DNA of 64,000 bases from Arbacia lixula. Its lineage: Eukaryota > Echinodermata > Echinoidea > Arbacioida > Arbaciidae. The stretch is from the NCBI GenBank assembly GCA_963669155.1, contig OZ022584.1, forward strand, positions 4,617,224 through 4,681,223, read 5' to 3'. The translations under genes and the position numbers were made by a program. Shown piece after piece: positions 1 to 64,000 of the stretch. How positions within the stretch are numbered: the first letter of the stretch is position 1; the number at the start of each line of letters is the position of its first letter. The notes below the pieces were generated by a model that searched no databases, was not told where the DNA came from, and worked only from the letters and a program-made list of their open reading frames with translations.

Positions 1-8
1 TGTAAAAG

Positions 9-657
9 CTGGCCTTCATGCTGACGGCTGGTTTTGTCTTAATCGGTTCACATTGTATTCTGGTTGAGTATTTAAGATTTTTGGAAACTCATAACAATAT
101 GTCAAGATAAGTACCCTCCTTGATATTTGCACATTATATGAAACATATACTCGAGGCACCTTTCTGAAAAGTTTCACTTTGTTAGTTTATATTTTTCTGC
201 AATATGACAAAATTAGTGTTTTATAGAATGCACATTTTTTGAGAAATTTGTTAAAATGCAAATACTTTGCCAAGTATTGTGAAAATCACCTCAAAGTACC
301 CCAAATGTGGTACCATCTTGTTTGAAATGCCATCCACCTTAATTTGATACCTCACATGATGTTAGAAAATGTCAAATTTTGAGCAAAAAAAATGACTTTA
401 ACAATTCCCCCCAAATTGACTTTTTTGGATAAAATTAATTTATTCATATTTCAAAAAATCCTTTCACTAATAGATTAAAAAGTTAGGATCATATATCTAA
501 ATACACTGTATTTGTTTTATATCATGTGTACAAATCAAGAACAGTGCAAATCTTGATACATAGTTATGGTTCTCCAAAGTCTAAAGCACTGAACCAAATT
601 AATATAGCAATGTAAGCTGATGAAGACAAAACCAGCTGTCGGCATCATTGTCAGCTG
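9..657. repeat. Short inverted-repeat element (MITE-like)
   Basis: The first 60 bases (around GACGGCTGGTTTTGTCTT at 22-39) reappear inverted at about 600-655 (AAGACAAAACCAGCTGTCGG). The two ends are imperfect inverted repeats of about 50 bp around an AT-rich, non-coding interior. This is the layout of a non-autonomous DNA transposon. The left end may be cut off by the window edge. No target-site duplication could be confirmed. Confidence 0.5.
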
Positions 658-1412
658 TTATAAAGAGCGTCAAGTTATTTCATGGATCACTTTGAATAAT
701 TTCATGGATTATTTAAACCCCTTTATCGGTTTAACGCCACATAAATGGCAACTCTTTATACTGTATTAGCAGTGATATGGTCACAAATAGTCACTCGTTG
801 TGGCCATTTTGGAAAATGGCGGTTATTTGGTAGGTCATAGACGTCAAGACCAGTGCAACATATCACTCTACTACCATTTTAAGGTGATAAAGCATATTTT
901 AGGACTCGGTGATAAAAAAACCATCATTCATAGGCATAAAAACATACATTAAAATACAACCTGTAAAAGACGGGTTCCTCACTTATAGGTTTTCACCTGC
1001 GTCAGGCTTGCAAACTGCGTAACTAATAGAAATGTAACATGAAACATACAATGCAGAATTTACATACTAGTAGTCTATGACATGATCTGAGTTGGTCACG
1101 TTGTCCTTATTAGCTATATACTAAATAAAAAAAAACTCGTTTTATACATTGATTTCCTTCTCTATTTATGTCTTGTTGCGTTTCTTGTATGATATTCATG
1201 AATTGGTAACATAAAGCTTACATAAAGGGTTATCATGATTTATGTGGGGAAGAGTAAAAAAGCGTTTAGTGGAATACCAGTTAGGATATCAAGATCAGAA
1301 CAACAAACGAGAAGAGGAGAACACTGTATCAGCGTAATAACAAAAACACACTTTTTCTTCGTGTTCACTTTTCGTTTCTGCTTCCAGGGTAAATATGTGT
1401 ATGTTTGTGTGT

Positions 1413-1468
<56 letters not shown>

Positions 1469-1950
1469 GTGGGTACTTTCGAGAAAGCGTGAACTTTGCA
1501 TAAATTGTCCTTTTGCCAGTTCCACATTTCATCTCTGACGAGGAAGCTGGTCAACTCAACTCGTTTTGTAAGGTTTCCTCCTCCTTTGTCTCCTAGACAT
1601 CTTAACAAGTTGACGCACATGCGCAGAACTCCACTGAGTTGAAGGGATGATGAAGCAGTCCCTCATCTCATTCCAGACTCTGTCAAGACTTAATGTCAGT
1701 AAACACAATATAGCCCTTCCGTCAACCATCCATCTTGTTGTCCACTTTCTAACATCTTTTCATTCGTAAGCACTGCCGAATTAGTAATTGTTGCGCATGC
1801 GGATTCACCTTACCTGATATATCCATGAGATGTTTAATTTTCATTTGCTACCATCAATGATCAAGGAGCGGATTATGTTGATGAGCATATGTTGCATTTA
1901 CAAAGCGTGAACTGGTTGAATAGTCTATTTCTAGTTGACAGAGTTGTGTA
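658..1950. other. Non-coding upstream region of the T-box gene
   Basis: No coding exon was recognised. The stretch is AT-rich and contains a GT microsatellite (1395-1465). The last few hundred bases before 1985 presumably hold the promoter and 5' UTR of the T-box gene, but I see no clear TATA box. Confidence 0.5.
1395..1465. repeat. (GT)n microsatellite
   Basis: About 70 bp of nearly pure GT/TG repeats. It produces spurious open frames of Cys-Val on one strand and His-Thr on the other. Confidence 0.95.
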
Positions 1951-1952
1951 TT

Positions 1953-1962
1953 CGCCATCTTG
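1953..1962 (+). promoter_or_regulatory. YY1-like site CGCCATCTTG
   Basis: CGCCATCTTG matches the YY1 core (reverse of CAAGATGGCG) and lies 23 bases before the T-box ATG. YY1 sites often sit close to transcription starts or in 5' UTRs of animal genes. Function here is inferred from sequence and position only. Confidence 0.3.
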
Positions 1963-1984
1963 AATTGGTAGCGTGGTCTCCGTC

Positions 1985-2838
1985 ATGGCGCTGTCCAATC
2001 GTGCCAAGGCCTTCTCGATCGACGCCTTACTGTCTTCAGCTTGTTCGTCCTCCCCTTCTCGGTCACCTCCTTCTCCCAGATCTGTGGCCAAAAACCATCC
2101 CGAGAGGCAAAATGAACTCAATACAAAACCGTCTCATCATGGTGCCTCTGTGGGTGAGGAGGCGACATCGTCGTCGTCGTCGTTGTCCGTTCAAGCTGAC
2201 GGCAAGAAGAGCGTTGTTTCCGAAGACCATGTAATGGAAGACGCCACCACCATGCTCTCTAGCTTGCTCTCGCAAGGAAAACTGAAGGCGCAACAGTCTC
2301 AGCCCATGCCCAACTCCAGGACGAGTGACGCGGAGGGAGAAGCGATGTCCGATGCGACATCGACCGGGCCTGCTTCCCTCGACCATCGAGACCCCCCTCC
2401 TCAGACGTACAGCGAAATCGATCTCCATGATTACCCGTCATCGATGATGACGTGGCGACCGCTCAGCGAGCTCCGTGCCTCAACGATGACGCTCTTCTCT
2501 TCCACGTCCACGATTCAGTCCGAATCGTCGTCATCGATGGTCGATGCGGACTTCGGTTCCAACTTGTCGTTGCCGAAGACATCGAGCATGGCCGATGTGT
2601 CGGCCGATCTCCTCTCCCTCAAGGACATGCGAACACACGACCACGTCTTGGCGAGCACAGACTCTCTAGATTCACTGGGCGGCGACCACGACGTCCAGAT
2701 ATCACTCTCCGATCTCGGCGATGACAGACCACCGATCACGGCTACGGTAAATGACATTACTGTATCGCTGGTCAACTCAGCCATGTGGAGGCAGTTCAAC
2801 GAGTGTGAAACGGAGATGATAATAAACCGGTGTGGCAG
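1985..2838 (+). CDS. T-box gene exon 1: N-terminal region and T-box start
   Basis: Encodes 284 codons plus two bases. An eh1-like motif ([10 protein letters not shown]) lies about 10 residues from the start. A long Ser/Pro/Asp-rich, probably disordered segment follows, then the first T-box strand ([11 protein letters not shown], then TEMIINRCG). The donor is AG|GTAAGG at 2839. The sequence is clearly more GC-rich than its flanks. Confidence 0.88.
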
Positions 2839-4110
2839 GTAAGGAAGGACTCAGCCGCAGTGTCTCCTTGGACGTCAATGAGCATTGTTAATAATATTCA
2901 TGAACGTATATAACTTATCAGTCGTTAAGAAATTTGATCGTATACATACCGTATTGCATTCGATATTCCTCCCATTATACGTGGACTCATCTTTCATCAG
3001 AGAGATGAAGAAACGTTTGTAATTATCATATCTTGCCAGTATTTTTTTAAATATTATTTTTTGGGGACAAATATGAAGAAGGGGGTGATTGCACAGTGTT
3101 CTGTTGCAGAGTTGCAACTACATTTCCCAACTTAAAATACCGTAAACAAGATGTATGATTACAGTTTTAGTGTACGCAGACTTATTTTATGTTTCATCGA
3201 AACGAGACCACTACAATAGTTATTAGCGTAGTTCAAGTTTAATCCTGTATAGCCTGTTTTTTTTAATTGCATAGCCCAGGGGTGGGGGTGAGGGGCAAAA
3301 ACAGCCCCCTCCTCGATCTCGACCGTTGATCACGCGATCGCCACGAAAATTTGCACGTACGTCACCCATGACGTAATCTCCAAAATTAAATTGTCACTTG
3401 CACCAAAATTATTCAAATTTATTTTTTTAATCAAATGATTCTGCTAATTAATGCATTAAATCAAAATTTGGCTGTAAATCCTTAAATATAGCCCCAAACT
3501 GCTAAATATCAGTCCTGACACTCTTCTTAGGATTATTGTCAAATTAGGATTTAAAACAATTGCAATATCAAATTTGTTTTCATGTACGACCTCATGTTTT
3601 TCATTGTTTTTTCGATGGAAATCGTTGCCAACACTATTTCAGTCATAAACAACATGAAATCTATTGTTTTCCATCAGTAAAAATAAAAATAATGAAACAT
3701 TTATGATTTTGGCTAGATACAGAATTTGGATTGGATTTGTACATAAAATCACGTTTTTGAGCAATTTTTGGTCTGACATGCACGTACAAAATGTAACTTC
3801 TGAACCGCGCACCTCGCGTCTGATAAGTTGCGACTTGGAGGAAACCGTATTATTTTTTAGATTGGAGACGATAGCTCATAAAGGTAAGCATGTCGAAGCA
3901 TCTCAATATTTGCAGGCACACTGTACGGCAGTACAAAGTGGATCTCGTTTTATCTTCATGCGCCATGTTGCAGTGTAAGACTGTTTCCATGGCTACATAC
4001 ATAAATTCTGTATCTCATATTTATAGAGGAACATCATAATTATTGTCTGGCTCTGGAATCGTTAGAGATGTTGTAAGATGTGTGTGTGTGTGTGTGTGTG
4101 TGTTTGTGTA

Positions 4111-4163
<53 letters not shown>

Positions 4164-7100
4164 TGTGCTTTTGACAACTCTTGAGAATTTCCCCTTGCCC
4201 TTATTTATGGTGTTGGTATGTTGCACAAGGATAATGTACAGCAAAAAATCCTCAAAGTCACATAAGAATGTGCAAGCATATGAAAGGGTTTCTTATTGCA
4301 TAACTTTAACGGGGCAATGCCTGATGTTTGGGCCACTGAACTGCAATGACCAATGTGGTGTGGCTTAATTTCGCCCATAGCAAATTACACGGGAGTCGTG
4401 CTGCTTAGTATCTGAGTGGGTAAAGGCCAGCCCCAAATACTCGGGATCAGTAAAGACCGGATAAAGTTGATGGAATGGATTAGATCAAGATCGTGGAATG
4501 CAACATCCATTTACCTGTTATTGTCGCATCTCTTTTTCAATTACTCAGGCGAATGTTTCCGTGCTTTGCTGTGAACATCACCGGCTTGGACCCTGACGCC
4601 CTCTATCGCATATTTGTCACCATTGCGTCCGACGAAAGGTATGCATGTACTTTCACGAGCGAGGCCCTTTAAAACAATGTATTACCATCATTATATTCCA
4701 TTAGGATTATCAATATCATCATTATTGTATATACGTGTGTGTGTATGTGTGAGAGGCTTCTGGCGCTAATTATGCACATAGTCCTTATAAATTATATATG
4801 ATTCAAATACTTCAGATAGTGCAAAATAGCCGAAAGCCATGAAGTACTGGAGTAATGGATTTGTTGTTAAAACTATCAGATACCCCCTCCCCCCTTCTAT
4901 TTTTTTTTTTATATAGGTAAATAAAGTGAAATGAAATAAAATAAAATATAAATAAATAAATGCATAAAATTGAATAAAAAAACATGGTGTTGTAATGATT
5001 TTTTTCCACATGTTTAAAATATAATTCGCACAATAGAACATTCTAGTCCTTTTTGGGATTAACGAACCCTATATCATTTTCGGTGTGACAAACCTTCGGA
5101 ATAACGAATCTTCTGGGGCTGTAACCCGTATTAGAACGATCAAGGTTGTATGAAGCGAGCTGGCGTCACATGTCCATGGTTCAATATCTTAGTGTACGTA
5201 AGTCAGGGAACCGTAAAACTAACATCTTTGATGACAGTAACTTGATGGCTAGCCTTGCTGTATGACCGACCTAGCTGCAAGAATTATATTGATGTGAACC
5301 ATACAGATACACACATTTGTTTTTTTTTAGTGATTTGTATTCTGATTCCATATAATACTAATTAAATTCATACAATTAGTTTAAATGTATTGACAAAACT
5401 TAAATAAAACAATCATGCAAATTATATGTATGCATGTGTAAGTACACATTAATTACAATGAAATAGCTGAAAATATCAAATATGATTTCTCAGTGATTGT
5501 GATAAGGTAATGATGTTAAATGATACAAACTGAATAGCTTCTGGAATTAAGTTTTAAATAAACAAGTCTACTAATCCCGCTGTCCTAACTATTGCTAACT
5601 CCCATCTGGACAGCCAACCCTCCAATCACCCTGACACCAACCTCACCCCAACCATATACATAACCGACTAAATACCCTTCCCTTAAATTCGCTATATAAC
5701 CCCCCCCCCCCCTTAAACACACACTACTTCTACATGTATACCCCCTCCCTTTTTTACCCTCCCGCCATAACCCCTCAACCTCATCTCATATATATATATA
5801 TATATATATTTTGTGAAAGAAATGGATGAAGAGAACAATGGTAGGCGTAGCTTAAATCAAGGTTCCCCAGAGCTATCTACCCTTTGGAAAAATTGGTGAT
5901 GCCGGAAAAAATGTCTCTGCCGGGAATCGAACCCGGGCCCCCAGCTTTGAACGCCGGTGCCTTAACCACTAGACCACAGAGACGGGTTAGTGGCTAAGGC
6001 GACCCCGATCCGATTGACCGTCAGATTGACAAATTCTCGACACAATAGTTTCCTTTGTCGGGTGTAGGTGGATTTTGAACAATGACAAGCCGCCATGCCT
6101 CAGCTGGATCAAAGCGTTTACTTTGATGCAGTACACGTATGGGAGAAAGTATATAAATGTGAGAAATTATACATATACAACAGCTTTGGCAACTCTTTTT
6201 ATTTAAATATTTTGTGAAAGAAATGGATGAAGAGAACAATGGTAGGCGTAGCTTAAATCAAGGTTCCCCAGAGCTATCTACCCTTTGGAAAAATTGGTGA
6301 TGCCGAAAAAATGTCTCTGCCGGGAATCGAACCCGGGCCCCCAGCTTTGAACGCCGGTGCCTTAACCACTAGACCACAGAGACGGGTTAGTGGCTAAGGC
6401 GACCCCGATCCGATTGACCGTCAGATTGACAAATTCTCGACAAAATACCAATTATAGTTTCCTTTGTCGGGTGTAGGTGGATTTTGAACAATGACAAGCC
6501 GCCATGCCTCAGCTGGATCAAAGCGTTTACTTTGATGCAGTACACGTATGGGAGAAAGTATATAAATGTGAGAAATTATACATATACAACAGCTTTGGCA
6601 ACTCTTTTTATTTAAATATTTTGTGAAAGAAATGGATGAAGAGAACAATGGTAGGCGTAGCTTAAATCAAGGTTCCCCAGAGCTATCTACCCTTTGGAAA
6701 AATTGGTGATGCCGAAAAAATGTCTCTGCCGGGAATCGAACCCGGGCCCCCAGCTTTGAACGCCGGTGCCTTAATAAGATTTGTCAATCTGACGGTCAAT
6801 CGGATCGGGGGTCGCCTTAGCCACTAACCCGTCTCTGTGGTCTAGTGGTTAAGGCACCGGCGTTCAAAGCTGGGGGCCCGGGTTCGATTCCCGGCAGAGA
6901 CATTTTTTCGGCATCACCAATTTTTCCAAAGGGTAGATAGCTCTGGGGAACCTTGATTTAAGCTACGCCTACCATTGTTCTCTTCATCCATTTCTTTCAC
7001 AAAATATTTAAATAAAAAGAGTTGCCAAAGCTGTTGTATATGTATAATTTCTCACATTTATATATAAGCATTTATATATAAGCACACACACACATACACA

Positions 7101-10100
7101 CACACGCACACACCCACACACACGTAGCCATAGAAACACATTAGGTGGATGGAAAGATGATTTGACCAGAAAACAAACTCAAATGAGGATTTCTAGTTAG
7201 TCCTCATTCGCTTAAACGGATTTTACAAAAGACCTTGTAAATACAGGATTCACCGACCACAACTGGCTGTTCTCAACATCATCTTAATTATCGAAAATTT
7301 TATACGGCTTTATCTTCAAAGTAGGCTGTCGAAGTCGACTTTTCAGTGCAGCAATGGTCAAACCCGGCTCTGTGCTGTACTAATTACGTATAGAGAAAAC
7401 ATTCTAAACGACTGTCTTGTTTATGCCTCCTTGTGAATCCCTACACAAAACCTGATGCTCGTTGCTAAGCAACGCGAATGTGTCCCATGAACATAATCAT
7501 GATATTAATTTGGTGTGGACAAAATGCGCGTTGTAACTTGATGTTATGTAAATTAGAACATTACGAGGAGATACGACTCGATACAACATTCGGAATCAAT
7601 CGTTCAGATTAAGTACACAGTCATCATGCAATATTATGTCATTATGCAATAGCAATTGATATGTCCATGATACACCTCCATGTTAGAGTTGAAATAGATC
7701 CGTCAAGAAATGAAGTGAATATTTACAAGTGATAAGTGTGTATGTGTGTGTGTGTGTGTGTGCATGAGTCTGCAAGAAGCGGAGGGGGCCGGTGAACGAG
7801 TAACGTCGATGAATCTTAAGTTGAGAAGTCAAATATAAAATGGCTGAGGGTTAGGTTTCGGGTAAGAAGGGAATTCTTATCCAGAATGCTCATTACTCAT
7901 TAAACAATAAAAGGAAAATACTAGCCATGATGATTTTCCAAAATTAAAGAAGGTTTATTTAGTCTTTTCAGACTTTCCCCTTTGGTAAGACCAATATTTT
8001 ATTGCGCAGCAGACAAATGAAGAAAAATATTGGGGCGAGGAATATCCTTTTCAGTTTATTCGTATTTAAAAAGCCGGTCAAAATGCAAATTAGACGAATG
8101 GGAATGACATCAAAATGCATGTGCCATTAAAATAATTTCTGGCTTAGAGACGATGCTGTTCCATATAAGGTGCCATTTAGATATTGAATAATGATTGTTA
8201 TATCTGCTGCAGGAGGAGGTACAAGTTTATCAACTGCAAGAATGGGAAGTGGTTACCGGTGGGCAAGGCAGACGCGGAGATCATGAACCAGCCGTACGAG
8301 CACCTCGACTCGCCTAACACGGGCGCCTTCTGGCAGACAAACATCGTCAGCTTTGCCAAGCTCAAGATCACCAACAACAAGGACACCAAGTCCAAGAACG
8401 TAAGTTTCAAGATTCAAGATTTAATTTATTTTTCCACAAAACGAAGAAAGCATGCATGAAGTTCATAATAAACACAGTTCATTCATAGAAATAATATTTG
8501 TTGTGTTATCACGTCTAGACGGATTTGGGACAAAGAGGGGAACAGACGTATATCTCTATAGTGTACCGAAGACATCCGTCACACCCAATGTTATGCAAGT
8601 TTCTGGTAGCAATAATATTCGTATAGTTAGAATTTTACTGGTCCGACATTGTCTAGTGTCGGGCACTCCCAACGAGAATATCCCTATAATCACTGATCTG
8701 TGCTCTACCCACATAGTTTAGAACAAGTTGTCTTGACAGCATGCTCATATGACGTCACTCTTCGGTAGATTTGGGCAACTCCACGTCTCACATGACCATG
8801 ATAAGTACATGTTGTAAACTCTAGGCTGTTTCACATGCGCTATATTGTATGGAGTCTGTGGTCTTTGTAGAGACCTAGCATGAAATAATGACAATGCATA
8901 AGCAAAACACATATTTAACAAAAGTGATTACGATTAATAAACAACCACTCAGTTCCATTCTTACCATTCAATCGATTCTCCTCAAACCATCGCCATTATA
9001 AATGTGTAACATGCGAATCCTAGCTGTCCGTGACGCCTATTTGTAACACAGCAACAGATCACTAAGCAAGAGACGCAATGTTGTTTCAGTTCCTTTTATT
9101 GCAGGTTCTGATCAAACCCGAAGTAGACAAACGTTGACCAAACAAAAAACAAACCCCGGAAGAAAACTGTAGACCAAATAAACCCTGTAACAAACAGACA
9201 TTATAAACATAATGATGAGTAACATAATCCCAGATATTGTACAATATATATTCGTACAATATAGCTTCAATCATTAAATATAATCATAATGTAAATGCTG
9301 ATTCTCATTAACATGACTGACTTAACATTCTAAACTGAAAGATTAACTTAATCCCCAAACGTATTGCTTACATTATTAATGTGAATAGACCCTTACTGCT
9401 TTATCAGTGGTCCTACAGCTATAATGCAAGAGCATTCATGTAAACTGGGCCGCATCACAAATATTGTACCATGTACATTCGAGTAGCCTGTGTCATAACG
9501 CATGACTCGGTTTCTAACTTATAACATGATTTTACTGTTTCCTCCAAAACTAATATCAACATTGTTAACCAATATGAGAACGCATATAACAATCTATAGA
9601 TACATCTCAGTAGATATCATGAAACGGATGCTGTATGATAATATGATTAACATTAGTAATATTTCTCAGTTCCTTTGTAAACATAGCTATTCTCTCAGAG
9701 AGTGACCTAAGCCTATTTCCATCAGAGAATCCTTTCTCTACCAAACATTGACATTTATCCTCACATAGTTAACAGACTTCATTCATGTCTTACTCGATGG
9801 CAAATGATAACATGAAGGGGTGGTGAGAGAGAGATAGAGAGAGAGAGGGGGGGGGGGGGTGGGGGCGACAGTCTACGTCTAACCATCACATTCTCAGCAC
9901 ATCAACTCTTAGGAGATCCATCATCAATTTATCTAAAACATCGTAGAAACATGTACGAACGCGGGCTTAATGGTACAGTCTCTAGCTTGCTCTACTCAGT
10001 TGTAATACTGAGGAGACTTACTTTCCCTTGTATTCTTACAAACGCCTCTAACTAATATAATAACTGATAATTACATGTCATTCTCAAACGTCATTTCTGA

Positions 10101-13100
10101 GGCAGGTGTGTACCTTACGATTCAGATATCGACAATAATGACATCCGGTCAGTGTGGGCCAACACTATCAACATTTCAATCCAAATTGAAATAAACCGAT
10201 TATCACCATAAAGATACAAGGAGCATCTAAATTAATTCCTATAATCAATTATACGTAATGTTCAACAAAGAACTGCTCACTTACCCCGGCTGGAGATGAA
10301 CGCGAGTAGGGAACTCAACCAGCTTCTACAATAGCTCTAAAACAAGATGACAATTTCTCCTCCTCACAATACTGATGTCATTAACATGGAATGGGCCAGG
10401 GAGCTGTGAGAATGTCTCACACGACTCCCTCCCGGGATGAACATAGGGCAACATAGCAAATACTGCCTGAATATAAAGACATTTGGACATTCCTAAGAGA
10501 TGACCCTAACAATGAATCTGCACTCGTTCCCAGTAATCTGCTCTACGTCATAGCTCTCCTTTTTTGTGCAAGGATAAGAGCCCATAAAAGCGCCCTTGAG
10601 TCTTCCAGTGAAAGTCCACCCACATTGTTATGACATTCTTTGCAAAGTGGACAGCTCTTGTTACACGGGGCGATGTCTATGCCCAAACATGGTCATTCTC
10701 TTTTGACCGGAAACCCAATTTCTTTAAATGTAGAGGAGTAAGTCACTTCCGTCCTAATAATTTCCTTATTCTTATTAAAACCCTTAGTATTTTACTGTAA
10801 CATTAGCTTGTTAAAATCACCATGTTACATATGTTTTGTGATTGTTTTACCCCATAAGGCCAAAGTGCTGAATGTCTTCCTTATTAGCCCTGCAGTATTC
10901 TCCACGCTTACCATGTGACAGTCATAAGGCGTTATGAACATCGCTTAGTATTCTTTGGAAGGATATCCGTAAAAGTCATTTGGCATTGATACCACCTTCC
11001 GAGACATACAAATGTCAGCACTGAGTGGATCCTTTTGTCAATTAGTTATTTTGTCAACCTGTTCGTGACTTTGTTCTCTACAGCAAATCGTGCTGCATTC
11101 CATGCACAAGTACACTCCGCGCCTTATCATCGAGCGACTGGAAGCAGCGCAAGGTTCCTCCGGCTCCATCTCCATGCAATGCGGCCAAGGCCAAGGTTCG
11201 TCCACCTCGCCGCAGGGAACCGTCGCAGCATCGACCAATTGCTTACCCATGATGCCCGACGCCGGGGCGAAGCCGAAAGTAGCGCATACTGCCTCGTCGT
11301 CAAGCGGTGGCAGCGCTTCGCCGAAGAATGAGAGTCAGCGCCGCGGCGGGGAATGGGCCGGCAGGCCGGATGTGGCCGTTGATGTCGGATCGGCCAGTGG
11401 TCGTCGCGTGGTTGAGACTACGCAAGTGTCGTTCGCAGAGACGTCGTTCATCGCTGTGACGGCGTACCAGAATGATAAGATCACGCAGCTCAAAATCCAG
11501 AACAACCCGTTCGCGAAGGCTTTCCGGGATGCCGAGGTGGCGGCGTAAGTACATCCTCGTACGCGTCATGGTTGTTGCTCAGCTTTTTCATCATAGTGTT
11601 GAGCAATATGACAAGCTAGTAAATAGTATATAGCACACTAATATATAGCAACAAACATTCCATCGCAACATAATACAAGAAGGAAGACAAAGGATGGATA
11701 AAAAGGATTACGGTAATCAAACGAACGCAACGCAATGAAACATAGCAATTAGCATTGCTCCCTCGTAGCGCGGGAGTACCATGAGCTAGGCATGGACGTG
11801 TTACATGGATAACGTAATGCGTGAGTATATGCTGCATAATAGTTACGGTGAATAATTTCTTTTCTCTCGACAGTATTATACAAGGAGCTTATATGTTCCC
11901 CGAAGACCAGCAGGCGCATCTTCAGCGAGAATATGTGGACAGAGGTGTGTATTTATCATCGTTCATAGCCATTCCAAATGTGTCTGTTTTCGGAAAACTC
12001 TGCATCTCAATGTCTTTATCAAAATTGATGTGATGTTGTTGTCAGATGACCCCAACGAGTATCAATTGTAATGCTTTCTGCTGTAATGCAACGACTTTGC
12101 TGTTCCAAATATGTATATGTAAGTTATAGACATCTTACATTCGAAATTGTTTTCAGTGTTCAACCAAATTACGAAGAAGGATGCTTTGAGCCATGCCAGA
12201 GGCGTCTAGTATTCCTAGACAAGAACAACTAATATAAGTTATTTCCCAGATGTTATATTTTCTTGTCCCTTCATTACAGTAGGTCTATTAACTTTTGCTT
12301 CTTCCTTGTCTTATCCTTCTCCGTCTTCTTCCCCTCATTTTCGTCTTCTTATTTTCCTACGTCGATCCCTCCTCTCCTTCTGTTCTCAACTTATTCGTCT
12401 TCTTCTTCTCCCTCTTCTTCTCCGCTTTCGGCAACTCATTCTCTTTCTTTAACCCGTCCTCTCGCTCTGCTCTTGACTTGTTTTCCTCCTAATTCAGTTT
12501 TTCCCATTTCTCTCCACTCCCCTCCCTCGTCTTCCCACACCACTCTGCAACACCAACTTATATCTCCTGCTTCATATTCGATATTATACTTTAGAGTACT
12601 CGACACCCCATGCCATGAATGCACACGTGACGGGCAAACGCAGACGCGCATCCAGCCAAACGTTCCACCCGTATCTCGGTCACATGCCGAACCAGCCCAC
12701 TCTCTTGTCGCCAACCCACTCCTTGGCCAACGTCCGAGGCGGCATCATCGGGGATGAACACCATCACCACCAGCAGCAGTCACCACAGCACGCCCCTCAC
12801 CACCTGCCGCAACCACATCCCCATCTCCTGGGCGGCCACGACTACCGGTGGGGCGCCTCGTCATCGCACGACATCCCTTCAGATGTAGAACAGGCGAGGG
12901 CGCTTCAGGAGAGTTGTGATTTCTTGGGCATCCAGAGAGTCCGCAGCACGTCGGAGCTGTCAAAGGGCGGTGGCTGGCCGACTGGAGGGCCGTCCGGGGC
13001 GGTACCGGTTCTAGTGGACGTCAGGAAGCGCATGCTGGGCCCCGCACAGGATAGTCGTTTAAACGCAAGGTATACCTCTTTTGTAGAGCCAAAGCTATTT

Positions 13101-14063
13101 CACTCTATGAGTACCACACCATGAATGAACTATTAACTTTCCACAGTGGATGTGTCAATGGTAATTAGAGGGTTAACAAATACAGTGAACCACACGATAC
13201 CTCGCGAACAGCTTCAGTAAAGACTTTGTACATACACACATACCATACTCACATCAGCATGCTTTGTGCTAACTGTCTTAATATGCTGTGGTCAGTTTGG
13301 CACTAATTATGTTTATAATACTGTAAGCTGTTAGGAACACACGATGTCTAAGACGTTTGGGACATGTAGAACACAAATAAATTGTAAAGGAGCCATTCGT
13401 CGGTTAAAACATTTCATTCATGTTATGCAAATCTGTCCATTGTAATATATTTTAAATTATTCTTGTTATTCCTTTCACTTTCTACAATGAATATGTGATA
13501 ATTCTCACATGATGAGGGAGCTTGTCTGCAATAGAGTCCAAACATCAGAGGCTCACACCTTTACTCCTATATCTACCAGGTCGTTCCCGTCCATGCTGCG
13601 GCGCTCCTCGTTCTGCACGGAGTCGGAGCCGAGGTTCATGGGGAGCGAGCCGGTCATCTACCAGCCACCCCAGCAGCTCCCGGACAAGAAGGCAACCATG
13701 CATCGATCGCTGCCCTGGCTGCTAGACTCTCCCCACATCGTCATCAGCGACACCACCGCTTCCGACGAACCACCGACCGATGTCTCTAATGTGCTTGGTC
13801 TATCTTCCTCAGCGAGTCTGTGGAACAACAGTAACCTAAATGCTGCGAAACCCAAATCCCGACTCCTTCCGGGGTCGGAAGACAGCGCGATGAACGTGGA
13901 AGGAGAACCTGGCAACGATAACCCCATGCCTAATCACTCGAACCTCAAAGTTCCCATCGCACCCTTCTACATGTCGCCGGTCAGACAGCGGCAGAACGCC
14001 GGGCACCCGTCACTGCGCAACAGCCCAAGGCGGATGACGATTGAGATTAGCGATCCAATCTAG
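1985..14063 (+). CDS. Divergent T-box transcription factor (seven coding exons)
   Basis: Joined exons 1985-2838, 4549-4638, 8213-8399, 11084-11544, 11874-11944, 12595-13069 and 13580-14063 give 873 codons with all phases matching at consensus GT-AG junctions. The product is a nuclear DNA-binding regulator. The T-box begins near residue 262 and runs through the GRRMFP motif, [22 protein letters not shown] and NPFAKAFRD near residue 525. Exon 1 carries [10 protein letters not shown], an eh1-like Groucho-binding motif as in Tbx15/18/22 and Tbx20. The T-box parts resemble several subfamilies (Tbrain/Eomes-like around NTGAFW and KITNN; Tbx2/3-like around [15 protein letters not shown]), so I assign no orthologue. 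The domain is split by a low-complexity insertion of about 80 residues. The start is the first ATG after an in-frame TGA (1961-1963), in good context (GTCATGG). The reading frame stays coding-like for 67 codons past the TAG. Confidence 0.88.
2839..4548 (+). other. T-box gene intron 1
   Basis: A 1.7-kb AT-rich intron with donor GTAAGG and acceptor TTACTCAG. It contains a combined GT/GA microsatellite (about 4080-4160). No exon was recognised; open frames inside have no coding character. Confidence 0.75.
4080..4160. repeat. Compound (TG)n-(AG)n microsatellite
   Basis: About 24 bases of TG repeat are followed after a short gap by roughly 50 bases of AG repeat, inside T-box intron 1. Confidence 0.95.
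4549..4638 (+). CDS. T-box gene exon 2
   Basis: A 90-bp exon. With the split Arg codon it completes GRRMFP, the most conserved N-terminal T-box motif, and continues [21 protein letters not shown] is typical of T-box domains. Acceptor TTACTCAG and donor AG|GTATGC. Too short to stand out without homology. Confidence 0.87.
5913..5983 (-). tRNA. tRNA-like sequence, copy 1, anticodon UCA
   Basis: A 71-nt cloverleaf can be drawn: acceptor GTCTCTG/CAGAGAC; a four-base-pair D stem (with one wobble) and loop AGTGGTTA; anticodon stem CCGGC/GCTGG with one G-U pair around loop GTTCAAA; T arm CCGGG-TTCGATT-CCCGG. Both Pol III boxes (TGGTCTAGTGG and GGTTCGATTCC) are intact. The loop places UCA at positions 34-36, which would read UGA. 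The body resembles tRNA-Glu/Asp rather than tRNA-Sec, since there is no long variable arm. It may be a true gene, a suppressor-like tRNA, or a tRNA-derived repeat head. Confidence 0.6.
6313..6383 (-). tRNA. tRNA-like sequence, copy 2, anticodon UCA
   Basis: Identical over its 71 nt to the copy in the preceding repeat unit, with the same folding and the same UCA loop. Identity reflects recent duplication of the unit. Confidence 0.6.
6722..6775 (-). pseudogene. Truncated tRNA-like sequence, copy 3
   Basis: Matches the other copies from the 3' acceptor strand through the anticodon arm and TTAAGGCACC. It then breaks off at the junction with the inverted copy, so the 5' acceptor strand and most of the D arm are missing. 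Confidence 0.65.
6831..6901 (+). tRNA. tRNA-like sequence, copy 4 (inverted), anticodon UCA
   Basis: A complete copy in opposite orientation to the other three, with both internal Pol III promoter boxes and an intact cloverleaf. It is followed by CATTTTTTCGG, whose run of six T could end Pol III transcription. Confidence 0.6.
8213..8399 (+). CDS. T-box gene exon 3
   Basis: A 187-bp exon encoding the central T-box: [23 protein letters not shown], and [11 protein letters not shown](x)PxGKA and SPxxGxxW are family hallmarks. The acceptor is CTGCTGCAG and the donor AAC|GTAAGT (phase 0). Confidence 0.88.
8400..11083 (+). other. T-box gene intron 3
   Basis: A 2.7-kb AT-rich intron. It contains a segment (about 8575-8770) related to a repeat at 35988-36180 and a GA/poly-G tract at about 9827-9863. 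No exon was recognised. Confidence 0.75.
8575..8770. repeat. Dispersed repeat, copy 1
   Basis: Shares a diverged but collinear stretch with 35988-36180, for example GTTTAGAACAAGTTGTCTTGACA here against GTTTAGAACCAGTTGTCTTGACA there, each followed by GTGCTCATAT-like sequence and CTTCGGTA. Non-coding. Confidence 0.55.
11084..11544 (+). CDS. T-box gene exon 4: T-box C-terminal half with a large insertion
   Basis: Starts [19 protein letters not shown] and ends [31 protein letters not shown]. These are normally separated by about 10-20 residues, but here roughly 85 intervene, rich in Ser, Gly, Gln and Pro. The insertion has no internal splice site that I can defend, is in frame and free of stops, and is as GC-rich as its flanks. 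Phase 0 acceptor CTCTACAG; donor GC|GTAAGT. Confidence 0.87.
11874..11944 (+). CDS. T-box gene exon 5
   Basis: A 71-bp micro-exon encoding [19 protein letters not shown] and the residues to Asp-Arg, immediately after the T-box. Acceptor CTCGACAG; donor GAG|GTGTGT. It joins exons 4 and 6 in frame (phases 2 and 1), which is the main evidence. Confidence 0.8.
12595..13069 (+). CDS. T-box gene exon 6
   Basis: Encodes a His/Gln/Ser/Pro-rich region, including [13 protein letters not shown] (a basic cluster and possible nuclear localisation signal) and HHHHQQQ-type runs, ending DSRLNA. Acceptor ACTTTAG at 12588-12594 after a long pyrimidine tract (about 12290-12540); donor AAG|GTATAC. Low complexity is typical of regions outside the T-box. 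Confidence 0.82.
13580..14063 (+). CDS. T-box gene exon 7 (to first stop)
   Basis: Encodes [19 protein letters not shown] and onward to [11 protein letters not shown], then TAG at 14061-14063. Acceptor TCTACCAG. The segment is rich in Ser and Pro with several SP sites. I recognise no domain, but codon use and GC content match the upstream exons. The reading frame does not lose coding character at the TAG. Confidence 0.83.
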
Positions 14064-14267
14064 GCTCTTCAACGCCAACAGGACCGGGGGAACTCTGCGG
14101 CTAGTATGAGGCACCGAAGCAGCTTGGACTCGGGCAAAATCTTGGCCAGTCTCTCAAACTTCTCCTACCACAGCGCAGCGTTTTCGTCCAGGCTACGGAA
14201 GAGGAGCAGCGCATCAGCGGTGTCAGATGTGGGCTCCTCCTGCCCGAGTCTTGATGAGGAAGACTAG
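14064..14267 (+). CDS. In-frame extension of the T-box ORF beyond TAG
   Basis: After the TAG the same frame runs 67 codons to TAG at 14265-14267. It starts ALQRQQDRGNSA, continues with basic/Ser-rich RLRKRSS and ends SLDEED. Composition matches the upstream exon and the GC-rich character continues across the TAG. One explanation is a C-to-T change of a CAG (Gln) codon; another is stop-codon readthrough; a third is sequencing error. It is translated only if one of these holds. Confidence 0.5.
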   Translation, partial: ALQRQQDRGNSAASMRHRSSLDSGKILASLSNFSYHSAAFSSRLRKRSSASAVSDVGSSCPSLDEED

Positions 14268-16323
14268 ACAGAGACCTAGACAGAGACCTTGACAGAGGCC
14301 TACCCAGAAAAGGAGGGCGCGACTCAGTGCGGAGTAGCATCATAACCCGCGGCATAACCAGTCACGTGCTACCTCCTTGCACGCATTTAACCGCGTGGCT
14401 CCAACCTAAAAATAAAACACTACCGCCTCAAACGATCGGGGAAGGAACGTACGTTTTAACCTATCCTGTGCCACACGAGATGATTCTTTATTGGGTGTGT
14501 GTGCATTCTTTATTTGCTGAACATTACACACATGGCATCTACCATCTGCCACACGCCATAGGCCTACTTTCCCCTCTTCAAATGAGTCGAAGTGCAAGTG
14601 GGTTTGGCGAAACCCACGCCCAAGTGGCCGGTAAATTAACAACACTCCTTGATTTCAAATACGGTCAGGTTTAGACGAGCAAACGACCAGACGACTCGAT
14701 GTTCTGTCTTGAGCTCGAGGAGTGTGAGAACAAGTCATTAGAGAGGTATTTTATCACCGTAAGAGCAGGCTTGTAATCAATTTGGCAAGCACATGGAACT
14801 CAGCTATCCTAAATATCAAATAATTGTAGAATGTTTATATTCATTTATAATATGTATCAGTGTTTGGAACAGAGAAGGGTTTTGCCCAAGCTGATCAGGT
14901 GCTTCAACACCCGAAAGAAAACAGGAAACTTATTAAATTGTGCAGTATGCAGACACACAAGAAAGTTTTTGGCCCATTACCATTACATCTATCAGAATGA
15001 TATTGATTTGCGAATATGTACTTCTCTAGCACAAATCAAATGACTTGAAAAGTCCATTAACATGTTGAATTGATAAATCGTGCACATGATAATTGATTGG
15101 TGTACGAAACGTTGTTAGAAAATTGTGTTAGTGCCGGTCGTCAGAGTAATTTTTAGTATACACTTTGTGATATATCGAGTTCACTGTGAATACAGTTAAT
15201 GATATTTTATTTCACAGCCGGAAACTTTACTGCATGTTATTTACCGAGTAAGTGAATGTACTCGTACTCGTACATTTTTCTTTGTGTGTTTACTATGGTG
15301 TCAAGACACTATGTGTGTTAATAGAGCACTACCTATTCATATCAATTTAAGGAAAATCGTAATATTTAGAACAAAATAGAAGGATGTTCTATGTCGGTGT
15401 TCTCCTGGGTAAGAGGGTAATTATAAATACTATTTACCAAATAGAAACCCTTCAAACATTGAACAATCAATGGTAATATGTGACAATGTGACAATATCGT
15501 TTGGTGATAATTGACCGAACCTAGCGCATGAGGTGAAAAAGCAAAAGGAAAGTAATTTCAAAACAGTGGAAAAGATGACTAAACATGGGGAAAATGGAGA
15601 TCGAAAGAGGAGGTGGTGAATAAGACGTTGAGATGGGAAACCTTTGGCGCAGCAGCCATACTTTTCTATTAGTTGATCAGTGCAACATGACAACCCATCA
15701 TATTAGTAGTGTTACTCTTGATTTGTATCTCGCAGAAGTCTTGAAACTCAATCAACCTATATTTTTCCCAGCACTTGGAAAAATAAGTTTAATTGGAAAA
15801 CTCAGATATTTGTGAAGTCTGTAATCAAATCATGTTTCTTTTTTTTTTACATTCATTATGTCCAGAATGGCAAATCTGCATTCAGATTACATTAGACAAT
15901 CATGTTTCAACTTGTATCATTCCTATTATTCGACACCTTCAATCCCAAGGACAAATGTGCTGACGGATTTTCCACTGGTAAGATATCTAACAAAAAACGT
16001 GATATGCAAATCAGACCCCAATTCTAATCTTCCAAGCTCCCAACCCCTCTGTATTTTAGCAGTATGTAACACTATGTGCATTAATTCATTGTTCAGTATA
16101 TGCAAGTATCTCTGTTACACTTTACAGTGTTTTTTTTTTAAATGAGTAATAGCTCTATCTAGTTCTGAAGGACCATATTCAACAGCAAGTTATCAGCGCT
16201 CAGCTCTTTTGTATGGCTTCGGTTGGCAGTCCAAAAAATGACGAATTTATCCACGCTCCTCATTTGAACTCACGAAATCTGTGCTTTATATTCACGAGTG
16301 CACAACGCTCGTAGTGCCTTTTT
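14268..16323. other. T-box 3' UTR and intergenic sequence
   Basis: A candidate polyadenylation signal AATAAA lies at 14411-14416, about 145 bases after the second stop. Beyond that the sequence is AT-rich with no convincing exon. Confidence 0.5.
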
Positions 16324-17502
16324 ATGCCTCCGCCACGAAGTGGCCGGAGGCATTATGTTTTTGGGTTGTCCGTCCGTCCGTCCGTCCGTACGTATGTCCG
16401 TCCGTCCGTCCCGAATCCCTTTCGGCAATATCTTGAGAACCGTGAACCAGATTTGCTTCAAACTTGGTACATGTGTGTATTGCATAAAACCAATGAAGTG
16501 TGTAAAATTGGGGTCAAATCTGATTGAGGTCAAAGGTCAAAGGTCATTGAAAATTGTGAAAAATTGCAACAATTTGACCTTTTTCACAATAAATCCAAGT
16601 CCAAGGATGTAGTTCTCATAAAACATGGTACACGGATAAATCACTACTTGGGGATAGACTGATGAATTTTTTGGTAAAATTCCTGAAAGGTCAGAGGTCA
16701 AAGGTCAATGAACTTTGCCAAAATTGGCTAAAAACTGCCCCAAACTTTATATTTTTCACAATAAATCCAAATCCAGTGGTACATTACCAACTAAACATGG
16801 TGCAAAGGTGAATCACTACTTGGGGCTAGATGGTTGACATTTTGGATGAAATTTCTCAAAGGTCAGAGGTCAAAGGTCAACGAACTTTGCCAAAATTGGT
16901 TATTTTTCATAATAAATCCAAATCCAATGGTACATTACCAAATATACATGGTGCAAAGATGGATCACTACTTGGGGCTAGACTGGTGACTTTTTTGGTGA
17001 AATTTCTCAAAGGTCAGAGGTCAAAGGTCAATGCACTTTGCCAAAATTGGCTATTTTTCGCATTGAATCCAAATCTAATGATTCAATTCAAACAAACATG
17101 GTACAGAGATGTGTCACTTCATGAAGGTAGACTGGTGAAAGTTTGGGTAAAATTCCTGAAAGGTCAGAGGTCAAAGGTTTATGAATTGCCCCCAAATTGA
17201 TACTTCTCACAATAAATCCCAATCCAATTATGCATTTCAATAAAACATGGTACAAGAATCACAAGGATACAAGGACGGATTTAGACAGACTGGTTAGATT
17301 GGAAGTCAAAGAAATACGAGATCAAAGGTCAAATGAACATTGCCAAACTTCGCTAAACATGGAAAAACAGAATAAATTTCACATAGGAATTCACTAGAGC
17401 ATTCCCCACCAAACAAACAGATTTTCTGAAAATAATCTAAATAGAGCTAGCAAAGAGGCGGAGGCATATTTATCGACTGCGTGGCAGTCGAATTGCTCTA
17501 GT
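16324..17502. mobile_element. 1.2-kb dispersed element with tandem AGGTCA-triplet units
   Basis: Starts with a palindromic GCCTCCGCCACGAAGTGG end and closes with GAGGCGGAGGCATA and GACTGCGTGGCAGTC, so the ends are related inverted motifs. A GTCC/GTCCGTCC-rich microsatellite follows the left end. Inside are about six diverged repeats of 150-170 bp, each with TCACTACTTGGGG-like and AGGTCAxAGGTCA segments (for example three half-sites at 16527-16546 and three at 16688-16707). No transposase is present. Confidence 0.7.
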
Positions 17503-18074
17503 TTTGTACATGTATTTCCTTATACCAATGACGGACATTTAGGCACATACGACTGTAGTCCATATTCTGTTGGAAGAAGTCGCTCCTGGTCAAACTGACT
17601 ACTACAGTACATGCAGAGATAATAAGCTGCCATGTAATCCAGAGCCATCTATACTTAGTGTTTGGCCAACTCAATGGGTGACAATGTGGCACGTGTTGCT
17701 TTCTTGGTCAATTGCTATCCACTGAAACCGAAGTGTCACATATGTAACACCGGGAATAGCCGCAAAGGGAAGGAGAGTCTTCGTTCACTTGTACTACGTG
17801 TTAAAAAAATCTTTCGATCTTTGTGAAAAATGATTAAAAAAATATACAACAAGTCAAAGGATGTCAAACTTTTTGGAAGTACTTTTTGTGACATTCCATT
17901 GATTATTTTGGTAATAATCGTTTGAATAGTTGATGAGATTTTCACTTTTGGACAAATTTGACTTAACATGTGTGTAGCCATGCTCAGACGAGGATCCTCT
18001 AGTCGGAGTAAAATTTTATCACCTACCAGTAACATTCCACAGATCCTTATGTTATCACGACCCATCGTTCAGAG
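17503..18074. other. Intergenic sequence
   Basis: No gene or clear repeat recognised. Confidence 0.4.
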
Positions 18075-18296
18075 TCTAGTTACAAGGCTGACGAGAGCAT
18101 GATCACAACTGAGTTTGCTAACAACTATGTCTGGTAATATAGACTAGGCCCCCTACTCCCTCTGACTGCCCTGGATCCTCTATTTCGCCGCAAGGAAGAG
18201 GATCCAGGGCAGTCAGAGGGATTAGGGCCTAATCTGTATTACCAGCCATAGTTGTTAGAAGACTCGGTTGTGACCATGCACTCCTCAACCTAGTAG
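18075..18296. mobile_element. Foldback MITE, copy 1
   Basis: An almost complete palindrome of about 220 bp. The left arm reads ACAACTATGTCTGG, then CTGACTGCCCTGGATCCTCT; the right arm carries its reverse complement (AGAGGATCCAGGGCAGTCAG, then CCAGCCATAGTTGT). Related copies lie at 48850-49087 and 49360-49562. Confidence 0.8.
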
Positions 18297-18720
18297 TCGG
18301 AGTAAGGTCGGAGAAAAGGTTGGAGGAAGAAACTCCGACTAGCCCATCGCGGGGCGTCGGAGTAACTGCCGGAAGTGGTAGCGCCGCGTACGACGAAATG
18401 ACGAAATCTGTATTTCAGTCGTCGAGTATATGCATGCATATGCCCCCCCCCCCCCCCCCCCCCCCTACTCGAAGTCGGAGGGACCGCATGCGCGTTTTTC
18501 CAAAATGTCCGGGAAAGTGGTAATAGGGTGGGGGGGGGGGCTTAGTTACTCGGGGCTTCCTTACTCCTGGAAAAAAAACGGGAGTATCTTGGTCGGAATA
18601 AGCTCGGAGTAACTCTGTCCAGACGGGCACTACTCCGACCTTTCCTCCGACCTTACTCCGCCCCTTACTCCAACCTTATTCCGACCTTACTCCGACCGAA
18701 ATAGCCTCCGTCTGAACGCG
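18290..18720. repeat. Repeat rich in GGAGTAAGGTCGGAG and its complement
   Basis: CGGAGTAAGGTCGGAG at the left is mirrored by repeated ACTCCGACCTTACTCCGACC at about 18625-18700. A run of about 23 C (18444-18466) and a G run (18530-18540) lie between. It looks like a foldback element with simple-sequence expansion. Confidence 0.6.
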
Positions 18721-20125
18721 GCTACTATCACATAATTTAGAACGCAACAGTTTCCATTGTGCATTACACCTGTCAATTCACAAGCAAATCCATCGGTGTC
18801 ATAGTGCATGATGCTTCTGGCAGAAAAGGCCTCGTCGGTTGGCATTGGTGATCCTCAATGGGCATTGTTGTGTTCTGAATTGATTATTTGATACACCACA
18901 CGTTTAGGTCCAAAATTTCTCCAAAAGTTAACATCTCATTAAATATTCAAAGGATTATTACATGCAGGAAGAATTATTGATGAAATGTCACGAATCTTCC
19001 TTTTACATCCCTTGACTCTACGATGATTAAATTTTGGCTTGATTCGAGTTATAACTTATTATTTTTCATTTTTCAAAACTGTCGAACTATGTGTTAATTG
19101 TGGCACCGCAATTACGCGGAGGATTCTTCAAAGGTCCCCTGACGTTGAAATGCACGTCGAACCTGTTAATGCAGATTAGTATGTACATGAACTATTCAAT
19201 GTTAAGTTGTATAGTGCACTTTACAATAAATCTACCTATTTACCCGCCTCCGCAAATTCCTCAAGATCAAGATTCCCATCGTGAAATCGTCAAAGGTAAA
19301 AACAATAGACACAGTTTTGCACAATGATATTCTTTGCGATGACTACTTCTAATTGTTACAATTGAATCACATTTTCAAAAGACAATGTAAATTTATTCTA
19401 TCTACCATTGCACAGCTGGGACATTTCTTACGTAGCAACGATTATTTGAAATTTGAACGGTTGTTAGGAAGAATTGTGTGAAAACATATGCAGACATTGT
19501 ATATATAGTAACTGTCGTTATCACAATTATTAACTAAGTGCATAAATCTGGCAACTGTTCAGCTTAATTTAAACTTCAATTATATCACGATGGGAATCTC
19601 GCTCAGGAGGATAGTTTGAATGCGGCGCTGGGAAAATCGAGAAATCATTTTAATATATATCATATAGAATTACAAAGAAAAGTTAATGATTTTGAAATGT
19701 ACGTATTAATGTGCATCATCAAAATGTGCATTTTGATGTCAGAAGACTTTTAAGATGAATGAAAATGTAATTATCAATGTGGTTATATATTTTGCATCCA
19801 GCCCACCCCACCTTGTAAATACAGCATTGTTTTCTGTGTTTATTGTGACATGAGGTAAATAAACGTGTGCAATATAGACTGTGCGATTATAGTTCATCGT
19901 ATGTAGATGTACGGGTGTGTTTATGTGTGCATGGAAATTACATATGTACATGAGGTATCGATTGATCATGTGTTTGGGAAGACGGTTAAAGAGCCCCATC
20001 CCTCCCAAATGAGAAACAGCCATTTCTCATGTGGTCTACTCTTCTAACTGCACAACTTTCAAACCACCCCATTATGAATCCATTAACCCTACCCAACCAC
20101 TACCAAAACCCTAATGTTTCATTAA
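18721..20125. other. Intergenic sequence
   Basis: AT-rich, no exon or defined repeat recognised. Confidence 0.4.
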
Positions 20126-20689
20126 CGGGTTACTAAATTAGAAAAATAAGTACCCACTAATCTATGTAAAATTATCCACTAAAACGAATTTCACATTCGT
20201 TCGCCGCAATAAAGTCTCATTTTGACGAAAATTTGAGAAAACGCACGCCTCCAGTGACGTATGAGAAGTCAAAATGCCATAAATACCAACGGCGTAAATA
20301 GAATGTTTTATTCGCACCATTCAAACAATACGTTAGCAATGGGAACCCCATAGCTTGTCCGAGATTTGTCTGAGTAGCAACAACTAATAGATTCAAAGTG
20401 CATTCCATCCATTGAATCTGAATGACAAGATACAGGTGAATGCAATAACGCGTTTCTACGCAGTTAGGGGGGAAAGTTTTGAATACATTACGAAAATGGT
20501 CTATTGTTGACTTCCGTACAATCCATGGAATTTAGATTTCTCATACGTCACTGGAGGCGTGCGATTATTCGAATTTTCGTCAAAATGAGACTTTATTGCG
20601 GCAAACGAATGCGAGATTCGTTTTTAGTGGATAATTTTACATAGATTGGTGGGAACTTATTTATTTATTTTTTTTAATTTAGTACCCCT
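20126..20689. mobile_element. piggyBac-type MITE with TTAA target duplication
   Basis: Flanked by TTAA at 20122-20125 and 20690-20693. The inverted ends read CGGGTTACTAAATT on the left and, on the complement of the right, AGGGGTACTAAATT. Inverted homology extends about 140 bp inward (TCTATGTAAAATTATCCACT; CAATAAAGTCTCATTTTGAC). There is no transposase ORF, so this is a non-autonomous element. TTAA duplication is characteristic of the piggyBac superfamily. Confidence 0.75.
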
Positions 20690-20693
20690 TTAA

Positions 20694-23600
20694 CCTATAC
20701 ATTTGTCTTCAAGATAGAATGAGAGCAGACCCAGGATACCATCATGAGATAAGTGTCCCTTGTACTAGGTGTGATTTTTACACTTCTGACCGATAATAGT
20801 TTAACAGTTTCAACACGAATCTAGCTATAATGTACATATCGTTTTGAAGTGTTTGGGCCCTGATGTATATATTATTTGTAGGAAGCAAATTTGTGACATT
20901 TCAGCAAATAATGTTCGTGAGATAAGCTTTGAATATCTAATGAGATGTTTACTATTAGACAAGTCAACATCATGAACTCTGAGTGTATCACCAAATAAAT
21001 TACAAACGCACACACCACCACACTTTGGCTTGGCAGGAGAATCATGAAGTATTAATGACATAAACAGATAAATTGATAATCTCACTCTCTGAAGAGTTCT
21101 CAGATTTCCCTCAATGAACCAGATCTAAGGAAGGAAAGAAATTATAAACTAACACACGACAGTTTGCATGATATGATGTGGCTTTTATTACACTTTATAC
21201 TCGATGATACTATAATAATGAATATATTCCTCCAGAGCATGAAATCAAATTGATATAGGCATACACGGTTATTCATATTCTGTACTTATTGCATGAATTG
21301 AAGACGGGACTCGTGACGTCACACAATATCAGTCCAACCACTTGCAATAGTCCATCATACAAATTATATATCATAAAACTTAATAAGAAGTATCTCAAGT
21401 CATAGAACTATACGGAGATTTTTTGTGTGTGAACTGCCTGGCTCAATAGATATCGAGTCACTACATATATTTTCTCCACGTACATGCTAAACGACATAAT
21501 CTGTTGAGTGCTAGAAGGGCGTAAACGATGAACCCTTTGAGAACCAGAAGGGCACTAACGCCATGAACGATGTACACATTATATGACCATGACGGCATCA
21601 GCGCCCTCGGTTCTCACGTGGCTCGCCAGCCTCGCCTTTAACTCCCTTTTTGCTTTGAACCTACGAGATGATATAAATAGAATGACGCAAGAGCACGTTT
21701 TTACTTATATGAATTCACACCATTCCGATCATATTCAGAATAATAATCCACATCATTAATTTCATTCAATAGTGACTTTGGGAGAATAACACAGGTATGC
21801 ACAACGTAGTCTAAAGATGTCCGTGGCCTGTTATAAACTTAGCATAGGCCTACGATTATGCATTATTAGTCCTCAGAAACTAGTCACGCAGGCATAAGTT
21901 CAACTTCTAGGGAAAAAATTGCTGATTTATTACAGCTTTGATAATTTCGTACATCATAGTAGTATACCTATATGTTGACCGATGTTATCTTGCCTCTATT
22001 ACGTTGGATATATCTACCGTGATGGGAATACTTATATAAAGGGAGATGGGCCCATCGTAATGGAGGCAATGTGGCATCGGTTTAGCCTATATACGCTGTA
22101 CTTTTTGTACACTTTGTTAATATTATTGTATTGACGGGCAATAGTAGCTCTTATAACATGCCGGGCACTTGCAAAATATATTGACTGGTAAGGTGCCCGC
22201 CCTCAAACAATTATAGTCACCATCGTCATTCACATTCATCACTCATATTCCTATATTATATAAGGTATTTTGAGCATGAAGTTTGGAAGCCATAATCATA
22301 CATACACGTAAGTACACTATACAAAATAAGTACATAGAAGACAGCGATAATCATGCATTTCCAAAAGCCAGTTCTGAACAATGCAAAACTCTGAATCTAC
22401 GGACATAACTCAATATCAATGGCCAGCCAAGAACTACATTCATATTGTTTTGAAAATAGCAAATCATTTTTCATTTCAATCCCTTTGTACAAAATAGAAA
22501 AATATATTCACTTACATAGATGTAGAAATCAACGATCAGTATGTAATTTATTACAAAACTTAATTTCTACCGCAGCACATTGCCATTATATATAAGCACA
22601 ATCCTAATACATATCGACGTATAATTCATTCATCAAAAAAAAACCAGTTCCTTGCTTATGTGCTCAAACATGTAAGTATAGACAACTCAGATTGCTGTCC
22701 AGCATATGACAGATTAATTTGAAGCAAAATACGCATACATGCTTTGTAGGAAGCAAGTTTGCTTTAGCATTGTATACATTCATGGCCTTTAATATTTGCT
22801 TATTGGTCATGAGCAATATATAGCAAATTCACTCGACATCTGATTATATTGTGAGTTATTTCTTTGCCAAAATAGCCACAATCACTCAACAACAATTGTA
22901 ATGATCATGTCCTCTTTAACGAACATCCGAATCGCCCGCGAAGTGCATGCTCGGTTCGGCAGTCTATATATAGGTAATATATATTGTATATAGGCCCTAT
23001 ATATAGGTTATTATATCTCTATATAAAACGTATTTATAGCTTCTCATTAGTTTTGTTGCAGGAATACCATTGGCACCTCTTGCAATGTTCCTGTATGGAC
23101 ATCCATACAGGATGTAGACTTACATTTGTATGCAGGATAGACCGAATCAAAATAGATGGAATTGACCAAAACAAATCTGCATCATTAGAAATCCTAGCAG
23201 GGAGACGTTTCAGGGGAAATCACTTGAATTGATTCATCGACATATTGTCACTCCTCATTGGATTTCCTATATAGTATTGTGTCACTCATTTAATTTGAAA
23301 GGATAATGAAGTATGGCATATCATTAACGTATAGTAAAGAAATATAGAACTACTGTTACCATGGTTAAGGAAATAAAAAAATGAATCCTACTCCACAACA
23401 TGACAGATAATGTATCGAGTTCACCACTGCATAAAATGACTATTTGCTGTTTCTTCGTAAACATACCGTCTTCTCAGTCGGTAGTCTATACTCCATATAA
23501 ACACATAAAACACAATTCGTACTTCTCGAAAAGGCAAAGCCAATAGCTGCGTGTTCATTGATGGTAATGATGATGATGACGATGATGATGATGATGATGA

Positions 23601-24900
23601 TGTTGTGGTACAGAATGTGATATAATGTAGGTTATATATTGTATTACAATGGGTTCACCTGGCGAGTTATTATATCAAGAGGAACGGTGTGTCACAGAAT
23701 TGATGCAGCTTCAAATAAATGTAATCAGTGTATACAATTTAACCTCTTTAATTCGATTCTAAATAACTGTGAAGTATCACATCACACAAACTAGCCCTGT
23801 ATCATACTTGCGGGCTCATATAATTGATTTCGTCCGCAAAAGGGATACACTTCCTTAAACTTCATTCCAGTAGTGTTGGATTTGACACCATTATCATATC
23901 TACTGTTCATTTTCAAAATTCCAACTCATTTTGACAGCGCATCATCTATACATGTACATTGAGTTGAGTTGATATATCATTCATCCATCTCGAAATGCGT
24001 GTTGATGCCTTCCCCGAGACATATGCGCCCAAAGTCAAGTGTACAGCCTTTTATGTGATCGGGCAGCCATACAAGTCCTTACAAGTGCCCAATGTTTTCA
24101 CCTCGTACACACCCAACCCTACGCTAGTCTGCCATTCAGGCTGTCGGATATATATAATCCAAACTAAATAAACAGGCCTAGAGTATAATCCTTGTAAGGC
24201 TAGTCACCGATATCATTCTCTGTCCTCTCGGTTTGGGCGGGCCGAAGAAAAAAAAAATCGAGAATGATTAGTCTACTGCAGGCAGTCCTATTCACGAGAT
24301 AGTTTGGATAAGAAATCCCCAACAGCTTGGATGTCAGCTTGGCAGACAACGATTCCTTAGGGTCCACACGTATCATTTTCTCCACATAGGCCCGTGTCTT
24401 CATTTAGCATGTTCAAAAATTCGTATCAAATAGTGCAAAATGTATGTGGACTGTTCAAAGATTACGTTCAAATCATATCGTGACAAGCTCTATTTCGAGA
24501 TAAAGCGGTTTGAACAGCGCCCCCTCTTGATTCGAAGACTTCCTAAACAATATAATGTACTCTACATGTATAATAAAAACGATTGATACATGTATAAATA
24601 ATTCAGCCCCGAAGATGTATATCCCCTTTCCTCACTCTATTTCGTCTTTCTATACCTGGCGCTACACAATTAACCTCGTAATTCTGAAATCAGATCGAAT
24701 GTCTGTAGCCTTCGTGTAGACTATTGGTGCAGAATGTCATCAACAGCACTGAAATCATAGTTTCACGACAGAATACCTGTTTAATTTGGTGGATGGGACG
24801 CACTGTATATCATTATACATGTACTTTGAACTTGTTCAAACAGCTAGATGGGGCCAATTACAAAAACGACCCACCCCCTCGCATACAAAATTAACTACAT
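20694..24900. other. Intergenic sequence
   Basis: A 4.2-kb AT-rich stretch with short TATATA-rich palindromes near 22970-23030 and a GAT trinucleotide repeat at about 23568-23603. No gene recognised. Confidence 0.4.
23568..23603. repeat. (GAT)n microsatellite
   Basis: About twelve GAT/GAC units. Confidence 0.9.
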
Positions 24901-24904
24901 TATG

Positions 24905-24907
24905 TAC

Positions 24908-24938
<31 letters not shown>

Positions 24939-25525
24939 ACACACACGTTCACACAATACAGCAGAATGATGGCCACAAGCCTGTTGATGAAATACATTGT
25001 ATGTTTTCTGATCTGTTTCTCTCTCCGGTGTCGGGCTGTGGAGATTCCATCTACTGCAGCTGCTATGATCAAGACAAACTTCCCAGTATGAACGCAGAGG
25101 GCGGCAGAGGACTGCAGATGGGCAGAGGGGGTGGTGGGGTTGGGGAGGGGTAGACGGTGGGAGAAGGTGCATAGAGGTGAAGAGTCGAGTCTGAGGCTCT
25201 CAAGTCTTAATCTATACTCGTGCTTGGCTCGTGCATTCTCTAGACGGGATCAAACCAGGGGGTGGAGGGGTGGGGGAGGGGCTGGAGGAGGGGGAGGGGA
25301 GGGGGGAGAAGTGGGTGTGAGCGTTGATATGTGGGTGTGTGGGGTGGGGTAGACGTGGGAGAGGATGAATAGAGTTGAAGAGAAAAGTCTTAAGCACGAT
25401 TACGATGAGATCAAATCATTATTGGGGAAGAGGAGGAGGAGGAGGAGTTATCCATGCTGGCTCATGCATTTGTTTAGAAGGGACCCAGCCTTTATTGGGA
25501 AGGGGGGGGGGGGGGGGGGGTGAAG

Positions 25526-25575
<50 letters not shown>

Positions 25576-25850
25576 GTTTGTGCGTGCGTGTGTATGTGTG
25601 TGTATGTGTGTGTGCTTGTTTGTGTGTGGAGGAAGGGGGTGGGGAGGGGAGGGGTGCAAAAATGTATGCAAATACATGTTGGGATATTGTATGCCATAAG
25701 CATCGTCGCACTCTAGGAAAACACACTGAAACACAGTGCGACAAGGTTATGTGTATGTGTAAAGGTGTGTGTGAAGGGTTGTGTGTGTGTGGGTGGGGGG
25801 GGGGGGGTGCGTGTGTGTGTGGAGGGTGGAGGTGTGTCAATTTAACAGGA
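24905..25850. repeat. Cluster of poly-C/poly-G and CA/GT microsatellites
   Basis: Poly-C followed by (CA)n at about 24906-24947, G-rich minisatellite-like DNA at 25100-25350, a poly-G run at 25501-25520, (TG)n at about 25528-25625 and another poly-G at 25793-25807. The many open frames here are low-complexity artefacts. Confidence 0.9.
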
Positions 25851-28800
25851 ATGACAAATTAATAGGAAAGGCAGGGCACACCCAAAGCATGAAAACATAC
25901 AAACTGATGAATAACAGAACTTGTGTTCCAAAGGTCACAACACCACATAAAATACAAAGGTAGTTTCTATGTGTTTGATCCAATAAGGAAGGAAATGACG
26001 GGAAATGTAGAGTTGATATAGTTTATATTTATGTACATGTACACACATATATTCTGATCTATATTCGATTCTTATCTCAGTAACTCAAAACCTATACTTG
26101 GGTGTTAATTTTCTCACAATCAGAGAATGATTATTTACAATGCAAAGTGTTAATGTTAGAGCAGAGAGACTAGCCCCCCTTTTTCAACTCCATGCTTTGA
26201 ATGAACGGCATCTGAACATGATACGTCAGCAAAATATCATCCTCAAATCCTGGCAAATAAGCCAGTTCGTAGTTATACCATGGTCAGACGCACATTGCAA
26301 CTACGAACTACATTAGAATAACCGTTTCTTTCGGGGCATTTTTAAAATCGAAATTACATGTTTTGACACACCCACGAATAGTAAGGCGTTCAGAGGAGCC
26401 AGATACAATCTTAGCGGATAAAACGACCTACAGAGATTGATTATTCGGTCTCTTTCAAACTGGCTTATAACAGAATTTCTAAGCGATTGGAGAGTTGAAA
26501 CTAACTCTCCGAGTCTCATAGGCAATATACTGTGCTGTAGATGATGAGTGGATGATACTGACAGGATTAAGTGCCAACACGAATCTGATGATTGAATTCA
26601 TTAAAAACAACCAGAAATATATTTATAGAAGAGTTAATTATGTTGGAATACCATAATCACTAGCATTGATCTGTCCTGACCTATCACCATTACGTACACC
26701 TCCATTCCTTGGCAGTGCCTTGGCAGTGCCATGACAGGCGGACTAGTTGTCATTCATGTGTAATGAACCAGGCAATACACGTAGCATACTATGACTTGCA
26801 AGGAAAGAATCACAATGATTGTGAGCACAGATGGTTAAATGCAGGTAACTTCCTCGTAATATGTCTGATTTTACTCAATTTCTTCCCCTTTGTTCCCTCA
26901 ATTGTAATTCTGCAATTTAAAGGGAAATCCATCCTGAATTTAAATTATCTTTAAGCAGCAAAATAAAAACAACACATAAGTGAAAGTTTAAAACAAAAAT
27001 CTGTCAAATATTGAGAAAGTGAGTCCATGTTTCATAGAGGTGTGTGTGTTAAAACATGTGTCCAATGATATATCAAATCAAAACAATTTTAAGAAAATAA
27101 AAAAATAAGTACACAATTTATAGCGGAATACCTTGCAAGTGATGTTACAAAAATGGAATTTGAAAACTCCTTTATCCTTTTACTGATTTTTGTCAAAACT
27201 TTCCCTCATTTGTTTCTTAAATATTTCTGCTTTTATTAAAACCAAATTAACTTCAGGGTGGACTTTCGCTGTAATTTAGTATGACGGAATGTAATCATGG
27301 CAAAATAGTTTTGCTATCCTGAAGACAAACAAGGATGGAACCATAATTACAGCCATTTTGTAGGATTCACCATTACTATAACCCTTACCTTAAATGTGGC
27401 AGTGGGAGATTGATTTGAGCAAACAGTACATCAGACTTGTTTCAATTAATCGCATATCACTTCATGCATTTCACTCTTATTGCCAGCCTCAAATGCACAA
27501 ATATGGCCATGCCATGCACATTTCCCATTTGAAAGCTAAGAATTCAAAGAAATTGAAAACGCAATGAAACACATATTTATGACTGGAACCATAAATTCAG
27601 GCCCATGACGTCAGTCACATACATGTATGTGACAGATAATCCAGCAACTTAAAGGACCAAATTGCTTCATGGCTTAAAAAACTCAAGAGGAATGACTGCT
27701 CATAAAATGTTGGGTTCAATCACAATGAAGTGCAAACAAGAACAATGGACATGTCCTATAAGTTTTTTGCAGAGACGGTTGACATAAGCAATAAAGATTG
27801 ATGATTTGTAGCACCGAGTGTGAGTAATGTTTCCCAGGGTGCATCTGCAAAACTATTGTATTTAGCAATGTTCATCTTGTTAACTAAAATAGGACCAAAT
27901 GATTAGACCCCCATCCCCTCCTCCTCAGTGTTTTGCACAATGAGCTAATTATTGCAGTGACTAAGTGGGGAAACACCACATTTCTATAGGTCTTGAATAA
28001 CCCACTCCCATAGAATAATTCAATCAGGTACAGTGTGTTAATTAAAATAGCTTCCATATACTGAGCATATTTCTGCACAGTCACAAAATAAAGATGTTAA
28101 CCCAACATATGCAAATGATTGCAGTTAGGAACACATCCCCCTACCCACATGACTTAAATTGGCTTCAGCACTTCCTCTTCTACATGTTTCACGGCTCAGA
28201 AGTCTGACTGAGGATGTTAATAAGTAAAGACGACCATAACTTCAGAAAAATGAAATTGTGTATTTGGCCATGCATAGAAGGGGCTAGGGGAAGGTGTGAA
28301 GTGGATTCACATTGCCTCCCATGAATGTCATTCCAAAAATTAGCTCTGACTTGAAGAAAGAAATGTCATAATGCTATGCTAATACAGTCCACATGCTGTC
28401 ACAATACTGCAAAGCATGCTTGAACAAAGATCAGGTATGGTTCTTTAGACACATCTAAGGAATTGTTTAGGGTGAGATTAAAAAGCATGAATTATATCAA
28501 GATAATAACAAATGCAATACACTTTGATCTGTCAAGGAACATCAGCTAATTTTCTGAATATCCAGTTACATTTTGTGCTACAACAGCGATGTGTCTATCA
28601 TGATCCATACATGACCCTATGTTCTCTGCGTACCCTCTAAGTGGGTTGACCTTTGACCTCTGACCCAGAATGACCTCATTCATATAAGGACTGAGGTGGG
28701 ATGAGAGGAGCTATTGATCCGACCTGGCGCCAACAGAACAGAAGTGAGGACAGAGAGTGATAAGGTAGTTTGATCATTATGTTTACACAGCAAACAGAAT

Positions 28801-29156
28801 GAAAAACAAGAAAGCAAGCGATAAAAACAAGTTGATATGTACAAAAGCATAGAAATGAGTCAAACACTTTGGTGAAAGACATAAAAACCTGCAAATAACA
28901 GGGAAGTAATCAACAATTCATAATTGACTTTTATTCCACTTTTCTGCTGCTGAAAAAGGGCATTGTCTTCCTTAACTCTTTGTGCGCCAGATAAACTTGT
29001 AAAAAGTGCATCTGAAGCGGATACAGTTAAGGGTAATGGTTAAATGTGGTGAAGTTTGCAGTACCCATAATTAATGGAGTACCATTGCAGACAACATGCC
29101 CAAGACAGGACAAAGACATGTCCGCAAAACTTGTGATGCAAATGCCAGTTTCTAGT
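25851..29156. other. Intergenic sequence
   Basis: About 3.3 kb with no recognised gene. A cluster of TGACC half-sites occurs at 28647-28677. Confidence 0.4.
28647..28677 (-). promoter_or_regulatory. Cluster of AGGTCA-type half-sites
   Basis: TTGACCTTTGACCTCTGACC followed shortly by TGACCTC: on the minus strand, AGGTCA-like half-sites with one-base spacing (DR1). This is the nuclear-receptor direct-repeat pattern. It may be a remnant of the AGGTCA-bearing element seen at 16324-17502 rather than a working enhancer. Confidence 0.35.
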
Positions 29157-29598
29157 GCGTACAGTGTGTCTCTAAAAAAAAGTAAACCCAACTTAAATGG
29201 CAAATATTCAGAAAACTATAAAATATTTGCACATTATTTCTTCATAGTTAGATAGTCCAATTAGTCTTCTGTCCAATGATACAACTTAGGTTATCTCACT
29301 CTCATGCATGACTGAGCATGATTCAACTTAAAGAATGGGTGTGAAATCATCACTGTGGCAAGTTATTTCTTACTATTGTCATGCATTCAGGGCCTATGTC
29401 AAGTTAAATTGAAGTTAACACATGATCATGAAAGTTCATCTGTGTTGGTATGAAAATAACATGAAGTTAAAAACTTTTGATCTCAACACAAGAAAAAAAA
29501 AATCGAAGAATTACCTCAAAATTTTCGGCTGCTAACTGCAGCCTTCCTAGTTGAGTTTTTAACAAGGTCGACTCGACAATCCCAACAAGGTAATCTCT

Positions 29599-29916
29599 CC
29601 GCCTGAGAAGAAAAATCCCAAGCCTCCCAAAGGACAAATTGTGCTTCCGTACGTGAAAGGGTTATCCGAAGCCCTCCGTAGGAATTTTAATGAATTTGGC
29701 ATAAGGGTGTGATATAAACCAACAAGAACCTTAAGACAGTACTTGGTTGCTCCGAAGGACAAAACAGAGAAGAAGGATATCACTGGTCCTATTCACTTCA
29801 TTCCTTGCCAAGGACAGACAACACGGTGTTTGTGTCAGGAATCATATATTGGAGAAACAGAACGTTCCCTTAGGACCAGGTTCCTTGAACATCAACGCCC
29901 TAGCTCGTTTGACTGA
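29599..29916 (+). pseudogene. Remnant of a GIY-YIG (Penelope-like) retroelement ORF
   Basis: The frame reads PPEKKNPKPPKGQIVLPYVK, then LSEALRRNFNEFGI, an in-frame TGA, YKPTRTLRQYLVAPKDK, then SYIGETERSLRTRFLEH. The pattern of a proline/lysine linker, LPYVKGLSE, TLRxxLV and YIGETxRSLxxRxxEH is that of the region joining reverse transcriptase to the GIY-YIG endonuclease in Penelope-like elements. One internal stop and truncation at both ends make it non-functional. Confidence 0.65.
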
Positions 29917-30210
29917 ACTTGTTGGCAATCACATCATTGCTCTTCATTTCCCAGTTGAGTGGCCTGCACATTCACCAGATTTGACACCATGCAATTTCTT
30001 TCTTTGGGGGGTCTCTTAAAGGAAAAGTGTTCCAAACTCCACCAGCCACAATTCAGGAGCTGAGGCAGCGATTACAGGTGAAGTGAACCGATTACAACAA
30101 GATCAGGGAATGATCGGGTGTGCTGTCAGGGACATGAGGAGGCGTTGCGAGCTTTGCATCGAAAGGAATTGGTGGTCATGTCGAGGGTACAAAGCCCTAA
30201 GCTATGCTTG
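29917..30210 (+). pseudogene. Remnant of a Tc1/mariner-type transposase
   Basis: Contains PVEWPAHSPDLTPCNFFLWG, the conserved block of IS630/Tc1/mariner transposases around the third catalytic residue. A frameshift near 30010 follows; the next frame reads GKVFQTPPATIQELRQRLQ, a normal continuation, before a stop. Only the 3' third of the gene is left. Confidence 0.7.
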
Positions 30211-30714
30211 TAAGAAATCAGACATTTCCTATGTCATTTGATTGATGAACTTCCAATCAAAGTGCAATTCTAACTTGCCACACTAGCACAGTGATGATTT
30301 CACACCCATTCACTAGATTGAATCATGCTCAGTCATGCATGAGAGTTACATAACCTACGTTTTATCATTGGACAGAGACTTATTGGACTATCTAACCATA
30401 GAAAATAATGTGTACATATTTTATAGTTTTCTGAAAATTTGTCCTTGAAATTGGGTTTACTTTTTTTAGAGACATCACGTGCTGTAGCTGTACGGAACAC
30501 CAGGAAATGGCAAGTAACCATACCGAGGATAACAGTTTCTCTTCACTACTTTATCTTAATATAATATTTCCTTAAGTCATCACCAAGCTGGTTCTCTTTT
30601 TGCCTGCTTCAAATGATAAGAAATCAAAAGCTAGAGGATATATTCCCTTTTAGTCTGAGATGAATCAGTATTTAATTACATTTTATGATTCCCAGTTTCT
30701 TAACTCTTTCATTG

Positions 30715-30960
30715 TGCAGTCCAACCTGTCTCTAAAGTCCACCTGTCTGTAAATACCATCTGTCTGTAAAGACAACTGTCTGTAGAGACAACCTGTCTAT
30801 AAAGACCACTGTCTCTATGACCACTGTCTATAAAGACCACCTGTCTCTAAAGACCACTGTCTATAAAGACCACCTGTCTGTAAAGACCACTCAACCTGCA
30901 TCCCTTCAGAGTAGTTTGCATGTAACTGCACTTGTCTATAAAGACCACCTGACCATACAT
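30715..30960. repeat. Minisatellite with unit near TATAAAGACCACCTGTC
   Basis: A dozen diverged units of about 16-21 bp built on CTGTCTnTAAAGACCAC. Non-coding. Confidence 0.85.
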
Positions 30961-32177
30961 ACTGCTGTTTCTGTTTGCCACTGGACTGGCCTAAATAGAC
31001 AGGTTCAACTGTACTCGCATGTTTCTGAGAAAAGATGACCAAATTTGCGCGTATATATCTATAAAATATGACCTGTAAATGCTATCTTACAGTACTGTAA
31101 TACATGATATAAATGAGTTACTTCAGCAGTATATGACCATAACAGGAGCTATCATGGAGTTTACACTCAATGTAAAGATGACCACACTTCAATTCGATAT
31201 TGCTTTTACTATAGCATGTCTGTTCCCGCAGTCATGTTACATGTATGCTATTGACGATATACTATACATTGATGTACCAATAAAGAGTTTTATATATATA
31301 CAGGCTATGTCGCTTGCCAAGAAAAGTACATACAGAATATGTGTATGGGAGAGTAATATGAAAGAACTACACATCTTTTGAGAAAGATTGGACAACTCTG
31401 GGAGCAGTGGAAACTTGAATGTAAGCGATCAGAAATATACATCCTACATGTATATCCCGTATTCCTCTTTATCTGTGTAGGTTAGCCACAGTGATCCTTA
31501 ATCACTTATCCATATCATTGGGACTATCTAGAGTGGGCCGCCAGCTAACCTAATACTTTGCTACATATAAAGAGATACAGTAGGGTTGTCTGAGCAAAGG
31601 GGCCATGGAAACTTGTTAATTGATGACTTTTTTTTTATTCAGAAGCAGATGAATTGCATTGGCTTTTGTGTGATATCTGGTTATCTGCTCACAAATGTAC
31701 ACACCTATTCTTTGGGAATGAATATTTAGATGTGGCTTTCATACTGTGAAATCAACACATTGTGATCAGGCTTCTTGAGATTCTGAGAGTTTGTCCATCC
31801 GGGCATTAGCAACCTGCCCACATTGACTACATACTGTCAGGCCACACTGGACCAGAAAGGTCATCACCTTGTTGCTTCATAGCTACTCATTTCATTATTC
31901 TTAAACTGGGGGCTCATTATGAAGGGCAAACTTTGATTTATAAGAAACACATCCCACAAGTTGAGATAACAAGTCTTATCTGAAGTATTGATTTCAAGGC
32001 CCTGTTACAAGAGGTAAGGATCACATGACGATAGATTTCCGAGTCCAAAAACATGTTGGGTAAGGTGGTGGGCTCTTTGTAACTGAAAACGAAATGAGAT
32101 TGTAAATTTACTTCTACTCTAAACAATTTTAATCAGCATATTTGTGACCATCTATAAACTGATCTCAAGTAGACACG
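30961..32177. other. Intergenic sequence downstream of the DOK gene
   Basis: No gene recognised. The DOK 3' UTR and polyadenylation site presumably lie somewhere between here and 32528, but I could not place them with confidence. Confidence 0.4.
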
Positions 32178-32470
32178 GTATATGTGGATGTTAATTTGTT
32201 ATACTGTTTTGGAGGGCCTGACGATATCTTACAATGAACCTGCTTACTCAACATGGAAGCATCAAACAAGGGCAAGGTGTTTGAGGCATCCTTGAGCTTC
32301 TCCCTTTCCATGCCATCCACATGCCATGGTATATATGTGGATGTCGTACTGTTGTGGAGGGCCTGAAGATATCTTACAATGAACCTGCTTGCTCAACATG
32401 GAAGCATTAAACAAGGGCAAGGTGGTGGAGGCATCCTTGAGCTTATCCCTTTCCATGCTAGACATAATAC
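32178..32470. repeat. Tandem duplication of an approximately 150-bp unit
   Basis: TATATGTGGATGT, GGAGGGCCTGA, ATATCTTACAATGAACCTGC, AACATGGAAGCAT and AAACAAGGGCAAGG occur in the same order twice. The copies lie just 3' of the DOK stop codon, so they may fall in its 3' UTR. Confidence 0.9.
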
Positions 32471-32528
32471 TGCTCTATGTGATTTGTGTGCTTGCTGCTG
32501 AACAAACACACACATGGCACATCAAGAG

Positions 32529-33937
32529 TTAAGGCATTTCATACAAGTTATCCTCAATGCCAAAATATTGGTTGCTTGCCTCAGCGTATTCAGACTCCTC
32601 TGGGACTGTTGAGGGTGGGTGTGAGGTGGCGAGGTAGCCCCCGGCGTCTTCCTGCTGTCCAGCTGCTGCAGCTGACTGGAGGGCCTCGATGCTCAGGGTG
32701 TCATAGGCATCCTCAGGCCCTACCGCTGCGCTACCGCCGCCTCCGCCACCGTGCTGAGACCCGGCCTTCTGGCCGCGGTTCAGGTGGTCGTACAGCTTGT
32801 CGCAATCCTCAGGAGGGGACAGCTTCGGTGCAAGGCCCTTACTCGGCTTGGCAGCAGGCTTAGTAGCAGGCTTGGCAGCAGGTTTGTTGGCCTTCTGCTT
32901 GGAGTTGGGAGGGGGCAGGCGGGGAGCGGAGACGGAATTCCCGACCCGTTGCCGTGCTAGGTGGTCATAAATGTGGTCATGGTCGTCTGTTTCTGAGTAA
33001 ATCTGGCTGTCATCTCCAGGTGTTCCGGCAGCTAAACTTCCGGGTGGCTGTTCTAGTGAGGAGTAAGCCCCGGGGTCCCCCACATCCTCTAGAGACAGGG
33101 ACGACAAGCTTTCTTGCACAGCTTCCTTGGCCTTATGACTCGGTCGCCCCCTGGGGTTTGGCTTGGGCTTCACCCCGTTGCTCTTACCCTCTGGCTGCTC
33201 TCTCCGCTGCATATGCGGCCACTGCTTCGGGGTAGGTTCTGTGGCGACGTCGTAATGCTGCTCAGGTTCAAAGTCCGCATGCTGCGCTGGTCGGTTGGAC
33301 CCCGGTAACGGGAGCTGGGATCGATCCACAGCCTCATCCGACACAGCCGAGTAAAACTCACTCCCAGGATCACTCTGTGCAGAGGCATTACTCGTGATGT
33401 CGTCCACCGACTGAGCGCCACGATTTGCGTACTGCTGGCGATGGGCGGGTTTCGGCAAGTTGCGGGACCCTGCGGAGTGAGTTCTGTCACGCGGAGCAGT
33501 TGGAGGGAGGACTTTAACTTTCATGTGCTTGATGTCATGTTGTACTGATGGGAATATGGGTGGTGCTTGTTGAGCTGGGTGGGGCGATGGGGACGGGGAT
33601 GGGGGTGTGGATGTGGAAACACTAGAAGGGGCAGTGTTTCTCGAACTCATTGCCGAAACGTACTGCTGGATCGCAAAAAACACCTGATTACCGTCCATTA
33701 CATTGAAGCGTATCAAGCCTTCCCCCGATGTGCACCGACGTCCCACTTCCATGGAGAAGGATGTTTTTTCTCTCCCGTATCGCCGTAGAAACCGATAAGG
33801 CCATGAGTACAGAATCTGCGCTGTGGAGGGCTCGATGAGGGACAGTTTTATTGTGTCAAGCTGCAGCTGGTAGTTTCCATGGAGATTTAAGGAGTCTGTG
33901 AACGCATTCTCCTTGATGGTCACTGGAAACATCTTGT
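32529..33937 (-). CDS. Dok: DOK gene exon 3: PTB domain and tyrosine-rich tail
   Basis: Acceptor TGCATACAG|ACAAG; stop TAA at 32529-32531. The PTB domain fills about the first 100 residues. The remaining 370 are low-complexity with Ala/Lys/Pro runs (KPAAKPATKPAAKP) and YDHL/YDTL motifs. The split Asn codon joins exon 2 in frame. Confidence 0.92.
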
Positions 33938-36900
33938 CTGTATGCAGAAAACAGACAAATTATACATAGAAAAGGGGAGACTAAGTTGCCATAGAAAACA
34001 AGATGTTTAGTTATCTAAATCAATTACAGTTTTCTGCAGGAAACAAGGATCACCTGAATCATGAATTATTGACTTTAAGAAAGAAAGGTGATTTATGTAT
34101 GATTATGCAACATGAGAAATCAGGCAAGTCTTGAAAACAACCCCAGAAGGAAAAACCTCGTTCAAATATTTGCAGTGCGTGGGCAAATTTTCCCTGAGTC
34201 CATGTGCCTGACGTATCATAATGACAAATGATCTGTAGTCTGTACTACAATACTACAATATATCCACTCATGATTACACACGTGTACATGTAGGCCTTGA
34301 CACACAAGCACACTACATTTGCAAATCTATTGTATGCACGAATCCGATTTTAAGAACCCAAATTTACAAAGTAGTTGTAGATTTCGACCATAGTTTAATA
34401 CAAATTTGGGGCGTGTAAACAGATACGTGCGCTTGATTTAGAGTGTGCAGTTCAAAACGGTCAAATAATGAACGTGCATGTGCCACATAGGGTGCTAATT
34501 TCGCCCTAGTTACTATGGTTTAGATCATGGTTTACTGTAAAAGTGGAAGTTTTTGTGCTATTAATTTTTTGCGCTCGGTGGAGTAGAATGAACTTCGCGT
34601 GTTTTTAATTTCACAGGTTGTCCAGCCCTTTGGACGATCAATTCACTCAGCTCACCACTGTCATGCCAGTGCTGGCCGGGCAGCGGCAATAGCATGATGA
34701 ATTTGTTGAAGCGCTGACTAAGGCTAAACCATTAATGCAGGCGTGTGATGTATCAAAGTAAGCACACATACAAAGCGCACCGATATGAACTTCATTTAGG
34801 CGCAAATATGTTCACGCGTTTTTATTTTCGTGCCAAATACAAGCTGCGCGAAATGCGCGAAAATTCCCACTTTTACAGCATTTCAATTGATATGAACTAT
34901 CGTCTTGGTGTAAATCATGGAAACTTTTGTGAATTACGCATGCTATGCAAAAGGTGCGCCCTCATTATTGGACCTGTTTGGAGTGTAGGTGCTAAATCAT
35001 GCATAAAATCTGCTCATTTGCAAAAAATGTCCTCAACCCTTGGTCTAAATGTGAAACGTCTTTGTGAATTTGGGTCAAGGTGTCTCAAAACGATTCCATT
35101 TCCAAACAAACCCCACCCATTCTAATAGCATACCATGTGCGTAAGCCTTATTGCTATGGTTCAGACCATGGTTTATCTCAATCAATTTAAACCATGGTCT
35201 AAACATCCTCCAAACCATAGTAACTACTGTGGATTTAGCATCCTACGCAAAACGCACACATTCATTATCGGACCTTTTGAACGTGTGTAGGGTAAATCGA
35301 GCGTATGTATCTGCTATATATACGCTACAAAATTTGCTTAGACTGTGGTCTAAATTAAAAACCCTTTATCAATTGGTGTCTTGAAATGATTCCACTTCCA
35401 AACATGTTCCACCCAGTCAAATGCATTTTTGTGCAAATAGAGACCTCATTAAGCAAGAAGCACTCTTTGATGACACCTGCCTGTCATGGTAACAGCTCGT
35501 TCACTTCGAGCGCATTGGTAATATTTCTTCTGATGAACATGTTTAAAAGGGTGGTCACTAGAAAATCTGCATTAAGCGCATAGTGAAGTAAATCAAGTCC
35601 GAGCATTCCCATTGGCATTAAGATATGTAGAAGCTAATGTGGTTTTCAAGGCATGGTAATATAAGGGTTAAATCTCTCATTACTACTGGCATGAAGATAT
35701 ACTAATAAAAAAACAATGGGGTTTTCAAGGCATGTTGTTTTAAGGTGTGACATCCAATCCCATTCTGTGCTTGCACCATACCTTTTTTTTACACTAGACA
35801 CCACCATTCAAGTATAGAGTCCTGGGGGGCGTTTCATCAAAGGACTTGTCGGATATTTTATCCGACAAGTTTGCTCTCGGCCAATAAGATGCAAGCATTT
35901 CAGTAGCTTATAACAGTTTGTCGGATAAAACGTCCGACAAGTCCTATGATGAAATGCTCCCCTGAAGTGGCATTGTCATATACAAATTGCTGGTTCTAAA
36001 CAACATTGCTCAGGTGAGAGTTTCAATGGTCCAACAATGTCTAGCACTAGGGGTAGCAGGCTAGGGGCTGGCACTCCCAAAGAGAGTCCCCGCTACCATC
36101 ACCAATGTTTGCTCTACTCGCATTGTTTAGAACCAGTTGTCTTGACAAGGTGCTCATATATGACTTCACACTTCGGTAAGTACTGTAAATAAATGCGTCT
36201 CCATTAGCCCGATCAGACGAAATAGCGAGCTATTTTGCTGATCCGGGGAACTATAGCCTGAAACTGCAATCGCGTCTTCATTAGCTCGAAACTCCGGATA
36301 CGTAAGCTCGAGCTCGGGTTGCATAAATTATCCCGAGTTTCGCACATACCAGCAGTGTGCGATGGGAATAGGCCATGACCGCATGGCTTCGGTTGTGAGC
36401 TCGCATTCACGCACATGTAAAAACCTATTACGTAAACAATGCCTCGTGGGCGCTGATGCATGCCGGGATCAAGAAACTTTCAGGCTAATGAAGACGCTCC
36501 GAGCTAGCTCGAGCTAGTTCGCGAACTAGCTCGAGCTAGATCAATCTAGCCCAAGATTTCTTGGGAAATTTTCTCGACCAAATAGCTCACTATTTTGCCT
36601 GATCTGGCTAATGAAGACACAAATAGCTAGCTATTTCGTGATCTGGCTAGCTAACCCGATCAGAACAAGCTCGCTATTTTGCCCAGCTCGAGCTAATGAA
36701 GACGCCCCTTTTGTGTATTTTGGTTACAGACTTACTTTCACATGAATCGTAGAGGAGATTATCTTGCAGCTCTGTGTCCATGTCTTGTCCCACGGGGTCA
36801 AACCTGCCCCCTCCTCCACCAGCATCACCACTAGCACAACCAACGCCTTGCTCCCGGTCAAACAGGTGGTCCTTTCTCTTCCCGGCCACGTCATGGAGCT

Positions 36901-39900
36901 TAACCAGCCACTGATGCAGGGCTGCCTGACTCTCTGCTGCCAGCAGGTGAAGTTTGTCCTCGCCACACACCAGCTCGAAGGTGTGGTCCCGGTTCTTGTA
37001 CTGGGCTGGCATGGCCTCGATGCGGCAGTCGCAGTGTAGCTTGAGCTGTGTCTTCTTGTCCTTGTCCACCAGGGTCAGCAGAGCATGCTGGGATTGTGCG
37101 CTGGCTCGCGTGACCTTGGCATTGTTCTTGACCCACTTCTTTATCCCCATGGCCTGCTAGAGAGAAGGAGAGGAGATATAATACAAAGGTATTATGTGGC
37201 AGTCAGAATAGTGTCTAGTGCATGGAAGGTGAAATGGTTTACACAAAGAGAAACCTGATATTTATATAGTTATTGTTCTGTATGGGTTGTAAATTGGTGT
37301 GTGTGGGATCTACTATGATAAAGTCTATAGTTTGCTTAATTCTGTGTGGAAATTGAAGGAGGGCTCGTGGACTCCAGGTACATTGCATTGCAGTCCATTT
37401 AATACTCACACAACTCTGATGAATAACTCTCTGTGATGATGAATCTCAAACTCTGTATCTGATGAATCTCCTGAAATGACTCGGGAAATAACTATGCTCA
37501 AATAACTCTGCTGAAATAACTTGGGAGAATAACTCTGCTGAGATAACTGCTGTCAAAATAAATCTGGAAATATAACTGCTTCAAACTCTCTGAGCTCTCT
37601 AAATATATACACTTTCTGTCTCAGTTTGAAGTAAACAATTAAAGTGAAACTCATACAGAAGGTCAGTTTCTTGGATGCATAGTGATCTCTTACAAACTGG
37701 ACCTTACCTAGGTCAGCTATAACCTTGAGGGTAATTGGGCTTTTGGAAAGTGGTCATTCAAGTGGGCGGGGGAGTGATATATAGGACTTATATCACTTAA
37801 CATACTCTTTCTTTGGAAAAATGTGGCTCTCCCACATTTCTTCTTTGAAAATGAAATTTCTAATTATAGCATTTGTTCCACTGTTGAAGAAACTGTTTAC
37901 TGTTGCTCAATGCATCAGTTTCAATACCATTAGTTAACATACATTATTTAATGTTGAGGGTAATTGAGCTTTGGAAAGTGGTCATTCACGTGGGCAGGGG
38001 AGTGATAATAGGACTTATATCACTTAACACCCCCTTTCTTTGGAAAAATGTGGCTCTCCCACATTTCTTCTTTGAAAATGAAATGTCTAATTATAGACAT
38101 TTGTTCCACTGTTGAAGAAACTGTTTACTGTTGTTCAATGCATCAGTTTCAATACCATTAGTTAACATACATTATTTGATACTAACTTCATGTCTTCGGT
38201 AATGTTTTGTCACCTGATCATTTAGCAATTACACACATTATACTCATACATTTTGTAGTTACTATAATCCTTTCCTTTCATTTTGCAGACTTATGCCATT
38301 TCTATTTACATTGATCAAATTACTAAATGGGGCTAAATATAAAGATTAAATGCAACTTAATACAGTCCAAACGAATGTCTCTCCTTGAGAGTTTATAACT
38401 AAAAGTATGATTATCTTTGTATCAGAAGTTCTTTCAAATTAAATATACCCTTGTCAAATTATTTCTAACTCATTAACTATTGACTGTAGTTTCATTGTTC
38501 ACTCGTAACACACCTAGATGATTACTTGTTCTCTTCCTTTAACTGTGATAAATTCATCGTTCATTGGCCTTTGCAATTCACATCCAATAACTGCTATCAA
38601 TTTGTTATGTTCACCTTAAAAATCTTGAATCAAACTATTATGAGCTTAGTGGCTGCGCTCAAGAAAATGAAGTTATCAATGTTCTCACATTGGGCCTTAA
38701 GTTTATACTTCACATTAATCTTTCCCACAATTGTTCAATTGCTTGCTCAACTCATGTTGTCCATTTTATGGTTTACACAAGTACTTTCAAACTTGTTTGC
38801 TTATTCACTCAACAAATCTGACTTTCATCTCATCAAGACTTCTGTAATACATCAATTTCAGTATTAACACTGCTTGGTATGATTAACCACATTTTATAAG
38901 ACATTTAAATAAATTTTGTTGATTCACATGAACAATCTCTGTAGCATTTTCCTTGGAGAACCACAGATTGGAATGATGTTGTCAAGTAATATCTTCTTGC
39001 TAAATCTTTGGGATCTGAATATTGGTTTAACTTCCACCAAAAAACAGTTGAAAACATGTCCCACAAAGGGGATGTTATGTGATATAAGTCCTTTTATCAT
39101 TCTCCCACCCAAATAATGTTTCCACGGTGAATGACCACTTTCCAGAAGCCCATTACCCTCAAGGTTATAGCTGACCCTTGGGTTTTGGGGGCTAGTCTGA
39201 ATAACATTTACTGGAATTCAGGATGGCGTAGGAAAGGTCCAGTTTCTGTAATGATCATCATGCATCCAAGAAACTGACCTTCTGTATTGAATTTCACTAT
39301 AATTGTTACTCCAAACTTGAGACAGAAAGAGTATTTAGAGAGCTCAGAGAGTTTGAGAGAGTTATTTCAGCAGTTGTTTCAGCAGAAGAGTCTGAAGAGT
39401 AAGGAAATATCTTACCGTGGACATTGCAAAATCGCTCGCAAATGCATTGGTGTTACCTTATTTTGATTGCTGTTCTATTTCATGGACAAACTGCAATTGT
39501 CGGATAAAAGACATTGTTATCCAACAACACAACCAAATGGCTCAAATTAATCTAATGACCAATGCACTCACGCCAACCATTGAAATGTTTAGAAGCCTTA
39601 AGTGGATTGATATGGAAAAATGCTGGCAATTTCAAAAAGGAAAACTCATGTTTGACATTTTGAATGGCAATGTGCCCTCATATTTACAAAACATGTTTAC
39701 ACCTTCCATTACAGTGCATCGCTATAGTACAAGAAACGCTGAAAACAAAGGCTTACTAGTTCCAAAAGCAAGAACAGAGAATCGTAGGAAGGCTTTTTCT
39801 TTTGAAGGTGCGGTTCTTTGGACCGCCCTTCCAAACCAAGTAAAGAATGCACAATCCCAGAATACATTCTGCTCTCACTACATGAGATTTTGTGAATAAT

Positions 39901-42900
39901 AATTGTTAACATCTACCGGTCAAATGATTCATGTTAATGACATACCCCGTCAGACAAATTATCTTTCATTGTAACTTTTTGTATGACTTGGTGTTTTTAT
40001 GACCACCTCTTTTGGTTTCGATGATATTAAATCAAAATACCATAGGATAATCATTGTCATTGATGCTCGATTCCTTTTTGAGGGGAGGATGTTTTGATCA
40101 AACTGAAATGATCAAGCTGTATGTCTCCAGTCTTTATTATGACTCATGTTTCTGTGAGCTCTTTTTGGGGGTAAAATACATTTTATACCTACACTTTGAA
40201 AAGACATATTACTGATGCTCGATTACGTTTTTTCTGGGAGAATGTTTAACATGAGTGATGAAACTGCAATCAAGCTGTATGTTTACACTCTTTGTCGTAA
40301 TTCATGTTTCTGTGCTCTTTAAAGTATACTTTGCAAAACGAGAAATACTTGTGTACAAGTATGATGCAATAACATACATGTACACGCACGTTTTTTGTAA
40401 TGAAATCAATTGTCTGCTTGTTAAATTTATTCATGTCAAATTTCATTTTGATCCAACAATCCATTCTAGAGAAGGATGAAGTAATAGTTTTTCATTACAT
40501 TGCTCGTTGATGACGTTATGATGAGGTGATGACCTTGAAAAGCTTATTCCTAAAAAATTACATTAATACCAAGAAGTGATGAAAGTTTCAATAAAAATGA
40601 TGGAGGTAATTAGGGGTTATGCGCGGCACAAAAAAGTGGGGGTGAAAGAATAAAAATAAAGAAGGTGAAGAAAAAAAAAATTGTAACGAAATTAAGAGGT
40701 GATCTGTTGTTGGCGACAGACCACCTAAATATACTTCCTCATGACCACATTTACTGTCATTTAATTGAAGTACAACTTGGTGTAAAATATATGTCATCTG
40801 CTATTTATATCTGGCAGGTATACATGAAATGGTTAAGACTTGATGTTAACAGTCCTTTCGAAAGAGGACCTGTATTTATACTTTTTGTATATTATCCTAC
40901 ACATTGGCGAGGCATAAGTATTAGTATCAATCACGTCATTTTTAGTCACCAATTTATAAGGTTTCGCTTGTGTGATGCATATGGAAGCATCGGTCCACCT
41001 TCTCCTTTTGTTATGTTCCTCATCAATTGATCTATGCTGCACTTTGGTTTACAGCATTTGTTTGTGTAATCTATGTTCATGTTACTCCGTACTATTGTGT
41101 AATTTGTACACAAGGCCCCCAGGGAGAGCAGTGCCAAGCTCACTGATGGGGCTACCCTGTTTAAAAAAGACTTAATAGATAAATAAATAAATAAAGCAGA
41201 GTTATTTCCAGAGTCCTTTGAGGAGATCCATCAGATACAGAGTTCGAGATTCATCAGATGTATTCATCACAAAGAGTTATTCATCAGAGTTGTTAAATGT
41301 ACTACATTATTAAATGTATTAAATGTACTACATCATAATGTACCTCGAGTCCACCAGTCCTCCTTCAAGTTCAACTCAGAATTAAGCAAACTATAGTTGA
41401 TCTCGCACACAACAACCCCCTACACAACATTATGCCTCTGGTTGCAAGGAGGGGGGTCAATGGTTCGGGAGGGGGGGGGGGGCATTTGCGGGGGACCAAA
41501 CGATTTTGATATGATAAAAGAAGTTGCCATCTTGGAAATGTAGAGATGCCCCTGTTAAATGATAAAAACAATTGGACTTTATACAGGCCTACAAAGTACT
41601 ACCCAAAGCGCTCATTGATTTCTGTGGTTTTAGCAGCCTTATTCTGCGGTGGAAACTACTTGATCTGACTAGATCTGGTGTAATTCCTGCCAGGTACCCA
41701 TTTACTGCACCTGGGTTGAAAGGAATAAACATGAGTAAAACACCTTGTCCAAGGGTGTATGCACTGGACCGGGCTCAAACCCAGAATCTCTCTGCAAGAG
41801 TCAAAGTCTCTCACCACTACCATAGTTTTGGGTTTGAGACATTGCCACGTTGCAAGGATAACATTAATTGTGCCCCCATTATAATATACAAATATACCAA
41901 GCTGTGAGATTGTGGAAATGATCTATCTGAGGAGGGAGTGGCATAGAACTATTTTTTCCGAAGGGCGAAGCCCCCGAGGAAAAAATAGTAACTTATGCCA
42001 GTCCCTCCGAAGATGGATAATTTTAACTATACTTTCGAACTCAATGCTTGGTATATTTGTTTTATATCCCTTTGGTAAAACAATAACAGAACAAAAAGAA
42101 TCGCTTTTTTTCTGTTTCGATATCGGTTCATCCCAGGTAAATGCGCAACACGCCGCGCACTGCATTCACTGCGCACTTATCTACGCCTGCTCAGGTAGAG
42201 AGCATGCGCAGTAGTCCCAAGGAAGAAAATAGTAAATAGAGCATGCACAGTCCTCCCCAGGAAAAAATAGTGAAAACTATCCGGAGCTCTTCGAGCATCA
42301 ATTGACCAATCACGTTCCTAGAATACTCATAAATATTCATAGAAGGGATATAATCAAAAATGACATAACAAACAAAACTGCCCCTCTCAATCAATCAAGA
42401 ACAAAAATAAAGAGCACATCTAAAGATGAAAAAGTGACCCCCAAAATGAAACTGCTTCACTCACTTTCAAGCCACTTTGGCAGAAATCATAAAAGGAAGA
42501 AATGATGTGTGTTTTGTGTGCACACATGCACACCTTTTTCTAGCTTGCTTTCACCACAATTTAATTTCAGGTGCCACCTTTTCCAAAAAAGTTCTTTTGT
42601 GTTTTTCCTAAAATACTTTCAGTTACCCTGCCCCTGTTTGAATTTCTTGCTATTCTTTTGCATAGTTTCATATAAAAACTTTCCCCATTTCCCCTTTTTG
42701 CCCAAATTATGGTAACATGCTACTGAAAAGCCTAAAAAGCATCTTGTTTCATGCTGAACTGGACAAAACATACCGCAGTTCAAAACTGCGGCTCCTTCCC
42801 TTTCCCTTTCCCTATGCTACTGCAGAGAAAGAGTATTTTCTTTCATAAACATCAACAAATTAATGTTTTGTTTATTCATACTGATTTGGCTTCCATATTT

Positions 42901-44825
42901 GACCTCTCAAATGTATCTAGAAAGAAAATATTTTTTCTTTCATAAATATCAACTAATCAATATTTCATACATGTACATACACTACAGCTCAAAGGAATTG
43001 GCATAGGGAAAGGGAAAGGGAAGGAGCCGCAGTTTTGAACTGCGGTATGTTTTGTCCAGTTCAGCATGAAACAAGATGCTTTTTAGGCTAACGCATCATG
43101 TTTCATGCTGAACTGGACAAAATATAACGCGGTTTAAAATTGCGGCTCCTTCCCTTTCTTCCCATTCCCTTTTCCTATGCAAATTCCTTTGAGCTGTAGT
43201 GTACATTGTACATTCTGGAGCAATCATTTTGTATCAAAACTTTACCTTTACATTTGGTAACATGAGGACCAGCTCTTTGTATAAAGATTATAATCACTTT
43301 TGAAATATATCTGGGAAATCTGTCTCAGAGAAAAAAAAAATGGGAAATTTGGGATGAGACTAATTTAAACAAGCACTTTTTTGCAAGACATAGTGGCAAC
43401 TTTTTACTTTCTAGGTTATATTTATCAACAATGTTCCAATTGAATGTACTTTCCCAAAAATGAATTAACTTTGAATTAATTAACAATGAATTAACTTTCC
43501 CAAGAAAAAAGGTATATAGGCCCTACACGAACTGCTGCTACAAATACGACGTTTGTCTTCATCTGGCCTATTGCTTTGAAATAAAGAAACAGTAAATCTC
43601 ACTTTTTAGAAATAGTCAACTTCTTGCTCTTACCAACCCTCACACTAGACTAGAACATTATTGTTTTCTCATTTTATTCAAATTGGGAATTATGATATTA
43701 AATTAGGGCCTATATAAATAACTTAAGTAAGTTCAAAAGAAACATTGTCAGCATCATCTTCATGCATTCCAGATAGGCCTACTACTTGCTGATAGGATAG
43801 CCCTTTTTTGGGTTAAATTTTCCTCTTTTGGGGTAAAAAAACATGGACAACCATGGCAAAAACTTCTTTCACAATTACAGTCCTGGAGCTGAAAACTGAC
43901 TTTGAGTACGTATGAGTAGAATTATATAACTCTAGATTTTTAGTATTTTTGGACGGGTCATCCAAAACGTTGTTGTACTTGTAGCAGCCTAGAAACTTAA
44001 ACTGGAGATAGCAAGTGCACTGCTTTTCGCACTGCATAATGATACGTTGACGCAAGCGGTGCACCACTGAGCGATGCAATGAACGTTGTTGAGATTCATG
44101 CAGACCATAATTCATTAGTTGCTATGTTTCATTAAACAGGGAGATTTTCACTCTTCGTGAAGAGGTTTGCGAGATTAAATTCATACACAATATAGTTGGG
44201 GTATACTGCCGATTCCTGCAGTTTCATGACTTTTACAAATGCGCCACCCTGCCACCTGTCTTTAATAGTATTAAACGTCATCAACGACTGTTGTATAATA
44301 AAATATATCATGATTATGTATGAAATTCAATGGCATTGAGTGCTAATTTACAAGAATGACAGCAATAACATTAACAATAACTTATTCTAAAATTTCTATT
44401 ACTGATCCTACTTTTATTTATAGTCACTGCACATGATTAATGTGTATCAACAGTCAGAACAATACGGCACTAACGTAAATCTGATCAACACCTATGCTTC
44501 TACATACACCTGTAGACCCTACTACTGTAACACTGCACTAACGCAAGGTGGACCTGTTGACCTACGTATACTGTACAGACCAATACAGTGCAAAGTATGT
44601 GGGACGGACGACAATGGCTCTTTCCCTAGCACACGAGTGAAGTACCGTAACAAACCCGGAAGTGGTAGTCGTTTATTATTGAGCACAGCGTGCAGTCGCT
44701 GCACTGATTACCGACTACGATTAAAGTCTGCTACAAACTGCTATCTTCGAAAGTTTCAAGCATAATCAAGCGAAAATATCACGATATTCCCTCACCTTTT
44801 GGTATTTCCATAGGATCCCGTCCAT
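32529..44825 (-). CDS. Dok: DOK-family docking protein (three coding exons)
   Basis: Exons 44825-44796, 37156-36736 and 33937-32529 join at GT-AG sites into 619 codons with exact phases. DOK proteins are membrane-recruited adaptors phosphorylated by tyrosine kinases, which then bind SH2 proteins such as RasGAP. Residues 1 to about 115 form a PH domain (start GILWKYQKQAMGIKKWV; end DKLHLLAAESQAALHQWLVK). Residues 151 to about 250 form an IRS-type PTB domain (FPVTIKENAF, YRFLRRYGREK, GRRCTSGEGLIRF). The long tail is Pro/Ser-rich and has potential SH2-binding tyrosines: FYSAV, YDVA, IYDHL, LYDHL, AYDTL and a C-terminal LYEMP. PH + PTB + Tyr tail matches DOK1-3 in layout. The start ATG has A at -3 and G at +4. 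Intron 1 is swollen by transposons. Confidence 0.9.
34380..35590. repeat. Inverted repeats around TACTATGGTTTAGA / CAAACCATAGTAAC
   Basis: ACTATGGTTTAGATCATGGT (34510-34529), GCTATGGTTCAGACCATGGT (35153 onward) and its inverted form AAACCATGGTCTAAAC with CCATAGTAAC near 35190-35225. Flanking motifs such as TGCGCTTGATTTA and TAAATCGAGCGTA also pair. Probably nested non-autonomous elements; exact borders not resolved. Confidence 0.5.
35823..35962. mobile_element. Palindromic MITE
   Basis: GGGGGCGTTTCATCA, AAGGACTTGTCGGAT and ATCCGACAAGT form a hairpin at the left. The right end repeats it inverted (TTGTCGGATAAAACGTCCGA, CAAGTCC, ATGATGAAATGCTCCCC). It has no coding capacity. Confidence 0.8.
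35988..36180. repeat. Dispersed inverted-repeat element, copy 2
   Basis: Bounded by GCTGGTTCTAAACAA on the left and TTGTTTAGAACCAGTTG on the right. The right half is related to 8575-8770. Confidence 0.6.
36194..36715. mobile_element. MITE rich in CTAGCTCGAGCTAG palindromes
   Basis: Ends are inverted (left GCGTCTCCATTAGCCCGATC; right GAGCTAATGAAGACGCCCC). The interior repeats AATAGCnAGCTATTT and GAGCTAGCTCGAGCTAG. The right end stops about 20 bases from the exon 2 donor site of the DOK gene. Confidence 0.7.
36736..37156 (-). CDS. Dok: DOK gene exon 2: most of the PH domain
   Basis: Acceptor CTCTCTAG|CAGGCC, donor GAAA|GTAAGT. Encodes QAMGIKKWVKNNAKV through the PH C-terminal helix (QAALHQWLVKLHDVAGK), then a Gly-rich linker ending LLYDSCE. 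Confidence 0.9.
39400..41195 (+). mobile_element. 5'-truncated non-LTR retrotransposon (CR1/L2-like LINE)
   Basis: Contains the C-terminal part of a reverse-transcriptase ORF (39417-39899) and ends in GATGGGGCTACCCTGTTTAA, then (ATAA)n at about 41176-41195, the short-repeat tail of CR1/L2-type LINEs. Its insertion interrupts the right arm of the surrounding inverted-repeat element. Confidence 0.75.
39417..39899 (+). pseudogene. Reverse transcriptase C-terminal remnant
   Basis: Open over 160 codons. The pattern LVLPYFDCCSISW, then QINLMTNA, MFRSLKWIDMEK, KGKLMFDILNGNVPSYL, YSTRNAENKGLLVPKARTEN and AFSFEGAVLWTALP is the thumb and C-terminal region found after the RT palm in LINE ORF2 proteins. 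The palm, with its catalytic aspartates, and the endonuclease are missing, so it is an inactive fragment even though the frame is open. Confidence 0.8.
41920..42330. repeat. Inverted-repeat sequence around GAACTATTTTTTCC / GGAAAAAATAGT
   Basis: GGAGGGAGTGGCATAGAACT is answered by AACTTATGCCAGTCCCTCC within about 80 bases, forming a hairpin. A second related GAAAAAATAGT segment follows at about 42250. Possible MITE; borders uncertain. Confidence 0.5.
42734..43200. repeat. Inverted and direct repeats of an approximately 80-bp unit
   Basis: TTTCATGCTGAACTGGACAA, CCGCAGTT and TTCCCTTTCCC occur at 42748-42812, inverted at about 43000-43075, and direct again at 43098-43190. The middle is AT-rich. 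Foldback-type element. Confidence 0.8.
44796..44825 (-). CDS. Dok: DOK gene exon 1 (start of PH domain)
   Basis: Ten codons, MDGILWKYQK, then donor AAG|GTGAGG (phase 0), joining QAMGIKKW of exon 2. GxLxK is the usual first strand of a PH domain. Kozak context ACGATGG is strong. It is tiny and found only by asking what should precede exon 2, but frame, splice site and domain logic agree. Confidence 0.75.
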
Positions 44826-46841
44826 CGTTAGAGCAAAACCAAGCCCAGCTCGGTCGTTCTATTAAGCGAATTCCAAAAGAGGAAGAGGAAATTCGTCAGC
44901 TTACGTTGACTATTGTACTTCGATCGGAGCGCTTTTCGCTCAAGCTCCACGGCCTGACAAAGTTTTGACACACACGCACATGTTGCACAGTTATACACGA
45001 CAAACAAATAAATACATTACGAGTCATGGGTGGGTGTCGGGAAATAAGTATAGTCTTTGAAGAAGTCGGTTCCTTTTTCTAAAAAAAAAAAAAATAATAC
45101 GTTTGCAGTGGTTCGGGGTGTAGATCCGTTTCGTATTGTGGGGGTGTGACTGTGAGATTGGGTGAGTGGGGTGTGAAGGGTCGTTTTTCAGGCAGAACCG
45201 TCCAACGTTGCAATGTGACGATAGTTGAATGCCTAAAAAAAAAAACAAAAAAAACGGAATGTAATTAATGTCATTATACTACTTTTCTTTCTTTTTTTTT
45301 TTAAATGGCGATCTGGCAGACCTTCAGCTGACTTCCGGTTCCAACGTCCATCCACCCTGAACTAACGTAAGGAATCAAGATAACGCTTGACATTATATAA
45401 CTTCAACAATCGTATACCAAAAAGGATTATTGTAGAGTAGGTTATATAAAGTACATGTAGATTAAAATCGGACCACAATCAATATTTACCATCTGTCGTT
45501 GGCGAAATAAAAAATATGCATTGTCCAAAAATTTGGATCATATCAGGGGCTGGGGAGGGATTCCATAAAATATTTCACTTTGAAGCTCTGACTGAAGGCT
45601 AGTTGCTGAAACAATTTTTCATTAAAAACGAAGCATTGCAGTTAATATGCAATCAGATATCCGATAGTTTCAGGAACCTATTGTAAAGGGGAAGCTGCAA
45701 TCTAAATAGTGAACGAGTGCTTCCCATTCAAAACGAAACCATCGAACTGGGAGATCCGGATCACTGAAGAGACAATTTTGTACGTGTGAGACGTCATATC
45801 CCCACATAGACCTACATCAAACACAGTGCGTATAGCGCGGGAGCTGTGCGGGATCGAGGGGGGGGGGGGGGGGGGCGTGACGCACCACCACCACCCCCCC
45901 CCCCCCCCTTCCCCAACACACACACGCACAAACACGATGAAGTAATAAACTTTTTATGTGCACATTGTGTGTCAAGCTATTTGCATTGAACTCGATTCGA
46001 CCTTCGGCCTGCAATTTATTAAAAACCTATAATTTCAATTCAATACACACCCACACTGCATTGGTGGGCGGCAATGTTGTGCATCATGTATATATTATGT
46101 CTACTTTTAATCACCCAGCTATTAAACTATAATAATAATTTCGTTTCATGGTATAGCAGTCACATAAAGACATCCGGCATTGATAAAGTCCTTGTTCCCT
46201 TGAAAAGAGGTCATGTTCAGCGGAATGTACTTCCTGCATATTGTCAAGCGTGACCCTTAATCACCCGAGCAGGTACATGGGTCGGGCCTAAGGTGCCCAA
46301 TACAGTCTATATAGCTCCCGTCAAATCGAAATGCAAACAAGAGCTAACGTCACTTGATGTATCTGACGCACATCCCCATGCTCACATGAGTACATTGGGA
46401 AAATGACCCCTTCAAATATATATTGTCTGCATCTCTGTTAAGCCCCGCCTCCAAAACAATTCCTTAGTTCATCGTGGCTGGTATTCTGAAAAAAAAATTG
46501 ACTTCGAGTTTTGACTTACGAACCCTACGATTTCTTTGTGCCGTTTTATTCTAATGTCAGTCAGCTAAGACAGGTTTGAACTTCAGAATACCACCACGGC
46601 ACCATCCCATGACAATGTATCATGAATCGTGATGAACGTCATCAACAAAGTTTTGTAGGTCTTCGTACAAAAACACATCAATCCTGTCCATTGGTCCGAA
46701 GTAAATTCGATTTCTTGGGACGGAGTACGTATAAATGATACAAAAAATATAATAAGCAGAAGCCAGTTTATTTAATTTTGTTCCAAGTATGCAAGGGCGT
46801 ATGTCTAAAGAATCAGAGTATGATTGTGATACGGAAGAGCG

Positions 46842-46872
<31 letters not shown>

Positions 46873-48849
46873 CTTTGGTTATCCAGGAAATGATTATTAC
46901 CAATGGATTTGGGCTTTTATTCATTTCATTGATCTTTTTTTTTCAGTTTCATTTGAAAATAGGATAGTCTTTGCAGAGCCCGAGTACCTGCTTTACATCG
47001 TGCAGTTCTAAATCAATCCGAATATTAATTTGAGACAGGATACGCCCTGCTGATCTACAATAGTATAATATCTGTATCGTTGTAGGCAACACAAACCAGA
47101 GGGGATATATAAAAATATCTAATTATGTTTACTATCTGCAACGTCCTCCTACTTTTCGAACCACGCCCAAACGATTAAGATAAGATGGGGGAGTGTAGAA
47201 GGAAAATCACAAGGAGGAAGCGGAGCTAACCAAAAGAAAAAAAAAGAAGAAAAAAAAAAGAGACCTTAAATTGAAGATAATATTTTTGTTGTTGAAATTA
47301 CGTCCACGCAGTTTTACGGTAATGAGAAGCCGGCAAACAAAATATGATAAACAGCATGATTATGTTTGGCTTCGTTTGAGAAGGAAGTATAATGTAGTTC
47401 AAGGGGCGGTTTAACACACCAAAGCCATACTACATGTATCTGTTTACAGCACAATGACGATGTCTTTTCCAAAAAGGGCTTAAGTAAAAGATATGTAAGA
47501 AAACACATTTGTTTTAGTCTCTAGTTTTGTAGTGAAGGAGTTCTCTATGATTGGAGTACCCTATCAAAGGAATTTAACTAACAGAGATCTTTCCAAACAA
47601 ATCTAGGTGCGTCCAATGAACGGATGTAGGTTTGTAATGACTTATCATTATGAAAAGTTCAACATATTAACGGTAAGGAGAACCATTAATAATGATGACG
47701 GGTCGTAGACCTTATCATTGTGGAATCATTCTGACGTCATCATTGGGTTAGGCTTTTCTTTAATTTCAACGATTTTATTTGTTTTTAGATATTTCCTTCC
47801 TGGTATTCTGGAATCAAACAGGCATGGGACACACCACCATGGCATAACGGCATTTTATTGATGACGAACAATCTCTTTAGAAAAATCTGTAAGTTTAAGT
47901 TCCTAAATAGGAAACTACTTAAAATGAATACACAAGTGACAACCAAAACGAGTGTGATTTGATGAAAATACATGCAAGCCCTTTAGGAAAGGAGCTATTA
48001 TGGATACATGTTATGAATTTTCTGACCTGATTCCGATTATGAAACATACTCCAAATAATAAAAAAAATGTCATGTATTTCGAGTGCGTCAACACTTGTTA
48101 CCTACTGTATGCAAATAATTCTAAAATTAGATTCAGAAAAGGATGAGGAAGTAAAGAACGATTCTATTGTGACGTATGGGATTTGACATGGGTGCGGATT
48201 ATATTCATGAAATGATAAATGACAGCTGTGGAACTTTGCCTTCTTCAACCGGACATAAAACAGACCATGCTAGCCTGACTTCCAGGCTGTTGAGCATTTT
48301 CATTCCAAACTTCACTATTCAATAAACAGGTCTGGCTGCAGTAGACTAACCATTCTCAAGCCTTTTCCTTCTCCGGCTCGCACAAACGCACAAACGTGTG
48401 AGACTGACTGAGAAGAGAGGAGAATGATACAGTGACTAGTCTTAGAGTACTAGACTCAATTTATCAGTTTGGATCAGAAATGTCTCCACGCCTGAGAGCC
48501 AAGCTAGACCATGTGGAATTGAGTACGGTATAGGGGTAAATAACCACAAAATAGCTAGCATTGTTTAGACTATGTTTGTGGTTTTGTTAACCAACGCGTT
48601 CGGCTAATTTGAGTGAATTTGCGTATGTTTCTCTCTTTAATCCAACCAGGGATCAGGATTTAACTTTAATTCTCCTCCTGTATAACAAGATTTCGAAAAA
48701 AAAAAAATACATTGAGATTCTAAGTAATATACGTCTGTGATATGCGTTTTGGGAACTTGGCTGGATTCGTCATTATTGACATTGACAATCGACACTAACG
48801 GTTCTTTTTCCCCTTTTCAAATTGGAATAGGAAATTCTGTTTGATAGAG
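44826..48849. other. DOK upstream region and intergenic sequence
   Basis: The first approximately 150 bases upstream of the DOK ATG are less AT-rich and contain several CpG, so they may be 5' UTR and promoter. Beyond, the sequence is AT-rich with poly-G/poly-C tracts at 45860-45910 and 46856-46873. No gene recognised. Confidence 0.45.
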
Positions 48850-49087
48850 ACTAGCCTAGTTTCTAGGCTGAGGAGTGCATTATGGTCACAATCGAGTCTT
48901 TTAACAACTATGTCTGTTAAAACAGACTAGGCCCTAATCCCTCTGACTGCCCTGGATCCTCTTCCTCGTCCGTTTCAAGGGATCCAGGGTACTCAGAGGG
49001 ATAAGGGGTCTAGTCTCTATTACCAGACATAGTTATTAACGGACCCAGTTGTGACCATGCGCTCCTCAGCCTAGTAACTAGACTAGA
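48850..49087. mobile_element. Foldback MITE, copy 2
   Basis: CTAGCCTAGTTTCTAGGCTG at the left and its complement at the right; AACAACTATGTCTG and CTGACTGCCCTGGATCCTCT recur as in copy 1 at 18075-18296. Arms are diverged from one another. Confidence 0.8.
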
Positions 49088-49359
49088 TAGAGACAGACAA
49101 GTGATGTAGATAGTTTCTCTGACCCAGGTTGGAGCGGGTTGTTCTTGATATCCTAGTTCACCTAAGTATATGAATTGCACTTTTGTGTGTCTCACTTGAT
49201 ATCGGCTCAAAATTTAACGTGACACTTCAATGAACTGTTGTACTGCACATCCCCAACCAACAATCAGGACAATGCGCATGCCAACCACAGTTTCAAATAG
49301 ACCTGCAATTTTAAGAGGGCGCTGATCTTCTTCTCATTGAAATCAGTATTGATATCAGG

Positions 49360-49562
49360 TTAGCCTAGGTACTAGGCTGTGAGGTGCATGGACACAACCT
49401 AGTCTGTTAAAAACTATGTCTCGTAGCACAGATTATGCTCCAATCCCATCCTCAGAAGGCAGAGGAGCTATGACGTCATTAGGGCGTAGTCTGTGTTACC
49501 AGACATAGTTGTTAACGGACTGAGTTGTGTCCATGTACTTCATAGCCTAGCATCTAGGCTAA
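49360..49562. mobile_element. Foldback MITE, copy 3
   Basis: TTAGCCTAGGTACTAGGCTG at the left, TAGCCTAGCATCTAGGCTAA at the right, and AAACTATGTCT / AGACATAGTT inside. More diverged in the centre than the other two copies. Confidence 0.75.
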
Positions 49563-49739
49563 TATGAAGCAGTCATTCCACCGGGTAAGTTCGCATCAAT
49601 TTCATGCGAGATCATAAAGCTCTTCAGATCTTTGACGAGTCAATTGACATCAATTATTTACTTCTCGTCGCAAATAGAGCTGGAGCACTTTATACGTCAG
49701 AACCATTTCAGTCTGAGAGAATATAATCGTGCAAGAGAA

Positions 49740-49784
<45 letters not shown>

Positions 49785-49816
49785 CAGGGAGAGAGAGAGA
49801 GACAGGGACAAAAAGA

Positions 49817-49859
<43 letters not shown>

Positions 49860-50050
49860 AGAGAGAGACAGGGACAGAAAGACAAAGAGAGAGAGAGAGA
49901 GAGGGGGGGGGGGGAGAAAGAAGAGAGAGAGAGAGAGAGTAATGAGAGAAAGAGAGAGAGAGAGAGATAGAGAGAGAGAGACAGGGAGAGACAGACAGGG
50001 AGAGGTAGACAGAGAGAGACAGGGAGAGAGGGGGGGGGGGGGGGGGGGAG
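49740..50050. repeat. (GA)n microsatellite block with GACAGGGA interruptions and poly-G
   Basis: About 300 bp of AG/GA repeats punctuated by GACAGGGA and runs of G. Generates long Ser-Leu and Glu-Arg open frames on opposite strands that are not genes. Confidence 0.95.
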
Positions 50051-50059
50051 AGATGGGGC

Positions 50060-50600
50060 GGGGTTGAGAGGGAGCCCATATGGGCCCCCAAAAATTGAGG
50101 GATGATATATCATACTTGGAAAGGCAAAATACGAACACATAATCCTTATCCTAACCTCATCCTATCTTATCTTATTCCATCCTATCCTACTCGATCCTAT
50201 CGTATTCCTCAGTACACTCACTTTCATATAATACTGCGGAAACTTACTTAAAAAAAACATTGGTTAATACATTTAAAGATGAACATTTTGTCGTAATTAT
50301 TGTTGTATGGACTCAATTAGGTGGCATTTGTTTATTTGTTAATAAAACGTTTATCATAAAGTCAATACGCCTAATGGATGCATGAATGTTCATAAGCATC
50401 TCAGCTATCATGTGGGTAATTCAAGTTGGAAAAGCCCATATGGGCCCTATATGGGTTTTATATGGCTCAGTCGACACAGAAATAAGACCACACTACCCAT
50501 ATACATACCACATTGGGTTTTATCTGGATCTAGGTGGCACAAACCATGTGGGCCCCATATGGGCTGAATATGGCACATATGGGCCCCAGTAGACCCACAT
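50060..50600. repeat. Repeat with CATATGGGCCC palindromes, copy 1
   Basis: GCCCATATGGGC occurs several times (about 50077, 50434, 50555, 50577), together with CATCTCAGCTATCATGTGGG and GACCACACTACCCATATACA. The same ordered segments occur at 53200-53790. Dispersed, non-coding. Confidence 0.75.
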
Positions 50601-51159
50601 GATTCCCATATCTGCCCCAGATACTTTGCTGTCTGGGTTCCAATTACTGGTTTCTTCCAATCACTGGATTTTTTTTTTGCTGTTGATCGAAGGTCTATAT
50701 TTTAATGGTATAATTTTTAGTCAATTTAACTGGTTGGGCCTGAAATTAGTGACATGCTGTTGTTTAATTTTGATTCGCATCATCCATGCTTATTATTACT
50801 AGAAATAAAGATAGAAAAGAAATTAAAGTGGATTTCAAAAAGAAAAACAAAAACAGGAGGGGGGACGTTGCGGGTTGCTTATATAATATATATAGATATA
50901 GGGAAAAAACTAATAAAAAAAAAATCTAAAAAAAAATCAAAAGATTACGCAATGGTTGCCAGGCGTTCAGGTGTCGTGACTTATGGGCCAAATCAATGGC
51001 CTTTTACCGACTACCATTAGTGCCCTTCTAATATGGCGATCTCGGCCCAAAGCATGTCTCTTCGTAAACTCCTGGAACTCTAGCCGAGGCCCTGACGATT
51101 TAGGGGAGGAAACAAGGCTGATCCCAATCACACGGTGCCAAACCGCAAAAATCCTTGAA

Positions 51160-51250
51160 CCTGTATTAGCGTCAGACGAGATTCGAACCCGTGCGAGGCG
51201 CACGAGTGTGAGCTTACTGCCGGCGTATTAGACCTCTCGACCATAATAGC
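51160..51250 (-). repeat. tRNA-Ser-like SINE head or tRNA pseudogene
   Basis: On the minus strand TGGTCGAGAGG (A box) is followed about 50 bases later by GGGTTCGAATCTC (B box), with an ACGGG/CTCGT T stem and a long variable region as in tRNA-Ser. The acceptor strands do not pair, so it is not a working tRNA; more likely a SINE or tRNA pseudogene. Confidence 0.5.
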
Positions 51251-51384
51251 GTCGGTGCTCAACCGGGAGAATTTAGCCGCTTCATAGTGTTTATGTTAAT
51301 GTTTGCATCCCTCCACGATTAATGTTTTAGCGACCCGTAAGATGTGAATGTATCGTGCCCGAAATCGTTCATACACTATGAGCA

Positions 51385-51455
51385 TGGTCTTTTGTTATGC
51401 GGACATTTCAAAGGGACCCTTTGAAATTTTGTCCGCAGAACAAAAGATCCTGTCC
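51385..51455. repeat. Hairpin (inverted repeat)
   Basis: TCTTTTGTTATGCGGACA, TTTCAAAGGG and CCCTTTGAAA, TTTGTCCGCAGAACAAAAGA form a roughly 30-bp stem with almost no loop. Confidence 0.8.
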
Positions 51456-51933
51456 GTAGTGTCAGTAATATATACAGACCCTTGGTACACACAAAGTCAT
51501 GACCGTATGTATTCAGAGTGCATGCTAAGTTTAATGTGTAGCTTATCGCTGGTTAAACGCTGTATTGTACGACGATATACGGTGGATGTTAGAATGGTGT
51601 TATTTAAGTGTTGCATATATGCCATCGTGCAGGGCTTTTGAATGAGCCGATTTCGCAATGTATTCATAACTTTATCCCTAAGACGCAATGATATTCGCCT
51701 GTACCTGATGATTCAGTTTAAATTGGTGGAATACATATTAGTTTGTGCTACTCTTGAACTTTCCCGCTATCCGCCACCTTAAGAGTCGATGCGGACACGC
51801 CTGTTTCAATCAAGGAAACTGGTCATGTGTGATTTTCTGTGCAACTGGTTTGAACCTTCATGCTGATATGCCGTTGAGCTTGTACCATATCTTCCACCAC
51901 TCTTCTTGTAGAATCGAGAAGATCTTTGTAATT

Positions 51934-52083
51934 ATGAGTTTTAAGCAGTCTCGAACTAAACCCCTGAGCTTGCTCTTGCTGCTCTTGTTTGGTGACATTA
52001 ACATCAACCCTGGCCCTTGCCAACAATCCATTTTCGTAATGTATTCACAATCTTCCCTCCTTATGCTGCCTTGTAACGCGTAG
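51934..52083 (+). CDS. ORF fragment with leucine-rich leader and 2A-like NPGP motif
   Basis: Reads MSFKQSRTKPLS, a run of six Leu, then FGDININPGP, and a stop at 52083 after about 30 more codons. A hydrophobic leucine stretch ending GDxxxNPGP is the form of 2A-like sequences reported at the N terminus of sea-urchin proteins and of CR1/L2-type non-LTR ORFs, where it causes ribosomal skipping. The Glu usual before xNPGP is replaced by Asn, which may weaken it. No endonuclease or NLR domain follows in this frame, so this is most likely the 5' remnant of a LINE. A longer reading in the same frame starts at about 51745. Confidence 0.45.
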   Translation: MSFKQSRTKPLSLLLLLLFGDININPGPCQQSIFVMYSQSSLLMLPCNA

Positions 52084-52760
52084 ATACATTCACATACATT
52101 CATGGTTTCGTGATTCAATTTCAATGGATGGAACGCAATCTGAATCTATTGGTTGTTGTTACTCGGACAAACCTCGAACAAGCTTTGGGGTTACCATTAG
52201 TAACGTACTGTTTGAACGACGTGAATGAAATTTGATTACATAATGAAAATGGTCTGTTAGTGTGGGGATGTGCATACATTACGAAATTGGTGTATTAAAG
52301 AATTAATCTATTATGAATGGACTTTCCATTGGTCTATGATGACCCAAGCCTCATCAAACTACAAGACCTTCAGGTGTTTTAAATAATACGCTGTATTTCG
52401 GATTAGGCAAAGCCCTACTCTGAATAACAAAATAACATCTGTTTTGAGAAATATGTCAACTATGCAGTCTTTACTGGGATTGCATAGCTGATCTTGGTGC
52501 ACACACTGTGATTAAGCCATTTTCGAAATGTATTCACAATTCTCCCTTACTGCGTGGTGACGCGTTATTACATTTACATGTATTTCGTGATTAGAGGAAA
52601 CGCACTCTGAATCTAATTAGTCTTTGCTCCGCGGACAAACCTCGGACAAGCTTTGGGGTTACCATTAGTAACGTTTTGTTTGAACGACGTGAATGAAATT
52701 TGATAACATAATGAAAATAGTCTGTTAGCTTGGGGATGAGCGAAGGGAAATTTTGATGAA
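52050..52760. repeat. Diverged direct duplication (about 220-bp units)
   Basis: TTTGGGGTTACCATTAGTAA, GTTTGAACGACGTGAATGAA and CATAATGAAAA occur in order at about 52180-52275 and again at about 52655-52740. The preceding segments (TTTTCGTAATGTATTCACAA and TTTTCGAAATGTATTCACAA) also match. Confidence 0.85.
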
Positions 52761-53199
52761 ATCGTAAAAAGAATTCGGTCCGTAACTTCTTGGGACACCT
52801 CCGGACACAAAATTGAGGTTAATTCCTTGTAGGTGAAACACTCAATAAACGATTTACAATATAATTGTAAGGAAACCCTATTATTTTAACAACACATATA
52901 GGGATATCTTATCTAAGACTGTGTCGACTAATGAGAATCAACGTTTGTTTCATTTCATTTGATACTTGTCGAATACATGTAATCACTTTTCCTGTTGGTC
53001 TGTTACAAAAATATTTTTGTTTAACTTGCTTCCATGTCTTTATTTCTGCATCAATTGTGATCAAACTTGGTAAAAAGAATCCTTGGGTAATACGACATGT
53101 GGCGTTATGAGGATGATGGGGTCAAACGTCATCTATGGGTCAAATGATATGAGTCCAAGTGCATCATTTTCCTGTTGGTCTGTTACAAAAATGTTAAAG

Positions 53200-53790
53200 G
53201 CCCCATTTGGCCCACCTGGGACCCATCTATATTTTGCACCGTACACCCCATCTGGGGCCCATATGGGCCAAATGGGCCAAAAAATAATAAAATGGAGGGG
53301 TGATATTTGACATAACTAATCATACTTAGATAGGCTACATACGAGCACGTACACAATCCTTACCCTATATATTACTACGGAAATTAAGTGTAATTAGACA
53401 AGAACATTTTGTTGTAATTATTGTTGTCTAAACTCAATTAGGTGGTATTTTTTTTAATAAAACGGTTATTAGAATGTATGCTTAAATATTCCTTTTATCC
53501 AGTTATATGCCGGGTATCTATTCAAGTGTACAAACATATGAAACAAGTCAATAGTCCTAATGCATGCATGAATATTCATGGGCATCTCAGTTATCATGTG
53601 GGTTCAAGGTGGAAAAAAACCCAAATGGGCCCCATTTGGGTTTAATATGAAATAAGACCACAGTGCCCATATACATACCACATGGGGCCCATATGGTTTT
53701 ATTATCTGGGTTCTAGGTGGGACAAACCATATGGGCCCCATATGGGTTGAACATAGTACATATGGGCCCCAGTAGACCCAAGCAGAAGTT
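53200..53790. repeat. Repeat with CATATGGGCCC palindromes, copy 2
   Basis: GGGCCCATATGGGCC (about 53257), AAATGGGCCCCATTTGGG (53622) and CATATGGGCCCCATATGGG (53730) plus the flanking segments listed for copy 1 (GCATCTCAGTTATCATGTGG). Collinear with 50060-50600. Confidence 0.75.
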
Positions 53791-53925
53791 TATTAATTTA
53801 TTAGATTTCGAAGAGGATTTAAACGGGTCGACCAAAACCTAGCGATCTATGTGGCTATCCCTCTCTCAGTGTACCCCTCCCTAACTCTTCTCCCATGTTA
53901 ATTCCCCTCTCACACACTCTCTGTC

Positions 53926-53931
53926 TGTCTG

Positions 53932-54000
<69 letters not shown>
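53926..54000. repeat. (CT)n-(CA)n compound microsatellite
   Basis: Roughly 35 bases of CT repeat joined to about 28 bases of CA repeat. Confidence 0.95.
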
Positions 54001-54001
<1 letters not shown>

Positions 54002-56088
54002 TATACACACGCAAACACACACACGCACATACCCCCAAGTACACACATAATGTATACAAAAAAATTTATCGAGATGGCAGATTGATTACACTTTTAAAGG
54101 AAAGTAACTGCATTTACAAAAATGTAAGAGTTCGAGGAACATATTAATTATCCAGTCACCAAAATCTTCTTCTACTGATAGCGATAGACCTCGCCTCTAT
54201 AAAGGACAACCACAAGGAGCCAGCTGTCCAATATCGCTGGGTTAGTAATTACAAATGATGTCATTTTCTACATCATTATGAAATCAAACTGAGCAATTAT
54301 CAGATTTTCCTCAAAAGAACGTGCTATTAGTGAATAGCCTATGACTGTCCAAGTTCAAAGAAAGAAGACAGAAATAAAACACTTTGATTTTAATATTTTT
54401 TTTATTATATCAACACAATATGTACAAATATACATTTTCATAGAAAATATTTCATCGTTCATCTGTCTATTATTGCACCAGCTCTCTTGAATCCTTTCTG
54501 CTAAGTTACTATTCCAGGTTTGTTCTGACGCTTACTTGACTGCCGTAAACGGCGTCGGACATTGGTGTCGCGAATCGTCTGGTCACATGACCTGCCAGTG
54601 CCCTTCCCACCCTTGATTCAATCCCCAAGTGACGTCAGCAATCTGTAGTCATCATATAACATGCATGGGTCTGAAAGTCAGACTAATCTCTCCGTGGAAT
54701 GAGAAGGTGGACAAATCTCATTCGGGTTTAGTCTGACTCGCAGACCCAGCTCGATGACACAAAAGGCTGTCGGCTTGAGGAGCTTAAATCTGGCGGACCC
54801 TGAACAAATCATGAAATCATTCCACGAGTGACCAGACGCATTTCAGTCTATGATTTGACGCAATCCGTGCAATTCTTTCCTTCCCGTAAGAATGTCTATT
54901 TCCAGTATTAACTGTCATGAAATGGATATATCAGTAATTTCGCGATGTATCAATGCCAACAAACAACATACTAGCTTATCAGTTTCAAGTCAATTGTTTT
55001 GGTGCAGTGCTATCTATGTAACACGAGTGACATAATTTAATTGATTGCTCTGACCTGATTTTTACAGACATTTTGCTGGCTTACTGAAAGTAGAGTCATT
55101 TTTTTGACGAACTCTGGCGTCTTTGGACTATTTGGAAGTGACGTATTATATACGGAAAGCTGATGCATTAATACGTGAACTCTGTATGCACAATTAATAC
55201 ATTATTGCACAGGTAACACATGAGAATGCCATAAAGAAACAGTTATATACCTGACAAGATACAGCTCATGTGCTTTTCTTTCATTTTTCTGTTTTACAGT
55301 CCTCAACAAACGAACGGTCATTTTTGGTTCGTTATTTGTTGCATAAATTGACAGTGAGCGCAAGACAAATGACTGTAAAATCATTTAAATATGATATCCT
55401 TTATGTTCCAATGTCTCACGTTAATTATCAAAACCTGAGGCATAAATTTGAAATTGCTTGAAAATCTTTTTGACACTCTTGTCAAACTTAAATTGATAGA
55501 TTGGTTGATTGATAGATTGGTTGATAGATTGCGTCACTGATTCGTTGATGCGCTGTTGGTGGGCCTACTGAATATGCTAAACGAGACTCCAAAATGACTG
55601 ATGTAACTATATGATATGCTTTGCATTGGTCATGTTGGTGATGACTAGTCAAATAAAGTATTGTTTATATTCGTAATGAAGGCGATGTGGCGTTTAAAAA
55701 CAGATAGTTCCCCTTTCCGCTGTGGTTTGTAACCATGGTAACCGGTTACATTTGAATCGGTCTCCCATTCCCAGATCTGAGAGGAGGAAAACGAAATATA
55801 TCGCAGATTAGGTTCAGCAAGCTCAATTGTAAATATGTTTATATTTCTCAGAGAGGCTTTCTGCCCGAAAATAACAATCGCAATAAAGGTGTAAAATACA
55901 ATGACTTGTATGCCTAAAATTCTATCATTATAAGGGGGGGGGGGGGGTACTGGTATTACAGTGACCGTTGATGAAGCTTTAAACATTGTATTGAGAAGTC
56001 GCAGTACTGCGGGTGGAAGGGGGGGGGGTTGGTTAGTGCTTATGTAGAGAGACAACCGTGTTTGTTCCTGCTTTCCTATTTCCTTTGT
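54001..56088. other. Intergenic sequence downstream of the kinase gene
   Basis: AT-rich with two poly-G runs (55935-55947 and about 56020-56028) and a small inverted repeat around AGTCAGACTAATCTC at 54680-54750. No gene recognised. Confidence 0.4.
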
Positions 56089-56094
56089 TTTATT
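56089..56094 (-). terminator. Polyadenylation signal AATAAA of the kinase gene
   Basis: AATAAA on the minus strand, about 50 bases beyond the TAG stop at 56144-56146. The distance is short but plausible. Confidence 0.5.
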
Positions 56095-56143
56095 AGTTAC
56101 CTTCAATTGAATTTGTATCCAGCTGCGCCCATCACGTGATCAC

Positions 56144-57152
56144 CTAACATGAAGACGAGTCCCCGTCACACCCCTGATCCCCCGCAAACCTCATCCGAAG
56201 AATCTCTTCCATTACCTGAAGAAGGGTGGGCCTCTCGTCTTGACCAGTCTTAGAAACAGCGAGTCCGTAGCTCTGTAAATCTGGGAACTGCATCTCCTCC
56301 CCGATGACCTTGAGGAGTCTCCCAAGAGCGAAGACATCGCTGGACGTAGAGCATGGCTCACCTGCCAGGACACATTCTGGAGCCATGTGCCCGTAGTCCT
56401 CGCCCTCCAGGTAGGCCTTTGTGATCTCGTCATCCACAGGCACTTCCCACGGGTCGGAGATGTCACTGGCGCAACCAAAGTCAACCATCTTCCCTCTCCA
56501 AAGCCCCGCCTCCTCTTCTCGGACTACCAAGATATTGTCTTCCTTGACGTCATTATACAGGAAGCCCCTTGCGTGGATGGCTTGCAGTCCGAGTGCCACA
56601 TCTCCAATGACGTGGAACCACTCATCCCTAGACAGGCAAGGTCCGGTGTTCTCCAAGCAGTCGCTGATGGTGTAGCTAGTTCCATCGGTCTCAGACCCCA
56701 TGAACTCAATGGCCAGACCCGTCCGACAACCAATCACCCTGACTGTACCATAGAGTGCGGGGAACCATGGCAGATCACCCAGGGCCTTCTGGATCCTGAT
56801 CTCATCTCTGAAGAATCCAATGGGAAGGTCCAGGACCTTGAGTGCCACAGGACACTTTGTTTTGGCATGCCGATGAAGGTAAACGGTACCGGACACACCC
56901 GATCCCAGCTCCCGACTTCCGTCCTCATCCCAGCCGATCAGATCAGACATGGACGCTACTGTCTGAGTGGTCAAGCACGGGAGGTTGTCATCGCTATGTT
57001 GAGGTTGGTTGGCTGTGGCGTAGTCTGTGGTTTCAGACGCTGTTAGTTCACCAACAGACTGGATGGAGCTGACTAGTTCATTCGCACCCTGGCAAGATGG
57101 ACGTGGGATTGCTGCACTCACTTCTCTCTGTTGTGATGTGGGTTGCTTGATC
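56144..57152 (-). CDS. Kinase gene exon 8: protein kinase domain
   Basis: Acceptor CTCCACCAG|GATC, stop TAG at 56144-56146. The kinase core is complete in this one exon. Motifs: GSGVSGTVY, PVALKVL, RDEIRIQKAL (alpha-C Glu), FLYNDVKEDNILV, MVDFGCASD, YGHMAPECV, SSDVFALGRLL and DERPTLLQV. The activation segment contains an EGEDYGHMAPE stretch. Most similar in feel to divergent Ser/Thr kinases, but not assigned. Confidence 0.9.
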
Positions 57153-60100
57153 CTGGTGGAGGAAAATCGTAAGAGGAGAGAAGTAAATCAGTGTTACCAC
57201 GGTTACGATTTGTTATAGTCAATCTATTGTTCATCAAATAATTTCTTTACAAATCTTGTTTTTTCTTGCTTTATTTTTCTACATCTTAAACTAGCATATG
57301 TTCATGTTCTCAATCGAGGCTTTCTATTCAAAATAATTTCCCAGATGACCTAATTGTAGCTTGAAGGTCAAGATGGGTCTGTACTGTGCATAATGTCAAA
57401 ATGTAATTTCTAATGGTGAATCATTTAAATTCATGACACTCACCTAGCAGTCTGCTCATCCCTGGCTAAACGCTCCCGATCTCCGGAGACCGACAGATTC
57501 AGATGATCTCCTGTTTTAACTTGCTCTGAGACAGGAGGTCCCTCCTTCTCAATCTGTGCAGACACCCAAGATCCCTTCGACACGGTCTGAGTGGTGCCTG
57601 AAGATGGGTCTTGGAGGGGTTCTTCACGCCAAGGAGGAGTGGCCAGCATAGTCTCGATATCCCCGATGTTGGCCATGATGTTGTCAGATAGGGCCGTCAT
57701 CAGGTCAAGGTCAAAGGTCTGGGTTGACTTTGGTGACACCATTGGCTGTGTCTCATCCTCGTGGGTATTGATATCGGGAGAGAGAGCCGTCATTACATCA
57801 ATGTCAAAGGTCTTGATTGACTTTGGTGACACCATGGGTTGTGTCTCATCCTCGTGGGTCTTAATGTCGGGAGGGAGGGCGGTCATCACATCACAGTCAA
57901 AGGTAGGGGTTGACTTTGGTGACACCATGGGCTGTGTCTTATCATCGTGGGTCTTGATGTTGGGAGGGAGGGCCGTCATCGCATCAAAGTCGAAGGTCGG
58001 GGTTGACTTTGGTGACACCATTGGCTGTGTCTCATCCTCGTGGGTCTTGACGTCGGGAGAGATGGCCGTCATCGCATGAAAGTCAAAGGTCGGGGTTGAC
58101 TTTGGTGACACCATGGGCTGTGTCTCAACCTCGTGGGTCTTGATGTCGGGAGGTAGGGCCGTCATCGCATCAAAGTCAAAGGTCGGGGTTGACTTTGGTG
58201 ACACCATTGGCTGTGTCTCATCCTCGTGGGTCTTGATGTCGGGAGAGAGGGCCGTCATCGCATCAAGGTCAAAGGTCGGGGTTGACTTTGGTGACACCAT
58301 TGGCTGTGTCTCATCCTCGTGGGTCTTGATATCGGGAGAGAGAGCCGTCATCGCATCAAAGTCGAAGGTCGGGGTTGACTTTGGTGACATCATATCCTGT
58401 GTGTCATCCTCGTGGGTCTTGACATCGGGATAGAGAGCCGTCATCGCATCAAAGTCGAAGGTCGGGGTTGACTTTGGTGACATCATATCCTGTGTGTCAT
58501 CCTCGTGGGTCTTGATGTCGGGAGAGAGGGCCGTCATCACATCACAGTCAAAGGTCGGGGTTGACTTTGGTGACATCATTAGCTGTGTCTCATCCTTGTA
58601 GGTAGTGACGTCGGGAGAGATGGCCGTCATCGCATCAAGGTCAAAGGTCGGGGTTGACTTTGGTGACACCATTGGCTGTGTGTCATCCTCGTGGGTCTTG
58701 ATGTCGGGAGAGAGGGTCGTCATCGCATCAAAGTCAAAGGTCGGGGTTGACTTTGGTGACGTCATATCCTGTGTGTCATCCTCGTGGGTCTTGTCGTCGG
58801 GAGAGATGGCCGTCATCGCATCAAAGTCAAAGGTCGGGGTTGACTTTGGTGACACCGTGGGCTGTGTCTCATTCACGTGGGTCTTGATGACCGGAGAGGG
58901 AGACAGTATGAGATCAAGGTCAAAGGTCGGGGTTGATTTTCGTGATGTCATATCCTGTGTCTCATCCCTGTGGGCCTTGACTTTCAGAGAGGGGGTCAAC
59001 ATCAGACCAAGGTCACAGGTCTGAGTTGAGATGGATGACGTCACGGCCTGTGCCTCGCGCTCTTGGCTCTAGGAATTTAAATAAGATAACAATGGACAAA
59101 ATTTCAAAAAGCCACTTATTATCATTACGTTATATCTTTAATGAAAGTTAAACTTAGGTTTATTTTAAAGCTTATTTTATAACTCATCTCAAGAGTGGTT
59201 TGATTCGCTCTTTCATGGGTACTTCATTCTATTCCTTTTATATAACGACAAACATTGGGCTTGTGATTTTATATTTCATATTAGTGTAGTTCTGTATTGG
59301 TCGGGACATTTAGAAATGATTGTACACTTTACACAGTTCTCTTATACTCGTATGTCGCATAAAAATGAATTTCTCTCACAAAATTGCATTTATTGTCAAG
59401 TTAGTTCGTTTATATCATGTTCATGTTTTAATGCACATCTTTATACTTTGCATACCTTAAGCTCTTGCTCTGCCAGCCGCTTCAATTCCCGCTCCTCCGA
59501 GAGGGCTTTCTTGAGCGCGCTGATCTCTCGTCTGGTCTCCCTCCACTCCCCCATCATCTCGGCCACCACGTCCGCTGCGCTGCTACTAGCCCGCTGGATC
59601 CCCATGAAGGCTGCCAGTCCCTGCACATCACACACATAACCAACAGCAGCTTAATACTGACGACCGGTCCATAGGAATATTGGCATGTTCAATTGTTTCA
59701 TTGATTTAAAACAATATATTTCATGCGCCCTATGCTGGTAATATTAGCATAGCATATACAGTATAGAAACAATTACAATAACTCATTCCTTAACATTAGT
59801 TTGTGGGAAGAAACAAAGAATGAATGTGTACTATCGGTGGGGCTATCCCACTTTGTTAAAAGCCAATATGAACAGAAAGTGATCCAAGCTTAGCTACGTA
59901 CTATAGGTGGGGCTAAGAAGGGGTGGAGGCGGGGAGGGGGTCTTTCTTACGTGGAGTGTCTCCTCTGATGATTGGTTCTTCTCCTGCTCCTTGAGGAGAG
60001 CTGTCTCCAGGTGATGCAAACGGTCTCGGGATGCCTTCCATTCTCCTTGGATACCGGAGAGCATCTCAGAATCGTCACGCCCACCTCCTCCGATGCCAAG

Positions 60101-60330
60101 GGAGTCTGCCAAGGTCTGTATGGAGAAAGGCATTTCTTTACATAACTTATCTTGTCTTATCTTACTTGTGATTTATGTATGGCAAACATGGTAAAAATGA
60201 AGCACTTATCATGATTCAGGCAAGAATTTAAAGGGTAAATATATTGAAAGTACAAAGAAGGTGCTCGGACAGAGGAGAGGGGGGGTGGTGAAGGGAGAAA
60301 AATAGAGAGAAATGTAAAGAGAACGGAAGA

Positions 60331-60373
<43 letters not shown>

Positions 60374-62602
60374 GAGAAAGAGAGAGAGAGAGAGTAGAGA
60401 GAGAGAGAGAGAGAGGTAGAGTGAGAGGGGATAGGAGGAAGATGACGCTAGGGAGAAGGGATATGAAAGAAATAGGGATAGATAAAAAATAAAAAGCTGG
60501 AAGAAAGATTAAGGAGGTAAGGCATTTCTTGTTTCGTACAGTGATGTCAAGAATCAACCCTTCAATGCCGTGCACAAACTGTTCTAAAGGACTTGTCGAC
60601 ATTGTTGTGACGCGATACTCACATAAAAATGACACACAATGGCTTAATCCGATAACTTCACCAATCTGAATTGTACCTTCAAAGTCCTGGTCTTCTCCAA
60701 AACCTGTGCGTCCTTCTCCTGCAAGGACACCTGAAGGTAGTTGACCTTTGTCTGACAGCCCCTCAGCTTCCCCATGATGACGTCATCTACCAACGTGACG
60801 TCAGAATCAACAGGGAGTGTGATGCCCAGAGAGGATGCATACTCCTGTGGAATGTTTTTTTATGCAAAAGAAAGTAATTACTTCATAGATTGACAGAATA
60901 TTATCTCTTTCTTTTTAATATCTGCCCACCCTTTCCCCTCTCCTACATACATCTCTGTACTACTTCCCTTCTTCTTCTTCTCCTCCTTCTTCTTCTTCTT
61001 CTTCTTCTTCTTCTTCTTCTTCTTCTCCTTTTTCTTCTTCTTCTTCTTTTTCTTCTTCTTCTTCTTCTTCTTCTTCTTCTTCTTCTTCTTCTTCTTCTTC
61101 TTCTTCTTCTTCTTCTTCTTCTTCTTCTTCTTCTTCTTCTTCTCCTTCTTTTCTGTTCTTTATATTTATTCGCTCCTTGTCCTTGTTTTGCCTCTCTTCC
61201 GTTGTTTTTATTATTTTCATATTGTACTCATATGACACCTTCTACTTCTTTCTTCTTGGTCACTTTTTCCACCTTCTGCTTTCACCCTGTGTTTCTCACC
61301 TGCATCCGGTCTCTAAGCATCTGATATTTTTGCGCCAAATCCTGATGGGATTTCAGATGCAGCTCCCATGCTGCTTCCATCCGGGTCACTGTGATGTCAG
61401 TGGTGTCACGTGCCCGCTGCACTCCCATGGATAGCGCCAAATTCTGATGAATCATACAAATGTAATTTATATTGTTAGTATGAAAGTCGGCCGGAAAATT
61501 AGCGATTAGGATAATAATGCAAGCTGGAAAGGATGATTTTTTTCTCCATAATTCATATTCTTTTTAGCTTTGACTAGATGGAAAGAAAGGGGGGGGGGGG
61601 GAGGGAGAGGAAAAAAATAATGATACATATTGATCGATATTTTTAAAAAAAAAATAAATGGAAGAAATTCAACAACTTATTAACATGCACATTAATTTAA
61701 TATGGAAAATGGGACATTCATAAATGATGTAGTTTGCAAGTCATTGAAATGTAAACAAATTCAGGAATCATACCGCTAGACGTTGTTCGAGCAGTTTTTC
61801 TGCTGATTTGTCCGTTTGTGAAGGTGTGGGAAGGTGTTGAAGACGTTTGCCAGCACGATGGAAGACTGGCAAGGAGTCTACGTCTGAAATTCGCCGGACA
61901 CATTCTTGCAGAATCTATTGATTATTCCCGGGAAAAGAGGAAACTTTGCTTTATATGATTGTTATAAAGGCCCATGAAAAAAGATAAGTTGGAAAACTGG
62001 TGAGGACATGAGTTCACAAGGTTGATTGATGACTTTCTTCATTCACTTATTCTCTTCAACTTGTTCTTTCTGGCATTCGTTTCTATTAGATGAAAGACAA
62101 CTCATACCGGCCCAACAATTTACCATCACAATAATGACAATATTAATTTCCATAATTCAGTTTTGAGCAGAAAGATGAAAAAACCGAAATATGATTGTTT
62201 AATGTTGTCGTCATTTCAATTTTCTTTAAACTAGCGAGTTTTTGTATTTGTTCTGCAAAGGGGAGACGGACAATAAACACCAGGCCTACAATCTACACTC
62301 ACAACAATGACAAAATCAATTTCCAAAAGGATTAATAAATTTTTAAGCAGAAAGAAAACAAAAAATAAAAGAGCTAAGGTTTTAACCAACGTGATTGCTT
62401 AATGTTGCCGCCATTCAGGATTTTCTATAGCGAGTATTTCTGTTCCGAAAACGAAAAAAATAATAAACTGTCTTAAGATGATTAAGGAAAAAAGGCGTAC
62501 CTTGGCTCGAGCTTTGGTCTCGTGAGAGACGACTTGACCAAGAAGTCGCCGATCTGAACGACCTCTTGGGAGATGGCGAAGGAAGTGGAGTATGTCCGCC
62601 AT
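56144..62602 (-). CDS. Modular coiled-coil, 31-residue-repeat protein kinase (eight coding exons)
   Basis: Exons 62602-62501, 61914-61774, 61443-61300, 60844-60677, 60115-59951, 59620-59456, 59068-57444 and 57152-56144 join at GT-AG sites into 1172 codons. Residues 1-81 form a basic lead-in. Residues 82-295 (exons 3-6) hold four related modules with x-L-A-x-x-[LM]-G-[IV] at the start, then heptad-like Leu/Glu/Lys-rich helices. Residues 304 to about 768 hold fifteen 31-residue repeats. Residues about 915-1160 form a kinase: GSGVSGTV loop, VALKVL lysine near 942, FLYNDVKEDN catalytic loop near 1038, DFG near 1061, APE, and the subdomain XI Arg. The catalytic machinery looks intact, though HRD is YND. 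Likely cytoplasmic, as I see no signal peptide or membrane segment. I do not recognise the family; the function of the N-terminal part is unknown. ATG 62602 has an ideal Kozak context; an in-frame ATG at 62617 is weaker. Confidence 0.85.
57444..59068 (-). CDS. Kinase gene exon 7: fifteen 31-residue tandem repeats
   Basis: Acceptor ATTCCTAG|AGCC, donor CTAG|GTGAGT; 1625 bp. Fourteen full 93-bp units (57743-59044) and a partial fifteenth encode variants of SPKSTPTFDFDAMTALSPD followed by a THEDETQ-type tail. The period is exactly 31 codons throughout and there are no frameshifts, so the array is constrained as protein. Inner units are nearly identical; end units (TSSISTQTCDLGL, SPKSTQTFDLDL) are diverged, as expected if the array grew by unequal exchange in its middle. 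Each unit has two or three Ser/Thr-Pro sites and a TQ. Confidence 0.92.
59456..59620 (-). CDS. Kinase gene exon 6 (coiled-coil module 4)
   Basis: 55 codons, phase 0 at both ends (acceptor GATGTGCAG, donor AAG|GTATGC). Starts GLAAFMGIQRASSSAAD; EMMGEWRETRREISALKK and onward is a strong predicted helix. Confidence 0.85.
59951..60115 (-). CDS. Kinase gene exon 5 (coiled-coil module 3)
   Basis: 55 codons, phase 0-0 (acceptor CCATACAG, donor CAC|GTAAGA). Starts TLADSLGIGGGGRDD; GIQGEWKASRDRLHHLETAL parallels the EW-centred helix of exon 6. Confidence 0.85.
60333..60417. repeat. (GA)n microsatellite with poly-G
   Basis: GAGA repeats interrupted by a run of G, in kinase intron 4. Confidence 0.95.
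60677..60844 (-). CDS. Kinase gene exon 4 (coiled-coil module 2)
   Basis: 56 codons, phase 0-0 (acceptor TTCCACAG, donor AAG|GTACAA). Starts EYASSLGITLPVDSD; the helix VNYLQVSLQEKDAQVLEK is heptad-like. Confidence 0.82.
60967..61145. repeat. (CTT)n, that is (GAA)n on the transcribed strand
   Basis: About 180 bp of almost pure CTT with CTCC and TTTTT interruptions, in kinase intron 3. In the gene's orientation it reads as GAA repeats, which can form triplex DNA. Confidence 0.95.
61300..61443 (-). CDS. Kinase gene exon 3 (coiled-coil module 1)
   Basis: 48 codons, phase 0-0 (acceptor TTCATCAG, donor CAG|GTGAGA). Starts NLALSMGVQRARDTTD; contains MEAAWELHLKSHQDLAQKYQ. Confidence 0.83.
61774..61914 (-). 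CDS. Kinase gene exon 2
   Basis: 47 codons, phase 0-0 (acceptor CAATAG, donor GCG|GTATGA). Encodes ILQECVRRISDVDSLPVFHR, a basic Pro-containing stretch, then a short helix SAEKLLEQRLA that may begin the coiled coil. It lacks the module signature of exons 3-6. Confidence 0.75.
62501..62602 (-). CDS. Kinase gene exon 1 (start)
   Basis: 34 codons from ATG at 62602 (context ACAGCATGG), MADILHFLRHLPRGRSDRR and onward, ending AAG|GTACGC in phase 0. Basic N terminus without a signal peptide. Confidence 0.75.
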
Positions 62603-63018
62603 GCTGTCCCAAAACATGAAGACATGCTTTACTGCAGCACATGCAGTTTACTTACAATAATCTAAAATATACTAGGCATCCAGTTTAAGCTATACCATAT
62701 TTGAAATGTAGTGTCAGTCGTGCGGAGCACGAATATAGTCACTAGATTGGATCTTATCGGCATCATCTGAAAGTTAAGAAAAATTAGTTTCCATATTTAT
62801 CTCTATCTCTCTCCCTCACATACACACATGATATATATACATGAATATGCACACGTACGCACGCGTGCGCTGTGTTAGAGGCCTAGTGTATAATACACTT
62901 TCACAAGTTGCGGCTAAACTTTTGTTTAGCTTTAAGACCGTTTGTCTCATTAATTCGTCAATTTCATGCAAGTGGTAACTTTCATCACTTCATGTGAGAA
63001 AAGAACATTTGATCTTAC

Positions 63019-63110
63019 CTGGAAAAGGGTAAAGATGTAGAAAAAAGAGAGGAAATTAACCAAATCCCAGGGGGAATTGGTCAGAGAAAAAAATACTACG
63101 TGCTTTCTCC
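63019..63110 (-). other. Possible 5' UTR exon of the kinase gene
   Basis: CTTTTCCAG|GTAAGATC on the minus strand is a consensus donor at 63018. The upstream edge is not defined. Inferred only from the splice signal and position. Confidence 0.3.
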
Positions 63111-63195
63111 GGCAGCTTCAAGTACCGTGTGACGAATTGTGTGTTTACTCTACGTGTGCTCTATTAGCAACTAATGCGCGACAGTGTGCGCGCGT

Positions 63196-63203
63196 TGACG
63201 TCA
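63196..63203. promoter_or_regulatory. Palindromic CRE TGACGTCA
   Basis: A full cAMP-response element within a CpG-containing stretch (GTGCGCGCGTTGACGTCAT), about 600 bp before the kinase start codon and upstream of the putative 5' UTR exon. CRE sites of this type are common in proximal promoters; function untested. Confidence 0.35.
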
Positions 63204-63259
63204 TAATTACCGTTTTGCGTTGAGCATTGTTTCATGCAAATGTTAATAATGCGCGCACC

Positions 63260-64000
63260 GGAACTTTGGACCAATCAGAGTTCAGCTTTGCTGACTCTTT
63301 AATAACAAATATGTAAACTCTTTCTGCATGTTACGATTTATTTTGCTGTTGCCTTATTCGACAGCATGCATCTCTTTATTTAAAAAATTGTTTTGCACAT
63401 AACGGATGTTCCTGATAAAACTGATAAAAGAAAGGATTTATACGTAAAAAACTATTTCATTTGGCACAATTCAAATATATCCTAGAATACAAAAGATCTC
63501 ATCATCTTCTTCTGCATTTCTTGTAACACCAATGTTATGCATGCCTGCAAAGATTGCTCTTAAAGATGATTCGTTGAGAAGTTTTAACGAAAACCCAAAT
63601 TAGTTTGATCTACCTTATATTATTGCTTTTTTAATACGTATACAAATTCATGTATGTATATCCATGAGGGTAAGAGAGAAGTAGGGATAACGTGGAATAG
63701 CATGAATGAATTGATCAATCAATTAATGTCGATATCAATGCGTAAGTCCAATTGGTGAAAAGTTAGTCGCGTATGAATAGCCAGCCAGCACAGTATTTAT
63801 TGTATGAAACACAAGTCATGCGAGACCGACGCAGCGTATGAACGTCTACAATTTATTTAGTTAAGAATACCCTTTGTATAACATTTTAGTTAACATTCTA
63901 AAACAATTTAAAGTATACCTGTATGTGTCCTATATTTTGTTTGAAGTATACGGCGTATACAAACATACACCCTCCACTACTGTATTTTTGCCACTTTTTG
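63260..64000. other. Sequence upstream of the kinase gene
   Basis: AT-rich, no gene or defined repeat recognised up to the window end. Confidence 0.4.

Follow-up and report, generated by a model that had tools for sequence, protein, structure and literature searches.

The CTD of RNA polymerase II is made up of tandem units dense in Ser/Thr-Pro and serves as a multivalent phospho-acceptor tail, while KNL1 carries repeated short docking motifs. NEK9 is a kinase with a coiled coil and an LC8 site, and NIK (MAP3K14) possesses a TRAF3-binding motif at its N-terminus. Viewed by eye, the repeat array of the Arbacia lixula gene described here resembles the CTD in consisting of tandem units dense in Ser/Thr-Pro, and KNL1 offers a likeness through its repeated docking motifs. 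However, the unit of the array is 31 residues long, is unrelated in sequence to both and is attached to its own kinase. MELT-type repeats of the KNL1 kind were considered for the array and dropped.

The window, the whole stretch of 64,000 nucleotides of A. lixula DNA that was analysed, carries a genuine animal gene, judging from its sequence probably a working one, whose product is a protein kinase joined to a predicted helical stalk and to an extended tether of repeats. Its features are as follows:

62617 (start), minus strand: upstream in-frame ATG of E1
62501..62602, minus strand: E1 from the conserved ATG (MADIL...), the start matched in the two close paralogs
61774..61914, minus strand: E2 (ILQECVRR...), without significant Pfam or PDB match
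61300..61443, minus strand: E3, module 1 (NLALSMGVQRA...)
60677..60844, minus strand: E4, module 2
59951..60115, minus strand: E5, module 3, with heptad-like periodicity
59456..59620, minus strand: E6, module 4, with heptad-like periodicity
57444..59068, minus strand: E7, the repeat exon, 541 whole codons
57638..59032, minus strand: array of 15 tandem units of exactly 31 codons each, consensus KSTPTFDFDAMTALSPDIKTHEDETQPMVSP
56144..57152, minus strand: E8, with linker, kinase domain and stop TAG
56147..56950, minus strand: kinase domain and C-terminal tail (MSDLIGW... to ...DSSSC), with the Pkinase match at residues 13-214 of this stretch
56146-56144, minus strand: stop TAG of E8
56089..56094, minus strand: AATAAA hexamer about 50 bases past the stop, a possible polyadenylation signal

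The first-pass annotation had proposed eight exons joined in frame at every junction, and this is what was found: all introns are GT-AG, with phase 0 after each of E1-E6 and phase 2 for the last, and the single uninterrupted frame counts 1177 codons when read from the first ATG and 1172 when read from the second. The second ATG (MADIL) is the start matched in a tandem copy 18 kb away, and its counterpart in a gene on contig C2 reads MVDIL. In the C2 gene all eight exons (E1-E8) join in frame and the array counts 11 units. In the tandem copy, with an array of 47 units, the frame is kept across E2-E8, and E1 has a match at 94% farther out, beyond the stretch examined. Because these two loci repeat the exon order, the splice sites and the frame, the gene model goes beyond chance, and it is unlikely that the repeat exon and the kinase exon stem from separate genes. 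For the window gene against C2, dN/dS was 0.152 in the kinase and 0.344 in E2-E6; against the tandem copy the values were 0.083 and 0.334. Kinase and modules are thus under purifying selection. E1 gave a dN/dS of 0.56 against C2, a value based on few changes. Given the open frame, the low dN/dS and the order kept at two loci, the suggestion of a functional protein rather than debris appears to be right.

The 607-Mb genome to which the window belongs has 80 places that match the kinase, or 67 once neighbouring ones are merged, and by its sequence the gene belongs to a large family of kinases, to which a kinase tree run inside this genome also assigns it. The three parts had been noted earlier as not known together in any named kinase family. 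Unusual it is, but not unique, as paralogs have the same design and the modules are more widespread than the repeats. Since the design recurs in related genes with very different tether lengths, it constitutes, at the level of sequence, a little-known kinase subfamily and no one-off oddity. In a full-text literature search on the family or on kinomes, the architecture was undescribed among the matches listed (titles and abstract openings), although its absence from print is not claimed. Candidate relatives in viral contigs (4 and 17 pattern matches) and in prokaryote genomes (34) were rejected, none being confirmed by tblastn.

E3-E6 are four phase-0 exon modules whose homology is indicated by four of the six sequence pairs, namely E5/E6 (z 10.1), E3/E6 (5.6), E4/E5 (4.0) and E4/E6 (3.9), with no homology signal in E3/E4 (0.3) and E3/E5 (-0.1). 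The description of these modules as coiled coil is only partly shown: heptad-like periodicity exceeds that of shuffles in E5 (p 0.013) and E6 (p 0.010), whereas the helical signal is weak in E1-E4, where the periodicity is not significant (p 0.13-0.38). The E1-E6 region had nothing significant in Pfam (best E 0.6) and zero matches in the PDB at E up to 1. Of the 19 kinase loci examined besides the window, 8 have modules upstream of the kinase and on its strand. These are the two close copies and six deeper paralogs, two of the six having been seeded by hand from weak matches. The other 11 loci had no accepted module; one of them spans just 2.9 kb and some contain runs of N. Module matches at loci L020 and L021 (3 of 27 at i-Evalue < 0.1) were discarded, as they run antisense to the kinase and lie within apparent short tandem repeats, and weak upstream matches at L021 (1.2) and L025 (2.3) were not accepted.

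In the window array the unit spacing is 31 in all 14 intervals. That the repeats are dense in Ser/Thr-Pro, as had been noticed earlier, is borne out by 37 such sites in E7 plus linker, where shuffles average 15.7 and none of 2000 reaches 37, a comparison qualified by the units being copies of each other. E7 has a net charge of -56 and a fold index of -0.073. A Pfam DUF7491 match on the repeats scored exactly at the cut-off, with no single stretch passing alone, and was read as summed repeat noise.

The kinase core had been called complete, and it is. The Pkinase domain (PF00069) is matched at 7.7e-20 with 72-73 bits against a curated cut-off of 31.7, and was found in all 15 family members scanned. 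Across 15 aligned rows, selected from the 80 places among those with open frames, the P-loop glycines (G16, G18, G21), the VAIK Lys (K38), the alpha-C Glu (E50), D134, N139, the DFG Asp (D157) and the APE residues (A190-E192) are invariant, so that no catalytic residue of the kind missing from pseudokinases has been lost in these rows. The window family thus shares the catalytic motifs of PF00069; it differs in having xND for HRD, with Asn (N133) and never Arg before the catalytic Asp in 15/15 rows, in having HMAPE or HIAPE at the APE position, and in that the profile gives no single closest named family. By these residues the kinase is non-RD with an intact catalytic core.

The reading that we prefer, and to which we give an even chance, is that of a stalk-assembled non-RD kinase with a Ser/Thr-Pro tether of variable length, one member of a large family. 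The modules would form helices that oligomerise the protein, and the acidic, proline-rich array would be a flexible tether of variable length. Its Ser/Thr-Pro sites may be phosphorylated, probably by proline-directed kinases, and this could bring in partners or determine how far the kinase reaches. The kinase itself would be switched by clustering, and phosphorylation of the activation loop may be unneeded because there is no Arg before the catalytic Asp.

A broader proposal, which we put forward as doubtful, is that of a large undescribed animal signalling system, in which dozens of non-RD xND kinases in one genome share an ancestral design of modular helical stalk, disordered tether and kinase, with tethers that behave as coding minisatellites, turning over and growing, and with activation by clustering on an upstream sensor, as in lineage-specific innate immune pathways. 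If this were true, phosphosite number and kinase reach would vary between paralogs and perhaps between individuals. If the preferred reading is right, the kinomes of non-model animals would contain an entire kinase subfamily with its own architecture. There would also be a natural series in which the same kinase bears 11, 15 or 47 copies of one type of unit. Such a series would permit a direct test of how tether length and phosphosite number affect the reach and output of the kinase, something usually answered from engineered proteins alone.

Among the alternatives, it is possible, if somewhat unlikely, that the array is a coding minisatellite that provides spacing only, its length changed by unequal crossing-over while selection keeps frame, kinase and stalk. 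This would fit the unit numbers of 11, 15 and 47 in close paralogs, the distinct variants of the window array (18 synonymous and 53 nonsynonymous, or 25% against a neutral 26%), and the confinement of all 37 repeat matches in the genome, counts that are lower bounds, to the three close genes. Within the two C9 arrays (window and tandem copy) pN/pS among units is 0.75 and 0.66, and between the window and C2 consensuses it is 1.11; as constraint on the units is weak, the array may be largely spacer. However, 73 of 73 units across the three genes hold the 31-codon register with the frame kept throughout, pN/pS in the C2 array is 0.43, and the two C9 consensuses differ by three synonymous changes and no amino-acid change. 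Different Ser/Thr-Pro-rich repeats were also seen by eye at the same place in two deeper paralogs (C1 and C13).

We consider it distinctly improbable that LC8, the dynein light chain, docks along the tether and that its dimers zip the chains up next to the stalk. Four TQT triplets occur in E7 plus linker, where shuffles average 0.68 (p 0.0045), and TQT stands shortly past the array and shortly ahead of the kinase in all three genes; the C2 repeat exon has six, and a deeper paralog (C16) has ANTQTD and IETQTE. The triplets lie, as in LC8 clients, in a stretch predicted to be disordered, a prediction from composition only. Against this, the anchor Gln occurs in just 2 of 15 units in the window, 1 of 47 in the tandem copy and 6 of 11 in C2, and the +2 residues of the four window sites are C, F, V and V, contrary to the preference given in PMC6607443, by which hydrophobic residues at +2 are poorly accommodated. 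The likeness to NEK9, a kinase, a possible helical oligomeriser and a TQT motif in one chain, is offset by another domain order, the tandem array and these same +2 residues.

Still less probable, and in our view very unlikely, is a diverged NIK orthologue. NIK, like the window gene, has no Arg in its HRD motif, which reads HGD in the alignment, and it supplied all 11 best PDB matches of the single-sequence search, the top at 41 bits and the next other kinase at 32. This relation was not upheld by the family profile, which had no NIK chain among the best 60 of 2738 PDB matches and a mixed top run from 77 to 65 bits (TNIK/MINK, CDPK, MAP4K4, STK24, IKK-alpha, RIPK1 and B-raf). In the kinase tree, NIK and TNIK part from 28 family rows, but with support of no more than 89/90, on long branches and with the root placed by us on these two outside rows. 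NIK orthology was rejected on the profile result. Nine bacterial kinase models of NCBIfam scored 20-34 bits, far under their cut-offs of at least 280, and were taken to reflect general kinase likeness.

That the gene is a pseudogene, or an artefact of the assembly or of the gene model, is extremely improbable, for although the model is drawn purely from genomic sequence, some family copies have stops or shifted frames and one decayed relic has no kinase match, the conservation at three loci and the low dN/dS speak against it.

The stalk-tether-kinase gene lies on the minus strand at 56144-62617, where eight exons bounded by AG/GT (E1-E8) join into a single intact frame of 1177 codons from the first ATG or 1172 from the second, with intron phases of 0 after E1 to E6 and 2 for the last intron. 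The second ATG (MADIL) is the start matched in a tandem copy on the same contig (C9), the copy on contig C2 having MVDIL. E3-E6 encode the modules of the stalk, E7 the 31-residue repeat array (tether), and E8 the linker and kinase (Pkinase domain, 7.7e-20). An AATAAA lies approximately 50 bases beyond the stop of the frame:
56146-56144, minus strand, stop codon TAG of the gene model

The same architecture is present at three loci, the window's included, in the window's own 607.0-Mb assembly (590 contigs). The C9 tandem kinase is 18 kb from the window kinase on the same strand and 99% identical to it, and the C2 kinase is 90% identical. Upstream of its kinase, the C9 tandem copy has E2-E6 at 95-98% plus a 1534-codon open repeat exon, E2-E8 joining to 2130 stop-free codons; its E1 is a 94% match beyond the fetched stretch, outside this joined model. 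E1-E8 of the C2 gene join to 1034 stop-free codons. The window array consists of 15 units, each of exactly 31 codons, the C9 tandem has 47 and C2 has 11, and all 73 keep this register. All 37 repeat matches found in the genome fall within these three genes.

Selection constrains both kinase and stalk, but the array only weakly. Between the window and C2, dN/dS is 0.152 for the kinase and 0.344 for E2-E6 (0.56 for E1, with few changes), and between the window and the C9 tandem the first two values are 0.083 and 0.334. Within the arrays, pN/pS is 0.75 (window), 0.66 (C9 tandem) and 0.43 (C2), while between unit consensuses it is 0 for window/tandem (3 synonymous changes), 1.11 for window/C2 and 0.66 for tandem/C2. 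Distinct variants of the window array comprise 18 synonymous and 53 nonsynonymous changes, or 25% against a neutral 26%.

E3-E6 (48-56 residues each) share a common origin, with z-scores against shuffles of 10.1 for E5/E6, 5.6 for E3/E6, 4.0 for E4/E5 and 3.9 for E4/E6; the pairs E3/E4 and E3/E5 showed no likeness against shuffles. An LA-x-x-(M/L)-G-(I/V)-like motif opens each exon and is indistinct in E4. The first-pass annotation had described coiled-coil modules; heptad-like periodicity is significant only in E5 and E6.

Kinase domain matches occur at at least 80 places (E up to 0.001), or 67 places on 17 contigs after merging of pieces within 1.5 kb, which also fuses some adjacent kinase domains. 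An alignment of 15 of the 80 places, picked from those whose frames are open, shows no variation at the P-loop glycines, K38, E50, D134, N139, D157 and APE, nor at the Asn preceding the catalytic Asp (15 of 15). A first module profile, seeded only with modules from the three close genes and then iterated, found modules upstream of L011, L012, L015 and L024, all deeper paralogs, to which a wider profile added L014 and L022. The latter profile was hand-seeded from weak pieces of L014 (i-Evalue 0.5), L022 (0.17, 4.4) and L011 (0.64), with that of L025 (0.38) excluded, so the E-values that L014 and L022 received afterwards are not independent. E6 alone matched L014 by tblastn at 0.002 before seeding, and a third L015 module was found unseeded at 0.055. 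In total, modules lie upstream on the kinase strand in 8 of the 19 fetched kinase loci besides the window (the close copies L009 and L010, and L011, L012, L014, L015, L022 and L024), and a reversed-sequence control gave 0, 1 and 0 hits below 0.1 over three rounds. Three of 27 module hits below 0.1 (L020, L021) were dropped, being antisense to the kinase. No module was accepted in the other 11 loci (L013, L016-L021, L023, L025-L027), an absence which is not conclusive because L023 spans only 2.9 kb and some loci contain N.

In a tree taking in 28 of the 80 places, the clade of the window gene has nine rows, with the two close copies and kinases of contigs C1, C13, C5 and C16 (support 96/92). 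As L022 falls outside this clade, either the modules predate the clade or there was more than one gain or loss of them. With L014 and L022 scored as module-less, the module label needed 3 changes. By eye, repeats of another kind, also rich in Ser/Thr-Pro, precede the kinase in two deeper paralogs, those of C1 and C13.

At C13:17.60-17.66 Mb (including L022 and L023), pairs of same-strand kinase matches approximately 2 kb apart recur, which may mark genes carrying two kinase domains. Eleven distant matches (~31% identity) cluster on both strands at C13:22.70-22.89 Mb, and the one of these that was read, L026, shows HND together with an acidic tail. The N-lobe frame of L013 is probably shifted (by eye) and a family copy at C6:25690611-25691393 has three TGA stops, both being probable pseudogenes. 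A decayed, stop-broken relic with E3- and E5-like pieces (L038, C9:21338400-21339600) has no kinase match listed nearby.

The single kinase sequence gave NIK as its best match (41 bits). The family profile returned TNIK, CDPK, STK24, RIPK1 and B-raf chains in succession (77 to 65 bits), with no NIK among the best 60 of 2738 matches. Since the best 60 profile matches lack NIK, a tree rooted on NIK and TNIK as sole outside rows is indecisive (89/90, long branches), and none of the viral and prokaryotic relatives sought was confirmed, the domain reads as a protein kinase for which no named family was identified; the first-pass annotation knew of no named family combining the three parts. An oyster kinome study counts 28 oyster kinases as unclassified and opens a similar statement on 21 from sea urchin (PMC4883820). 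Such kinases fit an undescribed family, without identifying it.

E7 has a net charge of -56, and E7 plus the linker contain 37 Ser/Thr-Pro against a shuffle mean of 15.7, a comparison that overstates independence as the units are copies. This acidic tether would be a likely target of proline-directed kinases. Kinases without the HRD Arg are usually not switched through activation-loop phosphorylation, and for this reason assembly via the modules would be the likely switch of the kinase. The tether could instead be a putative LC8 docking strip, as TQT is over-represented (4 against a shuffle mean of 0.68), flanks the array in all three close genes and recurs in the C16 paralog. However, only some units have the Gln (2 of 15 in the window, 1 of 47 in the C9 tandem, 6 of 11 in C2), and the +2 residues of the window TQT sites are C, F, V and V, contrary to the preference given in a study in which LC8 sites poorly accommodate hydrophobic residues at this position (PMC6607443).

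Elsewhere in the window, inspection of translations by eye suggested the following:
11069-11545, plus strand, ORF resembling a T-box domain end
32532-33959 and 36677-37156, minus strand, ORFs resembling DOK-type PTB and PH domains

Three tRNA genes were also present:
5912-5983, minus strand, 72 nt, Rfam 60.9 bits, anticodon UCA
6312-6383, minus strand, 72 nt, Rfam 60.9 bits, anticodon UCA
6831-6902, plus strand, 72 nt, Rfam 60.9 bits, anticodon UCA, followed by a T run

The two minus-strand genes lie within a 409-bp tandem repeat (5799-6774). Selenocysteine tRNAs are longer than 72 nt. The UCA copies represent either a dispersed tandem tRNA element that would read UGA or a tRNA-derived repeat. 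The 72-base sequence matched exactly at 40 of 40 scored places in the genome, out of 473 candidates, several being spaced at 408-409 bp.
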